Shown here: piece after piece, positions 1-64,000 of the stretch
Layout of the letters: each line of letters opens with the position of its first letter
Position numbering within the stretch: position 1 is the stretch's first letter
Source: Ruminiclostridium herbifermentans
GTDB lineage: Bacteria; Bacillota; Clostridia; Acetivibrionales; DSM-1351
Length of the DNA: 64,000 nucleotides
Assembly: GCF_005473905.2 (NCBI RefSeq)
Contig: NZ_CP061336.1
Location: forward strand, 4,208,501 to 4,272,500
Reading direction: 5' to 3'
The notes under the pieces: model-generated
Told to the model about the DNA's origin: nothing
The model's database searches: none
What the model saw: the letters and a program-made list of their open reading frames with translations, nothing else
Program-made: the position numbers and the translations under genes

Positions 1-1834
1 GGACTTGTCACTTGCTGAATGTGCAAGTATTGCTGGTGTAACAAAATCTCCTGGATATTATGATCCTACTTTGGGTGAAAATAATAAAAAAAGAAACAAA
101 GAACGTCAAGAGATTATTTTACGAGCAATGCTGGATCAAGGTAAAATTACTCAAAATGAGTATGATGAGGCTATTGCTGAAGAACTGAAAATTTACGAAA
201 ACAAAACAGATGAGAATGTTTCTGTTAATAATGTTCAGAGTTATTTTGTTGACTATGTTCTGACTCAGGTTCAAAAGGACTTAATGGAAAAGTACAATAT
301 TTCTAGTGATGCTGCTAATATAAAGATTTACAATAGCGGCTTGAAAATATATACAACCCAGGACTCTAAAATTCAAAAAATAATGAATGAAGAGTTTACG
401 AATATAGAAAATTTTCCTGTAAACAAAAAGATAAGTAATCCTGATATGCAGGCTCAAGGTGCAATGCTTGTCTTAGATCCTAATACAGGATATATTCGTG
501 GTATGTATGGGGCATATGGATATAAAAAGGGTAATTTCACTCTTAACAGAGCTACCTCAATGAAAAGACAGCCCGGTTCAAGCTTTAAGCCAATAGCTGT
601 TTATGGTCCGTCGATAGACTTGGGCTTAATAACACCTGCAACTGTTGTAGATGATGTCCCAATTTATCTTGACCCGCAGAACCCAACTACACCATATCCT
701 AAAAACTCCGAATCTAGCTTTAGAGGTCTTTCTACAATAAGAAGTGGTATTAGAAGTTCCATAAATGTTGTAGCAGCAAAAGTTTTTATGGATTATTTAG
801 GTGCTGAAAAATCAGTTGAATACCTAAAGAAGGTAAATATTGATAGATCTAAAGAAAAATATGTTTCTATGGCTCTTGGTGGTCTTAATGAGGGTGTTAA
901 TCCATTAATTATGGCTTCTGCATATGTTCCCTTTGTTAACAACGGTGTATATTTTGAACCAATAGCATACACAAAGGTTACTGACGAAAGTGGCAATATA
1001 ATACTTGATAAAACTAAAGAACAGAAAAAGAACATTGTATATAAAGAAACGACAGCCTTCCTTATGACTAATATGATGAGAGATGTTGTAACATCTGGTA
1101 CAGCTGCTACAGGCGGTCTAGGAACTGTTAAAAACTCAGCCGGAAAAGTTATACCAACAGCAGGAAAAACAGGTACAACTAACGATAATTACGACAAATG
1201 GTTTGTTGGATACTCTCCATATTATGTAGGTGCTACATGGTATGGATACAATAACCCAAAGTCATTAAAAAGTTCTGAGTATAATCAATCCCTTCTATTA
1301 TGGAATAAAGTAATGAATAGGATACATGCTGACTTAGAGGTTAAAGACTTCCAGCAACCTGAGGGACTTGTAAAGAAATCTGTCTGCATATATTCAGGTA
1401 AATTACCAGGTGAGCATTGCAGCCATGATCCTAGAGGAAATGCAATCAGAACTGAGTATTTTGTAAAAGGTACAGAACCCAAAGATACCTGTGATGTCCA
1501 TGTGTTAGCAAGAGTGGATACTACTAGCAAAGACATATACGGCAGACCATTGTTAGCAAACGAACATTGTCCTGCTTCGGCAGTACAAGAAAGAGTATTT
1601 ATTCAAAGACCAGTTCCTTACCTTCCTAAAGACCCATCTTTAGTGTCAAAGATTAAGGATTGGATATATGAACTCCCTCAAGGTGAGTACTGTACTATAC
1701 ACAGTTCATCTAGTATTATAGGGCCTCCATCTAACTCTACAAAAGGACCTAATGCTCCACTTCCGCAATTTGGTCAGGGCCCAATTCTAGATACTCCTTT
1801 TTTTCTGAATGAGGACTTAGATGTTATTCCATAA
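1..1834 (+). CDS. Class A penicillin-binding protein (PBP1A type), 5' end missing
   Basis: C-terminal part of a bifunctional peptidoglycan synthase; the reading frame runs in from before base 1, so the membrane anchor and most of the glycosyltransferase domain are outside the window. The first residues (SLAECASIAGVTKSPGYYDP) are the end of the glycosyltransferase domain. The transpeptidase domain shows all three active-site motifs: SSFK (SxxK) within QPGSSFKP, SIN (SxN) within RSSINVVA, and KTGT within AGKTGTTND. A Cys-containing C-terminal extension follows (CIYSGKLPGEHC, then CDVH), ending in a Pro-rich tail, as in clostridial PBP1A proteins. It should cross-link cell-wall peptidoglycan on the outer face of the membrane. 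It is one of only two plus-strand genes here and converges on proB across a shared terminator. Confidence 0.93.
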   Translation, partial: DLSLAECASIAGVTKSPGYYDPTLGENNKKRNKERQEIILRAMLDQGKITQNEYDEAIAEELKIYENKTDENVSVNNVQSYFVDYVLTQVQKDLMEKYNISSDAANIKIYNSGLKIYTTQDSKIQKIMNEEFTNIENFPVNKKISNPDMQAQGAMLVLDPNTGYIRGMYGAYGYKKGNFTLNRATSMKRQPGSSFKPIAVYGPSIDLGLITPATVVDDVPIYLDPQNPTTPYPKNSESSFRGLSTIRSGIRSSINVVAAKVFMDYLGAEKSVEYLKKVNIDRSKEKYVSMALGGLNEGVNPLIMASAYVPFVNNGVYFEPIAYTKVTDESGNIILDKTKEQKKNIVYKETTAFLMTNMMRDVVTSGTAATGGLGTVKNSAGKVIPTAGKTGTTNDNYDKWFVGYSPYYVGATWYGYNNPKSLKSSEYNQSLLLWNKVMNRIHADLEVKDFQQPEGLVKKSVCIYSGKLPGEHCSHDPRGNAIRTEYFVKGTEPKDTCDVHVLARVDTTSKDIYGRPLLANEHCPASAVQERVFIQRPVPYLPKDPSLVSKIKDWIYELPQGEYCTIHSSSSIIGPPSNSTKGPNAPLPQFGQGPILDTPFFLNEDLDVIP

Positions 1835-1861
1835 ATCATTGAATATTACAGTAATGAAATA

Positions 1862-1914
1862 AAAAGTGCACAGAGAGTGAAAGAATAAAATCTAACATTC
1901 TCTGCGCACTTTTA
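1862..1914. terminator. Bidirectional terminator between pbp1A and proB
   Basis: Long inverted repeat: AAAGTGC followed by CAGAGAGTG on the left, CATTCTCTG followed by GCACTTT on the right. It has an A-run on the left and a T-run on the right, so it can work as a Rho-independent terminator for both convergent genes. Confidence 0.85.
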
Positions 1915-1923
1915 TTTTACGCT

Positions 1924-2769
1924 TTATTTCTTAACTTTTACGTCTTCTTTCTTAGCTTTTCCAACAAAAATTGTACCTAGATTCTCGCCATTAATTATAT
2001 CCATAATAACTTCGGGATTACTTCCATTTGTTAAGACTACATTTACTCCTGATCTTGTAGCAATTTTTGCTGCCTTAAGCTTTGTGACCATTCCTCCTGT
2101 TCCTCTCTTTGTACCAGCACCTTCTGCACAAAGTTCGATATCGGGAGTAATTTCTTTAATAATAGAAAGCATTTTGGAATCAGGATTTTTCCTTGGATCC
2201 GAGTCAAAAAAGCCATCGATATCAGATAATATAATTAATAAATCTGCAGCTATAAGCTTAGAAACAAGAGCTGACAAAGTGTCATTCTCACTGAAAGTAT
2301 CTTTTTGACCTGCCTTCAATTCAACTATAGATACAGAATCATTTTCATTTACGATAGGTATTATACCCTTCTTTAGCAATGTTTCAAATGTATTTACTAC
2401 ATTCTCACGGCAATGGTCATCACTCATTATATCTCTAGTCAGCAATATCTGTGCGACAATATGCCCATATTCAGAAAAGAATTTGCTGTACATATGCATA
2501 AGTTCACATTGTCCAACAGCAGCAACGGCCTGCTTTTCACGTATTGTTTTGGGCCTTTCGGGCAATTTTAACTTATCTACGCCTACACCAATAGCACCAG
2601 ATGTAACAAGTATAACTTCTTTACCCTGATTTGATAAATCCGAAATTATTCTAGCCAACTTATCTATACGGGTAAAGTTTATTTTGCCTGTATCGTAAGT
2701 TAATGTTGACGTCCCTACCTTAATGACTATTCTCTGTGAATCTTTTAAATGTTCTCTTTCAAAGTCCAT
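1924..2769 (-). CDS. proB: Glutamate 5-kinase
   Basis: Phosphorylates L-glutamate to gamma-glutamyl phosphate, the first step of proline synthesis in the cytoplasm. The 281-residue protein is an amino-acid-kinase fold without the C-terminal PUA domain of longer ProB proteins. Visible motifs are VIKVGTSTLT (phosphate-binding loop), LVTSGAIGVGV, VNENDSVS, SENDTLSALVSKLI, LSDIDGFFDSDPR and GTGGMVTKLKAA (nucleotide site). I chose the ATG at 2769 (MDFEREHL), which sits just after GGAGGTTAAA; an upstream in-frame start at 2781 would overlap this ribosome binding site. No proA follows, so the second pathway step must be encoded elsewhere. Confidence 0.93.
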   Translation of the reverse strand: MDFEREHLKDSQRIVIKVGTSTLTYDTGKINFTRIDKLARIISDLSNQGKEVILVTSGAIGVGVDKLKLPERPKTIREKQAVAAVGQCELMHMYSKFFSEYGHIVAQILLTRDIMSDDHCRENVVNTFETLLKKGIIPIVNENDSVSIVELKAGQKDTFSENDTLSALVSKLIAADLLIILSDIDGFFDSDPRKNPDSKMLSIIKEITPDIELCAEGAGTKRGTGGMVTKLKAAKIATRSGVNVVLTNGSNPEVIMDIINGENLGTIFVGKAKKEDVKVKK

Positions 2770-2865
2770 TTTAACCTCCATTTAAAGCAATGTACTATAT
2801 GCTAATTATAATCTTCATACATCGGGTTAATTTTTATATACTCAAAAGTTATTACATTCATCCTA

Positions 2866-2928
2866 AAAAATATGTAAAAAATAAGTATACAATAAAAAAT
2901 ATTATATACTTATTTATACATTTTTTCT
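2866..2928 (-). terminator. AT-rich hairpin terminator downstream of araD
   Basis: An inverted repeat of about 20 bp made almost only of A and T (arms near TATGTAAAAAATAAGTATA and TATACTTATTTATACAT), with a T-run on the minus strand. It lies in the 240-bp spacer between araD and proB and probably ends the arabinose operon transcript. Otherwise I see nothing in this spacer. Confidence 0.6.
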
Positions 2929-3009
2929 ATATATAATTGAATATCTTTATGCATTGACAAGTAAAAATTGCCATTAATATTTTTATACTAAATAGTAACA
3001 ATCTTATTT

Positions 3010-3708
3010 CTACTGTCCGTAATATGCATTTGAACCATGCTTACGCAGATAATGCTTGTCTAGTAATTCTTGCTGCATTGGCTTAATATGCGGGTTCATC
3101 ATTTGGTTATGCCATGCCATAAATGCTATTTCCTCAAGCACTACAGCATTGTGGACTGCGTTTTTCGCATTCTTACCCCAAGTAAATGGACCATGGCTGT
3201 GCACAACAACAGCTGGAATATCATCAGCACTTTTATCCTTAAATGTTTCTAAAATAACATTACCTGTTTCAAGTTCATAGTGCCCAGGCTCTCCATTTAT
3301 TTCCTCCACCGTCATCTTCCGTGTGCATGGAATCTCACCATAGAAATAATCTCCATGTGTTGTTCCTAGTGCAGGAATTCCCATACCTGCCTGTGCATAC
3401 ACTGTAGCCCATCTGCTATGTGTATGTACAATACCACCTATATTAGGAAATGCACGATACAGCACCAAATGTGTAGCTGTGTCTGACGAAGGCTTCATAG
3501 ACCCTTCAACCTGCTTGCCTGTAGCCAAATCTATAACAACCATGTCTTGGGCTTTCATATCGGAGTATTCTACACCTGAAGGCTTTATAACAACCAGCCC
3601 CTTTTGTCGATCAATACCCGATACATTTCCCCATGTGAAAGTAACAAGCCCATGTTTCGGCAATAATAAGTTAGCTTCTAGAACTTCTTCTTTTAATGTT
3701 TCTAGCAA
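3010..3708 (-). CDS. araD: L-ribulose-5-phosphate 4-epimerase
   Basis: Converts L-ribulose 5-phosphate to D-xylulose 5-phosphate, the last step of L-arabinose catabolism, feeding the pentose phosphate or phosphoketolase route. A class II aldolase/epimerase fold of 232 residues, matching the usual length of about 231. Visible are the substrate loop TWGNVSGID, the phosphate-binding region KPSGVEY and SSDTATHL, and zinc-binding histidines in [13 protein letters not shown] and [12 protein letters not shown] set the start at the TTG at 3708 ([20 protein letters not shown]), eight bases after GGAGGGG; the longer frame from 3780 adds a non-homologous leader. It is the last gene of araK-araA-araD. 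Confidence 0.93.
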
Positions 3709-3817
3709 AAATTTCCCCTCCTTGCCATTGGATTTGATAATAAAAATATTAAATGCCAATTGCCAGCAGCTAAAACCCATAATATCACATCATAGTTTGG
3801 GTTTGAATTTAACTCTT

Positions 3818-5293
3818 CTATTTCAACTTCCAAGCAAGATCAGCAAGAAATAGTTCTTGTTCTAGTTTTTCAATATCAGTATCTTTTGTAATATGTACAA
3901 ACTCAATGTCCATCATACGTGCCCAATCTCTCATCTGCTCTGCAGTTACATCATATGTCAGCACTGTATGGTGAGCACCTCCTGCAACAATCCATGCCTC
4001 AGCTCCAACAAGCAGGTTTGGCAAAGCACGCCACATTACACGAGCAACTGGCAGATTTGGCATTTCATATATAGGCTTCACGCACTCAATATCTTGACAA
4101 ATTAGGCGCAATCTGCCACCCATATCTATAAGACTTATTACAATAGCTTTTCCAGCTTTTCCTTCAAAGACAAGTCGAGCAGGATCAGCTTTACCTCCAA
4201 TACCAAGTGGGTGCACTTCAATTTTGGGTTTACCTGCTGAAATAGTTGGGCAAACCTCTAGCATATGTGCTCCCAAGCTGTATTCATTACCCTTTGTCAA
4301 GTCATATGTATAGTCTTCCATAAAAGTAGTTCCGCCAGTTTTCCCTTCAGCCATTGCTTTTACTATGGCAGTCATTGCAGCTACTTTCCAGTCACCTTCA
4401 CCGCCATATCCATATCCTTGTTCCATTAATCGCTGACTAGCTAGACCTGGAAGCTGCTCCATACCATACAAGTCCTCAAATGTATTGCTGAATGCTTTAC
4501 AGCCTTCTCTATCCAAAAGCTTTTTAATAGCAATTTCCTCTTTCGCCTGATAGCGAATACTACTGAGTTTGTCAGTATTAATCTCATATTTTTCTGTATA
4601 TTCAGCCATTAACTCATCTACTTCTTGGTCTGTAACATTATTTATGTACTCTACTAGCGTACCAACAGGCCAAGTATTAACCTGCCACCCAAGCTTTGTC
4701 TGCACTTCAACCTTGTCACCCTCAGTAACAGCTACATTACGCATGTTATCGCCGAATCTCATAACCTTTAGTGTCTTGCTGAATGCAACACCTATGGCTG
4801 CTCGCATCCAATCTCCTAGTCTTTCAAGTACATCAGCATCTTGCCAATAACCAGCAATAACCTTGCGTTTCATGCGAAGACGTGCACTAATAAAGCCATG
4901 CTCTCTGTCACCATGCGCTGCCTGATTAAGATTCATAAAATCCATATCTATTTCTTCATTTGGAATTTCCCTATTGTACTGAGTAGCAAAATGACAATAA
5001 GGCTTTTGAAGTTCCTTTAAACCATTAATCCACATTTTAGATGGACTAAAGGTATGCATCCACACAATTACACCAGCACATTGATCCTGATAATTAGCAT
5101 CCTTTACTACACTATATATTTCTTCAGGAGTTTTAGCCGTAATCTTATACACGATTTTGCAGGGTAAAATTCCAGAAGCATTCATTTTCTCAGCCATTTC
5201 GGCAGCACGAGAAGCCACTGTATCCAAAACTTCGTTTCCATACAAAAACTGACTGCCTACCACAAACCAAAATTCATAATCTTTCATTGCCAT
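3818..5293 (-). CDS. araA: L-arabinose isomerase
   Basis: Interconverts L-arabinose and L-ribulose, the entry step of the pathway; a cytoplasmic, Mn-dependent enzyme. At 491 residues it has full length for the AraA family (about 490-500). The N-terminal FWFVVGSQFLYG and VIVWMHTFSPSKMWI, the central MEDYTYDL, and the C-terminal EAWIVAGGAHHTVLTYD (metal-binding His region) are all family-typical. The ATG at 5293 follows AAGGAG at a spacing of nine bases. It lies 18 bases after araK and 109 bases before araD, consistent with one transcript under the AraR operator at 7222-7263. Confidence 0.96.
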   Translation of the reverse strand: MAMKDYEFWFVVGSQFLYGNEVLDTVASRAAEMAEKMNASGILPCKIVYKITAKTPEEIYSVVKDANYQDQCAGVIVWMHTFSPSKMWINGLKELQKPYCHFATQYNREIPNEEIDMDFMNLNQAAHGDREHGFISARLRMKRKVIAGYWQDADVLERLGDWMRAAIGVAFSKTLKVMRFGDNMRNVAVTEGDKVEVQTKLGWQVNTWPVGTLVEYINNVTDQEVDELMAEYTEKYEINTDKLSSIRYQAKEEIAIKKLLDREGCKAFSNTFEDLYGMEQLPGLASQRLMEQGYGYGGEGDWKVAAMTAIVKAMAEGKTGGTTFMEDYTYDLTKGNEYSLGAHMLEVCPTISAGKPKIEVHPLGIGGKADPARLVFEGKAGKAIVISLIDMGGRLRLICQDIECVKPIYEMPNLPVARVMWRALPNLLVGAEAWIVAGGAHHTVLTYDVTAEQMRDWARMMDIEFVHITKDTDIEKLEQELFLADLAWKLK

Positions 5294-5311
5294 ATTGATA
5301 CACTCCTTTTT

Positions 5312-6931
5312 TTATTTTATTGAAGCAACAGCAGCTCTCTCAACTGTAAGCCCTTCAGAATAGCGTTTCATAAATAAATTAAAGTCCTGAACATTTTTGG
5401 CATCGGGCTTTATGCAACTACCTGATTTATCTGCAAATACCCTCTTTGCCAAATAATCTTCCAGCTTTTCATCCTGTTCTTTATATTTCATATAAGCTGC
5501 TAACAGTGCAATACCCCATGCACCGCCCTCGCCTGCTGTATCCAGCACTGCAACAGGAACATTAATGGCATCTGCCATCAGCTTTTGTCCTACTTCTTTT
5601 GTTTTAAACAAACCGCCATGTCCCATAAGCTGTTCAAGGTAGACATGCTCCTTTTCAAATAGCATATCCATCCCCAACTTTAATGTAGCAAGTGTTGAAT
5701 ACAAATGAACACGCATAAAATTGGCAAGCGTAAATTTGCTATCCGGTACACGTACAAATAATGGACGCCCTTCCTTCATATTTGTAATAGGCTCTCCAGA
5801 CAAATAATTATAAGCCAGTAGTTGTCCACAATCTGCATCACCTTCAAGTGCTTTACCGTACAAAGTATCATATAGAAGCGGCTTACTTATATCACTTCCT
5901 AAAACAGTGGCAAATTCCGATAGAAGCCCTATCCAAGCATCAAGATCTGAAGTACAGTTATTGCAATGAACCATAGCCACCGTTTTGCCGCTTGGTGTAG
6001 TTACAATATCAATTTCAGGATAAACCTGTGATAACTCTTTTTCCAACACAATCATAGCAAAAATAGAAGTTCCAGCAGACACATTTCCTGTATGTTCAGC
6101 CACACTATTTGTAGCTGTCATCCCCGTTCCAGCGTCACCCTCTGGTGGGCACAAAGGAATACCTGGCTTCAATTGTCCAGTTACATCCAAAAGCTTTGCC
6201 CCCTCTTCTGTCAGAGATCCAGCAAATTCACCTGCCATCAGTACCTTTGGTAAAATATCTCTAATACTTAACGACAAATTTTTACTACCAACAAGTTCGT
6301 CAAACTGCTGAAGCATTTTTTCATTGTAATTGCAGGTACTACTGTCAATTGGGAACATACCTGATGCATCTCCAACACCAAGCACCTTTTGACCAGTTAA
6401 TTTCCAATGCACGTAACCAGCAAGAGTTGTTAAAAAATGAATATCCTTTACATGTTTCTCTTCATTAAGTATTGCTTGATAAAGATGTGCAATACTCCAA
6501 CGCTGCGGGATATTAAATCTAAAGCGTTTTGTTAATTCCTCAGCAGCCTTTTCAGTAATGGTATTACGCCAGGTGCGGAACGGTACTAATTGGTTTCCGT
6601 CTTTATCAAATGGCAGATAACCGTGCATCATAGCTGAAAAACCAATGGCACTAAGTTGTTCTAGCGGTGCATCATACTTTTCCTTTACTTCTTCAGCCAA
6701 CCTTTGATAACTTTTTTGAATACCTGTCCATACATCATCTAGACGATATGTCCAAATATTATCCTCTAAATGATTTTCCCATTCATAGCTACCAGAAGCT
6801 ATAGGTACATGTTTGTCATCCGTTAATACTGCCTTTATACGTGTAGACCCCAATTCAATACCTAAAACTGTTTTTCCGTCTTTAATTTTTTGAATAACTT
6901 CGTCTCTAACCAATTTTAGTTCTGCTTTCAT
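5312..6931 (-). CDS. araK: L-ribulokinase, FGGY family (AraK/AraB role)
   Basis: An FGGY sugar kinase of 539 residues that by context phosphorylates L-ribulose to L-ribulose 5-phosphate. The N-terminal phosphate loop reads [13 protein letters not shown] (Glu in place of the usual Asp of DxGT), and the second ATPase domain has [15 protein letters not shown] and [10 protein letters not shown]. It resembles the clostridial kinases annotated variously as xylulokinase or ribulokinase rather than the enterobacterial AraB type; the ribulokinase role is inferred from its place directly before araA and araD and behind araR. Start chosen at 6931 (MKAELKLV) after GGAGGTAAAC; a longer frame from 7006 has no comparable ribosome binding site. 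Confidence 0.88.
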
Positions 6932-7221
6932 GTTTACCTCCACGCCCAAATTGGACACAAAATTATGGTTAACAATATATGTAAAGCCTATGCTTTTACA
7001 ATGCAAACAGTATTACTTAAATCTTTAACTTAATTCTTTATTCTTCAATAACTAAATAGTTAAAGCAACCTATAGTTTTCACTTACCATGTTCACTATAT
7101 TTGCTATTCTCAAAGAATGTCATAAGTTATAATCACTTGTAATTTACAAAATCCAAAATATATCATGTTGACATAAACTTTATTTTCCAACTATTATTCT
7201 ATTGTTAATTTAAATAATTAC
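6932..7221 (-). other. araK 5' untranslated leader, no gene seen
   Basis: About 290 bases between the operator palindrome and the araK start. It is AT-rich. I find no open frame with a ribosome binding site and no recognisable riboswitch; it most likely holds the transcribed leader of araK-araA-araD. Confidence 0.4.
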
Positions 7222-7263
7222 TTATATTAGAGTAAGTTGTACGTACAACTTACTCTAATATAA
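7222..7263. promoter_or_regulatory. AraR-type operator, 42-bp perfect palindrome
   Basis: Centred between 7242 and 7243, with 21-base arms that match without exception. Its core GTTGTACGTACAAC fits the known AraR operator form (TTGTACGTACAA). It lies between araR and araK and overlaps the -10 box of the promoter described at 7260-7288, so a bound repressor would block initiation. Flanking arms beyond the core are far longer than a GntR-type dimer needs. Confidence 0.88.
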
Positions 7264-7288
7264 TACCGCATTAATATATGCGGTACAA
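7260..7288 (-). promoter_or_regulatory. Probable sigma-A promoter of araK-araA-araD
   Basis: On the minus strand TTGTAC at 7288-7283, a 17-base spacer, and TATTAT at 7265-7260. The spacer itself is a small inverted repeat (CCGCAT and ATGCGG). The -10 box overlaps the right arm of the AraR palindrome. Read by eye; the start site is not known. Confidence 0.55.
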
Positions 7289-7357
7289 GAAGAAATTTCT
7301 CAAAAATTATTATATATTTCGCAAAACAATTACAAAATTTTTTTTATTTATTATATA

Positions 7358-8395
7358 TTATTCTATACTCCAAGGCAGTACTACAGACCTTTCCTTTTCA
7401 TTTTTCAGAATATTAATCATTTTAGATGCAGCAAGGTACCCAATTTTTTCTTTAGGATTCGACAATGATATATATGGTGTTGATGAAAACTTTGCTATTA
7501 TGCTGTTATCAAAGCTAACTATTTCAATAGACTGTATAATTTCAGATTTTTGTTGCTGAAGTTCTTTTAAAACTTGATATGCCACCTCGTCATTATAGCA
7601 CACAACTGCTGTGCAACCCGAAAGAACTTGCAAAATAGTACCTGCAATAATGCTATCCCGATTTTCAGTAGTATACCACATAACATTATCATCATCTACC
7701 GACAGTTCTGCTTTAAATAATGCCTCAGCATATCCTGCATATCGGCGGTGTCCCTGAATATCATCGCTTTTAAATATTCCTGCAATACGCTTATGACCTT
7801 TTTTCAAAAGAATTTCACATGCCATTTTTCCGCCACATCTGTCATCAGCAACTACATATATGATATTTTTTAGCTTTGGGTAATAGCCATTTATAAATAC
7901 TACTGGAATTCCAAGTCTCCCAAACTGTTCATATAAGTCAATATTAGGATTTGGCAAAGCAGTCTTAGTGCCTTCTACAATCAAACCATCTATTGGTTTA
8001 TTGAGTAAATCCATCAGCACTTTACGTTCATTGTCTACACGATTACGAGTGGCAGAAAGCATAGAAGTATATCCATTTTCCGCAAGCACCTGATCAATGC
8101 CTTTTAAAATTGCAGGAAAAATATATTCTCCAATATATGTTGTCACAACAGCGATATTATGAGTAGGCTCTCTGTGTAGTCTCACACCTTTAACATATGT
8201 GCCGCTTCCTTGTATCCGGCTTGTGAGCCCTTCTTTTTCCAGGACACTTATTGCCTGACGTACTGTTTGCCTGCTGTAGCCTGTTTTTATAGCCAATTGA
8301 TTTTCACTTGGCAGCTTCTGACCCTCAATGTAAACGCCTGTTTTTATTGCTTCACGAAGCTTATTCGCAAGCTCGGTATATTTATGATTGCTCAT
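7358..8395 (-). CDS. araR: Arabinose operon repressor, GntR-LacI hybrid
   Basis: A transcriptional repressor of 345 residues with a GntR-type winged helix at about residues 1-70 (ELANKLREAI, GQKLPSENQLA, SRQTVRQAISVLEKEGL, GSGTYV) joined to a LacI-type periplasmic-binding-like sensor domain (about 80-345: NIAVVTTYIGEYIFPAILKG, GLIVEGTK, DDRCGGKMACEILLKKGH, RRYAGYAEAL, VSFDNS). This domain pairing is characteristic of AraR, which is released from DNA by L-arabinose. The operator at 7222-7263 lies 95 bases past its stop codon. Its ATG overlaps the last 14 bases of the EamA gene, with AAAGGTG inside that gene as ribosome binding site, so translation was probably coupled to it. Confidence 0.93.
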   Translation of the reverse strand: MSNHKYTELANKLREAIKTGVYIEGQKLPSENQLAIKTGYSRQTVRQAISVLEKEGLTSRIQGSGTYVKGVRLHREPTHNIAVVTTYIGEYIFPAILKGIDQVLAENGYTSMLSATRNRVDNERKVLMDLLNKPIDGLIVEGTKTALPNPNIDLYEQFGRLGIPVVFINGYYPKLKNIIYVVADDRCGGKMACEILLKKGHKRIAGIFKSDDIQGHRRYAGYAEALFKAELSVDDDNVMWYTTENRDSIIAGTILQVLSGCTAVVCYNDEVAYQVLKELQQQKSEIIQSIEIVSFDNSIIAKFSSTPYISLSNPKEKIGYLAASKMINILKNEKERSVVLPWSIE

Positions 8396-9352
8396 TTATT
8401 TCACCTTTCAAATTATGTCTGCTATTTGTTTTAGCATTAATCATCCAAACGCCTAAACTAACAAGTATTAAAGCAAAAATATTTTTAAGCTTCAAAATAT
8501 TCTCATTAAGGAAAACAGCTGATAAAATGGACCCGAATACTGGTATGAAAAAACTAAATATTGTTATTTCCCCTACCTTGTTATATTTTAATAAAATTGT
8601 CCAAAGCAAAAAAGCAATTGAAGAAAGAATAGCTAAATAAAGAAGCAGCAATGCAGATTTTACATTAAACTCTAAAACTGCACCATGATTTAAAACTCCT
8701 ATCAGTATTAATACCACTCCTCCAATTGCAAGTTGATAGCCTGTTACAACCATTGAGTCAAGAATTTGTGTGATTCTTTTTCCATAAATAGCAGCAGCTG
8801 ATGCTATAAATGCCGAAATTAGTAAAAATCCCTCACCCTTAAGGGAAAATTTAAAATCTAATATGCTTGTATCAATATTTACAATTATAACACCTATAAA
8901 CCCTAATAGACATCCAAGGATTTTGATTTTACTTAACCTATCATTCTTATAAAGAAAATGGGCAATTATTATGCTAAAAAAAGTAGATGTTGAACTAATG
9001 ATAGCTCCTTTTACACCTGTTGTATACGCCAATCCAATGTAGAAAAATATATCTGAAAAGATGTTTGAGTTATTCCCAAAAGTACTAGCTGTCCTACATT
9101 ATTTTTGTTTAATTCAAACAGTTTCCTTCCAAAACATTTAGATATAATAAGTACAATAACTCCCGCTAAAAAGAACCTATAACCAGCAAACAGCATTTTA
9201 GAGGGTATATCATTCTGAGGAATATTAAAAAGTATGTAACCGCTTTTTACAGCCGGAAACGCACTCCCCCACAGAAAGCAGCAAAATATTGCTAATAATA
9301 TAATAACTTTTCTATTTGTAAAATAGCTTTTATTTTTACTTGTTTTTAACAT
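8382..9352 (-). pseudogene. EamA/DMT-family transporter, frameshifted
   Basis: A ten-helix drug/metabolite transporter split over two frames: 9352-9011 (start MLKTSKNK after AAAGG) and 9032-8382. The first part holds helices up to GQLVLLGITQTSFQIYF; the second resumes with AYTTGVKGAIISSTSTFFSI. A minus-one shift in the T5 run (A5 at 9043-9047 on the plus strand) restores the family sequence IYFFYIGLAYTTGVKG, so loss of one T from a T6 run is the simplest explanation. The conserved EamA repeats on both sides are intact. The substrate is unknown. It may be a recent pseudogene or a sequencing error in a homopolymer. It overlaps araR by 14 bases. Confidence 0.85.
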
Positions 9353-9420
9353 ATTTTTTACCTTTAAATAGTCTTTTAATAAAATTATAATAATTAATAT
9401 CCTAAAGTACACTCTCTATA

Positions 9421-9456
9421 AAAAAGTTTCTAAAGTGCTATTAACATCTAGAAACT
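9421..9456 (-). terminator. Terminator or attenuator before the EamA-araR unit
   Basis: Minus-strand hairpin AGTTTCTA / TAGAAACT followed at once by a run of T, about 70 bases before the EamA start codon. No gene lies immediately upstream on this strand, so it could be an attenuator in the EamA-araR leader rather than the end of another unit. Confidence 0.55.
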
Positions 9457-9831
9457 CAAATATGTTTCTCTTATATTTCAGCCTGTTTTTTTTAATATAA
9501 TTTTAGGATTACTACCATACACCTTATCTATCAGTATATATAGTATAAACAAAGTTACACTTTTTTATATTTTGAATATTGAGTATGCTATTCTCACTAA
9601 AAAGTATTTACTATTTCAGTACAATCATATTTGCTAAAATGCAATTCAAACATTTTAATGGATTACATTTACTTTCAGTCCTCATATAATAGTAGTCTTC
9701 TTCCCTAAATATTTATATTTAATAGTATAATGCAGAATCTACTTTATAGCATCATAATTTTTCATTATTTTTATCAAATACACTATTAAGTTAACTATGA
9801 TAAGTAAAAAAATCTTTCAAGGGAAAAGTGT

Positions 9832-9889
9832 AAAAAATAACACACGTCTTTATCAAAAACCATCAAATAACGTGTGTTATATATTTTTT
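9832..9889. terminator. Bidirectional terminator
   Basis: AACACACGT at 9839-9847 pairs with ACGTGTGTT at 9870-9878, flanked by an A-run on the left and a T-run on the right. It is about 420 bases past the GGGtGRT stop codon and is the nearest clear terminator for that operon. Confidence 0.75.
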
Positions 9890-9990
9890 GTAAGTAACCA
9901 CTTATATGCCGATCTCTTCGAATATTCAATACATAATAATGTCTATTTTATTGACTACACTGCTTTACTCTTCTCATAAACACACTTCCG

Positions 9991-10023
9991 CTAACCAAGA
10001 TTTAACCAAGATTTAACCAAGAT
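9991..10023. repeat. Short tandem repeat, three units of 11 bp
   Basis: The unit TTAACCAAGAT is repeated in tandem (the first copy begins CTAACCAAGAT). Function unknown; slippage-prone. Confidence 0.7.
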
Positions 10024-10151
10024 GTTATAATCAAAATAAATAATTAATCTCACCAAAACTCATTCATAAAAATATTTTCAAGATAGAACAATCAAATTAT
10101 ACTTTATTTACAATTTTTTTGATTAATCTTTATTTGTTATGAGTCTTGCAC

Positions 10152-10203
10152 AAGTCCTCTAGATAATAAAAGAGGACTTCTCAACCGACTCGCGACTTGA
10201 GAA
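10152..10203. other. Two adjacent hairpins downstream of the GGGtGRT gene
   Basis: AAGTCCTCT (10152-10160) pairs perfectly with AGAGGACTT (10171-10179), and next to it TTCTCAA pairs with TTGAGAA (10197-10203). Neither has a T-run, so they look like RNA 3'-end structures or recombination scars rather than terminators. Confidence 0.5.
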
Positions 10204-10307
10204 ATCCCCCTAAATTAAATTTTTATTCAATTTTCCCAGCTAAAATTGAAAGTGTTCATTTTTTGCCGGAAGGTTGAATTAGTATTATAAAAATCCTCAG
10301 AACTCTC

Positions 10308-11306
10308 TTACTTTGAATTTTCTTCAATAGCAACTGCAATGGCAACTGTCATACCTACCATTGGGTTGTTACCAGCTCCGATAAGACCCATCATTTCAAC
10401 GTGAGCAGGAACTGAAGATGAACCAGCGAACTGAGCATCTCCGTGCATTCTACCCATTGAATCTGTTAAACCGTATGAAGCAGGACCAGCAGCAACATTA
10501 TCTGGATGCAATGTTCTTCCTGTTCCTCCACCAGAAGCAACAGAGAAGTATTTCTTACCATTTTCAATAGCCCATTTCTTATATGTACCTGCAACTAAGT
10601 GCTGGAATCTTGTTGGGTTAGTTGAGTTACCTGTGATAGAAACGTCAACACTTTCTTGCTTCATTATTGCAACGCCTTCAAGAACATCATTAGCTCCATA
10701 GCATTTAACTTTAGACTTTTCTCCGTCTGAGTATGCTTTTGATCTAACAATCTTTAAAGTGTCAGTTGCAAAATCATAATCAGTTTCAACATATGTAAAG
10801 CCATTAATTCTTGAAATAATTAATGCAGCATCTTTACCAAGTCCGTTTAATATAACCTTTAAAGGTTCTTTTCTAACCTTGTTAGCTGTTCTTGCTATAC
10901 CTATAGCACCTTCAGCAGCAGCAAATGATTCATGTCCTGCAAGGAAAGCGAAACATTTAGTTTCTTCTCTTAATAACATTGCTGCAAGATTTCCATGTCC
11001 TATACCAACTTTTCTTGAATCAGCAACTGATCCAGGAATACAGAAAGCTTGTAAGCCAAGTCCTATAGCTTCTGCTGCTTCTGCTGCAGTTTTTATTCCC
11101 TTCTTAAGTGCAATACCGCATCCTAATGTATAAGCCCATACTGCATTTTCAAATGCTATTGGTTGTACTCCTTTAACAATACCTTCAACATCTATACCCT
11201 TTGATGTACATAGTTCTTTAACTTCCTCTAAGCTGCTAAAGCCGTATTCAGCTAAACACTTATTTATTGTATCAATTCTTCTTCCATAACCTTCGAAATT
11301 AACCAC
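10308..11306 (-). CDS. GGGtGRT family protein
   Basis: A 332-residue member of the GGGtGRT family, named for the motif seen here as ASGGGTGRTLHPDN. The family is widespread in anaerobes but has no established reaction. The protein is soluble, with Gly-rich stretches (GLIGAGNNPMVGMTVAIAVA near the C-terminus, GYGRRIDTIN near the N-terminus) and Cys in ELCTSKG, YTLGCG and KCFAFLAGHESFAAAEG. I chose the GTG at 11306 (MVNFEGYG) behind AGAGAGGTGAT; the GTG at 11315 lies within that ribosome binding site. It follows the Fe-S-scaffold-like gene by 19 bases in one operon, a pairing common in clostridia, which suggests a shared role in metal-cluster chemistry; that role is inference. Confidence 0.9.
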   Translation of the reverse strand: MVNFEGYGRRIDTINKCLAEYGFSSLEEVKELCTSKGIDVEGIVKGVQPIAFENAVWAYTLGCGIALKKGIKTAAEAAEAIGLGLQAFCIPGSVADSRKVGIGHGNLAAMLLREETKCFAFLAGHESFAAAEGAIGIARTANKVRKEPLKVILNGLGKDAALIISRINGFTYVETDYDFATDTLKIVRSKAYSDGEKSKVKCYGANDVLEGVAIMKQESVDVSITGNSTNPTRFQHLVAGTYKKWAIENGKKYFSVASGGGTGRTLHPDNVAAGPASYGLTDSMGRMHGDAQFAGSSSVPAHVEMMGLIGAGNNPMVGMTVAIAVAIEENSK

Positions 11307-11325
11307 TAGTATCACCTCTCTCTTA

Positions 11326-12018
11326 TTATTCTTCTCTTGGATCTATTGTTTTTACTGCGTCAGCATATCTTCCATATGTACCGATATTCTTTTCGTAAGC
11401 TTCTTTTGGATCAACACCCTTTTTAATAGCTTCCATCATCTTTCCAAGGTGTACAAACTTATATCCAATAACTTCACCATCTGCATCAAGTCCGATACTG
11501 AGAACATAACCTTCAGCCATTTCTAGATATCTAACACCCTTTGCCTTAGTTGAGAACATTGTTCCAACCTGTGAACGTAATCCTTTACCTAAGTCTTCAA
11601 GTCCAGCACCTATTACAAGACCATCTTCTGAAAAAGCAGACTGTGTTCTTCCGTATACTATCTGGAGGAATATCTCTCTCATAGCAACGTTAATAGCATC
11701 ACAAACTAAGTCTGTATTTAAAGCTTCAAGTAAAGTCTTGCCTGGTAATATTTCAGCAGCCATAGCAGCTGAGTGAGTCATACCTGAGCATCCTATTGTC
11801 TCAACTAAAGATTCCTCTATAATACCATTTTTAACATTTAGAGTTAGCTTACAAGTTCCCTGCTGTGGTGCACACCAGCCCACACCATGTGACAAACCAG
11901 AAATATCTTTAACTTCTTTAACTTTAACCCATTTACCTTCTTCAGGTATTGGAGCAGGACCATGATTTGGACCTTTTTTTACAACACACATATTTTCAAC
12001 TTCATGTGAGTAATTCAT
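11326..12018 (-). CDS. Iron-sulfur cluster assembly scaffold-like protein (NifU/IscU-related)
   Basis: A 230-residue cytoplasmic protein related to the IscU/NifU N-terminal scaffold fold: cysteines occur in GWCAPQQGTCKL, ETIGCSGMTHSAA and TDLVCDAI, where scaffold proteins bind a nascent cluster. The C-terminal part (GYVLSIGLDADGEVIGYKFVHLGKMMEAIKKG) is specific to this subfamily, which travels with GGGtGRT. I chose the ATG at 12018 (MNYSHEVENM) directly after GGAGGAAGTTAAA. It is the first gene of the two-gene operon and is preceded by a structured leader (12037-12300). No iscS, sufB or other cluster-assembly gene is next to it, so a dedicated client rather than general Fe-S assembly is plausible. 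Confidence 0.85.
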   Translation of the reverse strand: MNYSHEVENMCVVKKGPNHGPAPIPEEGKWVKVKEVKDISGLSHGVGWCAPQQGTCKLTLNVKNGIIEESLVETIGCSGMTHSAAMAAEILPGKTLLEALNTDLVCDAINVAMREIFLQIVYGRTQSAFSEDGLVIGAGLEDLGKGLRSQVGTMFSTKAKGVRYLEMAEGYVLSIGLDADGEVIGYKFVHLGKMMEAIKKGVDPKEAYEKNIGTYGRYADAVKTIDPREE

Positions 12019-12036
12019 TTTAACTTCCTCCTTCAA

Positions 12037-12300
12037 TAGCTATTTTAAATTTATTCAGCCTAGCAGATATCAGCAAAACATGAGTAAAGCAAACTACCGA
12101 TAAGCTGAGAATTCACAATTATGTACTAATGTTATACCCAAACGTCAATTTCCAATAGTATGCATATACTGTAGTGCGAGATGGTATTCAAGCTAACAAC
12201 TGTACCATAATCCTACACCTATGGAGTCTTGTAGCTAGAAGCGAACTATATTAGCGCAAAGTTTGCTTCCTAGTTAAATCAAAACTCTATTCAAAATTGA
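12037..12300 (-). ncRNA. Candidate structured 5' leader of the Fe-S-scaffold/GGGtGRT operon
   Basis: Reading the minus strand, at least three hairpins follow one another: CTAGGAAGC...AACT with AGTT...GCTTCTAG, then AGCTA...CCATA...TATGG...TTAGCT (a nested pair), then AGTAT ATGC ATACT. I could not match it to the S-box, cobalamin, FMN, TPP, lysine, glycine, c-di-GMP or T-box patterns. It may be an unclassified cis-regulatory RNA. Folding was done by eye only. Confidence 0.4.
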
Positions 12301-12317
12301 CTTTAGTATAAACAAAA

Positions 12318-12354
12318 GCTGATATTTGAAGATAAAGCATCTTAAAATACCAGC
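12318..12354 (-). terminator. Terminator downstream of the dockerin-esterase gene
   Basis: Minus-strand hairpin GCTGGTATTTTAAGAT / ATCTTCAAATATCAGC with two mismatched positions, followed by TTTTGTTTAT. It would end transcription of the broken esterase gene and isolate it from the Fe-S operon. Confidence 0.75.
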
Positions 12355-12502
12355 ATTTATTATATCATAATTATTTTATTGTAAGAAGTATTTTGTTAAA
12401 AAATATACTATCTTTACTTAAAGTTAATTATAGCCGAAATTTTATTTCACAGTGAAAACTTTTTAGTTACAATATTATACTTAATTATACCTAGTTAAAA
12501 GC

Positions 12503-13441
12503 TTATTTAGGCAAATCATTTTTGATTGCTTCATACCAAACATCAGCCATTTTCTCATAACCAGTTCTATTGCAATGAACACCGTCAGCTAAATCGCTAG
12601 TAGTAATTTTACTATACATCTCAACGAAATAAACAGGTTTTCCTGCATCTGCCTTTGATTTAACAATACCATGTATCTTATTGTTATAGTTTACTACTTG
12701 AGAATTCATATTTCCCATGGCTAATGGAATGATTGATGAAACATATACTTTACCATTAGCAGGCAGCTTTGCACATATTTTATCTATTAATGCGCTTAGT
12801 CTGTCAGGAGCACTTGCTACACTATAACTTTGAGCTATATCATTTGTACCGATATGTAACAAAACAATCTCAGGCTTATATGTAGTCATCCATTCATTGA
12901 TTTTTGCATCAATCTGATCAATACGCCATCCTGAATGTCCTTCATGATTCTTGTCTGGAAGTTCTGCTGGTCCATTTGACATTGAGCCTACAAAATCAAC
13001 TTTCTGCCCATTACTTTCAATAGTATTCCATAATTTAATTCGATAACCGCCAGCTACATTAAAGCCATCCGTTATTGAATCTCCTAAAGGCATAATAGCG
13101 CTAGGAGTAACTGTTTTAGGAATAGTATGTTTAGGAAATTTTGTTATGAGACCCAATAAATACTGCTTTTATAATGATAAGTCCAATGCAGTTACACTTC
13201 CATCACCATCAACATCAGCAGCATACAAATCATCCTCTACAGGTAAATCAGTAATTAAACCTAGAAGAAGTTGCTTTGTTAAGGAATAATCAAGTGCATC
13301 AATGGCACCATCTCCATTTAAATCCCCAATAAGTCCAATTTGTGATGCCGCAATAGCTTGATTACCTAAATTACATATAGAACATACACTTAAGCAAATA
13401 CATAATACCAAAAACATTACCAAAGCCTTTTTTCCAAATAT
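12503..13441 (-). pseudogene. Cellulosomal dockerin-SGNH/CE3-type esterase, interrupted by in-frame TAA
   Basis: A secreted esterase made of a signal peptide, an N-terminal type I dockerin and a C-terminal SGNH hydrolase. The dockerin has two calcium-binding repeats (GDLNGDGAIDALDYSL and ADVDGDGSVTALDLSL), but the second is cut by TAA at 13171-13169; the same frame then continues with KQYLLGLITKFPKHT, the normal end of a dockerin helix. The catalytic domain keeps MPLGDSITDG (Ser), HIGTND and DGVHCNRTGY (Asp/His) and resembles CE3 acetylxylan esterases. The best ribosome binding site (AGGGGG) stands eight bases before an ATA codon at 13441, not an ATG; the next in-frame starts (TTG 13423, then an ATG) lie much further away. 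So both the start and the middle look damaged, although readthrough or an error is possible. Confidence 0.85.
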
Positions 13442-13773
13442 CTTTTTATCCCCCTTTTCAATATTACCAATAAGTATATTAATCTATCTTTTGTGTATGA
13501 TTAACCTCCCTTCTATAATTATTTTTTTACTTTCAATTATTAACATTTACACAAAAGATAAGCTTAATACTTTTTTAAATATCCTTCATATATCGTTTAG
13601 TATTTATTATTAATCATCCATTATTTGTAAGTCTACTAGTAAAATTATATCAGTACTTTTAAAATACAACAAATAATTTTCAAATAACCCTATGTTACTT
13701 AGTATTGCAGCAATATATTCTGCTCAAAACCTATTAATATCAGATGTGGTAGAAATAATCAATGACCCATAAA
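13442..13773. other. AT-rich spacer, nothing recognised
   Basis: Upstream region of the dockerin-esterase gene. No open frame with a ribosome binding site and no clear repeat was seen. Its promoter presumably lies here. Confidence 0.4.
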
Positions 13774-13814
13774 TAAAGAGACTTCATCACACTGATAAAG
13801 TCTCTTATTTTTTT
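13774..13814. terminator. Terminator downstream of fprA (bidirectional form)
   Basis: TAAGAGACTTT-type arms (13774-13784 and 13797-13807) with a T-run on the plus strand and a shorter T-rich tail on the minus strand. It lies about 130 bases past the fprA stop codon. Confidence 0.7.
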
Positions 13815-13945
13815 AGCATATTTAATTTCGTACAAAGAAAAATACGTTAATCCAACTTTCGAATGAAAATTAGATTCATTAATAATACCAAAGGCTTGTT
13901 TGTGTTTTAGTATATTATCGAAAAACAATTTGTATTTGCTTTATA

Positions 13946-15133
13946 TTAAGCCTTTAGTTGTTTAGCAATATTTCTTCCTGCCTCAATACATTTTTCAATT
14001 TCTTCAGGAGACGCCTTATATCTAACACCAATAGGTTCTCCACATAATGTCAACCCTGCTTCACTAAGCTTCTGGCTAATTATTTTATGAGCCTCACCAC
14101 TCCATCCATAAGCTCCAAAAGCAAATGCCAGCTTATTTTTAACCTTTAAGCCCTTTATCTCATCAAGCAAGGAAGCTGTTGCTCTTAAAACAGAATTATT
14201 AACAGTACAACTACCAAGAATAACTGCATTTGATTTGAATATCTCTACATTCAAATCACTTCTATCCTTTGTAGCAGCATTAAATAATTTGTATTTAACT
14301 CCACCTTCCTCTAATCCCTTTGCAATGGCTTCAGCCATATCCCTTGTTGCATGGTACATTGTATCGTAGATAATTACTGCATATCCTTCGTTATAATCTG
14401 GTTTAGACCACTCAAGATAATTTTCAATTATTTGTGCAGGATTTGTCCTCCATATAATACCATGACTTGGAGCAATCATATCTACATCTAAATTCATTGC
14501 CAATATTTGTTCTATTTTCTTTGTAATTAGAGGTTTAAAAGGCCCTAATATATTTGCATAATATTTAATTGCTTCTTGACTTATTTCACACTGGTCATTC
14601 TCATCATTAAAAATACTTTTACCACAATAATGCTGTCCAAACGCATCATTTGATAGCAAAAGCTTTGCACCATCAACATATTCCAACATGCTATCAGGCC
14701 AATGAATCATCTGCATATCAACAAAATTCAGCTTGTATTCTCCCAAATCTAATACATCACCAGTTTTTACAATGTTAAAATTCCATTCCTTACCGAAATA
14801 TCTTTTTATTATTTCAGCACCATTCTTAGTACAATACATAGGGGTATTTGGTATTTTTTCCATAATTAGCCCTAAGCTGCCGCCATGATCAGGTTCAACG
14901 TGATTAATTACAATAGCATCTATATTTGTTAGTCCAACATTTCTTTCTAAATCTTCAATAAACTTCTCTTTATATGGATCCCATACTGTATCAACAAGAA
15001 CAGTCTTTTTATCCTTAATCAAATATGAGTTATAAGAAGAAGCTCTATGTGTTGAAAGCTCATGTCCATGGAAAACTCCAAGTCCCCAATCCCTAATGCC
15101 ACACCAGTATATATTTTTTTTAATCTCTAGCAT
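13946..15133 (-). CDS. fprA: Flavodiiron protein (A-type flavoprotein, FprA)
   Basis: Reduces O2 to water (and in some members NO to N2O), protecting anaerobes from oxidative stress. The 395 residues divide into a metallo-beta-lactamase-like diiron domain (about 1-250) and a flavodoxin domain binding FMN (about 255-395, VIIYDTMYHATRDMAEAIAKGL). The diiron ligands are present: HVEPDH at residues 78-83, His in QMIHWPDS, Asp in LLSNDAFGQH and His in APSHGIIWR. No C-terminal rubredoxin domain is attached. The ATG at 15133 follows GAGAGGATGG. It is monocistronic, with its own terminator. Electron donors such as rubredoxin or NADH-rubredoxin reductase are not encoded nearby. Confidence 0.95.
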   Translation of the reverse strand: MLEIKKNIYWCGIRDWGLGVFHGHELSTHRASSYNSYLIKDKKTVLVDTVWDPYKEKFIEDLERNVGLTNIDAIVINHVEPDHGGSLGLIMEKIPNTPMYCTKNGAEIIKRYFGKEWNFNIVKTGDVLDLGEYKLNFVDMQMIHWPDSMLEYVDGAKLLLSNDAFGQHYCGKSIFNDENDQCEISQEAIKYYANILGPFKPLITKKIEQILAMNLDVDMIAPSHGIIWRTNPAQIIENYLEWSKPDYNEGYAVIIYDTMYHATRDMAEAIAKGLEEGGVKYKLFNAATKDRSDLNVEIFKSNAVILGSCTVNNSVLRATASLLDEIKGLKVKNKLAFAFGAYGWSGEAHKIISQKLSEAGLTLCGEPIGVRYKASPEEIEKCIEAGRNIAKQLKA

Positions 15134-15290
15134 AAAATTACCATCCTCTCAATCAGCATATTAAGTAAATTAGTACTTTTTTTTATACCCCTTTTATTGT
15201 ATAATAAACATCCAAGTATTATTTATATCTAGTATTATTTTACCACACAAAACATTATTATAACCATTTAAATTCAATTTATATATTCGA

Positions 15291-15463
15291 ATGTGTATTT
15301 TATTGTCTTTTGTGAGACATTTATGCGTAATTTAAATATATATAGAGGAATTAGCTTTAGAATGAAGAATATTAATATTGTTTAAAGTATAATTTAAAGG
15401 TATTCCTTCAAAAATACAAGTATGTATTTTATTGTCTTTACATCTGAGATTTATGCTTAATTA
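15291..15463. repeat. Two imperfect direct repeats (about 44 bp, 130 bp apart) before the chemotaxis receptor gene
   Basis: Copies at 15291-15334 and 15421-15463 share GTATTTTATTGTCTTT exactly, then diverge and share ATTTATGC and TAATT. They lie in the 460-bp spacer between the divergent fprA and receptor genes. They could be paired regulator sites or a degraded duplication. The rest of the spacer shows no gene. Confidence 0.6.
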
Positions 15464-15596
15464 ATCAATCAATAGATACTTTACTTCAATTAACATAGTA
15501 ATGGATATATTTAAATTGTGTTTTGCTCATATTAGCTTATATGTAGATTTGTGTTGTACCCATTTTTACAGGGTTTATTAGGAGGGAGGAATTATC

Positions 15597-17777
15597 ATGA
15601 AATTTATACAAAGTATCATATCGATTATTAAAAAGCCATTTAGAAAAAAATCGTCAAAAGCCATAAAAATAAAAAATGTTAGTGGATTATTCAAAAGAAA
15701 TAAATTAAATACTGCTAAAACCAATAAAGCAACTACTTCTCCCTTGTACAGTTTCTTAAGAAAAATTAGAATTCAAACAAGGCTTATTTTGTCATTTGTC
15801 CTTATAATTCTTCTTTTATTGGTATTTACATCAGTATATACATATAATAAATCATCTACGGCAATTAATGATAATGTAAAAAGCTATTCTCAACAAGTTT
15901 TAAATCAAACTAGTACTATTCTTGCAAACAACATTAAAAATTTTGAGGATTTTGCTTCTGATCTCGCTATTAATAATTCCTTACAGGGTTCTTTGGAATT
16001 ATATGCAAATGGTAATGAAGATGTTCGTTTCGATGAAAAGCAAAAAATAATTGATGCCTTTCAGTCAAGTATTTCTAATAATGATGCTATTAAAACATTC
16101 GGTTTGTATGCTACAAAAGATTATGAGACTATATTAGGTAATTCATCCATTCTAGAACATAATAAAGAAATTTTAGATTCAACTCATGATGAAAAAACTA
16201 CTAAGTGGGTTCAGTACTCTTCAAATGGCCAAAAAGTAGTTGGTTTAAGTAAATCTATATTTTCTATTATAACTGGTGATTACTTAGGAGTTATAACTCA
16301 AATACCTGATGAGAGTTTATTTACTGGCAGCTATAAGGACTTAGATATAGGTGTAGATAAAGTTACTGGCGAACCTTTTGATATATTTATTGTAGCTAAA
16401 GATGGAGTAGTTATTTCTTCGAGAAGTGCTAATTTCCCAGTATTTGAATCAAACGATATATCAAAAGCTATTGCTAAGAAGATTACTGAGTTAAATACTT
16501 CAACTGGTAATTTTGAGTCCATATGTAATGAAGAAAACTGTTTAATAACATTTTCTTCACTAAAAATAAACGGCTGGTATATAGTTTCAGTTATTCCATT
16601 TTATTATTTAAATAGTACAGCTGATGATTTAAGAACTAACATAATCATATTTGGTATTATATGCATATTAATTGCTGTTTTAATATCATTGTTAATTTCA
16701 AAGAGTATATCAATACCATCTGTTAATCTCGTACATTATATGAAAAAGGCAAAAGATGGTGACTTAACAATTTCTATTACAGATAATGGTAATGATGAAT
16801 TATCAGATATTAGCAGGAACTTCAACTCCATGCTGATTAATATAAATGCTCTAGTTGAGAAAGTTAAACAATCTGCTCAGAAGATTCTCGACTTTTCAAA
16901 TAAGATTGCAATTTCATCAAGCGAAAGTAATAATCTTTCTCAGCAGGTTTCTATTACAATCAAGCAAATCGCTGAAGGTGCAAATGAGCAAGCTAATGAT
17001 ATTAACGATGGCGTTGAAACAATGAGTATACTATCTAATGAAATTAATGTTGTGGGCGACAATATGAAAGAAGTAGCCGAAGTTGTAGGACATACCAAAG
17101 CATTAAGTGAAGGTGCTTCTGAGGTAGTTAATGCTCTAAATATTAAATCACATCAAACTAATTCTGCTTCAGATAGAATAGTTAAGAACATTACTGAATT
17201 AAGTTCTAGTATGAAAGAAATTCAAAAAATTGTAAAAGTTATAGTTGGTATATCTGAACAAACAAATTTACTTTCTTTAAATGCTTCTATTGAAGCTGCA
17301 AGAGCAGGCGAAGCTGGTAAAGGTTTTGCAATCGTTGCATCTGAGGTTAAGAAACTTGCTGATCATTCAAAATCAGCTTCAGTAAATATCAGTGAAATTA
17401 TATCTAAGGCTCAGTTGAAAACTGAGCAAGCTGTGGCAGAAGCAACAAGTTCTAGCTTACTAATTCAAGAGCAATTACAGACCGTTAATGAAGCAGATCA
17501 TACCTTTAAGACTATATTTACATCAATGGATAAAATTATTGAAAGTATGGATAGAATGTCACAGTCTGTATCAAGCATAATGAATTCAAAAGAAAATGTT
17601 CTTGAATCTATGCAAAGCATATCAGCTGTTGCTGAACAGTCGGCTGTTACAAGCGGCGAAATATTTGAAAGTACACTTACTCAGATGAATGCTTCTAAAG
17701 AATTAGCCGAGTATGCTAACACTTTACAAGCAATGTCTGATGATTTAGAAAAAGCTATATCAATATTTAAGATATAA
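15597..17777 (+). CDS. Methyl-accepting chemotaxis protein
   Basis: A 726-residue membrane receptor that signals to CheA/CheW. Unusually, about 60 basic, hydrophilic residues precede the first membrane helix (about 62-82, [20 protein letters not shown]). A Cache-like extracellular sensor follows (to about 340), then a second helix ([20 protein letters not shown]), a HAMP domain, and a long cytoplasmic coiled coil with the conserved hairpin tip [28 protein letters not shown]. The ATG at 15597 follows AGGAGGGAGG, which fixes the start. It is transcribed alone on the plus strand; the ligand cannot be inferred. The extra N-terminal segment is not needed for the usual topology. Confidence 0.95.
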
Positions 17778-17823
17778 CTCTTCTCTGAAATAAATAACTA
17801 AACTATCTAAACTAACCTAATTA

Positions 17824-17880
17824 CTAATAAAGCTAAGCATATTAAAGGCCTTCCCTCCTCTTTATGCTTAGCTTTATTAG
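17824..17880. terminator. 18-bp perfect stem after the chemotaxis receptor gene
   Basis: Arms 17824-17841 and 17863-17880 pair perfectly (CTAATAAAGCTAAGCATA and its complement) around a 21-base loop. No T-run follows, so it is either an atypical terminator or an RNA 3'-end stabiliser. Confidence 0.6.
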
Positions 17881-17887
17881 CTTATTT

Positions 17888-17967
17888 CAGTTTACTGCTC
17901 TACCCCAACTATTGACATAGAACGAGAAATTCAGTTTACTGTCTATACCATATCTATTGACATAGAA
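17888..17967. repeat. Tandem pair of about 35-bp units, related to the rplJ leader start
   Basis: Units 17888-17922 and 17932-17967 share CAGTTTACTG, then CTATTGACATAGAA (44-base period). A third relative is at 32678-32712, at the very beginning of the L10 leader, sharing TACTGTCTAT and ATTGACATAGAAT with the second unit. Confidence 0.6.
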
Positions 17968-18004
17968 TTATTACTGCATCCAATTATTCATTCGGCACGC
18001 ATAC

Positions 18005-18037
18005 AAAAAGGAACCGATTTTCATCGATTCCCTTTTA
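18005..18037 (-). terminator. Terminator of the str operon (after tuf)
   Basis: Minus-strand hairpin GGGAATCGAT GAAA ATCGGTTCC followed by TTTTT, beginning 18 bases after the tuf stop codon. A GNRA-type loop and strong stem make this a confident Rho-independent terminator. Confidence 0.9.
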
Positions 18038-18054
18038 TTATATTTCATTAATTA

Positions 18055-19257
18055 TTATTCAATAATCTTTGAAACGTTACCAGCACCAACTGTTCTTCCA
18101 CCTTCACGAATAGCGAACTTAAGTCCTTCAGCCATAGCGATAGGAGTGATTAACTTAACCTTCATAGTGATGTGGTCACCAGGCATAACCATTTCAGTTC
18201 CTTCTGGAATCTCGATAACACCTGTAACGTCAGTAGTTCTGAAATAGAACTGTGGTCTGTAACCATTGAAGAATGGCTTATGTCTTCCACCTTCTGCTTG
18301 AGTTAAAACGTAAACCTGTCCTTCATAGTATGTGTGAGGTTTGATTGATCCAACCTTAGCAAGAACCTGTCCTCTTTCGATTTCATTTCTCTGAATACCT
18401 CTTAATAGAGCACCGATGTTATCACCAGCTTGTGCTTGATCAAGAAGCTTTCTAAACATTTCAACACCAGTTACAACTGTTTTTCTTGATTCGTCCATCA
18501 AACCAACGATTTCAACTTCATCTCCAACCTTAACAACACCACTTTCAACTCTACCAGTAGCAACAGTACCACGACCTGTGATTGAGAATACGTCCTCGAC
18601 AGGCATTAAGAATGGCTTGTCAACTGCTCTCTCTGGAGTTGGGATATATTTGTCAACTTCATCCATAAGCTTCAAGATTGGAGCATATTCTGGAGCGTGA
18701 GGATCTGTTGAATTTGATTCTAATGCTACAAGAGCTGATCCTCTTATTATTGGAGTATCATCACCTGGGAAGTCGTATGAACTTAATAATTCTCTAACTT
18801 CCATTTCAACTAATTCGATAAGTTCTTCATCATCAACCATATCGCATTTGTTTAAGAATACTACTATATAAGGAACACCAACCTGTCCTGATAGAAGAAT
18901 GTGTTCTCTAGTCTGAGGCATTGGACCATCAGCAGCAGAAACAACTAATATAGCACCGTCCATCTGAGCAGCACCAGTGATCATGTTCTTAACATAGTCG
19001 GCATGGCCTGGGCAGTCAACGTGAGCGTAGTGTCTAGTTTCAGTTTCATACTCAACGTGAGCAGTATTGATTGTGATACCTCTTTCTCTTTCTTCTGGAG
19101 CTGAGTCAATTGAGCCGTAATCTTTTACTTCAGCTCTTCCCAACATTCCTAATACTTTAGTTATAGCAGCAGTTAAAGAAGTCTTACCATGGTCAACGTG
19201 ACCAATTGTTCCAATATTAACGTGTGGTTTTGATCTTTCAAATTTAGCCTTACCCAT
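18055..19257 (-). CDS. tuf: Elongation factor Tu
   Basis: GTPase that brings aminoacyl-tRNA to the ribosome. Full length at 400 residues, with G1 [10 protein letters not shown]3 DCPGHADY and G4 NKCD in domain 1, followed by the two beta-barrel domains (ending [15 protein letters not shown]). I set the start at the ATG at 19257 ([14 protein letters not shown]), after GAAAGGATGG; the frame opens further upstream to 19287 but that adds ten residues unlike any EF-Tu. It is the last gene of rpsL-rpsG-fusA-tuf and is closed by a strong terminator. It is the only tuf copy in this window. Confidence 0.98.
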
Positions 19258-19376
19258 TTTAAAATCCATCCTTTCATTAAAGCGCATTGCGCTATTTAGT
19301 AGATTTTGTTTATATTTTGTCCTTAAACAAGAGCTTTTGCTCCTGCAATTAACACTTACTCACTCAAAGATGAGTT

Positions 19377-21458
19377 TTACTCATTAGTACTTCTACCAGC
19401 TAGAACCTTCTCTTGAATGCTCTTAGGAACTTCTTCAAAGTGACTAGTCTCCATTGAGAAATTACCTCTACCTTGTGTTGAAGAACGAAGTGACGTAGCA
19501 TATCCAAACATTTCAGATAGTGGTACTAATGCTCTAATATTCTGCACACCATTACGTGCTTCCATACCTTCAATACGTCCTCTTCTTGCGTTGATTCCAC
19601 CCATAACGTCTCCCATATATTCTTCAGGAACGCTAACATCAACCTTCATTATTGGTTCTAGGAGAACAGGATTTGCTTTTTTACATCCATCCTTAAATGC
19701 CATTGAACCAGCAATCTTAAACGCCATTTCAGAAGAGTCAACTTCATGATATGAACCATCAACAAGAGTTATTTTAATATCAACTACATTATATCCACCA
19801 AGTACACCAGCTTTCATAGCCTCTTGTATACCAGCGTCAATTGCAGGAATGTATTCCTTAGGAATAGCACCACCAACAATCTTATTAACAAATTCGTAAC
19901 CAGAACCTGGTTCTCTTGGTTCAATTTCGATAACACAATGACCGTATTGACCTTTACCACCAGACTGTCTAGCATACTTCATTTCAGATTTAACAGCTTT
20001 GCGAATAGTTTCTTTATATGAAACCTGTGGATTACCAACATTTGCTTCAACCTTGAATTCTCTTCTCATTCTATCAACGATAATATCCAAGTGAAGTTCA
20101 CCCATACCTCCGATAATAGTTTGTCCTGTCTCTGCATCGGTATGAACTTTAAATGTTGGATCCTCTTCCGCTAGCTTCTGCAACGCAATACCCATTTTTT
20201 CTTGGTCTGCCTTTGTCTTAGGTTCAATAGCAACCTCTATAACAGGCTCTGGGAATTCCATAGATTCAAGAATAACAGGATTGTTTTCTTCACATAAAGT
20301 ATCACCTGTTGTTGTATCTTTTAATCCAACAGCAGCAGCAATATCTCCTGAATAAACAATATCTATTTCTTCTCTATGATTTGCATGCATTTGAAGAATT
20401 CTACCGATTCTTTCTCTCTTATTCTTTGTTGAATTAAGAACATAAGAACCTGAATTTAGTGTTCCAGAATATACTCTGAAGAAGCAGAGCTTACCAACAT
20501 ATGGGTCAGTCATAATCTTAAATGCAAGTGCTGAGAATGGAGCATTATCATCAGCTTCTCTTTCCATTTCAGTCTCGCCATCTATTGATATACCCTTAAT
20601 AGCTGGAATATCAACAGGTGATGGCATAAAATCAACAACTGCATCTAGCATTTGCTGTACACCCTTATTCCTGTATGAAGAACCACAAACTACAGGAACC
20701 ATCTTTAATTTTATAGTTGCAATTCTGATGCACTTCTTTATTTCCTCAACAGTGATTTCCTCACCCTCAAGGTATTTCATCATTATTTCTTCATCTTGTT
20801 CAGCAACTGATTCTAATAATAAATCACGATATTTTTTTACAATATCCTTCATGTCTTCAGGAATAGGTTGTTCTTCAACTACTTTCCCTAAATCATCCTT
20901 GAATACAACTGCAGTCATAGTAACTAAATCTACCATTCCTGTAAATGTATCTTCACTTCCAATTGGTAATTGTATTGGTACTGCATTACACTGTAATCTT
21001 TCTTTCATCATAGAAAGTACATTGTAAAAGTCAGCTCCCATAATATCCATTTTATTTACATATGCCATACGTGGAACTCCATACTTATCAGCCTGTCTCC
21101 AAACTGTTTCAGACTGGGGTTCAACTCCACCTTTAGCACAGAAAACTGTTACTGAACCATCGAGCACACGAAGAGATCTTTCAACCTCTACAGTGAAGTC
21201 AACGTGCCCCGGCGTATCAATAATATTTATTCTGTTACCTTTCCACTGTGCAGTAGTAGCAGCAGAAGTAATTGTTATACCTCTCTCCTGCTCCTGCTCC
21301 ATCCAGTCCATAGTAGCCGAACCTTCATGAGTTTCGCCGATTTTATGAGTCCTACCTGTATAAAACAGTATACGCTCAGTAGTTGTTGTTTTACCAGCAT
21401 CAATATGAGCCATTATACCAATGTTTCTTGTGTGTTGTAAGTCAAATTGCCTGGGCAT
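19377..21458 (-). CDS. fusA: Elongation factor G
   Basis: Translocase GTPase of translation elongation, also used in ribosome recycling. 693 residues, the normal length. G-domain motifs [20 protein letters not shown] and NKMD are present; domains II to V follow, with the conserved [11 protein letters not shown] region and the C-terminal [26 protein letters not shown]. The ATG at 21458 follows GAAAGGAGGG. It sits between rpsG and tuf in the classical order of the str operon. Confidence 0.98.
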
Positions 21459-21584
21459 AGTACCCTCCTTTCACGATAGTCCAATTGATATATAATCAAT
21501 TTATCTAATTTTATATTTAAAAAATATTAGAAAATCCTATTAAATATAGGAAGTTCTATCTTACAATCTATCAAAAACCATCGT

Positions 21585-22055
21585 TTACCAACGATAGTGA
21601 GCGAATGCTCTGTTAGCTTCAGCCATCTTGTGTGTATCTTCTTTCTTCTTGAAAGCTCCACCAGTACTGTTGATAGCATCTAACATTTCACCAGCAAGTC
21701 TTTCCTTCATAGTACGCTCTCCTCTTTTACGAGCGTAACCAACAAGCCATCTTAATCCTAAAGCTTGTCTTCTATCTGGTCTAACTTCCATTGGAACTTG
21801 ATATGTTGCTCCACCAACTCTTCTAGCTTTAACTTCAAGTACTGGCATAATGTTTGCCATTGCCTCTTCAAATACTTCCAGAGGATCTCTACCAGTCTTT
21901 TGCTTTACTATTTCAAAAGCATCATAGCATATCTTCTGTGATATACCTTTCTTACCATCATACATAACATTGTTTATTAGCTTTGTTACTATTTTGCTTC
22001 CATACATAGGATCTGGCAAAACGTCTCTTTTTGAAATATGACCTTTTCTTGGCAC
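21585..22055 (-). CDS. rpsG: 30S ribosomal protein S7
   Basis: Primary 16S rRNA-binding protein that nucleates assembly of the 30S head. 156 residues, full length, with the family sequences [32 protein letters not shown] and the C-terminal [19 protein letters not shown]. It starts with GTG at 22055 after AAGGAGGGAAG. It lies between rpsL and fusA; in many bacteria S7 represses this operon by binding its mRNA, but I did not recognise that site here. Confidence 0.98.
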
Positions 22056-22276
22056 TTTACTTCCCTCCTTTTATGATAACATTATTCATGGGTAATCCCC
22101 ACTCAACGTATCACAGGTACTCGTGGTTTAAACCGTCGTCAGCGCAAGTACATAAATATACCTTTCTAGTGTTAACAGACTATAAAACTAATCTTAAAAC
22201 CTATCTTCACTTTTACAAAATATATATAATCACGTACTAAGCACCTAACATTTTAAATTGTCAGCACGCTGTGTTT

Positions 22277-22705
22277 TTACTTACTTCCTGCACCTGCCTT
22301 TGGACGCTTTGCACCGTATTTTGAACGGCCTTGCATTCTCTTGGCAACTCCGGCAGTGTCAAGAGTACCTCTAACTATATGGTACCTTACACCAGGCAGG
22401 TCTTTAACTCTTCCACCTCTGATAAGAACAACGCTATGCTCCTGTAGGTTATGACCTATTCCAGGAATATATGCAGTTACTTCAAATCCATTTGTGAGAC
22501 GAACCCTTGCTACTTTACGTAACGCTGAGTTTGGTTTCTTTGGTGTTGAAGTCTTTACAACAGTACAAACACCTCTCTTTTGAGGGCTGCTAATATCTGT
22601 TACCTTTTTCTTCTTTGAGTTAAATCCTTTCTGGAGAGCTGGAGCAGTTGATTTCTTTTCAATAACCTCTCTGCCCTTTCTAACCAGCTGATTAAATGTT
22701 GGCAT
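22277..22705 (-). CDS. rpsL: 30S ribosomal protein S12
   Basis: Decoding-centre protein of the small subunit. 142 residues, slightly long owing to a clostridial-type insert ([18 protein letters not shown]). The conserved loop [19 protein letters not shown] keeps the lysine whose change gives streptomycin resistance, so the sequence is wild type at that site. The ATG at 22705 ([12 protein letters not shown]) follows GGAAGGAGGTG; the frame opens at 22723, but that start precedes the ribosome binding site. It is the second gene of the transcript after the L7Ae-like protein. Confidence 0.97.
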
Positions 22706-22807
22706 TAGTACACCTCCTTCCAAAGGTAAATATTATATATATAGTACTTACTCCAATACATCCTGTATCGAAATAAATAAATATAGCAATTAATCATATT
22801 ATGTGGT

Positions 22808-23050
22808 TTATTTCAGAATACATGCAACAGCAGCTTCAACCTCAATACCACATGCCTTTCCTAACTGTTTCATGGAGTCAACATATGTTATAGGTAAGGA
22901 CTGTTTTTCACAGAGTTCAATAATACCTCTTACTACTCTTTGTTCGCAATCCTTAGCAATAAAAACTTTGGCTACAATGCCATTTTCTATTGCCTTTGTT
23001 GACTGTTTTACACCAACTACTTTCTTATAGTGTTTAAGATCATCCAACAA
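22808..23050 (-). CDS. L7Ae-family ribosome-associated RNA-binding protein (YbxF/RplGB-like)
   Basis: An 80-residue RNA-binding protein of the L7Ae/L30e/S12e fold, which in Firmicutes binds kink-turns. The body VGVKQSTKAIENGIVAKVFIAKDCEQ and the helix RVVRGIIELCEKQSLPITYVDSMKQLGKACGIEVEAA are typical. It uses a TTG start at 23050 behind GGAGGAAGC. Its place between rpoC and rpsL is the same as ybxF in Bacillus, which supports the assignment. It may begin the str operon transcript, since a terminator separates it from rpoC. Confidence 0.9.
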   Translation of the reverse strand: MLDDLKHYKKVVGVKQSTKAIENGIVAKVFIAKDCEQRVVRGIIELCEKQSLPITYVDSMKQLGKACGIEVEAAVACILK

Positions 23051-23333
23051 TTTGCTTCCTCCAATTTAAAATTTACTACATACTCTGTTATTTAATAAAA
23101 CTAGAGCTGCTAATCTCCAGTTAAAATAACAAAGATATTTCATTATTAATTTGAAATTATACATGAAAATATGCACACAAAAAAAACATAAATTCTGCGC
23201 ACTGAATTATTTTATCACTCAATTACAGCTTTTGTCAAGCATACTGAGTGTTTAAATCATTTTACATTATTCTCATAATTCTCATAGTAAGCATATTAGA
23301 GATGTTTTATATGTATAAACTCTAATATTCATA

Positions 23334-23359
23334 AAACGACCATATTGCTATGGTCGTTT
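23334..23359 (-). terminator. Terminator after rpoC
   Basis: AACGACCATA and TATGGTCGTT form a perfect stem with a four-base loop, 30 bases past the rpoC stop and with T-rich sequence on the minus strand. The 338-bp spacer from here to the L7Ae-like gene shows no gene and presumably holds the promoter of the str operon. Confidence 0.85.
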
Positions 23360-23388
23360 CATAAATATTTATATATTTGATCCTAAAA

Positions 23389-26300
23389 TTATTCAATAAC
23401 CTGACTAATACTAATATCTTTGTATCTGCTCATACCAGTACCTGCAGGAATAAGTTTACCAATAATAACATTTTCTTTTAATCCAACCAAAGGATCAACC
23501 TTACCCTTAATTGCTGCTTCAGTTAGAACCCTTGTTGTCTCCTGGAATGAAGCGGCAGACAAGAATGAATCTGTAGCAAGTGAAGCCTTTGTTATACCTA
23601 ACAAAGTGCGTTCTCCAGTAGCAGGTCTTAAGCCAGCTTGGATAGCCTTTTCATTCTCACTATCAAACTCTAGCATATCCACTAAACCGCCTGGCAATAG
23701 GCTTGTATCACCTGCATCTTCAATCTTAACCTTTCTCATCATTTGCCTTACTATAACTTCGATGTGCTTGTCATTGATGTCAACACCCTGCATTCTATAA
23801 ACTCTTTGAACCTCTTGCAATAAGTATGCCTGAACTCCTCTGAGGCCCTTAATCTTAAGAATGTCATGAGGATTTACTGAACCCTCTGTCAACTCATCAC
23901 CAGCTTCAACAATGTCATCGTCATATACTTTAATTCTTGAACCATATGGTATCAAGTATGACTTAGTTTCTCCATCTTCAGCAGTTACAATTACTTCTCT
24001 CTTTTTCTTAGTATCAGATAATTTAACTTTACCAGATATTTCAGTAATTATAGCTAATCCCTTTGGCTTTCTTGCCTCAAACAACTCCTCTACACGAGGC
24101 AAACCTTGTGTAATATCATCACCGGCAACACCACCAGTGTGGAAGGTTCTCATTGTCAACTGTGTACCAGGTTCACCGATTGACTGTGCAGCAATAATAC
24201 CAACTGCTTCACCCACATTAACAGCCTCACCTGTTGCAAGATTTGCACCATAGCATTTAGCACAAACACCAACTTTAGATTCACATGTAAGTACTGAACG
24301 GATCTTCATTTTCTTATATCCAGCTTTAATAATTCTATCAGCAATACGTTCAGTAATAGCCTCATCTTTAGTTACAATCAATTCGTTTGTATTAGGGTCA
24401 TAAACATCTTCAATAGTATATCTTCCTATGAGTCTCTCAGCCAATGGTTCTATTACTTCGCTTCCACTCTTAACATCGGATATCTCAATACCTTTATTAG
24501 TACCACAATCCAACTCTCTTACAATAACATCCTGACTTACGTCAACCAAACGTCTTGTCAAGTAACCAGAGTCAGCAGTTCTAAGCGCTGTATCAGCCAA
24601 ACCTTTTCTAGCTCCGTGAGTAGAAATAAAGAATTCCAATACATTAAGTCCTTCACGGAAGTTTGATTTAATAGGTATTTCTATTGTCTTACCAGATGTA
24701 TCAGCCATCAAACCTCTCATACCAGCAAGCTGCTTAATCTGATTGATATTACCTCTCGCTCCAGACTGTGACATCATGAACACAGGATTAAATCTATCCA
24801 AGTTATCTATAAGAGCTCTAGTGATGTTTTCACCTGTTTCTGTCCAAGTAGCTATAACAGAATTGTAGCGTTCATCATCTGATATAAGTCCTCTCTTGAA
24901 CTGTTTAACTATATTGTCAATTGTTGCTTCTGTCTCTTCTAGATACTGCTTCTTAACCGCAGGTACAACCATATCAGATACACTGATAGTAATAGCACCT
25001 TTTGTTGAATATTTGAAGCCCAATGCCTTTATTCTATCAAGAATAATTGCAGTTGTTGTAGTTCCATGAACTCTTATACATTTATCAATTATCTTACCAA
25101 GTTCTTTCTTACCAACGATAAAGTCAACCTCTAGGTCAAAAGCTTTATTTATATCAGTTCTATCAACAAATCCTAAATCCTGAGGGATTGCTTCATTAAA
25201 TATAAGTCTTCCAGCAGTACATGTGATTAATTTCTTCTGCTTAACTCCGTTTATCTCTTTTTCAACTCTAACCTTTATCTGAGCATGGAGTCCTAATTCA
25301 CCTGCATCATAAGCCATAAGAACTTCATCCATGGCACAGAATACTTTACCTTCTCCTGGTTCGCCAGGCTTTTCAATTGTCAAATAATAGCTACCTAAAA
25401 CCATATCCTGCGTAGGAACAGTAATTGGCTTACCATCCTTTGGTGCAAGCAAGTTATTTGCTGAAAGCATCAAGAATCTTGCCTCTGATTGTGCTTCTGC
25501 TGATAGAGGCACGTGAACAGCCATCTGGTCACCATCGAAGTCAGCATTATATGCCGAACATACTAAAGGATGCAGTTTTAATGCTCTACCTTCAACTAAA
25601 ACAGGTTCAAATGCTTGTATACCAAGCCTGTGAAGTGTTGGGGCACGGTTCAGCAATACTGGATGGTCTTTTATAACATCTTCCAATACGTCCCAGACTT
25701 CATTTCTAACTCTTTCAACCATTCTCTTTGCACTCTTGATATTGTGTGCTAAACCATCGTTAACTAACTTTTTCATAACAAATGGTTTAAATAATTCAAG
25801 TGCCATTTCCTTAGGCAAACCACACTGGAAAATCTTTAGGTCAGGGCCAACAACGATAACAGAACGTCCAGAGTAGTCAACACGCTTACCCAATAAGTTC
25901 TGGCGGAAACGTCCCTGCTTACCCTTAAGCATATCAGATAATGATTTAAGAGGTCTGTTACCAGGTCCTGTTACTGGACGTCCTCTTCTGCCATTATCAA
26001 TCAAAGCATCAACAGCCTCTTGAAGCATACGCTTCTCATTTCTGACTATGATATCAGGCGCTCCTAAATCTAGGAGTCTTTTTAATCTGTTATTTCTATT
26101 AATAACCCTTCTATACAGGTCATTTAAATCTGATGTTGCAAATCTTCCTCCATCAAGCTGTACCATAGGTCTTAATTCAGGAGGAATGACAGGAACAACA
26201 TCAAGAATCATCCATTCAGGACGATTTCCTGAAAGTCTGAAAGCTTCTACAACCTCTAGCCTTTTTACAGCTCTGATTCTCTTTTGACCTGTTGAATCAG

Positions 26301-26886
26301 CTAAATCACTTCTCAATTCCTTTGAAAGTGCTTCTAAATCAATCTCCAAAAGAAGTTCTTTTATAGCTTCAGCACCCATACTAGCTCTAAAACTGAGTCC
26401 AAATTTCTCAACACTATCTCTATATTCTTTTTCTGTTAATACTTGCTTTTTAGATAGTGGTGTCTGACCAGGATCAATTACAACATAGGATGCAAAATAC
26501 AAAATCTTTTCTAGAGATCTAGGTGACATATCCAAAAGCAAGCCCATTCTGCTTGGTATTCCTTTAAAATACCAAATATGAGAAACTGGTGCAGCAAGTT
26601 CTATATGACCCATTCTCTCTCTTCTTACCTTTGAACGAGTAACCTCAACCCCACATCTATCACAAACAATACCTTTATATCTGATTCTTTTATATTTACC
26701 GCAATGGCACTCCCAATCCTTTTGAGGTCCAAAAATTCTTTCGCAGAACAAACCATCTCTTTCTGGTTTTAATGTTCTATAATTTATTGTTTCGGGCTTT
26801 TTTACTTCGCCTTTTGACCATTCTCTAATCTTTTCCGGAGAAGCCAATCCTATTTTTATAGAATCAAAATTGTTTAGTTCAAACAT
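23389..26886 (-). CDS. rpoC: RNA polymerase subunit beta'
   Basis: Catalytic subunit of RNA polymerase, 1165 residues, full length for clostridia. The N-terminal zinc ribbon [20 protein letters not shown] is intact, the active-site loop reads [12 protein letters not shown], and the second zinc site shows C residues in [15 protein letters not shown]. The trigger-loop region ([27 protein letters not shown]) lacks the long insertion of enterobacteria, as expected in Firmicutes. The ATG at 26886 follows GGGAGGGAG. It lies 15 bases after rpoB and is co-transcribed with it. Confidence 0.98.
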
Positions 26887-26901
26887 AGCTTATCTCCCTC
26901 C

Positions 26902-29900
26902 CTAAAAATCCTCATCGTCGAAATCATCATCAAGATCTTCGTCAGCAAACAATTCATCTGTGAGTTCTTCTTCAAGATTGTCTCCTGTACTGATGCTTCC
27001 AATATCATCTATATCATCAATATCTAAATCATCATCAATAAGAATATCATCTTTCAGCTCATCATCAAAATCATTTGTCAAAGCCGCTTCATCTTCTCTT
27101 CCCTCAATGTTAACATTCAACTCTTCAATATCATCATCAACATACTCTTTAATCGTAATTTCGCCTTCCTCTTCTGAGTAAACCTTAACATCAAGCGCCA
27201 AACTCTGAAGTTCTTTAATAAGAACCTTAAATGATTCAGGAATTCCAGGTTCAGGTATGTTTTCACCTTTTACAATAGACTCATATGTCTTAACTCTACC
27301 AACAACATCATCTGATTTTACTGTCAGAATTTCTTGCAGTGTATATGAAGCTCCATATGCCTCCAAAGCCCAAACTTCCATTTCTCCAAATCTCTGTCCA
27401 CCAAACTGAGCTTTACCTCCTAAAGGCTGCTGAGTTACTAATGAATATGGACCAGTAGATCTAGCATGAATCTTATCATCAACAAGATGGGCAAGTTTCA
27501 AGTAATACATATACCCAACTGTAACTCTATTATCAAATGGCATACCAGTTCTTCCATCATAAAGAATGGTCTTACCATCAGGGTCTTTTCCTGCTTGTAT
27601 TAATGTATTTCTAATGTCTTCCTCAGTTGCACCATCAAAAACTGGAGTGGCAATCTTCCAGCCCAATGCCTTTGCGGCAAATCCTAAATGCACTTCCAGC
27701 ACCTGTCCAATATTCATACGTGAAGGAACGCCTAGTGGATTTAGTACTATCTCTAAAGGAGTACCATCAGGTAAGAATGGCATATCCTCTTCAGGAAGTA
27801 TTCTGGAAATAACACCCTTATTACCATGTCTACCAGCCATTTTATCTCCAACAGAGATCTTTCTCTTTTGAGCGATATATGCTCTAACAAGTTGATTTAC
27901 TCCTGGTGGTAGTTCATCTCCATTTTCTCTAGTGAACACCTTAACATCAACAATAATACCTGATTCACCATGAGGAACTCTAAGTGAAGTATCACGAACC
28001 TCTCTAGCTTTTTCACCAAAGATAGCTCTTAGTAATCTTTCTTCAGCAGTAAGTTCTGTCTCACCCTTAGGAGTAACCTTACCCACAAGAATATCTCCAG
28101 AACGAACTTCTGCACCTATTCTAATTATTCCTCTATCGTCAAGATCCTTAAGTGCTTCTTCTCCAACATTTGGAATATCTCTTGTTATTTCCTCAGGTCC
28201 AAGCTTAGTGTCTCTAGCTTCTGCCTCGTATTCCTCTATATGGATTGAAGTATAAACATCTTCTCTAACAAGTTTTTCATTTATAAGAATCGCATCCTCG
28301 TAGTTATAACCTTCCCAAGTCATAAACCCAATAAGGATATTTCTTCCTAATGCAATTTCACCATTATCGGTAGATGGTCCGTCTGCAATAATATCTCCCT
28401 TCTCAACTATTTCACCTTTTCTAACAATAGGTCTTTGATTTAAGCAAGTACCTTGGTTAGAACGCATATATTTGAGAAGCTTATAAACATCTTTTTTACC
28501 AGTATCAGTTTTTATAATTATTTCATTTGCAGATACTTTGTCTACCACTCCGGAGTTCTTTGCAATGATACATACACCAGAATCTCTTGCTGCTTTATAC
28601 TCAATACCTGTACCAACAATAGGAGAATCTGCTTTTATAAGCGGAACAGCCTGACGCTGCATGTTCGAACCCATAAGAGCACGGTTAGCATCATCATTTT
28701 CAAGGAACGGAATCATAGCAGTAGCTACTGATACCATTTGTTTTGGAGATACATCCATATAATCAACCTTTGTATTTTCAACCTCCAAAATCTGGTCCAT
28801 AAATCTTGCTACAATCTTCTTTGAAATAAACCTTCCATTTTCATCTAAAGGCTCAGTAGCTTGAGCTACAATAAATGGATCTTCTACATCCGCTGTCAAG
28901 TATACTATTTCATCTGTAACTATACCCTTTTCTTTATCAACTACTCTATAAGGTGATTCAATAAAACCATATTCGTTGACTCTGGCATAGGTACTCAAGG
29001 AACCTATCAAACCTATATTCGGTCCTTCAGGAGTCTCAATTGGACACATACGACCATAATGGGAATGGTGAACGTCACGAACTTCAAAGCCCGCTCTTTC
29101 TCTACTCAAACCACCAGGTCCTAACGCACTAAGTCTTCTCTTGTGAGTTAACTCAGCTAGAGGATTAGTCTGATCCATGAATTGTGACAACTGGCTGCTT
29201 CCAAAAAACTCCTTAATAGCTGCAGCAACTGGTCTTATATTAATAAGGGCTTGTGGAGTAACTACATCAATATCCTGTATAGTCATCCTTTCCCTTACAA
29301 CTCTTTCCATTCTTGATAAGCCTATTCTGAATTGGTTCTGCAGCAACTCACCTACAGAACGCAATCTTCTGTTCCCTAAGTGGTCAATATCATCAACAGT
29401 ACCTATTCCATAATCAAGGTTAATAATATAATTAATTGAAGAAATTATGTCATAAGTAGTGATATGTTTTGGAATCAAATCATTTATTCTTTCTTTAAGT
29501 GCTTTTTTAAGCTGTTCTTTTTCAAGATTGCTTTCAAGTATTTCTTTTAATACTGTATATTGAACTTTTTCGGTAATTCCTATGTCAGAAACATCAAAAT
29601 CAATAAACTCACGAATATCAACAGTATTATTTCCAATTACCTTAATTGATTTGCCATCAATTAATAAATATACAATATTAACTCCTGAATTCTGAACCTC
29701 TTCAGCTTTCTTTCTATCTATTAACTCACCTTCAGCTACTAAAACCTCGCCAGTTTCAGGTGAAATAATATTTTCAGCCGCAACCTGTCCGTTGATTAGA
29801 TTTGATAATGCTAATTTTTTATTAAATTTAAATCTACCAAACTTTGCAAGATCATATCTTTTCGCATCAAAAAATAGACTATTGATAAGATTTTTTGCAC

Positions 29901-30645
29901 TGTCAACAGTTGGCGGTTCGCCTGGTCTTAATCTCTTATATATTTCAATTAATCCTTCTTCATGAGTTTTAGCATTATCTTTTTGAATAGTAGCTAAAAT
30001 TCTTTCATCTTCACCTAATAATTGTGTTATTTCATAATCGGTTCCATAACCTAAAGCTCTTAATAACACTGTTAGAGGTAACTTTCTAGTTCTATCAATC
30101 CTTACAGATAAGATATCATTAGAATCAGTCTCATATTCTAACCATGCTCCTCTATTTGGGATAACAGTATTAGAATATAACTTCTTACCAATTTTATCAA
30201 ACTTCATTGAATAGTAAATACCTGGGGATCTTACAAGCTGACTTACAATTACACGCTCAGCACCATTAATTATAAAGGTACCAGTGTCTGTCATAAGAGG
30301 AAAATCTCCCATAAAGATTTCCTGCTCCTTAACTTCTCCTGATTCCTTGTTAATTAATCTAACTTTTGCTTTTAAGGGTGCAGAGTATGTAGTGTCTCTC
30401 TCCTTGCACTCTTCGACACTATACTTTGGTTCATCATCAAGAGAGTAATCTACAAAATCCAAAATTAAGTTTCCAGTATAATCTGTTATAGGAGAAATAT
30501 CTCTGAAAACCTCTCTTAGACCATCATCCAAAAACCATTGATATGAATTCTTCTGAACTTCTATCAGGTTTGGCATTTCTAGTACGTCTCGTATTTTAGA
30601 AAAACTCATTCTTGTGTTTCTACCCAATTTTACGGGTTGTACCAT
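26902..30645 (-). CDS. rpoB: RNA polymerase subunit beta
   Basis: Second large subunit of RNA polymerase, 1247 residues. The rifampicin-binding region reads [20 protein letters not shown] followed by RLSALGPGG, with the Asp, His and Ser most often changed in resistant mutants all unchanged. The C-terminus ends in a long run rich in Asp and Glu (from about residue 1180), an acidic tail found in clostridial RpoB but longer than in many. The ATG at 30645 follows GAGGTGATA. It is separated from rplL by a 914-bp spacer with its own promoter, so rpoBC can be transcribed independently of the ribosomal genes. Confidence 0.98.
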
Positions 30646-30905
30646 ATTTATATCACCTCATAAACTTATGACTTTTATTAGGAATATTTAAAAATCTCAC
30701 ATAATTAGAATTGTATTATGTAAAATTGTAAATCAAACCAAGTATATATTTCGTAAAAAAACATATAATAATGCTATATACAGACACATTAAAATATTAT
30801 TAACAATTATTGTCTTGATTATTCGCATATGCTATAATTTATGTAAGCAAATCAAATTAATTTCCCATTTTTGGACGTGACAACAGAATTTTAATGCAGT
30901 TTATA

Positions 30906-30934
30906 ATGATATCATAGTTCATATTGGTTGTCAA
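30906..30934 (-). promoter_or_regulatory. Sigma-A promoter of rpoB-rpoC
   Basis: Minus strand TTGACA (30934-30929), 17-base spacer, TATCAT (30911-30906). The -35 box is one arm of an 11-bp inverted repeat (TTGTCAATAAT and ATTATTGACAA, about 30928-30958), a possible operator. The predicted untranslated leader is about 250 bases. Confidence 0.75.
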
Positions 30935-31132
30935 TAATATTATATTTATTATTGACAATTTTAATTGTATTTTTATGCCTGTATTTTACTAGGATATTAA
31001 ACATTAGTTTTGTATCTTGATTCTAAAAATAAATTAACCTAAATGTATTAAATGTATTAAATAAAAAAAATTTATAGCATATATGCTATTTTCTTTCAAG
31101 ACTTCTGTATCAATATACTCTAATATTCATAT

Positions 31133-31178
31133 ATGTAATAAAATCAATTAATATTATGTAATAAAATCAATTAATATT
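31133..31178. repeat. Tandem repeat, two units of 23 bp
   Basis: The unit beginning ATGTAATAAAATCAATTAAT occurs twice exactly (31133-31155, 31156-31178), with the start of a third copy. It lies in the rplL-rpoB spacer. Probably slippage-derived. Confidence 0.8.
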
Positions 31179-31362
31179 ATGTATAATAAATTTCAAAAAT
31201 AATATCAAATATTCTGCAAGTAATTTGTCTAGCTAAAGCATCAACATTGTAAGCATTTACTTTGATATTGAACATTTGAAAAAACTAATTAATTTAGTTT
31301 TATTTATGTTCTAAATTGATTTTATATTTAACTTACATATAACTTTGTCTTTTACTCTTAAT

Positions 31363-31406
31363 AAAAGAGACTACTCTAAGATTGTGAGTAGCCTCTTTTG
31401 TTTTTA
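31363..31406 (-). terminator. Terminator or attenuator after rplL
   Basis: AAAAGAGGCTACTC pairs with GAGTAGTCTCTTTT on the minus strand (one G-U pair). T-rich sequence follows on both sides. It lies about 160 bases past rplL, where many bacteria attenuate transcription between the ribosomal and polymerase genes. Confidence 0.75.
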
Positions 31407-31559
31407 TAAGCAATAATATAACACTCTTTTAAAGAGGCTGTTTTCCCCAACAAATTTCTGTCAGAGTTGACAATAAAACAAGTATTATGCTTTCCTCCGC
31501 CTTTGTTAGAAAATCTCCTCCCATTTATAGGGTCATATTTTTTATATCTATTCTAGATA

Positions 31560-31943
31560 TTATTTAATTTCAATTGTTGCTCCAACTTCCTTGAACTTAG
31601 CTTCAATTGAAGTAGCTTCGTCCTTTGATACATTTTCTTTAATAGTGCTTGGTGCTCCGTCAACGAGTTCTTTAGCTTCTTTTAAGCCAAGACCAGTTAC
31701 TTCTCTAACAACTTTGATAACCTTAATCTTTTCTGCTCCAGCATCCTTCAATACTACATTGAATTCAGTCTTTTCTTCTGCTGCTGGTGCTGCTCCACCT
31801 GCTGCTGGTGCTGCTGCAACTGCTACAGGAGCTGCTGCTGATACTCCAAATTCTTCTTCAAGAGCCTTTACTAATTCTGATAATTCTAATACTGTTAAAT
31901 TCTTTACATCCTCAATTAATTTTGTAACTTTTTCACTAGCCAT
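31560..31943 (-). CDS. rplL: 50S ribosomal protein L7/L12
   Basis: Stalk protein that recruits translation factors. 127 residues: an N-terminal dimerisation helix region ([20 protein letters not shown]), an Ala-rich flexible hinge, and the C-terminal factor-binding domain ([35 protein letters not shown]). The ATG at 31943 follows GGAGGTATT. It is the last gene of the rplJ-rplL pair, 54 bases after rplJ. Confidence 0.98.
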
Positions 31944-31997
31944 TGTATAATACCTCCAAATATTTTTTAATTTTAATAGTTTATTCTTTTAATTTAC

Positions 31998-32531
31998 TTA
32001 TGCGTTTGCTTTCTGCTCAGCTATAGCATTTAATGCTACAACCAAACCTCTTAAGTTTGCATTTAATACGTTTGCGAAACCAGATATAGGAGCATTGAAG
32101 CCTCCCAATACCTTCGCGATAAGAACCTCACGTGATGGCAATTCAGCAAGTGCCTTAATACCATTAAGATCAATAACCTTACCTTCAACCACACCAACTT
32201 TAAGTTCGAGTGCTTCAAACTTCTTGGCAAATTCGGATAAAACCTTAGCAGGCGCAACAACGTCATTTGTACTCATAGCTATAGACGTTGGTCCTTCTAA
32301 AAAGCTATCCAATTCCTCATAGCCATTTTCCTTCATTGCTAGACTAGTTAATCTATTTTTAACTACCCTGTATTCAACTCCGGCAGCCCTTAAAGCATTT
32401 CTCATTTCAGTATCCTGCTCAACAGTTAATCCTCTATAATCAGCTAATATAAACGATTGTGCAGATTTTACTTTCTCTGATAACTCTCTAACGATTTCCT
32501 TCTTCTGTTCAAGTATCTTATTACTAGGCAA
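31998..32531 (-). CDS. rplJ: 50S ribosomal protein L10
   Basis: Stalk base protein that binds 23S rRNA and L12 dimers. 177 residues; N-terminal RNA-binding part (NKILEQKKEIVRELSEKVKSAQSFI, DYRGLTVEQDTEMRNALR, YRVVKNRLTSLA) and C-terminal L12-binding helix (LNANLRGLVVALNAIAEQ). I chose the TTG at 32531 (MPSNKILEQ), seven bases after AAGGAGG; the frame's first GTG at 32540 overlaps that site. The L10-L12 complex normally represses its own translation through the leader upstream (32541-32712). Confidence 0.96.
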   Translation of the reverse strand: MPSNKILEQKKEIVRELSEKVKSAQSFILADYRGLTVEQDTEMRNALRAAGVEYRVVKNRLTSLAMKENGYEELDSFLEGPTSIAMSTNDVVAPAKVLSEFAKKFEALELKVGVVEGKVIDLNGIKALAELPSREVLIAKVLGGFNAPISGFANVLNANLRGLVVALNAIAEQKANA

Positions 32532-32540
32532 AACATCCAC

Positions 32541-32712
32541 CTCCTTTTCAATTCAATGCAAAAATTAAACCCTTTGCATGCACATAGACATACAAAGGGT
32601 GATTAACCGTTATTAATTCAACCTCGGTAGGGTGATTATCATCAAATTACGCATCAGTATATGATATACTGTGCACCTACTGTCTATGGCATACTATTTA
32701 ATTGACATAGAA
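32541..32712 (-). ncRNA. L10 leader (autoregulatory ribosomal protein leader)
   Basis: The 250-bp gap before rplJ carries on the minus strand CACCCTACCGAGGTTG and, closer to the gene, the hairpin CCCTTTGTATG...CATGCAAAGGG, with AGACAGTAGGTGCAC further upstream. These match the usual arrangement of the Firmicute L10 leader, where the L10-L12 complex binds and represses. A promoter lies at its 5' end. Assignment by pattern memory, not a covariance search. Confidence 0.75.
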
Positions 32713-32713
32713 T

Positions 32714-32742
32714 ATAATAATACTAAACAATAAAATTGTAAA
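32714..32742 (-). promoter_or_regulatory. Probable promoter of the L10 leader and rplJ-rplL
   Basis: Minus strand TTTACA (32742-32737), 17-base spacer, TATTAT (32719-32714). It would start transcription close to 32707, giving a leader of about 175 bases before the rplJ start codon. Confidence 0.6.
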
Positions 32743-32788
32743 GTAAAAATTTCTATCTTTAAGTTACTACAATCTATTTCAATATATA

Positions 32789-33484
32789 TTATTCAGTAAC
32801 CTTAACAGGGTTAACTTTTATTCCAGGTCCCATTGTTGAAGTTACTACAATACTTTTCAAATATTGACCTTTTGCAGCAGCAGGTTTAGCTTTTACAACT
32901 GCTCCAAGCAATGTACGGAAGTTATCCAATAGCTTCTCTTTACTAAATGAAGCTTTTCCTATTGGACAGTGAATAATATTTGTCTTATCAAGTCTGTATT
33001 CGATCTTACCGGCTTTGATATCAGCTATAGCTTTAGCTACATCCATTGATACAGTACCTGCTTTTGGGTTTGGCATGAGTCCTTTAGGACCTAATACTTT
33101 ACCAAGTCTACCAACAACACCCATCATATCTGGGGTCGCAACAACAACATCATAGTCAAACCAATTTTCATTCTGAATCTTGGTTACTAATTCTTCAGCA
33201 CCAACATAATCAGCACCAGCTTGTTCAGCTTCTTTTGCTTTATCTCCCTTTGCAAATACCAACACTCTAACTGTTTTACCAGTTCCGTGAGGAAGCACTA
33301 CTGCACCTCTAACCTGTTGGTCTGCATGTCTGGAGTCAACACCAAGTCTTATATGAACTTCGATAGTCTCATCAAACTTTGCTTTTGAAGTTTTTTGAGC
33401 TAGTTCAAGAGCTTCTAATGGCTCATGAAGCTTTTGTCTATCAACGAGTTTAGCACTCTCTTGATATTTCTTTCCTCTAAACAT
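32789..33484 (-). CDS. rplA: 50S ribosomal protein L1
   Basis: Stalk protein that binds 23S rRNA near the E site and can repress its own mRNA. 231 residues, full length, with [40 protein letters not shown] and the C-terminal [10 protein letters not shown]. The ATG at 33484 follows GGAGTGTG. It follows rplK with a 107-base gap. Confidence 0.98.
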
Positions 33485-33591
33485 ACGTCACACTCCTTAA
33501 GTGGTTAATTATTTTCGGAAACTTATGTTTCCTCCCACATACTCAACGTCGCATCACATCTGTATGCGAATCTTACACTTTCCAAATAATA

Positions 33592-34020
33592 CTAGTCAAT
33601 TACTACAATTCCCATGCTGCGAGCTGTACCAGCAATCATGCTAGTAGCTGCTTCAATACTTGCTGCATTTAAATCAGCCATTTTCTTTTCAGCTATCTTA
33701 CGTACTTCTTCTCTTGTTATCTTTGCAACCTTATCCCTATTAGGCTTACCAGAGCCGCTTTCAATTTTACATGCTTTCTTTAGAAGAACAGCTGCCGGAG
33801 GAGTCTTTGTGATAAATGAGAAGGATCTGTCAGCATAGATAGTCATTACAACTGGGATAATTGTTCCAGGTTCCTCTTTTGAAGTTCTTTCATTGAATTC
33901 CTTACAAAATCCCATAATATTTACGCTATGTGGTCCTAAAGCTGGTCCAACTGGTGGAGCTGGAGTTGCTTTTCCTGCAGGAACCTGTAATTTAACATAA
34001 CCAACTATTTTCTTAGCCAT
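33592..34020 (-). CDS. rplK: 50S ribosomal protein L11
   Basis: Binds the GTPase-associated centre of 23S rRNA, the thiostrepton site. 142 residues. The proline-rich N-terminal hinge [20 protein letters not shown] and the C-terminal [20 protein letters not shown] are typical. Start at the ATG at 34020 (MAKKIVGYV) after GGGAGGTGG; the frame opens three codons upstream, inside the ribosome binding site. It follows nusG by about 90 bases. Confidence 0.98.
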
Positions 34021-34112
34021 TATTTCCACCTCCCAATTTCTTACTATATTACTAAAAATAATTTATTAAAAAGATAAAATATCAGTTATTGATACTCTAT
34101 CTGCCTTGTGGC

Positions 34113-34667
34113 CTAAATCTTTTGAATCTGAACAAGTTCAAGCTCAACAGGAGTCTCTCTCCCAAACATTGAAACTGAAACTCTAACCTTTCTCTTTTCA
34201 AGATTGATTTCTTCAACAATCCCGATAAAGTTTTCCAAAGGTCCAGAAATAACCCTGACGTTATCATAAACTTCATAATCAACCTCTGGAGCAAACTCTT
34301 CAACACCCATTGCCTTAACTTCCTCATCTGACAAAGGCACCGGTTTTGATCCAGGTCCAACAAAGCCTGTGACACCTCTTGTGTTTCTGACAATATACCA
34401 AGACTCATCTGACATAATCATTTTGACAAGCACATAACCAGGGAACACTTTTTTAAGTGTCGCCTTCTTTTTGCCGTCTTTTATCTCAATCTGTTCTTCC
34501 ATAGGAACAACAATGTCGATGATATAATCCTGCATATTCCTATTTTCAACTATTTTCTCAAGATTTGCTTTTACTTTATTTTCATACCCCGAATAGGTAT
34601 GAACTACATACCACTTGCTCTCTTCTTCAGACATACCAAAATCAGGCCCCCCAACTTCAAGCCCCAT
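34113..34667 (-). CDS. nusG: Transcription termination/antitermination factor NusG
   Basis: RNA polymerase-associated factor with an N-terminal NGN domain (KWYVVHTYSGYENKVKANLEK to VPLSDEEVKAMG) and a C-terminal KOW domain (DNVRVISGPLENFIGIVEEINLEKRKVRV). Two starts are possible. The ATG at 34667 has AAGGA at five bases and gives 184 residues; the ATG at 34634 (MSEEESKWYV) gives 173, nearer the usual length, but has only a distant G-run before it. I list the former on ribosome-binding-site grounds. It lies between secE and rplK as in most bacteria. Confidence 0.95.
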   Translation of the reverse strand: MGLEVGGPDFGMSEEESKWYVVHTYSGYENKVKANLEKIVENRNMQDYIIDIVVPMEEQIEIKDGKKKATLKKVFPGYVLVKMIMSDESWYIVRNTRGVTGFVGPGSKPVPLSDEEVKAMGVEEFAPEVDYEVYDNVRVISGPLENFIGIVEEINLEKRKVRVSVSMFGRETPVELELVQIQKI

Positions 34668-34704
34668 GTCCTTCCTTTAGTTCTATTACTACATTATTTT
34701 GTAT

Positions 34705-34935
34705 TTATTTTGTAAATACAATTTTAGATAATTGCAAAAAAGCTAGATCAGAAACCCATATTATGCATCCTATAATGAAGCAAAATAGAAGCACTGTTCC
34801 AGTATTGTTTATTAGCTGAGTTCTATTAGGCCAAATTACTTTCTTTAATTCAACCTTAACCTCTTTGAATAACTTTACTATACCTTGTCCAGTTTTTTTG
34901 AACCAAGATACTTTTTTTGTCTCGTTTTCAGCCAT
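34705..34935 (-). CDS. secE: Preprotein translocase subunit SecE
   Basis: Small essential subunit of the SecYEG channel, 76 residues with one C-terminal membrane helix (TGTVLLFCFIIGCIIWVSDLAFLQL) after the conserved amphipathic segment FKEVKVELKKVIWPNRTQL. Start at the ATG at 34935 (MAENETKK) behind GGGATGTG; a GTG nine bases upstream falls in the ribosome binding site. It follows rpmG and precedes nusG in the standard order. Confidence 0.95.
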   Translation of the reverse strand: MAENETKKVSWFKKTGQGIVKLFKEVKVELKKVIWPNRTQLINNTGTVLLFCFIIGCIIWVSDLAFLQLSKIVFTK

Positions 34936-35040
34936 TTTAATCACATCCCGATAATAATATTTTAAATATCATTTGGCTATCATACAATATTGTTGACACA
35001 ATACACAATGCTAAACATTTCCACAAAAATTTTTTTAAAA

Positions 35041-35190
35041 TTATTTTGTTTCCTTGTGTACAGTATGCTTGTGGCAGAATTTACAGTACTTCTTCATTTC
35101 TAGTCTATCTGGGTCATTTTTCTTATTCTTTAAATTAGAATAATTTCTCTGTTTACAATCAGAACATGCGAGCGTAATCTTAACTCTCAT
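35041..35190 (-). CDS. rpmG: 50S ribosomal protein L33
   Basis: A 49-residue zinc-ribbon ribosomal protein, read directly from the sequence: [17 protein letters not shown] at the start, then [26 protein letters not shown] at the end. The four cysteines (CSDC and CKFC) are kept, so this is the zinc-binding form. The ATG at 35190 has GGAGGTG nearby. It is the first gene of rpmG-secE-nusG-rplK-rplA, behind the promoter at 35285-35313. Confidence 0.95.
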
Positions 35191-35284
35191 TTATAACACC
35201 TCCAAGTGCTGCATTTCTATTTACCTATGTAAGCCTGATAAATTTTTTAGACATAAAAAAAAGACTTACACACGAGCAATAATA

Positions 35285-35313
35285 AATATAACATGTATAC
35301 CATCAGAAGTCAA
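35285..35313 (-). promoter_or_regulatory. Sigma-A promoter of the rpmG-secE-nusG-rplK operon
   Basis: Minus strand TTGACT (35313-35308), 17-base spacer, TATATT (35290-35285), about 100 bases before rpmG. A near-consensus promoter. Confidence 0.75.
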
Positions 35314-35516
35314 GAAATAATTTAACAAAACATTACATAATAAATTCAGACATACTTCTCTTATAAAGCTAGTTTCAAAGAATAATTATTCTCAGAAAAA
35401 CGTAATACTATTCTTCAATTTAAAACCTATTCAGTTTTCACTGATTTTGGCAAGAGACACTGTCATGATTTTCTTTTGCAAAGAAATTCTCTATACACCG
35501 TTATCTTAGTGCAAAA

Positions 35517-35752
35517 AATAGTACTAAGTACCAGTATATATCTAATTTATAAGCTCAGTCAGAAATTGATGCTAGAAATAGCAGGTGAGGAACAAGTATT
35601 GTAACCGGCACAGCTGAAATAAGCAGCTGTGAGTATTACATCAAGACAATATGCCTTGGTAATGCGGTCATCGGAAATGCCTGCTTAGCACCATAATTAT
35701 TTCAGCATCAATATCTAGAATGAGCCATATTAAATGCACGGGAGTGCTATTT
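35517..35752 (+). repeat. Dispersed structured element, copy 1 (236 bp)
   Basis: Bounded by AATAGTAC and GTGCTATT (imperfect terminal inverted repeat). The arms form a long imperfect stem including GATGCT / AGCATC. The apex holds CACAGCTG / CAGCTGTG and GTATTAC / GTAATGC hairpins. It is homologous along its whole length to 48266-48502 and, inverted, to 52418-52656. Sequence similarity extends about 50 bases further left (TTGCAAA...ATCTTAGTGCAAAA). It lies in the rpmG-ilvB spacer, which has no gene. Confidence 0.85.
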
Positions 35753-35816
35753 AAACAGTTTAATGCTTTATTTTTTCTTGTTTTAAACCCCCAATATTGC
35801 ATCAGCACATTCTTGC

Positions 35817-37496
35817 TTAGCAATCTACCACATCGCATAAAGCAGCACCAGGCGGCACTATTGGTGATACCTTGTCATCCTTATCAATTGCAAAATTTAA
35901 CAATACAGGTGTATTAGTCTCTGCTAGTGCAGAAATAATAGCACTATCCACTTGTTCTGGGGATGTTACATTTATTCCCTTTGCACCAAAAGCATTTGCT
36001 AATGCAGCGAAATCAGTTCCCCTATCAATAGAAGTCTGACTAAACCTGCTGTCAAAAAACAGTTCCTGCCATTGTCTAACCATTCCTAGTGCTCTATTAT
36101 TAAACAGTGCTATTATAATAGGTAGTTTATACTCAACAGCGGTAGCAAGTTCATTTAAGTTCATTCTAAAACTGCCATCACCTGCTATATTTATAACCTT
36201 TTTATCGGGTCTTGCCAATTGAGCACCTATACATGCTCCCAATCCATAACCCATTGTTCCAAGCCCGCCAGAAGATATAAATTGCCTAAATCTGCTATAC
36301 TTATAATATTGCGCTGCCCACATCTGATGTTGACCAACCTCAGTAGTAATAAGTGCTTCTCCTTTTGTTAATTCATATATCCTCTCTACAATGTATTGGG
36401 GACGAATAATATCTTTTGAGTAAGTATATCTTAATGGATATTCTTCCTTCCATTTGTTAATTCTATTTATCCATTCAGGATTTTTCTTTTTGATAATTCC
36501 CGCCTGTATTGCTTTTAGTATTTTCTTTACATCTCCTACGAGCGGATAATCTACATTTAAGTTTTTTCCTATTTCTGCACCATCAATGTCAATATGCATT
36601 ATTTTTGCTTTTTGTGCAAAACTACTAACCTTACTGACAATTCGATCACTAAATCTATTTCCTATAGCAATAACTAAGTCAGAATTATGAAATGCATAGT
36701 TTGATGTCTTTGTTCCATGCATCCCAACCATTCCCATGAACAGTTGATGCGTTCCTGGAAATGTCCCCATTCCCATTAACGATGTGCTAACTGGAATATC
36801 AGCCATTTCTGCTATAGAGCGTACGTATTCCTCTGCTGAAGCAATACCTACACCTGCCCCAGACAAAATAACAGGTCTTTCAGCATTATTAATTGCATTT
36901 ATTGCTTCTTCAATTGCAGAATTGCTTATATCATGATATTTATTTGAAACGTAATCGGTTTTTTCAGGCTTTTTAGGCGTATATTCAACCATTGCAGCAG
37001 TAACATCTTTACATACATCAACTAAAACCGGACCAGGTCTGCCTTCTCTTGCTATAGCAAATGCTTTGCGCATAGTATCTGCCAGTTGAGTAACATCCTT
37101 AACAATGAAATTATGTTTAGTAATTGGCATGGTTATCCCAGTGATATCAACTTCCTGGAAGGAGTCCTTTCCTAGTAAGTTGGTTGGAACTTGCCCTGTT
37201 ATTGCAACCATAGGTACAGAATCCATATATGCTGTAGCAATTCCAGTAACTAAGTTAGTTGCTCCTGGGCCAGAAGTTGCAATACAAACGCCAACCTTGC
37301 CAGTTGCTCGTGCATATCCATCTGCTGCATGTGATGCACCTTGTTCATGAGATGTAAGTATATGAGTAATCTCATTTCTCGCCTTATACAAAGCATCATA
37401 TATAATTAAGGCCTGCCCCCCTGGATAGCCAAATACTATATCAACACCTTGCTCTTTTAAACATTCTATAATAACATCAGCACCTGATAACATCAT
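35817..37496 (-). CDS. ilvB: Acetolactate synthase, large subunit
   Basis: Thiamine-diphosphate enzyme condensing pyruvate (or pyruvate plus 2-ketobutyrate) in branched-chain amino acid synthesis. 559 residues, full length. The N-terminal catalytic Glu lies in SHEQGASHAADGYAR, YPGGQAL marks the entry strand, and the ThDP/Mg motif reads GDGSFRMNLNELATAVEYKL...FNNRALGMVRQWQ. The central FAD-binding domain is present, which favours the anabolic IlvB type. No ilvN regulatory subunit is adjacent. It lies 436 bases after ilvD; that spacer contains two copies of the small repeat family. The ATG pair at 37496/37493 follows GGGAG. Confidence 0.95.
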   Translation of the reverse strand: MMLSGADVIIECLKEQGVDIVFGYPGGQALIIYDALYKARNEITHILTSHEQGASHAADGYARATGKVGVCIATSGPGATNLVTGIATAYMDSVPMVAITGQVPTNLLGKDSFQEVDITGITMPITKHNFIVKDVTQLADTMRKAFAIAREGRPGPVLVDVCKDVTAAMVEYTPKKPEKTDYVSNKYHDISNSAIEEAINAINNAERPVILSGAGVGIASAEEYVRSIAEMADIPVSTSLMGMGTFPGTHQLFMGMVGMHGTKTSNYAFHNSDLVIAIGNRFSDRIVSKVSSFAQKAKIMHIDIDGAEIGKNLNVDYPLVGDVKKILKAIQAGIIKKKNPEWINRINKWKEEYPLRYTYSKDIIRPQYIVERIYELTKGEALITTEVGQHQMWAAQYYKYSRFRQFISSGGLGTMGYGLGACIGAQLARPDKKVINIAGDGSFRMNLNELATAVEYKLPIIIALFNNRALGMVRQWQELFFDSRFSQTSIDRGTDFAALANAFGAKGINVTSPEQVDSAIISALAETNTPVLLNFAIDKDDKVSPIVPPGAALCDVVDC

Positions 37497-37582
37497 AGGC
37501 CCATCATCTCCCTTTATTTTTTAACACCTGAATCATAATGAAATTTTTAGAATATAAAAAGCTAAAAAAACTTCATTAAATT

Positions 37583-37682
37583 CAGCGGTGTTTCAATGAG
37601 GCAAAGATATTCTTATTATCTAATACTCAATTCCTTACCCATTCACTTATAGAAGTGGGAAGCATTTTTCTTGCCTCGTTAT
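37583..37682 (-). repeat. Small structured repeat family II, copy A
   Basis: About 100 bp with outer arms around TGAGGCAA and TTGCCTCG and an inner hairpin CACTTATAGAAGTG. Related over its whole length to 37750-37847 and 55786-55886. It lies in the leader of ilvB, 87 bases before the start codon. Confidence 0.75.
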
Positions 37683-37749
37683 ACCCCCAATTTCAAATAG
37701 AAATTTTCAATTTCAGAAAAGCTTCTTTAATTTCAGTCTTTTTTAATTT

Positions 37750-37847
37750 CAGTTGTGTTTAATTGATACAATAATATTCTCAACACCTGAAAACCAAAGT
37801 AGTATCCTCAACTTATTGAAGTAGGGGACACTTTCTTACCTCGATTT
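37750..37847 (-). repeat. Small structured repeat family II, copy B (degenerate)
   Basis: Same orientation as copy A and 67 bases from it; shares GTGTTT, ATATTCT, ACTTATTGAAGT and TTTCTTACCTCG with it. More diverged, with weaker outer pairing. Together with copy A it fills most of the ilvD-ilvB spacer, which contains no gene. Confidence 0.6.
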
Positions 37848-37932
37848 AAAATAGCAAAAAGCAAAAGGTCATAATATTAGTTGTTACTTCCCACTATCCT
37901 CAATTATTGCAGTGTAACTTAAATTACTCGAA

Positions 37933-39591
37933 TTACTTCAATACTGCTCCTGTACTTGCAGATGTAACCATTCTTGCATATCTTCCTAGATAGCCCGATT
38001 TTATCTTTGGCTCAGGTGCTATCCAGCTTGCTTTTCGTTTACTTAATTCTTCTTCTGAGACTTCAATATTTAAAGTACCTGCTGGAATATTAATATCTAC
38101 AATGTCTCCTTCTTTTATAAATGCTATAGGCCCGCCTTCCATTGCTTCTGGAGATACATGACCTATTGAAGCACCTCTTGACGCCCCAGAAAATCTTCCA
38201 TCTGTAATAAGCGCCACATCACAATCCAGTCCCATACCTGCTATTGCAGAAGTTGGCCCAAGCATCTCACGCATGCCAGGTCCTCCCTTTGGCCCCTCAT
38301 AGCGAATTATAACAACATCGCCCTTTACTATCTCTCCATTGTATATAGCTTTAATAGCATCATCTTCACTATCAAATACTCTTGCAGGACCTTTGTGTAC
38401 TAACATAGAATCTGCTACAGCAGATCTCTTAACTACTGCCCCATCCGGAGCAATATTTCCTTTGAGTACAGCTATGCCTCCTGTAACGCTATGTGGGTTG
38501 TCAACGCTTCTTATAACATTGTAGTCTTTTACTTTAGCATTTTGAATATTTTCCTTTACTGTCTTACCAGTAGCTGTTATTAAGTCTGTATGCAATAATC
38601 CCTTGGATGAAAGTTCCTTCATAACAGCCTGTACTCCACCTGCTGCATATAAGTCCTGAATATGATAGCTTCCAGCAGGAGCGAGTTTACATAAATTTGG
38701 TGTTCTTGAACTAATTTTATTTATAATATCTAAATCTATTTGTATACCTGCTTCATTTGCAATTGCAGGCAGATGCAATACAGAGTTTGTTGAACACCCT
38801 AGAGCCATATCCACTGTTAGTGCATTTTCAAATGCTTCTATTGTCAATATGTCTGACGGCTTAATATCTTTTTCAACCAGTTCCATTATCTTCATACCCG
38901 CTTGCTTTGCCAATCTAATTCTTTCAGCATAAACAGCAGGTATAGTACCATTACCCGTCAATCCCATTCCAAGCACTTCTGTAAGGCAATTCATAGAATT
39001 AGCAGTAAACATTCCAGAACAAGAACCACAGCCTGGACAAGCATTGTTTTCTAAGTCACATACCTCATCTTCAGTAATTTTCCCTGCTTTAAATGCGCCT
39101 ACAGCTTCAAAAACGCTATTTAAATCCAGCTGTTTTCCATCTCTATTTAGCGAAAGCATTGGGCCGCCGCTAATAACTATCGCTGGCACATTAATTCTAG
39201 CCGCTGCCATAAGCATTCCGGGAACTATTTTGTCACAGTTAGGGATAAACACCATACCATCAAAGCTGTGAGCTCTTCCCATAGCTTCACAGGAATCAGC
39301 AATAAGCTCTCTTGTAGCTAATGAATACTTCATTCCCACATGCCCCATTGCTATTCCGTCGCATACACCTATGGCTCCAAACTCAATTGGCGTTCCTCCG
39401 GCCATCCTTATACCTGCTTTAACAGCTTCAGTAATTTTGTCTAAGTGTATATGTCCAGGAATTATCTCATTTTTTGCATTAGCAATACCAATAAGAGGTC
39501 TTTCAAGTTCCTCGTCTGTATATCCCATTGCTTTAAATAGTGATCTATGTGGAGCCTTTTCAATGCCTTTTTTTACGATATCACTTTTCAT
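37933..39591 (-). CDS. ilvD: Dihydroxy-acid dehydratase
   Basis: Fe-S enzyme converting 2,3-dihydroxy acids to 2-keto acids, the third step of valine and isoleucine synthesis. 552 residues, full length. Cluster-binding cysteines lie in [10 protein letters not shown] and [42 protein letters not shown] is the C-terminal signature. The ATG at 39591 follows CAAGGAGGTAG. It is followed on the same strand by ilvB. The genes ilvC and ilvN are not in this window. Confidence 0.97.
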
Positions 39592-40053
39592 ATAACTACC
39601 TCCTTGAGCAAAATCAAACTCAAATAATATAACATTACTTCGCTTATTTTTATTGTTAATAATACTAATATTAATAACTTAACTTTCGAATGAAAAACCC
39701 ATCCACGCCTAAATTTGCTAATGGCAGTTGTCAATAAAACCAACTTAATTTAATTAAACCAATTAACTTTTCATTTGATAAGCTGAATACCTGCATTTCA
39801 ACTAGGAAAGTTGAATTAATAATATTTTGTAATCTATAAAACTATAAGAATTCCATATATGCAAGCTACTGCATTATAGGTCCCTATAATATTGTGAATT
39901 ATTACAGAAATCTTTATAAAGTAACAGCTGGGATGTACTCCCAGCATGTAAGAATATTGTACTATTTACTTAAAATTATGTCTACAAATAAAGGGGAAAT
40001 GGATAAAAAACGTTCAAAAGAAGATATGTTCTAAATAAAAAACATTAAGGTAA
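39592..40053. other. ilvD upstream spacer with one hairpin
   Basis: AT-rich, no gene. A short stem GCTGGGA / TCCCAGC with a five-base loop is at 39927-39945. Without a T-run it is a weak terminator for the cvpA unit. I did not find a T-box (no AGGGTGGNACCGCG-like motif). Confidence 0.5.
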
Positions 40054-40779
40054 TTAATTGCTTTTTGCCACATCTGGACTTGATAAATTAAGTTCTTCCT
40101 CGGGAGAAATCCAACTTACAATAAAATTATTCTGATAGAAGTAATTAGCGAATTTAGAATCTTCTATACTTTCAATCGTTGGTTCAAATTTTGGAAAAGC
40201 ACTGAATAGAATAAGAACGGCACATAATACATATACCACAAGAATTCCTTCAATTGCACCTAAAACAATTCCTCCAGTTTTATCAAGCTGTTTAAACACA
40301 GGCAACTTTGATATGGTTTTTATTATTACTCTTATAAAAATTAAAGCAAATCTTATTATTAGATAAATCAATATAACACTTAAAATATTTACTACTAACA
40401 TAGCTATTTCTGAACCAATAGCATCTATTATTTTTTGAAATCCAAAAATGTCCTGCCCTAAGACCTTTTCATTAATTGAGTCCTTTATAAAACCAGGAAG
40501 CTTTAGACCATCAATTATTGCTTGCGCAGAGTCTTCATTAGGTACAGTAGAATTGCCCATCTGACGTTTTGTAATACCATCTATCACAGCTTTTTTAATA
40601 TTTTCATATAAAACTGTTTTTTGAAGAATATTAGATATTATAGGATAAAATTTAATAGCAAAAATAACTGACATTACATACGATATCAGTCTAAATACAG
40701 AATATAAAAACCCGTTTTTCAAGCCATAAACCATAAATGCGGCTATTATAGCAAAAACAGCAATATCTGTCCAATTCAT
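40054..40779 (-). CDS. CvpA family membrane protein
   Basis: A 241-residue integral membrane protein related to CvpA (colicin V production protein family). Helices: IAVFAIIAAFMVYGLKNGFLYSVFRLISYVMSVIFAIKFY at the N-terminus, then after a cytoplasmic or external loop IAMLVVNILSVILIYLIIRFALIFI and GGIVLGAIEGILVVYVLCAVLILF. The biochemical role of CvpA in Firmicutes is not established. It follows the DUF5711 gene by 16 bases, so the two probably form an operon. Confidence 0.85.
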   Translation of the reverse strand: MNWTDIAVFAIIAAFMVYGLKNGFLYSVFRLISYVMSVIFAIKFYPIISNILQKTVLYENIKKAVIDGITKRQMGNSTVPNEDSAQAIIDGLKLPGFIKDSINEKVLGQDIFGFQKIIDAIGSEIAMLVVNILSVILIYLIIRFALIFIRVIIKTISKLPVFKQLDKTGGIVLGAIEGILVVYVLCAVLILFSAFPKFEPTIESIEDSKFANYFYQNNFIVSWISPEEELNLSSPDVAKSN

Positions 40780-40795
40780 ACTAAGCCCTTTCTAA

Positions 40796-41992
40796 TTATA
40801 CTGCAATATTTACAAATGAAATAACTCCCCCTGATATAACAATGGCATCTTTATTTCCAACAAGATAAGCATCTTTTATCTCATTTTTAGATGAGTACTG
40901 GCCAAGCTTCTTTCCATCTAATGTATACAAGTAAACACTTTTTTTAGTTCTTAATGCTATTCTGTCACCATATATATGAATTCCAGCAATATTTTCTGGT
41001 TGGTCAAAACTATAGACTTCCTCACCATTTCTATTTAGAACCAAAATTTTCTGCTTTGTTATTCCTGAAGCATTATTAAAATTTCCTGCAATTATTATAT
41101 ATTTTTTGCTATTTGGAGCAATACAATATAATGAATCAGCACTCTTTCTCCAAACCTCTTTACCTTGCTTGTCCATAAATAAAATAAGATTTTGCCCCAC
41201 AGCTATTTCATTTTCGCCACTAGAAATTAATATTGGAAGTATACTGTCTGTAACAGCAATAGTTGCAAATGGTTTCTCCTCGTATATATCGTTAAATTCT
41301 AATATGGAACCTGCCTTTACTCCATTTGTATCAACCTTATTAATTAATACATTTTGACCTTTATGGATAGACTTTGCATCAATAACAATATCCTCTGCAC
41401 ATAGTTTTGTGTATTTATCCACACCATTTATATCAAAAACTTGAACTGTAGATTTATACTCTGTAGATTGAGTGACAACTGTACAACAACCATCATCACT
41501 TACATTTGCATTTATTATTTGATTATCCATCTTCTTTGACCACAAAAGTGTTTTATCTTTGTAAAAATAAATATCCCTGCCTGAAACATCAGCCACAGCC
41601 ATGTATTTATCGGAGCATCTTATAACAGGTTTTGTAAGGGTAAATGCATTTTCTTGAATTAATTTACCGTTTGTGTTATACCATTTAATTCCATCTTTTG
41701 ATAACACTATTATATAATTTTTATATAGTTTGCAATCAACACTTCCATCTTGAGAAAATGATATTTCTGAGGCAACTATGCTTTTAGCCTTGTTATTTTT
41801 TATAAAGGTAATGGCATCTTTGATTTTAAACGAAGAAAAATCATAGCCCGCACTTTTTAGGTAAACAGCAACTGCTACAAGAGTTATTGCAAAGATGAGC
41901 AGCAGTGACACTATTACACCAAAAAAGGAACTTGATTTTTCTATACTTGGTTTTTCTATATTAGAAGCTTTAGGATTTGAATCTGAATCCAT
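40796..41992 (-). CDS. DUF5711 family protein, membrane-anchored beta-propeller
   Basis: A 398-residue protein with a short cytoplasmic N-terminus, one membrane helix (FFGVIVSLLLIFAITLVAVAVYL) and a large external domain of repeated beta strands, such as YIIVLSKDGIKWYNTNGKLIQE and DRIALRTKKSVYLYTLDGKKLGQY, reading as a beta-propeller. It matches the DUF5711 family found next to cvpA in clostridia. Function unknown. I chose the ATG at 41992 (MDSDSNPKAS) after ATGAGGTG; the frame opens at 42007 ahead of that site. Confidence 0.8.
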   Translation of the reverse strand: MDSDSNPKASNIEKPSIEKSSSFFGVIVSLLLIFAITLVAVAVYLKSAGYDFSSFKIKDAITFIKNNKAKSIVASEISFSQDGSVDCKLYKNYIIVLSKDGIKWYNTNGKLIQENAFTLTKPVIRCSDKYMAVADVSGRDIYFYKDKTLLWSKKMDNQIINANVSDDGCCTVVTQSTEYKSTVQVFDINGVDKYTKLCAEDIVIDAKSIHKGQNVLINKVDTNGVKAGSILEFNDIYEEKPFATIAVTDSILPILISSGENEIAVGQNLILFMDKQGKEVWRKSADSLYCIAPNSKKYIIIAGNFNNASGITKQKILVLNRNGEEVYSFDQPENIAGIHIYGDRIALRTKKSVYLYTLDGKKLGQYSSKNEIKDAYLVGNKDAIVISGGVISFVNIAV

Positions 41993-42075
41993 CTTGATAC
42001 ACCTCATTTTTCATTTGTGTATTAAAATTTTAGCATATGCAGATAATTATGTCCATGTCAGCCATTTAATATAGC

Positions 42076-43134
42076 CTAAGCTTTAGTTAGCTTACATTTT
42101 ATAAACTGCAGTAAAATTACAAAAACCAGAAACAAACCTAAGTAGCCAAATACCGGATAAAGAGTTGCTATCAAGCTTGAGAACCCCATAGATGACATTG
42201 GTATTACAAGAGCACACATTACTACTGCAACAATCCTGTAATTTATATTCATTTTTGCTGCAATACGTTCAGATAAGCAATATCCTGATGTAATAGCAGA
42301 TGTATACATTGCCAATATTAAAATAACACTATAAATATTTCCCAATAATTGATTATTATTTTGTAGTATACTCAATACTGGCATTTCAGAAGTAATTGAT
42401 TTAGGATAGAAAAAGTACAATGCAAAGTTTAAAATCAGTACTGTCAAGCAAAGCATACCTCCACCAAGTATTCCACCCCATGTGCTGACCCTCTTTGTCT
42501 TCAGGTAGGGTAATACACTAGTTAGCATTACAGTTGATAAAATTGTGTTGTAGCTGACATACAGAAGGGATGAAAATACCCAATTGTTAGTCACTCTAAC
42601 CACCTTATTTGAAAGGCTAAACACAGATGTGTCCTTAGTTACTATCATGTAAATTCCTACGAATAAAATACCTACAACTAAAAAGGGTGAAAGAAAGGAA
42701 CTGACAGCCACTATCCCTTTTATATTTGTCATAATAGCCAGCAAACACACAATAGCACTTATTACAACACAATATCTATATTCTATCCCTGTTAGTTCCA
42801 TTAATATACTTCCAAGTCCAGCTACCATAACACTCAATACGCATGACATAAACAGCATTACTATAAATTCCATAATTCTTCCTAAGAAGTATCCCATCAT
42901 GGGAAATAAAAACTCATCATAAGATTTAATCCTCTCTGAATAAACCCTATCTAAAATTGCATATCCAATAATTGAAAATAGAACTCCTGTCAATAATGCG
43001 CCGTAAAAACCACCATTATAGTACTTTGAAAAAAACTGAATTATTTCCTGACCTGATGCAAAACCAGCACCTATTACTGTTGCCATATAAAGAAAAGCAA
43101 CCTTAAATATATTACTTATTTCTCCCTTTATCAA
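42076..43134 (-). CDS. YkvI-like membrane carrier
   Basis: About 352 residues with ten or so membrane helices, starting with KVAFLYMATVIGAGFASGQEIIQFF, the signature of the YkvI family, distant relatives of the LeuT/APC transporters. The substrate is unknown. The start is unclear: TTG at 43134 (MIKGEISNIFK) lies nine bases after GGGAG, but that whole stretch is part of the terminator hairpin at 43133-43219. TTG at 43143 is also possible. The gene is preceded by the DUF4340 gene on the same strand. Confidence 0.8.
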   Translation of the reverse strand: MIKGEISNIFKVAFLYMATVIGAGFASGQEIIQFFSKYYNGGFYGALLTGVLFSIIGYAILDRVYSERIKSYDEFLFPMMGYFLGRIMEFIVMLFMSCVLSVMVAGLGSILMELTGIEYRYCVVISAIVCLLAIMTNIKGIVAVSSFLSPFLVVGILFVGIYMIVTKDTSVFSLSNKVVRVTNNWVFSSLLYVSYNTILSTVMLTSVLPYLKTKRVSTWGGILGGGMLCLTVLILNFALYFFYPKSITSEMPVLSILQNNNQLLGNIYSVILILAMYTSAITSGYCLSERIAAKMNINYRIVAVVMCALVIPMSSMGFSSLIATLYPVFGYLGLFLVFVILLQFIKCKLTKA

Positions 43135-43219
43135 AAAAAGCAACTCCCAACATAGATTTTTTAGTACTGGTACAACAATTACTTAGTTGTCCCTTAATAT
43201 AATTCTATGTGAGAGTTGC
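43133..43219 (-). terminator. Terminator after the ABC/Gld operon, overlapping the YkvI-like start
   Basis: On the minus strand GCAACTC and ACATAGA pair with TCTATGT and GAGTTGC around a long loop that has its own small stem (ACAAC / GTTGT), followed directly by a run of seven T. The GGGAG ribosome binding site of the next gene is in its 3' arm. Confidence 0.8.
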
Positions 43220-43283
43220 TTATCACATTACATATTATTTAGTTTTGACGAGTCTTTAATAAATCACCAAACAAACGACCGCT

Positions 43284-44675
43284 TTATTGCTTTTCAGACT
43301 CCTTTAAAGCTTCCATTAATTCATTATAGGTTGTTCTAAGTCCATCTTTTTCATTTAGCCTTGACTTTTGAACAACTTTATTTGTATAAACACCATCTTT
43401 AACTGCATAATAGTAGTTACTATCCTTTGAAATCAAATCTACTGTAACTATTTTTGAATCTTTCATGTGATATTTAATGGAAATTTCAGGTGTACCCGAT
43501 GGTTTTGCATCAACTTCATATTTTTGCATTGTAATACCAATCATACCCTGATACATATTTCTGAACAAGGAATCTCCTTTTTCGTTCTTCATATTTGCAT
43601 CAGTTCCATTTACCTTAAACTTGTCATCTGAAGAATCTTCCCCAGTAGTTATATCACATACTAGTTTTTTACCATCAATAAGCAGTTCAACCTTATTTAC
43701 ATCCTTTATATTAGGCAAATATATAAAGGAATATATAATATCCTCCAGCTTAGTATCAAGGAATGTCAATGGAGAAGTATCAATAGTAAAAATGCTATTC
43801 TTTTCTGCATATTTTGCATATCTAATAGTACCCTTTTCAACATAATTACCAAACAGAATATTTTTTGTTGTAGTAGCATCTCCAAATTTAAGCACATATG
43901 CAGGTTTATCTAATCCATATTTGTTAAGGTCAGTAGGATTATTATCAACAACATCGTTTATAGTTAGTTGAGTAACTGCTTGCAGCATTTTAGATACATC
44001 AGAAGTATCTGCTACTTCCTTAATTGGCTCTACAATATTCATTTCAGTTTCTGAAACAATATCAACTGCATACTGCACTTGTCCATTTTTCTCATATGAG
44101 AAAGTTTTTAGTGTCGTAGCATCAACAGGTAGTATATCTTTCTTCACAAAATACCCGTAAGTAGGTTCAAATTTACTGGTATAGTACGTACCAACCAAAT
44201 AAACTTTTGACTCCCCGCTCATTTTGCAGTATCTGCCATCCTCTGTAAGAGTATATGAACCAACCAGAAGTTCTTTTGAACTTCCATCAGAAAGTCCAAC
44301 CTTTACTGTTATAGGCTTGTCCAATCCATACTTGGATAAGTCAGTAACATTTTCTTCTATGACCTTATTAGCAACAATAGAAGACATATCTGTAACAGCA
44401 CCATCTGCATTTAAATTATCTACTTCAAAATCATATGAAGGGTCTATTGACCATTTATCATCCTTCTTTGTTATTGTAAAAGTACCATTATCATTATTAA
44501 AAGTTATTGATGTAATCTGTTCTCTTTCAGATTTCATTACATAGATTGTATCATCAATGATGCTTTCATCTAATGGATCTGAATTGGCTGTTTGTCTGCT
44601 ACTGATATAAAAGTATGCTCCAATCAGTAGTCCTAAAATTACAATAAGTATAACAGCATTCCTATATAACTTCAT
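43284..44675 (-). CDS. DUF4340 domain protein of the Gld-type ABC operon
   Basis: A 463-residue protein with an N-terminal membrane anchor (NAVILIVILGLLIGAYFYIS) and an external region of repeated DUF4340 units (VMKSEREQITSITFNNDNG, LSKYGLDKPITVKVGLSDGSSKELLVG, then LNKYGLDKPAYVLKFGDATTTKNILFG). It starts three bases after the preceding gldG-like gene, so it is co-translated with it. Such proteins accompany Gld-like ABC exporters in clostridia; the role is unknown. The ATG at 44675 follows AGGAGGCAC. Confidence 0.85.
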   Translation of the reverse strand: MKLYRNAVILIVILGLLIGAYFYISSRQTANSDPLDESIIDDTIYVMKSEREQITSITFNNDNGTFTITKKDDKWSIDPSYDFEVDNLNADGAVTDMSSIVANKVIEENVTDLSKYGLDKPITVKVGLSDGSSKELLVGSYTLTEDGRYCKMSGESKVYLVGTYYTSKFEPTYGYFVKKDILPVDATTLKTFSYEKNGQVQYAVDIVSETEMNIVEPIKEVADTSDVSKMLQAVTQLTINDVVDNNPTDLNKYGLDKPAYVLKFGDATTTKNILFGNYVEKGTIRYAKYAEKNSIFTIDTSPLTFLDTKLEDIIYSFIYLPNIKDVNKVELLIDGKKLVCDITTGEDSSDDKFKVNGTDANMKNEKGDSLFRNMYQGMIGITMQKYEVDAKPSGTPEISIKYHMKDSKIVTVDLISKDSNYYYAVKDGVYTNKVVQKSRLNEKDGLRTTYNELMEALKESEKQ

Positions 44676-44678
44676 ATT

Positions 44679-46091
44679 TTATAAGTGCCTCCTTCTAGTC
44701 CAAACAACCAATCCAATTACCAAAATAATAACTGGAACAACACCAATTAATATAATGGAAATAATCTTTGCCTGGCTCTTAGTAGTTGACAAGCTTTTTG
44801 TTGAAACAATTTTTGGTGATATTGTTGTTTCATCTGTTTTGTCTGACAACCAGTTAACTAATGTACTTGTAAAGTATACTTTACCATTTGAAAAATACGA
44901 CGCATATCGGCTCATTAAAGCAGCATCTGTCAAAAATGTTCCATTACCAAAAACTAAAATCTTACTACCACCAGATATTTCAGACGCAATAGCTAAAGGA
45001 AAAGGACCTTTTTCGATAGCATCCTGATCTGTAATTTTAACTGATTCTGCATCATAACTAGTTGTAATCAAAGATGTAGTAGTAAGCCATTCCTTAGCTA
45101 CTTGTAATACACTTAAGCTTCTTGAATCAGGCATAAGCACCTGGAATTCACCATAAGAATTGAAGCTAGAGTTGATTTTATTTGATGTTAATGCTGCTAT
45201 AAGTGAATATTCATCTCCTGGTAAGCAATTAGTAGTATCTCTTACCTTGTCATAATTCAAAGCAACATTGTATGTGGCGAGAATTTCTTCAAAATTAGTC
45301 ATCTTTTTATCTGATTCAATAGGGTCAAATAGGAAAACTGCCCTACCACCAGCTTCTAAATATGTTTTCAATACAATTTTTTCAGATTCAGATAAATCCA
45401 CCTTTGGTGATGCAAATATTAGCAATTTACAATCATCTGGGATTTTTTCTACAGTCATAAGTGAAAGTGATTTAGCCTCAAAATTATTGTTTTCAATATC
45501 TGCTCGTAGCTGTGTTAAATTTGATGTAAGAGAATATTCACTATGTCCTTCAACAAAATAAGCAATAGGAGTAGAATCTGCAGTTACAAACTTGATAGCA
45601 CCTGTTATAAGAGGTTCAGCTTTGTAAACTCTGCCGTACATTGAATTTTCGCCATAAAGTTCACTTGCAATAAGTCTTTTAACCTTGTTGCCGCTCTTTA
45701 CAACAAAATCTCCCTTTGCAATACCTTTTGTTTTATCCTTGTCAAGAAATGTAAGTGTTCCAGGATCCTTATCAGGATCAACATAAGTAACCTTTATTCC
45801 GTAATCTTTGTATTCATCTAAAAGATTAATTAATTCTTTGTATTGTGATCCAGCTGGTATATGTCCATCATCAAACAAACCATAAATTGTTACTTCTTTT
45901 TTAACTGCATTTAATATTTTTTTGCTATCTTCGCTAAGACTATATAAATTTGATGAAGTCAAATCCCATCTAAAATCACCTAAACCAACAAGCAGGTTAA
46001 TTATTACAGCCAAAGCTAAAACGATAACTACTAATAATATGGAATTTGAACCATACTTAAGAGATTTCTTGTTAATTTTAAATTTCCCCAC
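44679..46091 (-). CDS. GldG-family ABC transporter auxiliary protein
   Basis: 470 residues: an N-terminal membrane helix (SILLVVIVLALAVIINLLVG), a long external domain of the GldG/ABC_transp_aux type (DLTSSNLYSLSEDSKKILNAVKKEVTIYGLFD; VAYFVEGHSEYSL-like region; AGGRAVFLFDPIES), and a C-terminal helix (IISIILIGVVPVIILVIGLVVW). It starts with GTG at 46091 after AAGGGGTGA, and follows the permease gene by six bases. In Bacteroidetes the Gld proteins act in gliding, but in clostridia the operon is thought to be an exporter of unknown substrate. Confidence 0.85.
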   Translation of the reverse strand: MGKFKINKKSLKYGSNSILLVVIVLALAVIINLLVGLGDFRWDLTSSNLYSLSEDSKKILNAVKKEVTIYGLFDDGHIPAGSQYKELINLLDEYKDYGIKVTYVDPDKDPGTLTFLDKDKTKGIAKGDFVVKSGNKVKRLIASELYGENSMYGRVYKAEPLITGAIKFVTADSTPIAYFVEGHSEYSLTSNLTQLRADIENNNFEAKSLSLMTVEKIPDDCKLLIFASPKVDLSESEKIVLKTYLEAGGRAVFLFDPIESDKKMTNFEEILATYNVALNYDKVRDTTNCLPGDEYSLIAALTSNKINSSFNSYGEFQVLMPDSRSLSVLQVAKEWLTTTSLITTSYDAESVKITDQDAIEKGPFPLAIASEISGGSKILVFGNGTFLTDAALMSRYASYFSNGKVYFTSTLVNWLSDKTDETTISPKIVSTKSLSTTKSQAKIISIILIGVVPVIILVIGLVVWTRRRHL

Positions 46092-46097
46092 TTTTTA

Positions 46098-46805
46098 TCA
46101 CCCCTTGCTCCATCTTCTTTTTTCTATTACTCTAATTGCTAAGAATACAAATACTGCTGAAAAACTTAAATAATATACTATTGCCTTAAGTGAAAGTATT
46201 CCTGCAAATAAATCTTCTGTTCTAGAATACAATGAGAACCAGTTTAGAATATCTGCCCAAATTCCACCAAGATTAGGAGCTATTCCTTGCAGCAGCCACA
46301 TAATCAAAAGACCCACTACACTGATTATTGCAGCCACAATCTGACTTTCAGTTAAAGATGATGAAAACAAACCAAAAGCTATAAATGAAGCTCCAAGAAG
46401 TATATAACCTACGTATCCACCAACTATTTCAGGTATGTCAGGGTTTCCAAATATTTTAAGTAATACAGGATAAACAAATGTTATTACAGTCATAACCATA
46501 AAAACAGAAAAAGCAGCTAAGTACTTTCCAATAATAATCTTTGTTAAACTAGTTGGTGATGTTCTTAAGAGCACTTCAGTACCACTTTTTCTTTCATCTG
46601 CAAGTATTTTCATTGTCAATATAGGAATTATAAGTATTAAAAAAAGTGACATATAAGATAGATTTAAGTAATTATACTCCGCAGTAGGCGAAGCTAAATT
46701 GATATAAAATACAATTGATGATAATAGCAAAAACAAGCTAATCATTACATACGCTATTGGCGAAGTAAAGTAAGCCCTAAACTCCTTTTTAAACACGGCT
46801 AACAT
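46098..46805 (-). CDS. ABC transporter permease (GldF/ABC-2 type)
   Basis: A 235-residue permease with six membrane helices (FRAYFTSPIAYVMISLFLLLSSIVFYINL at the N-terminus through YYLSFSAVFVFLAIRVIEKRRW). The cytoplasmic segment TMKILADERKSGTEVLLRTSPTSL is typical of the ABC-2/GldF group. The ATG at 46805 follows AAGGAGG. It follows the ATPase gene after two bases and must form a complex with it. Confidence 0.9.
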   Translation of the reverse strand: MLAVFKKEFRAYFTSPIAYVMISLFLLLSSIVFYINLASPTAEYNYLNLSYMSLFLILIIPILTMKILADERKSGTEVLLRTSPTSLTKIIIGKYLAAFSVFMVMTVITFVYPVLLKIFGNPDIPEIVGGYVGYILLGASFIAFGLFSSSLTESQIVAAIISVVGLLIMWLLQGIAPNLGGIWADILNWFSLYSRTEDLFAGILSLKAIVYYLSFSAVFVFLAIRVIEKRRWSKG

Positions 46806-46807
46806 AA

Positions 46808-47755
46808 TTATATAACCTCCTTTTCTTGCGTGGTTAATTGTAAGAATATCTCTTCAAGTGAAAGATCCAAGGATTTTAATTCAATTATAGGATATCCAGC
46901 TTTTGCCATAGCAAAAAATAGAGGTCGTCTAATATCCGTCTCTTTATCAGATTCTATAATATATTCAATAACATCATTATCTTTTTGAATATGAGGTTCT
47001 ACATATTTAATTCCATAAATTTCTTCAATACTGCTCACTATTGAACTCTTTGGTCCAGCAATTGATACTGATATTTTACTTACTGTTCCCATTCCCTTTG
47101 AAAGATTTTCAGGAGTGTCAATTGCAGCGATCTTACCTTTATTAATAATTACAACTCGTTCACAAACAGCACTTACTTCAGGCAAAATATGAGAACTGAG
47201 TATTATAGTATGCTGCTTGCCAAGTGCCTTGATTAATTTACGAATTTCAATTATTTGCATAGGGTCCAATCCAACAGTAGGTTCATCTAGAATTAAAACC
47301 TCTGGCGCACCTAGAAGGGACTGAGCTAGTCCAACTCTCTGCTTGTAACCTTTTGACAGATTTTTTATTAATCTTCCACGTACATCACCTAATTTGACAA
47401 GCTCCATAACGTCTGAAATTTGACTATTTTTCTGTTTCTTACTAACAAGTTTCAATTCAGCCACAAAGTTAAGATACTCAATAACAGTCATATCCATATA
47501 TAATGGCGGTAATTCTGGCAGGTATCCAATTCTCTTTTTTACTTCTTCTGGACTTTCCATAATATCATACCCACATACTTTTACCGTACCCTCGGTAGAA
47601 GGAATGAAGCCAGTAATGATATTCATAGTAGTTGATTTTCCAGCACCATTAGGACCAAGAAAGCCAAGCACTTCACCTTTTTCAACTGTAAAACTTATAT
47701 CGTCTACAGCCTTTATCTGACCGTAACTTTTGGTCAAATTCTGAATCTCGATCAT
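46808..47755 (-). CDS. ABC transporter ATP-binding protein (GldA/NatA-like)
   Basis: A 315-residue ATPase with Walker A GPNGAGKST, Q-loop in IGYLPELPPLY, signature LSKGYKQRVGLAQSLL, Walker B VLILDEPTVGLDP and switch His in SSHILPEV. A C-terminal extension of about 90 residues (KISVSIAGPKSSIVSSIEE onward) is usual in this subfamily. It is the first gene of the operon ATPase, permease, gldG-like, DUF4340. The ATG at 47755 follows GGGGGGAA. Confidence 0.93.
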   Translation of the reverse strand: MIEIQNLTKSYGQIKAVDDISFTVEKGEVLGFLGPNGAGKSTTMNIITGFIPSTEGTVKVCGYDIMESPEEVKKRIGYLPELPPLYMDMTVIEYLNFVAELKLVSKKQKNSQISDVMELVKLGDVRGRLIKNLSKGYKQRVGLAQSLLGAPEVLILDEPTVGLDPMQIIEIRKLIKALGKQHTIILSSHILPEVSAVCERVVIINKGKIAAIDTPENLSKGMGTVSKISVSIAGPKSSIVSSIEEIYGIKYVEPHIQKDNDVIEYIIESDKETDIRRPLFFAMAKAGYPIIELKSLDLSLEEIFLQLTTQEKEVI

Positions 47756-47895
47756 TATATTCCCCCCTAAATTGTTACGTACATATTTTCAAAAAACATT
47801 TCTTCTACTGATACACTTACATATTATCCACAATTATTTTTAATAAACTATGAACGGAATGTAAAATTTTATATGAAAAAATGTTTAATTAAATG

Positions 47896-47940
47896 AAAAA
47901 TGGCTAATTTAACATTCAAGTTATAGTTTAGCCATTAATT
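47896..47940 (-). terminator. Terminator after the P-type ATPase gene
   Basis: AATGGCTAA (47899-47907) pairs with TTAGCCATT (47928-47936), with TTTTTC on the minus strand. It is 600 bases past the ATPase stop, so the transcript would include element copy 2 as 3' untranslated region. Confidence 0.7.
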
Positions 47941-48265
47941 GATTATATATTCTTTTTACTGTGTTTTCAAGTGTATGCAAACGCTTCTGTTCAAACTGTA
48001 CCTTCTAGTAGCCATTGGGCCTAATAATATAATTAACTGAGTCTATATGTGTCAAAACTTTTCAATGGAAAGTTGGGTTAGAAATAGTTAAATGAATTAG
48101 TTGTATGAAAAAGGCTTGCATACGGAATATATAAATTTTTGTATTGATTAAACCACAAAATCAGTATTCATGTATTATTTATAGTTGCTAAGCAAATTCC
48201 AAGTTTTTTGCTGAAGGTTCTGGTGCAAAACAACATTTTCTGTATATCGGTATCTTAATGAAAGA

Positions 48266-48502
48266 AATAGTACGCGAGTGTAATATATATCTAATTGCGA
48301 AGCTCGGTTAGAAATTGATGCTAGAAATAATAGGTGAAGAACAAGTATTGTAGCTGACACAGTTACAGGAAGTAACTGTGAGTATTGATCCGAGACAGGA
48401 TGCCTTTGTTCAATACGGTCGGCGGAAGTGCTGTTCTTCACCGCAATTATTTCAGCGTCAATTTCGTGAGCAAACAATATATATTGCTACGTCGTACTAT
48501 TT
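48266..48502 (+). repeat. Dispersed structured element, copy 2 (237 bp)
   Basis: Ends AATAGTAC and GTACTATT. The arms pair over about 70 bases, including GATGCT / AGCGTC (one G-U) and GGTGAAGAACA / TGTTCTTCACC. Apex: GCTGAC / GTCGGC enclosing CACAGTTAC / GTAACTGTG and GTATTGA / TCAATAC. Closest to copy 3 in the 5' half. It lies between the P-type ATPase and the ABC operon. The 100-codon frame crossing it on the other strand is not a gene. Confidence 0.87.
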
Positions 48503-48541
48503 AAGCAGTTTACTGTTGATTATATTTCAAAGCGATACCCT

Positions 48542-51268
48542 CTATTGATCCAAACCCCTCCTATTTCTTTTAAACATACTTGATAGAATAGGAACTATCA
48601 GTGAAACACCAATAATTATAAACCACTCACTTATTCCTAATGCCACAGTATCAAAAATTCCTTGTAACACTGGAACATAAACAACCGCCAATACCATAAT
48701 TATTGAACACAAAACCGCTAACACTAATGGTATATTATTAAATAAAGAATTTTCAAATATATTTCTTGTTTCCGACTTACACTCAAATACATGTATTAGC
48801 TGGGTTATAACCAAGGTCATAAAGGCACTGGTTCGTGCTGTTTCTACATCGCCTAAGATGTAGAAAATACTCATAAATACACCTAATGTGCTTAGTCCAA
48901 TAAATATTCCCCTTGTAACTATCAATCTCAATAAACCATGAGAAAAAATATTGTCATTTGCCCCTCTTGGTCTTTGCATCATAATATCCTTTTCTGGAGG
49001 ATCTAATCCCAAAGCAATTGCAGGCAATCCATCTGTGGCAAGATTAACCCAAAGGATTTGAATTGGCAATAGAGGTATTGGTAACATCAACAATATGCCT
49101 AAAAACATTGTCAGCACTTCTCCAAGATTACAAGCAAGCATATATCTAATAAACTTTCGAATATTATTATATATTACACGTCCTTCTTCAACGGCTGCTA
49201 CTAAAGTAGCAAAATTATCGTCTAAAAGCACCATTGACGAAGCTTCTTTTGTAACATCAGTACCGGTTACGCCCATTGAAACACCTATGTCAGCCTCTTT
49301 TACTGCAGGTGCATCATTTACTCCGTCACCTGTCATTGCTACAATATGACCTAGAGACTTAAGCACTCTAACAATCATAAGCTTATGCTTCGGCGATACT
49401 CTTGCATAAACCGAAACCGTTTTAGCTACTTTTGCAAGCTGTCCATCAGTCATCTTATCCAGGTCTGCTCCTGTCAAGACTTCATCTCCATCACAGTAAA
49501 TATTTAATTCTTTTGCAATGGCAGCAGCTGTAAGCTTATGGTCTCCTGTAATCATTATCGGCTTTATTCCAGCCAATTTACATTTTTGTACTGCTACTAC
49601 AGCTTCTCTTCTAGGCGGATCAATCATTCCCATTAATCCGACAAAAATAAGGTCCTTTTCTAAATTTTTAGCTTCTGCTCTGTATGTACCTGTCTCTAGC
49701 TTTTTATAAGCCAAGCCCATTACTCTGAGTGCGTTACTTGCCATTGTATCATTTATTCTCGTAATACTTCTCTTTGCTATATCGTCTAGCTTAGTAATTC
49801 CTCTTGAAGACATGACTCTGTTACATTTATCAATAATCATATCAGGAGCACCCTTTGTAAATACAAATATTTCGCCACTAGAATTTTTACAAACTACCGA
49901 CATACACTTTCTGTCAGCATCAAAAGGCAACTCATCTATTCTGTGATAACTGCTATTTAAGCGGCTTCGAGTAATTCCTGCCTTCATAGCAGCAATAGTC
50001 AACGCAGCTTCAGTTGGGTCTCCTGTTATTTTCAGATTTGATTGTTTAGAAAATAAGGCTTTTAGCTTTCCAACTGCCATATTATTATTGTTTTCAGTGG
50101 TACAGACAGAATTATTGCACAAAGCCCCAATTTCAAGAGCCAGCTTTATACCTTCCATTCTAAGTGGATCAGTTTGCTTTTTGCCAGCCATAAAGCTGCC
50201 CTCAGTGCTATAACCGCTGCCAGTTACATCTAGTTCACATCCAGCTGCATATATTTTCCTGACTGTCATCTTGTTTTCTGTCAATGTTCCTGTTTTGTCA
50301 GAACATATAATACTTGCACAGCCTAGTGTTTCAACTGCAGGAAGCTTACGAATTAATGCATTTCTCTTTAGCATTCTCTGTACACCTAACGCAAGAGCAA
50401 TGGTAACTATGGCAGGTAACCCTTCTGGAATAGCCGCTACAGCTAAGCTAATCCCTGCTAAAAGCATGGTTAAAAGCTGCTCACCTCTTAAAATTCCTGT
50501 TATAGAAACAATAGTACAAATTGCTAAGCATCCAATTGCAATATATTTTCCCAGATGGGATAGCCTTTTTTGAAGTGGGGTTTCATCATCTTCTATGTTT
50601 TGAATCATATCAGCGATATTCCCCATTTCAGTCTTCATCCCTGTTGCATAAACTACCGCCTTAGCTCTTCCACCTGTTACAACTGTGCCCATGTATACAG
50701 AGGATTTCTTATCATAGGAATTAATTAAAGAATCTTTTATTTTTAGTGCATGCTTTTCTACGGGAACAGATTCCCCCGTAAGAAGTGATTCATCAACGTA
50801 TAAACTATTACATTCAAGAATTGCAGCATCTGCGGCAATTCTGTCTCCAGTCTCAATTACAAGAACATCCCCCGGAACGATTTCTTCTGCCGGAATATTA
50901 ACCTGCTGTTCATTTCTGATAACCTTTGCAGATGGTGCTGCCAAGGATTTTAATGCCTCCATTGTTCTCTCTGTTTTAAATTCTTGAGCAAATCCCAAAA
51001 CAGCATTTACTATTACTATTGCTATTATTGTGATTGCCTCTGTCATATCACCCATAAATCCAGATATAATAGTTGCTATTATGAGAATAATAATCATTAC
51101 ATCTGTAAATTGCTGAAAGAGAATTTTAAGCGGAGATATTTTTTTTCTTTCGGATATAATATTAAAGCCATACTTCTGAAGCTTTTTCTTTGCTTCATTG
51201 TCAGTAAGCCCTTCAGTTAGTAAGTTTTTTGAATTTGCAAAGTTTAATCTAGATTCTGCTACGCTCAT
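48542..51268 (-). CDS. Calcium-transporting P-type ATPase (P2A/P2B type)
   Basis: A 908-residue cation pump. TGES in the actuator domain at 164-167, PEGLP at 281-285 in membrane helix 4, the phosphorylation site DKTGT at 324-328 (CSDKTGTLTENKMTV), and the hinge TGDGVNDAPAVKEADIGVSMG are all present. The four C-terminal helices contain NLATDGLPAIALGLDPPEKD, typical of Ca2+ pumps. It probably exports calcium from the cytoplasm. The ATG at 51268 follows TAGGTGA, partly inside a hairpin (AAAAATCT / AGATTTTT) that may limit translation. It is monocistronic. Confidence 0.94.
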   Translation of the reverse strand: MSVAESRLNFANSKNLLTEGLTDNEAKKKLQKYGFNIISERKKISPLKILFQQFTDVMIIILIIATIISGFMGDMTEAITIIAIVIVNAVLGFAQEFKTERTMEALKSLAAPSAKVIRNEQQVNIPAEEIVPGDVLVIETGDRIAADAAILECNSLYVDESLLTGESVPVEKHALKIKDSLINSYDKKSSVYMGTVVTGGRAKAVVYATGMKTEMGNIADMIQNIEDDETPLQKRLSHLGKYIAIGCLAICTIVSITGILRGEQLLTMLLAGISLAVAAIPEGLPAIVTIALALGVQRMLKRNALIRKLPAVETLGCASIICSDKTGTLTENKMTVRKIYAAGCELDVTGSGYSTEGSFMAGKKQTDPLRMEGIKLALEIGALCNNSVCTTENNNNMAVGKLKALFSKQSNLKITGDPTEAALTIAAMKAGITRSRLNSSYHRIDELPFDADRKCMSVVCKNSSGEIFVFTKGAPDMIIDKCNRVMSSRGITKLDDIAKRSITRINDTMASNALRVMGLAYKKLETGTYRAEAKNLEKDLIFVGLMGMIDPPRREAVVAVQKCKLAGIKPIMITGDHKLTAAAIAKELNIYCDGDEVLTGADLDKMTDGQLAKVAKTVSVYARVSPKHKLMIVRVLKSLGHIVAMTGDGVNDAPAVKEADIGVSMGVTGTDVTKEASSMVLLDDNFATLVAAVEEGRVIYNNIRKFIRYMLACNLGEVLTMFLGILLMLPIPLLPIQILWVNLATDGLPAIALGLDPPEKDIMMQRPRGANDNIFSHGLLRLIVTRGIFIGLSTLGVFMSIFYILGDVETARTSAFMTLVITQLIHVFECKSETRNIFENSLFNNIPLVLAVLCSIIMVLAVVYVPVLQGIFDTVALGISEWFIIIGVSLIVPILSSMFKRNRRGLDQ

Positions 51269-51458
51269 CTTGTCACCTATAAAAATCTTATATTAGGAGT
51301 CTAAAAAGATTTTTACCTTTCGTGTATTCTAAAAATATTTCTATTCATCAAAACACCGAAATAGTACAAGATTATTGTTTAATTTTTATTCTCTGTTTTT
51401 ATTCTATTGAACTTTAGAATATGAAAATAATAAACATTCCTCGAAAACTTTATTTTTT

Positions 51459-52151
51459 TTACTCTTCATATACACGTCTCACTGTATTATGACACAGAAC
51501 TGCCTCAATCACCTCTACCGTAGGAATGTCATTAGGTATTTGAATTTTGTATCGTAAAATCATTTCTCCATCTCTCTCACTGCTTACGAATTCAGTGTCT
51601 GTTACTGTCACTCCAAGTTCTTCAATAAGCTGGGAAAGTTCTCGTACTTCTCCTCTTTTTATCAAAGTATGAATACATAATCTGATATTTTTTTTAGAAG
51701 TCCTTCTCATTTGAACCTTTCTGATTACCACCAAAGTCAGAAAAATTATAATGGTTGCAATAAAGGCTCCCGAGTAAAAGCCAATGCCTACTGCTATTCC
51801 TACACATGAAACAGCCCAAAGACTAGCAGCAGTTGTCAGTCCTTTTACATTTATACCTTCTTTAATTATAGTGCCTGCACCTAAAAATCCTATTCCACTG
51901 ATAACTTGAGCACCTAGCCTTGCAGGATCTGCATTTACATTAGCTGAAAATTTATTAAAAATAAACTCGGAGGTAATCATTACTAACGCAGACCCTACAC
52001 ATACAAGTATATGTGTTCGAAAACCTGCCGGCCTATGCAGGTGTTCTCTCTCAAATCCGATAATTCCCCCAAGGAGGCAAGCTTCAAGAAGCCTTATAAT
52101 AATTGATAAATAGAATTCTGCCTGACCGATAAATGCATTGACTAGCCACAT
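51459..52151 (-). CDS. MgtC/SapB family membrane protein
   Basis: A 230-residue protein. The N-terminal membrane part carries the family motif GGIIGFEREHLHRPAGFRTHILVCVGSALVM and the region GAQVISGIGFLGAGTIIKEG, GLTTAASLWAVSCVGIAVG; a cytoplasmic C-terminal domain of about 80 residues follows, ACT-like in form. MgtC proteins are linked to magnesium limitation and membrane energetics; they are not proven transporters. The ATG at 52151 follows TTGGAGGTG. It is next to the calcium pump, suggesting a shared ion-homeostasis theme, but each looks separately transcribed. Confidence 0.92.
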   Translation of the reverse strand: MWLVNAFIGQAEFYLSIIIRLLEACLLGGIIGFEREHLHRPAGFRTHILVCVGSALVMITSEFIFNKFSANVNADPARLGAQVISGIGFLGAGTIIKEGINVKGLTTAASLWAVSCVGIAVGIGFYSGAFIATIIIFLTLVVIRKVQMRRTSKKNIRLCIHTLIKRGEVRELSQLIEELGVTVTDTEFVSSERDGEMILRYKIQIPNDIPTVEVIEAVLCHNTVRRVYEE

Positions 52152-52417
52152 TTTAGCACCTCCAAGTCTATTTTTATGTATAATTTAACTGGTTATTCTA
52201 ATTCGTTAAAACTGAGTATGCAGGCTAATTACTAAAGCTTACACCATTACAATTCAGTTATCTTAGAAGTAAACCTCTTATATAAATTTGTATGATAGCA
52301 CCAGTAAATCAGTACTTATATTTTACCCTATTATACCAACTCTAACCAAAAAGTGCTATGAGTATGGCAAAGAGGTTTTTACAAAACAATAATAACATAA
52401 TCAGCAGTATTTCCTTA

Positions 52418-52656
52418 AATAGTACTCCCGTGCAATATATATCTATTGCTCACTCATAAAATTGACGCTGAAATAAATACGGTGAAGAGCAAGCACTTCC
52501 GCCGACCGTATTAACAAGGCATCCTGTCTCGGGTTAATACTCACAGCTACGTCATGTAGCTGTGTCGGCTACAATACTTGTTCTTCACCTACTATTTCTA
52601 GCGTCAATTTCTAACCAAGCTTCGCAATTAGATACATATTACACTCGCGTACTATT
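52418..52656 (-). repeat. Dispersed structured element, copy 3 (239 bp, inverted)
   Basis: The same element on the minus strand. Arms include GACGCT / AGCGTC (a full Watson-Crick version of the G-U pair in copy 2). Apex: GCCGAC / GTCGGC, CACAGCTAC / GTAGCTGTG and GTATTAA / TTAATAC. The left extension (TTGCAAAAAACATTTT...TTATTGCAAAA) is also shared with copies 1 and 2. It lies in the 830-bp spacer between mgtC and spoIIR; the spacer holds no gene. Confidence 0.87.
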
Positions 52657-52713
52657 TTTTGCAATAAGACATCAGCATTCATAAAATGTTTTTTGCAACA
52701 ACCCCTTAAATAG

Positions 52714-52769
52714 TCAAGACCACCCGAAAACGGGTGGCTTGAGTTAGCCCTATAAGGGCTTATTTTTTT
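52714..52769 (+). other. Paired hairpins resembling IS200/IS605 end structures
   Basis: CAAGACCACCCG AAAA CGGGTGGCTTG, then AGCCCT ATA AGGGCT followed by a T-run. No gene on the plus strand ends here, so a plain terminator role is odd. Such hairpin pairs occur at ends of IS200/IS605-type elements, but no transposase is present; a remnant is inference. It adjoins element copy 3. Confidence 0.35.
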
Positions 52770-52980
52770 AATATATGCAAATGTTTTTTCTTACTCAAAC
52801 TTAGAAGTAGAATAATACTGCTTAAAGCATAATATATCAGTTGTAGCAGCAATATAAAATTTTATTCAATTAATTATATAATTTGATTTGCTGAACAACA
52901 TAGCATTTATAATCATAACGCATCAAAATATTTTTATTTGCAAAGTTTAAGTTACTCCCTTTAAAACCTATTTTTGTATC

Positions 52981-53697
52981 CTATCTGAACATTCTATTAA
53001 TAGCACCTGTAACTTTTATTTTTGAACCCTGCAGTAATTCAACAACCTTAAATCTAATTTTTATAGGTATGTCATCATCATTCTCTGCAGTAGTGATAAG
53101 CCTAAACTCCTCAGGAGAAAGAGAACTTTTTAAGTCATTCTTTACTGAGTCAGGTATTGTACCATGAGTTGCATCAATAAAGCACAAAGGCGGAAAAAGT
53201 ACACACCACCAATTAGCTCCAGCCCCTTCACCTATAACAACCCTAAGGGCTTCATACCTGCCAGCTGGTAAGGATATATCTCCATATACCTTAGTAGGAA
53301 AATCATAATTTCCCATTGCTGCATTTACACTATAGGAGAAATTATTCTTTGCAATTACTTCCTGTGATATTTTTTCTATATTTCTTAAATTATTGTTAAT
53401 AATAGTTTTAGTTTCATCAATGTCCTTTGAATTAGCCAATTTTCCCTTCATATATTCAATTATGGCATCACGGACTTGTAGCTTTAAAGCTTGGTCTGCA
53501 TCTGAATCACTATTAGCTATTACATGAAGTCTTATAAGATTCTGCGAAAGTCCCGCATTCACATCTTCTGCATAAATATTAGATACAATCCATGCAGCAA
53601 GTACCGACAAAATTAATACTATGACAGCCAATTTTACTATATTTTCTATTTTCTTGCTTAATTGATTTGATTTTAAAAATAATACCACCTTACTCAT
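52981..53697 (-). CDS. spoIIR: Stage II sporulation protein R
   Basis: Signal protein made in the forespore that triggers SpoIIGA to process pro-sigma-E in the mother cell. 238 residues with an N-terminal membrane/signal helix (IVKLAVIVLILSVLAAWIVSNIYA) and the family core LIRLHVIANSDSDADQALKLQVRDAII and GANWWCVLFPPLCFIDA. Start at the ATG at 53697 (MSKVVLFLK) after GGAGGGG; an upstream in-frame start at 53721 adds eight residues and lacks a site. It shows that the organism belongs to an endospore-forming lineage. Confidence 0.95.
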   Translation of the reverse strand: MSKVVLFLKSNQLSKKIENIVKLAVIVLILSVLAAWIVSNIYAEDVNAGLSQNLIRLHVIANSDSDADQALKLQVRDAIIEYMKGKLANSKDIDETKTIINNNLRNIEKISQEVIAKNNFSYSVNAAMGNYDFPTKVYGDISLPAGRYEALRVVIGEGAGANWWCVLFPPLCFIDATHGTIPDSVKNDLKSSLSPEEFRLITTAENDDDIPIKIRFKVVELLQGSKIKVTGAINRMFR

Positions 53698-53911
53698 GAA
53701 ATTCCCCTCCAATTTCCCCACTGTTCTGTACTTATTTATTATTATCTGTAATTAAATGTAGAGTTCTATTTTAAATAACCACATTGCTCGTTAGGCTAAG
53801 CCCTCAATATTGTTCAGACAGATAAAAATATTAACAAAAAAGGTTTCATGAATAATTATTGTCAAAAGTTCTAGCAATTATACAAGTTATGAATTAATTC
53901 TGAAAATTTCC

Positions 53912-53943
53912 AAAAAATAAAACGAGCAGTAATTCCCGCTCGT
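53912..53943 (-). terminator. Terminator after pyrG
   Basis: Minus strand ACGAGC GGGAATTACT GCTCGT followed by TTTATTTTTT, about 100 bases past the pyrG stop. Clear Rho-independent terminator. The remaining spacer up to spoIIR shows nothing else. Confidence 0.9.
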
Positions 53944-54044
53944 CTTGTTTATATTTAACTACACAACTTTCTCAAATAAGAGTTGTAGATGTTCAAACTA
54001 TCAAATGAAAAGTTAAATAAGTTTATTAAATTTTTAATAAAAAT

Positions 54045-55775
<1,731 letters not shown>

Positions 55776-55785
55776 TCATTAGCAT

Positions 55786-55886
55786 CAACGGCGTTTCAAC
55801 GAGGCAGAATAAATTCTTTCTGCCTTAAAGTTCTAGCGGTACCCTTCCACTTATATAAGTGGTGTACATTTTCTCGCCTCGTTATT
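55786..55886 (-). repeat. Small structured repeat family II, copy C
   Basis: 101 bp. Outer arms AACGAGGC / GCCTCGTT, an inner palindrome CCACTTATATAAGTGG, and an alternative hairpin AGGCAGAA / TTCTGCCT that would compete with the outer stem. It lies 134 bases before pyrG, in the same orientation relative to the gene as copies A and B before ilvB. Confidence 0.75.
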
Positions 55887-55985
55887 AAAATTATTATATG
55901 GTAATATTTCTGTTTAACTCATACTTTTAATATTTTATATTTTGATATTGCAAAGGTCAATATCTTTATTGTGAAATAGGAAAGT

Positions 55986-56489
55986 TTATTGTACTTTTTT
56001 GCTTCTAATCTCATTAATTATCCTGATTATAAATAATATAAGTATAGCCGTTATAATTCCAACAAAATCTTTATAAATATCATTAATCCCTTCACTTATT
56101 ACACCCGAATTTCTTCCAGCAAAATTCATCTGGTTAATTTCGTCTACAAGTGCTATATAAATACATATTAGGAAACTAATTATTACCGATAACAGCTTTT
56201 TTACCCTAAGCTGCCACAATGCTATAAAAATTAAAGATGCTAGCAAAAAATACATTGCCACATGAGCAAATTTCCGCACACTAATATTGTACTCCTTCAA
56301 TATCTCCTCTGAATTACTGGCACCGTACTCTATGACGCCTGCTTTTTCGCCAATAATAACAGCAGCTTTAGTTACCCTTTTACTAATTTGGTCAGACTCC
56401 GCAGCAGTTTGGGATGACATAAAAAATATAACGCCTAACCATGCTACTGCAAAAATAATTAATATTATGATTAGCATCTTTCTTTTCAT
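55986..56489 (-). CDS. VanZ-like family membrane protein
   Basis: A 167-residue protein with four membrane helices (LIIILIIFAVAWLGVIFFMSSQ; FAHVAMYFLLASLIFIALWQL; LLSVIISFLICIYIALVDEINQ; FVGIITAILILFIIRII). The family motifs RKFAHVAMYFLLA and DEINQMNFAGRNSGVID-like region are present (here ...RNSGVISEGINDIYKDFVG). Named after VanZ of teicoplanin resistance, but the wider family has no established role; resistance should not be inferred. Start at the ATG at 56489 (MKRKMLIII) after AAAGGTGG. Confidence 0.88.
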   Translation of the reverse strand: MKRKMLIIILIIFAVAWLGVIFFMSSQTAAESDQISKRVTKAAVIIGEKAGVIEYGASNSEEILKEYNISVRKFAHVAMYFLLASLIFIALWQLRVKKLLSVIISFLICIYIALVDEINQMNFAGRNSGVISEGINDIYKDFVGIITAILILFIIRIINEIRSKKVQ

Positions 56490-56587
56490 AAAAATATCCA
56501 CCTTTTGTTACTCATTCGCCTTTGAAAAAACAATATGTAACACATTATAATTTATTTCGGTTAATTTGGCTTATCTGATTAGCAGAT

Positions 56588-56621
56588 AAAAAAGGCTCTG
56601 TAATAATAACATGCCTTTTTT
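56588..56621. terminator. Terminator after the priming sugar transferase gene
   Basis: AAAAAAGGC pairs with GCCTTTTTT around a 16-base loop, nine bases past the stop codon. Works in either direction; it closes the exopolysaccharide cluster on the left. Confidence 0.85.
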
Positions 56622-56629
56622 ACTAATAG

Positions 56630-58030
56630 CTAATATGCATTTTTCTTTATGAGTGTTTCCATTATTGTCATAAATACTATTTTTATATCCATCCATATGC
56701 TCCAGTTACGAATATAAAAATTATCACAATTAATTCTTTCTTCTATGGAAGTATCACCACGAAGACCATTAACCTGTGCCCAACCTGTAATTCCAGTCTT
56801 TATATAGTGTCTGAGCATGTATTCTGGAACTTCTTCCTTGAACTTTTCTACCCAATAAGGCCTTTCAGGTCTTGGTCCTATTATACTCATGTCACCCTTT
56901 AATACGTTAAAAAACTGAGGCAATTCATCTAAGCTTGTTCTTCTAATGAATGCACCAAATCTAGTAACTCTGGCATCATTAGGCGTAGTCCACTTTGTCT
57001 TCTCTTCCTCTTCCTTCTGAACACACATAGAACGAAACTTTAACATCATAAATGGCTTATTCCCAGCACCAACTCTCTCCTGTTTAAAAAGTATTGGCCC
57101 CGGTGATGTAAGCTTTACCCCTAATCCAACTATAATATACACAGGCGATAATAGTATTATTGCCAAAAGTGAAACAATAATATCAAATGTTCTTTTTAAC
57201 ACTCTATTTCCTACAGAATCCAGCGGAACATCCCGTACATTTATAATGGGAATGCCGAGCATATTCTCAACCCTCATATTTACCTTGAGCAATTCATAAT
57301 AAGCAGGCAAAATACTAACCCTTAGCCCTTCTCTATCACACAATGAAATTACATCTTTTAAATGTCCATACTCTGTAGCAGAAAGAGCAACAATAACTTC
57401 CATAACATTATGTTGTTTTGCTATGGTTCCCAATTCATCTATTGTGCCAATAATGTTCTTATTGTCATCTGCAGCTTTTTGCAACTCATTTAAAGCTAAA
57501 AATCCTATAATATTAATGTCTAAATGTTTTTGCTCCTTGATTCTTTCGTAATATAACTTACCAACCTTATCGCATCCAATTATCAATATATTTCTTTTAT
57601 GTACACTGTTTTTTGCATAGAAGTAAATCAGAACTCTTAATACTGTCCTCTCTAATAGAATTACAATTACTTCTGTACATCCAAATATCCCCAAAAACAA
57701 TCTACTTAGAGACTTATCACCCGATAGAAACAAAATTGCCGATATACCTATTACGCTAGTAAATATAGACAATATAATTCTGGTAATTAACAATCTATAT
57801 TTATCTTCTAACATTTTCTCATATGATTTAAAAACTGTCATAACTATCGGAATTATAATTGCTGCCATTAATACTATCCAAGTGTATCTAGTAAAGGGAG
57901 ATAAGTGTCCATATAAACTTCCAAAAAAGATATTTCTTATGTAATATGCTATATAAAAAGAACAAGCTGTTAGCAAACCATCCATTAATAAAATAGATTT
58001 AACAAAAAATTTAAACCTATTATTATTCAA
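56630..58030 (-). CDS. Exopolysaccharide priming sugar transferase (polyprenyl phosphate type)
   Basis: Starts repeat-unit assembly by moving a sugar phosphate to undecaprenyl phosphate on the membrane. 466 residues: four or five N-terminal helices, a CoA-binding-like central domain (NILIIGCDKVGKLYYERIKEQ), one helix before the catalytic part (RTFDIIVSLLAIILLSPVYIIVGLGVKLTSPGP), and the bacterial sugar transferase signature KQERVGAGNKPFMMLKFRSM, RRTSLDELPQFFNVLKGDMSIIGPRPERP. It uses a TTG start at 58030 after GCAGGTG. The transferred sugar cannot be told from sequence. Confidence 0.93.
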   Translation of the reverse strand: MNNNRFKFFVKSILLMDGLLTACSFYIAYYIRNIFFGSLYGHLSPFTRYTWIVLMAAIIIPIVMTVFKSYEKMLEDKYRLLITRIILSIFTSVIGISAILFLSGDKSLSRLFLGIFGCTEVIVILLERTVLRVLIYFYAKNSVHKRNILIIGCDKVGKLYYERIKEQKHLDINIIGFLALNELQKAADDNKNIIGTIDELGTIAKQHNVMEVIVALSATEYGHLKDVISLCDREGLRVSILPAYYELLKVNMRVENMLGIPIINVRDVPLDSVGNRVLKRTFDIIVSLLAIILLSPVYIIVGLGVKLTSPGPILFKQERVGAGNKPFMMLKFRSMCVQKEEEEKTKWTTPNDARVTRFGAFIRRTSLDELPQFFNVLKGDMSIIGPRPERPYWVEKFKEEVPEYMLRHYIKTGITGWAQVNGLRGDTSIEERINCDNFYIRNWSIWMDIKIVFMTIMETLIKKNAY

Positions 58031-58184
58031 ATTTTAGCACCTGCCCTACAAAAAATAATCAATTTGATATAAAATTATGTATTTCTTATTATACTTACAA
58101 AGTATACAATTATATTGCAAAAAATACAATTGCTAATCATGTTAATTTCTAAAATACATACGAATATTTTACATAATTAGTTAA

Positions 58185-59603
58185 TTATTTTCTGTAATTT
58201 GAATTTTTCATCTTTTGTCTACGCAAATCCAACACTAAGTTTAATTCATTTTTATATTTAATAAATACGAATGCTGTAATTAATATAATTGGTACCATTT
58301 GAAGATATAAGCTACATAAGTAATACCAAACCAATGTGCATATCAATATTATTATTGTTGGATATATTTCCATCAAATTATATTTAATTATCATTATTTT
58401 TCTTATTGTCATAACCCTAACCAACAGAAAAACTACTGACGAAATCACATTCGCCACACATACACCTAAAATCCCAAATTGGGGGATAAGTAATAGTCCA
58501 AAAATAACATTTGTGCATGCAGATACCAGCGTAGTTGAAAAGGCATATACTGTTTTCATAGAAGCTGTGTATATGCTTCCAAGCATTGCAGAAAATGAAC
58601 TAAATAGTGAACTTACATATAATATAGGAATATACAAAGCTGCTGTACTGTAAGTTGATGAAATAGTTAAAATATTATATATTTTTGTTACAGGTAAGAG
58701 CATTGCAACTAGTAATATTTGAGAAATGCAGAAAAGCTTAAACCATTTTGAAAAAAATTCATTACATTCAGGGGACTTATACTCTATTATAAGATTTTCC
58801 ACAAAGGCAAGCAGAAATATTGAATTTACTGCCATTATAAAGTTTGGAAACTTGCTTGCAAAAGCAAAGACGCCATTATCACCTGAACCCCAAAAATATA
58901 CAAGCACATATTTGCAAAATGCACTATTAGCCCACCAGCATATTTGATTAGGAATCAGAGGAATACCATATTTTAGCTGACTTATTATTTCCAACCTGTT
59001 TATAAACTTAAAATCAATATATTCCCACATATTTGATTTATAAACAAGATAAATTGTAATCACAAACGAAGCTGCACTAGCAGAAATCAATAATGACTCT
59101 GCCTGCATTTTAAAGCTAACTATTAATATAATATTTAATACTGCTTGAATTATAGTTGTTAGTACTCCTGCTATGGCATATTCCTTATTTTTTTTAATAC
59201 CTCTTGCTACTTGCTGTGAAAAAATGCCGATATAGGTTAATATAAAATATAAGTACAATAAAATAGAATTACTATACTTATTGATGGTTATTATAGGTAT
59301 ATATAAAACTGAAAATACTATCATTCCAAAGTTAATAATTGCCAATGCATTAGTAATGCTTACTTTAATCTTTTGCTCATTTTCTTCACCACATATAAAT
59401 CTAAAAACGCTCTCTGTTGATTGCAGCGTGAAAACAGGCGCAATCAAGGGTAGCGTACTTATTATTAAATCTACCGTTCCAAATGAATCAGTGCTTAAAT
59501 AAGCTGCATATATTGGAAGCAGAATAAATGTTAATAGCTTTGATGCAAAATTGCCTACAAAATATATAGCTGTTGTTTTTACCATTCTATTCACACTACT
59601 CAT
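58185..59603 (-). CDS. Polysaccharide flippase (Wzx/RfbX-like, MATE-related)
   Basis: A 472-residue protein with about twelve to fourteen membrane helices (TTAIYFVGNFASKLLTFILLPIYAAYLSTDSFGTVDLI at the N-terminus, typical of oligosaccharide flippases). It should move lipid-linked repeat units across the membrane. The ATG at 59603 (MSSVNRMVK) overlaps the stop of a 16-codon frame with a strong ribosome binding site (59596-59646), so its translation may be coupled; GTG at 59615 is an alternative start. Confidence 0.9.
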   Translation of the reverse strand: MSSVNRMVKTTAIYFVGNFASKLLTFILLPIYAAYLSTDSFGTVDLIISTLPLIAPVFTLQSTESVFRFICGEENEQKIKVSITNALAIINFGMIVFSVLYIPIITINKYSNSILLYLYFILTYIGIFSQQVARGIKKNKEYAIAGVLTTIIQAVLNIILIVSFKMQAESLLISASAASFVITIYLVYKSNMWEYIDFKFINRLEIISQLKYGIPLIPNQICWWANSAFCKYVLVYFWGSGDNGVFAFASKFPNFIMAVNSIFLLAFVENLIIEYKSPECNEFFSKWFKLFCISQILLVAMLLPVTKIYNILTISSTYSTAALYIPILYVSSLFSSFSAMLGSIYTASMKTVYAFSTTLVSACTNVIFGLLLIPQFGILGVCVANVISSVVFLLVRVMTIRKIMIIKYNLMEIYPTIIILICTLVWYYLCSLYLQMVPIILITAFVFIKYKNELNLVLDLRRQKMKNSNYRK

Positions 59604-59646
59604 AGCTATATCCACATTTACATTCTACAAAATTGTAAAATGACAT
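59596..59646 (-). CDS. Possible 16-residue leader peptide coupled to the flippase gene
   Basis: ATG at 59646 follows AAAGGAGGTG, by far the best ribosome binding site in this region. The frame codes MSFYNFVECKCGYSYE and stops at TAG, which overlaps the flippase ATG (ATGAGTAG). The flippase itself has only a weak site. This looks like translational coupling, or the remnant of a shifted start. No similarity recognised. Confidence 0.4.
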   Translation of the reverse strand: MSFYNFVECKCGYSYE

Positions 59647-59752
59647 GGACTAAGCACCTCCTTTGAAATTTCTTACTCAAACTTCTTACAGAATCTATCA
59701 TAGTATAGAATAACCATTGATTTATTGACCATAATAGCAAGCACTAGTAATT

Positions 59753-59785
59753 GCCAGAACTAAAATTCTAGAGTTCAGAATTTTA
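59753..59785. terminator. Weak hairpin between the fusion gene and the flippase
   Basis: AAAATTCT and AGAATTTT form a short stem with a seven-base loop. T-content after it is low. The 270-bp spacer has no other feature I can name. Confidence 0.35.
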
Positions 59786-59917
59786 ACCTCATTTCCACAT
59801 CCAATATCCACTATAGTAGTGTGTTAGTGCAGACATCATTTCAGTTTTCGGTATATATGTCCTCTTGCCTAACAGTTTTTTAACTTTTTTCATTAAATGT
59901 TTTGTTCGTTATTTTCG

Positions 59918-62236
59918 TTAACTATTTTTTAATTGATTTTTTTTAAATTTTCCAGCTATTTTGTGTAATTTTTTAGCTTGCTCATACTGCCTGCAATATT
60001 TTTTTGCAAGCACCTTTAATGAAGCTTTGTCATTTTTTAAATCAGAAAGCAGCCGTTCATAAAAAATTGGCTTATTAGCATTCTTTGGCATCTGTATAGT
60101 CCAATAATCACTGAGCCGGTTTTGTATTAGTTCTGCCTTGTTGTAGTTATGTAAACTATTTAATAAAATTTCACCCTTTTGAGTTAATGACAACACCATA
60201 GAAGCTCCCTTCTTGTCATTTCTATATTTCTTCCCCCAATAATCCCCAAGTCTAATATCCGAACAGCTAGATGTCCTAAAATTACACTCATAGCAGCAAT
60301 CTGCAAGGCAATTCCCAATTTTAAAAAATCTAAAAAACAAGTCCTTTGATTCTTCTTTGATATATGCTTTATCTCCGTCAGAAATTTTTATATGACGTTT
60401 TTGCCAACCCTTTGGTTTATATCTGAATTCAACGTCCGGCGTTTTTCCAAAATTGTATTGCAAACTTAGTTCATCAAGATATTTCTTCCATAAAATATCA
60501 GATGGTACTCCATGACAAATAAGGTCAACGAGGACATAATTATCCCTTGTCCCTTTATTTCTTAATAAGTTATCAATTCCGGCAACTTGACAGGGAGTGC
60601 CAAAAATGATTGCTTTTTTTGAATTTAATATTTGATTTATGCTACTTTCAAAATGGCTCTGTATATACTTTGAGCCCTGAAAAGTATTAATTTTAGCTAC
60701 ATGGCCTGCCAGAACACATGTGTGCTTTGCTATCTTATTTTCTTTATCATAAACACAGCCTATAACGTCATATCCACTTTTACAGCAATACCTTGCCAGT
60801 TCATGAGCCACTCCTCCTGATGAAGAACTGTTTAATGTAAAATTATATTTTGAACGCCCCATAAATAATTTATCCTTATCCTTACCTATAGGAGCAGCGT
60901 TCTTTCCGTTAAAAGGGCATACAGTTACGCATTTCCTGCATCTATTACATTTATCTTCATTTATATTAGCCTGCAAGAAACCATTATTGTTAACTGCTAT
61001 AGAAATTGCAGATTGTGGACAAACAGCCTTGCAAACCCCACAACCACAACAAGTATTAGTTATTTTTATGTTGGAAACAGTATCAGAATTTATACTGTTC
61101 TTTATAGAGTTACTTAGAAACCTTTTTGAACATTCACGCTTTTCCTCAAGTAATTTGTTAACAGCTTCATAGTTTATATTCATTGCATTTTGCACAGAGA
61201 CTTTATCATTCCCGCAATATAGTTTGCTCTCTAGTCCAAATAGACTAAGAATATTGTATATTCTAGAATTCTGAGAAGTTTTATTCTTATCTGAAAATCT
61301 CTTATATACTACAAATGGCTTCTCGTTAATTATAGAAAAAACCGTTCCATGAAAAGAGTCTGTACAAACAAAATGGGCATTTTCAAACAAATCCAAAAAT
61401 TCTAGAGGGCCTACTCCATTTAGAACCTTAAAACTTCTCTTATAATCTTTAGGATGGACAGGTATTACCACTATTTCTAATCCCAATTTTTCAGCAATTC
61501 TCTCCACACTTTTCCAAGGCTTTTTAGCACTTCCTAAAAAATAACAAAGCAAATAGGGTTTATTGATTAGCTTTAGGTCAAACTTTGAATCCTTAATTTC
61601 TTTCCAGTCTTTCTTGCTGAGCAGTAGGGTTGGATCAAGTACCACCTTCGCATCTTGTCCCGTTAAACTACGAATTATTTCCCTTCCTTCTTTTTCACGT
61701 ACTGATATGTATTTAAAACTCTTAAGCTGCTTTCTCATATTCTCTTTTATATCATCATCATTAATTGATGACACACCCATACTGGGAGCATATGAAACTT
61801 TTTTCCAATCATTATTTACAAAATCTAAAAAATATTTAGAATTATAAGCAGTAGGAGTCCATATCTGGTCACTTCCGCAAATAAATGTGTCAAACTGGTT
61901 ATTTAACGCATGGAGTTTTGAAGCAGTGTCACAGCTATGTGTAAATTTAATATTCTCTTTACGAAAAGAATCAAATAATTTACTTCTTTCAGTATCAACA
62001 TCACCATAGGATTTCACCGCTCTATTAACTGTATGAATAACCTTATTAAGAAAAAGCATAGGATTTTTAAGCATATCCTTTATTGTCCAAATACGCTTAT
62101 CAATAGGTATATAATTAATAACACTTGGGTCAAACCCCATTCTCTTTAAAGTTTCGCTCAGTGCGTACACTTGTAATACAGTGCCAAAATTATTGTAATG
62201 AAACCAAGTCATTAAAGCAATTTTATTTAAACTCAT
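59918..62236 (-). CDS. Polysaccharide pyruvyl transferase / FrhB-type ferredoxin-domain fusion
   Basis: A 772-residue two-part protein. Residues 1-375 are a polysaccharide pyruvyl transferase domain (MTWFHYNNFGTVLQVYAL, GSDQIW at 121-126, TDSFHGTVFS at 292-301), which would add pyruvate ketals to sugars. From 396 two 4Fe-4S motifs follow (CCGCGVCKAVCP, CNRCRKCVTVCP), then an FrhB/FdhB-like domain (GGVAHELARYC, GTPCQVAGIDN, DLICHGVPS, CSDIRLGDYWG), related to F420-dependent hydrogenase beta subunits. Both domains also occur as separate neighbours in other polysaccharide loci. The redox role is unknown. The ATG at 62236 follows AAAGGATT. Confidence 0.88.
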   Translation of the reverse strand: MSLNKIALMTWFHYNNFGTVLQVYALSETLKRMGFDPSVINYIPIDKRIWTIKDMLKNPMLFLNKVIHTVNRAVKSYGDVDTERSKLFDSFRKENIKFTHSCDTASKLHALNNQFDTFICGSDQIWTPTAYNSKYFLDFVNNDWKKVSYAPSMGVSSINDDDIKENMRKQLKSFKYISVREKEGREIIRSLTGQDAKVVLDPTLLLSKKDWKEIKDSKFDLKLINKPYLLCYFLGSAKKPWKSVERIAEKLGLEIVVIPVHPKDYKRSFKVLNGVGPLEFLDLFENAHFVCTDSFHGTVFSIINEKPFVVYKRFSDKNKTSQNSRIYNILSLFGLESKLYCGNDKVSVQNAMNINYEAVNKLLEEKRECSKRFLSNSIKNSINSDTVSNIKITNTCCGCGVCKAVCPQSAISIAVNNNGFLQANINEDKCNRCRKCVTVCPFNGKNAAPIGKDKDKLFMGRSKYNFTLNSSSSGGVAHELARYCCKSGYDVIGCVYDKENKIAKHTCVLAGHVAKINTFQGSKYIQSHFESSINQILNSKKAIIFGTPCQVAGIDNLLRNKGTRDNYVLVDLICHGVPSDILWKKYLDELSLQYNFGKTPDVEFRYKPKGWQKRHIKISDGDKAYIKEESKDLFFRFFKIGNCLADCCYECNFRTSSCSDIRLGDYWGKKYRNDKKGASMVLSLTQKGEILLNSLHNYNKAELIQNRLSDYWTIQMPKNANKPIFYERLLSDLKNDKASLKVLAKKYCRQYEQAKKLHKIAGKFKKNQLKNS

Positions 62237-62344
62237 TTTAATCCTTTAATTTAACTTCTATTAATTTGAATCCTGTTAATTCAAATCCTTCTAATTTAAC
62301 TACTCTCAATGATTAAAACACAAAATGTAAAAAAGCTTCTGCAT

Positions 62345-63076
62345 TTATTTTTTCAAAAAAGCCTTTAACTCATTTACCCTTTCTTCTCCAAAAAGCATCT
62401 TTAGCTTGCTTGTACAAAAATGCTTTATTTTTTTTCCCCTAGTGAGCCATGATGCATCAAAATGATGAATACAATAGGTGTTCTGAGTAATTGTCGTTAT
62501 CCCAGTCTCAAAATTTTTAGGTGAAAAATACTCATTATGATAAAATGCCGTACCATCAGAGGTTATTTGCATTGAATTATCCAGTTCAATGTTATAAAAC
62601 TCTTTAGTTAATTTTGTAATAATAGAAACATTTGTAGTTAAATCAAAGCTGCCATCTGCTTGTATAAAGTGCCTGTTTTCATAGCTTTTTAACAGCATAT
62701 TTATCCAACTATTATTTAAAGCAGCACCCATAATAGCTGTTTGTATGGACTCTTTATCTTCAAATCCCGAGAATGCATTATGTTCTAGCAATGGGTCTAA
62801 GCTTTTAAGCAATTCTACATCGGTATCCATATATATTCCGCCCTGCTCCTTCATTGCATAAAGCCGTACATAGTCCGATACAAAAGCCCATTTTTTAGCT
62901 TGATAAGCTTCATATACATATTGATTACATGTATAATCAAAATTCTTTTCATTCCATTCAACAATTTTGTATGAAGGGCAATACTTCTTCCAGCTATATA
63001 TGCACTTTTCTACACCTCTAGGTATTGGATTCCCTCCAAACCAACAATAATGAATAACTTTAGGTATATTTGACAT
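62345..63076 (-). CDS. Glycosyltransferase with DXD motif (GT32-like)
   Basis: A 243-residue cytoplasmic transferase. PKVIHYCWFGGNPIP at the N-terminus, WAFVSDYVRLYAMKEQGGIYMDTDVELLKSLDPLL (with the DTD metal-binding motif) and a C-terminal HHFDASW are typical of the Gly_transf_sug/GT32 group in capsule and exopolysaccharide loci. Donor and acceptor sugars cannot be inferred. The ATG at 63076 follows GGAGGTTTAG. Confidence 0.9.
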   Translation of the reverse strand: MSNIPKVIHYCWFGGNPIPRGVEKCIYSWKKYCPSYKIVEWNEKNFDYTCNQYVYEAYQAKKWAFVSDYVRLYAMKEQGGIYMDTDVELLKSLDPLLEHNAFSGFEDKESIQTAIMGAALNNSWINMLLKSYENRHFIQADGSFDLTTNVSIITKLTKEFYNIELDNSMQITSDGTAFYHNEYFSPKNFETGITTITQNTYCIHHFDASWLTRGKKIKHFCTSKLKMLFGEERVNELKAFLKK

Positions 63077-63236
63077 CTAAACCTCCACATCTAGTTTTCT
63101 TATGAACTCCACTTTCCCACTTAAAAATTCTATCGGTGTTCAAACTTATCAATGGTTTGTTGCCGAAATAATTGCTTAAATTAGTAAGGTTTCTAGGAAC
63201 TAGCAATTGTTCATTCTCAGCATTTTAACTGAAGTT

Positions 63237-63436
63237 TTCGAGCTGTTTGTACTGCTTCATACGCCTTTTTGGGTAAAAACCATATGTGGTTTTTATGGCT
63301 CAAAATCGCACCATGTTTGCATAAACTTTGATTTCGAGCTGCTTGTACTTCTTTATACACCTTTTTTGGTAAAACCATATGTGGTTTTTATGGCTCGAAA
63401 TCGCACCATGTTTGCATAAACTTTGATTTCGAGCTG
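63237..63436. repeat. Tandem repeat, two 95-96 bp units plus start of a third
   Basis: Units begin TTCGAGCTG at 63237, 63333 and 63428. Each contains a perfect small hairpin AAACCA TATG TGGTTT, and in the second unit this is enclosed by GATTTCGAGC / GCTCGAAATC. The third copy runs into the stop codon of the polymerase gene. It fills most of the 360-bp spacer before the glycosyltransferase gene. Confidence 0.85.
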
Positions 63437-64000
63437 TTATCTACTCAAAAATGTCCTATACGGCAAAACAGTATACCACCCCAGCTTAACCGTTCCATAA
63501 AAAAATATAAAAATAAACATTGCATACACTGTAGCCATGATAATAGTTTTTATAATAGCATTGTCCTCAGAATATAAAATCTCTGGAATAAACAATATTT
63601 GAGCTGCCTCAAAGCATAAAATTATTCTTTCAGCTATCAAAATTGACCCAGAAAAAATAGTAAAAACTGATGCAACCAATTGTATGTTCATGTATATTCT
63701 ATAACTAAAATTCTCTGAATTCTTACTATAACACAAATAACCAATAGTTGTAATTACTGTATTTATTAAAATATGGACATACGGCGTATCTGGTACATCA
63801 TACACGCTGCCGAAATATGTTACATATCTTGTCTGCGACATAATAAATTTGAATAGACTTCCCACAAAAGGCGTACTAATAGCCGAAACAACAATAACGA
63901 TAACTCCTATCTTAGGAGATATTTTTATATTACAAATAAAGTACAAAGGTAAAAAAATTAATGCTATGGTGTGAAAGCTAGCAGCAAATAAAATTACCAA
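63437..64000 (-). CDS. EpsG-like polysaccharide polymerase, N-terminus outside the window
   Basis: The last 187 or so residues of a multi-helix membrane protein of the EpsG/Wzy type. LFAASFHTIALIFLPLYFI contains the His-bearing motif (ASxFHxxAL) common to EpsG proteins, and at least five membrane helices follow. It would polymerise lipid-linked repeat units exported by the flippase. The frame is open to the window edge. Its stop codon lies within the third repeat unit of the tandem array. Confidence 0.8.
   Translation of the reverse strand: MVILFAASFHTIALIFLPLYFICNIKISPKIGVIVIVVSAISTPFVGSLFKFIMSQTRYVTYFGSVYDVPDTPYVHILINTVITTIGYLCYSKNSENFSYRIYMNIQLVASVFTIFSGSILIAERIILCFEAAQILFIPEILYSEDNAIIKTIIMATVYAMFIFIFFYGTVKLGWYTVLPYRTFLSR

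Follow-up and report, generated by a model that had tools for sequence, protein, structure and literature searches.

The three dispersed repeats in the window (the whole 64,000 nucleotide stretch of DNA that was analysed) are probably copies of a non-autonomous, MITE-like DNA element that carries the TwoAYGGAY RNA as its core and is predicted to capture CsrA by means of that RNA. The first-pass annotation had offered three readings: a non-autonomous element mobilised by a transposase in trans, a folded RNA with mobility of its own, or a combination of the two. The evidence lies nearest to the combination, the transposase acting in trans being presumed.

The same annotation placed three copies in the window, homologous from end to end, and sequence alignment bears this out. 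The best pair among them is 86% identical (E ~1e-87, BLASTN within the window), and BLASTN of each copy against the window gave strong matches only to the other copies. The claimed termini AATAGTAC/GTACTATT, however, are internal repeats; the element is longer than 236-239 bp, and the repeats noted at first make up only the interior of an element of ~336 bp whose real ends lie further out. The copies and their parts are as follows.

35473..35784 (+): copy 1, full extent, consensus positions 5-325 (BLASTN of the 336-base consensus, 77% identity)
35609..35631 (+): copy 1, head hairpin 1 (CACAGCTG...CAGCTGTG), from the sequence
35633..35665 (+): copy 1, head hairpin 2, from the sequence
48220..48526 (+): copy 2, full extent, consensus positions 5-313 (BLASTN, 91% identity to the consensus)
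48216..48231 (+): copy 2, left terminal inverted repeat GGTTCTGGTGCAAAAC (found by pattern search with 3 mismatches against GGGGCTGTTGCAAAAC; this match alone is not above chance, with two hits in 7 of 100 shuffles)
48358..48380 (+): copy 2, head hairpin 1, loop ACAGGAAG (sequence and fold)
48382..48416 (+): copy 2, head hairpin 2 with GACAGGATG (sequence and fold)
52379..52705 (-): copy 3, full extent, consensus positions 1-329 (BLASTN, 91.5% identity to the consensus)
52690..52705 (-): copy 3, left terminal inverted repeat GGGGTTGTTGCAAAAA (pattern search, 2 mismatches)
52372..52389 (-): copy 3, right terminal repeat TTGTTTTGTAAAAACCTC, degenerate, from the sequence
52542..52564 (-): copy 3, head hairpin 1, loop CATGACG, GGA lost, from the sequence
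52508..52540 (-): copy 3, head hairpin 2 with GACAGGATG, from the sequence

Copy 1 is the most decayed of the three, with 21 broken pairs; copy 2 has lost its right end, its left terminal repeat being still recognisable; and copy 3 is in the sense orientation relative to the genes that flank it. The consensus displays GGA in both head loops, as does copy 2; copy 3 has kept one such loop and copy 1 neither. The genes of the window include those for a spore protein, CTP synthase and acetolactate synthase.

Further copies were looked for in the host genome (a single contig of 4.82 Mb, genus Ruminiclostridium), and about 70 were found. A search with one copy as query gave dozens more among the best 40 scored, and a 20-base core pattern, allowing at most 3 mismatches, matched 72 sites (3 for the reversed control pattern). 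Four of these 72 sites fall in the first 1.3 Mb of the contig (27% of the genome), and the other origin-proximal arm has many. When copies are aligned with their flanks, similarity reaches the outer inverted repeats GGGGCTGTTGCAAAACAA/TTGTTTTGCAACAGCCCC, giving the consensus of 336 bases, and shorter forms of ~155 bp and ~50 bp have the same ends and internal deletions. None of 57 copies examined in the analysed stretches lies inside a large ORF (ORFs being called mechanically); their spacers are tandem in 39 cases (17 sense, 22 antisense), convergent in 13 and divergent in 4. The family thus has the terminal inverted repeats, the many dispersed copies and the lack of coding capacity of a MITE. 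It is called only "MITE-like" because no target-site duplication was seen: one of 22 near-complete copies has a candidate, as against 1.6 in shuffles, and a search of the host genome for duplications of fixed length, 2-12 bp, found none. No match to the element was present in the plasmid and phage records searched.

No intact transposase with matching ends was found in the host genome or at the congener sites examined. The host genome has only degraded IS6-type transposase remnants with similar ends, and these are the best lead on what may have mobilised the family; an IS1182 transposase was also considered as the mobiliser and is absent.

G000:C1:4134411-4141247 and 4162062-4165199: degraded IS6-family transposase gene cluster (loci L081-L084), ends GGGTTCTGTTGCAAAAACTTTTGA

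Perfect hairpins of 38-50 bp, GGGGCTGTTGCAAAACAG...CTGTTTTGCAACAGCCCC, also occur throughout the genus (L064:2452-2501, L065:2866-2917, L268:264-308 and similar), often with A before and T after, and at least one occupies what seems to be the same site in genomes G001, G004 and G008; in appearance they are bidirectional terminators that recur in many copies and share the element's ends.

The first-pass annotation recognised no named family, and in this it was mistaken, since the core is Rfam RF01731, the TwoAYGGAY RNA. The match was found first through divergent homologues in congeners and then through other copies in the host genome, one of which (locus L003) scores 52.8 bits (E 3.8e-6; gathering cut-off 43) and another 37.8 bits. 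A scan of the whole host genome places RF01731 at four sites, with scores that include 55.3, 52.8 and 43.0 bits. In the window itself, at the curated cut-off, the three copies fall below the RF01731 threshold, and the Rfam scan reports only an ordinary ribosomal protein L10 leader (32555-32707, - strand, 61 bits). The family is defined by two adjacent hairpins with GGA-containing terminal loops, and the consensus and copy 2 both have them. A second, divergent type of TwoAYGGAY copy is present in the host at L118 (G000:C1:2533023-2533180), with loops CACGATG and CATGGATG and a fold, flanks included, of -139 kcal/mol. Identity with a catalogued RNA family had been named in advance as counting against the finding, and such an identity did come to light; it sharpens the finding and does not remove it.

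TwoAYGGAY was published in 2010, in a list of candidate RNAs from the human gut, gamma-Proteobacteria and Clostridiales (Weinberg 2010, PMC2864571). Gardner and Eldai (2014, PMC4333381) noted its likeness to the CsrA motif and proposed that it is an sRNA of Clostridia that binds CsrA, and an entry in Rfam 15 lists covarying pairs added for it. The literature passages that treat the family make no mention of mobility, and literature searches that combined CsrA with MITEs or with sponges turned up no precedent.

In its predicted fold the consensus is a single long hairpin that forks at the tip into two short ones, which form the head (-161 kcal/mol, z -16.5), and the copy at 48266-48502 gives -95.4 kcal/mol (z -10.8). 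The pairs that were quoted as compensated in the stems are present, but as proof of selection they are weaker than was claimed. Among 45 copies from the host genome, 45 pair-cells have both partners altered with pairing retained (25.8 +/- 4.2 in shuffles); controls in which the partner was slid gave 31-52 such cells, so that the observed number does not exceed them, and 405 pair-cells are broken by a single change. RNAalifold recovers 9 pairs only from these 45 copies because they decay and shift. Within the host genome, then, the copies mostly decay as repeats, and selection on the fold, read at first from covariation among three copies, is not shown by those copies alone; evidence of that kind comes from the comparison between genomes.

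For that comparison one sequence was taken per genome of the class scan, with five more from the genus (n=23, with no selection for pairing), and four bases on either side of the loops were scored against 5,000 shuffles. Pairing holds at 86 of 92 positions in the arms of hairpin 1 (46.6 on average in the shuffles, 64 at most) and at 70 of 92 in those of hairpin 2 (35.9 on average, 49 at most), and each hairpin is represented by 18 different arms among the 23 sequences. GGA is kept in 18 of 23 first loops and in 23 of 23 second loops, counts that must be read with the caveat that most of the sequences were found with a model favouring such loops; in the genus elements that came from the search by terminal repeat, loop 2 retains GGA and loop 1 reads CACGATG. 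This loop without GGA is also that of R. cellulolyticum-type elements, L118 and some copies in genome G251. The stems change between genomes yet stay paired, and the GGA loops persist, a pattern that is new to judge from the literature searched.

RF01731 occurs in 25 of the 245 Clostridia genomes of the class scan (the hit counts in several of them being at-least values), and the same head recurs with different stems and ends across ten families. Two genomes of the same genus carry homologous elements, and the conserved 20-base core pattern matches R. cellobioparum records. When the genus was searched blind with the host's terminal repeat alone, elements of 305-312 bp were found in genomes G002, G005 and G009; four elements found in this way were scanned and contain RF01731 at 37.4, 38.1, 42.3 and 44.9 bits, and BLASTN finds them similar to the window family in the terminal repeats only. 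Thus, within the genus, ends and RNA core travel together. In genomes G166, G269 and G072 the core sits between other repeated ends, and in G093 near-identical copies of 284-285 bp (two of 396-397) have the ends CTGCAATTCGTAATAT, which also bound elements of 65-463 bp. Direct repeats of at least 7 identical bases, mostly 8-10 bp, flank 20 of 25 G093 elements with these shared ends (1.1 on average in shuffles, 5 at most) and were taken as target duplications, which were seen for this relative only. A pair of G093 ends that bounds 1,521 bp was rejected as an autonomous copy, since it takes in a protease-like gene and has one poor end; also rejected was a Y1/REP-associated transposase as mobiliser, which is absent from G166, G141, G251 and G269. 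At the G251 loci L129-L137 the outer stems differ from copy to copy and are complementary over tens of bases, which may reflect long compensatory drift or the copying of one arm from the other. As far as the searched literature shows, it is a new finding that dispersed mobile elements in different Clostridia, with differing terminal repeats, have TwoAYGGAY as their conserved core.

The genomes with TwoAYGGAY are for the most part also those with csrA: 23 of 25, as against 84 of 245 overall (Fisher p 3e-10), or, with genera as the unit, 19 of 19 compared with 59 of 158 (p ~9e-10). The two genomes that depart from this have a completeness of 84% and 80%, and both have genus mates in which csrA is present. 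This is an association, which may come from shared ancestry, flagella/motility or genome size; to judge from the searched literature, it too has not been described before. The host has two csrA genes ~2.4 kb apart (G000:C1:162408-165021), and most relatives have one. It is from the motif and this co-occurrence that binding of CsrA by TwoAYGGAY elements is predicted.

Could the fold act as DNA, the palindrome extruding a hairpin for the transposition machinery, so that RF01731 would be a transposon palindrome misread as an RNA family? The terminal repeats, the target duplications and the near-palindromic design would all suit such a role, and there is a precedent in MIR1122, which a passage of the Rfam 12 paper (PMC4383904) suspects to be a plant MITE misread in this way. 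It is nevertheless unlikely. In each of the eight groups the strand that shows the GGA loops has, on average, a more stable fold than the complementary strand (the difference in G251 being negligible) because it makes use of G-U pairs, and this points to RNA; the GGA loops are strand-specific and conserved; the core is not needed as an end, there being no room for it in the smaller G093 elements that share those ends; and the csrA association also speaks against the DNA reading.

It also seems doubtful that these are CsrB-like sponges that were spread by transposition, are now within CsrA control and are kept for the host's benefit. The number of copies, the co-occurrence with csrA and the CsrA-binding sRNA of Clostridia that Gardner and Eldai proposed would fit, but copies in the host genome decay (the 405 broken against 45 compensated pair-cells given above) and their orientation to neighbouring genes is near random (in tandem spacers, 22 antisense and 17 sense). 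That one genome simply underwent an ordinary MITE burst, the shared fold being functionless and inherited from a single recent founder, would agree with that decay and with double changes no more frequent than in the slid controls, but it is highly improbable and largely refuted by the cross-genome comparison, where the same head recurs with different stems and ends in ten families of Clostridia.

The reading preferred here, a MITE-like element with a CsrA-capturing RNA core, can be put as a sequence of steps. A transposase supplied in trans would act on the outer repeats. Transcription of the inserted copy would probably come from read-through, the one copy scanned having shown no internal promoter; the copy's sense strand should fold into a hairpin of ~130 pairs with a forked head, whose two loops would each present GGA, the signature of CsrA sites, and a single CsrA dimer would be expected to clamp both. 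Copies in place are decaying, yet the head is retained from one species to the next, so the target of selection would seem to be the copies that spread and not a host function at each site. On this view it is the element that would benefit from CsrA binding: its read-through RNA would most plausibly be masked or stabilised, which would make an insertion less costly, and titration of CsrA would be a side effect. We suggest more tentatively, as an idea somewhat short of even likelihood, that TwoAYGGAY represents a class of selfish RNA cargo, in which MITE-like elements of Clostridia with different ends repeatedly carry a CsrA-capturing RNA and depend on CsrA for spread or tolerance. If true, a DNA transposon would have a regulator-binding RNA, not a gene, as its passenger. 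In any case an orphan RNA family gains a context, as a mobile-element core that occurs where csrA occurs; the question of its role, open since 2010, becomes directly testable, and the idea of CsrA-binding RNAs outside Proteobacteria receives support.

Like TwoAYGGAY as catalogued, the window family has two adjacent GGA-loop hairpins on a long stem and is found in Clostridia, but RF01731 is listed as a candidate cis-regulatory or sRNA motif, and the mobile-element setting, the copy number and the csrA association are absent from the published accounts of the family in the passages that describe it. The loops here, CAGGAAG/CAGGATG, are one base shorter than its CAYGGAYG. Bacterial MITEs such as RUP, Correia and Nezha share with the window family a size of ~300 bp, inverted-repeat ends, lack of an ORF, many intergenic copies and internal deletions; unlike them, the window family shows no target duplication and has a conserved RNA core common to elements with different ends. 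The ends of the host's IS6-family remnants, GGGTTCTGTTGCAAAAAC, resemble the element's GGGGCTGTTGCAAAAC at up to 13 of 16 bases, but the element has neither an IS6 transposase inside nor the 8-bp target duplication that, with such ends, would mark it as IS6-derived, and that origin is not supported. CsrA-binding RNAs of the CsrB/RsmY type likewise show paired GGA motifs in hairpin loops, and the CAGGA(U/A/C)G of the elements resembles the repeat reported for CsrB; TwoAYGGAY elements differ from them in offering only two candidate sites per RNA and in being dispersed and mobile.
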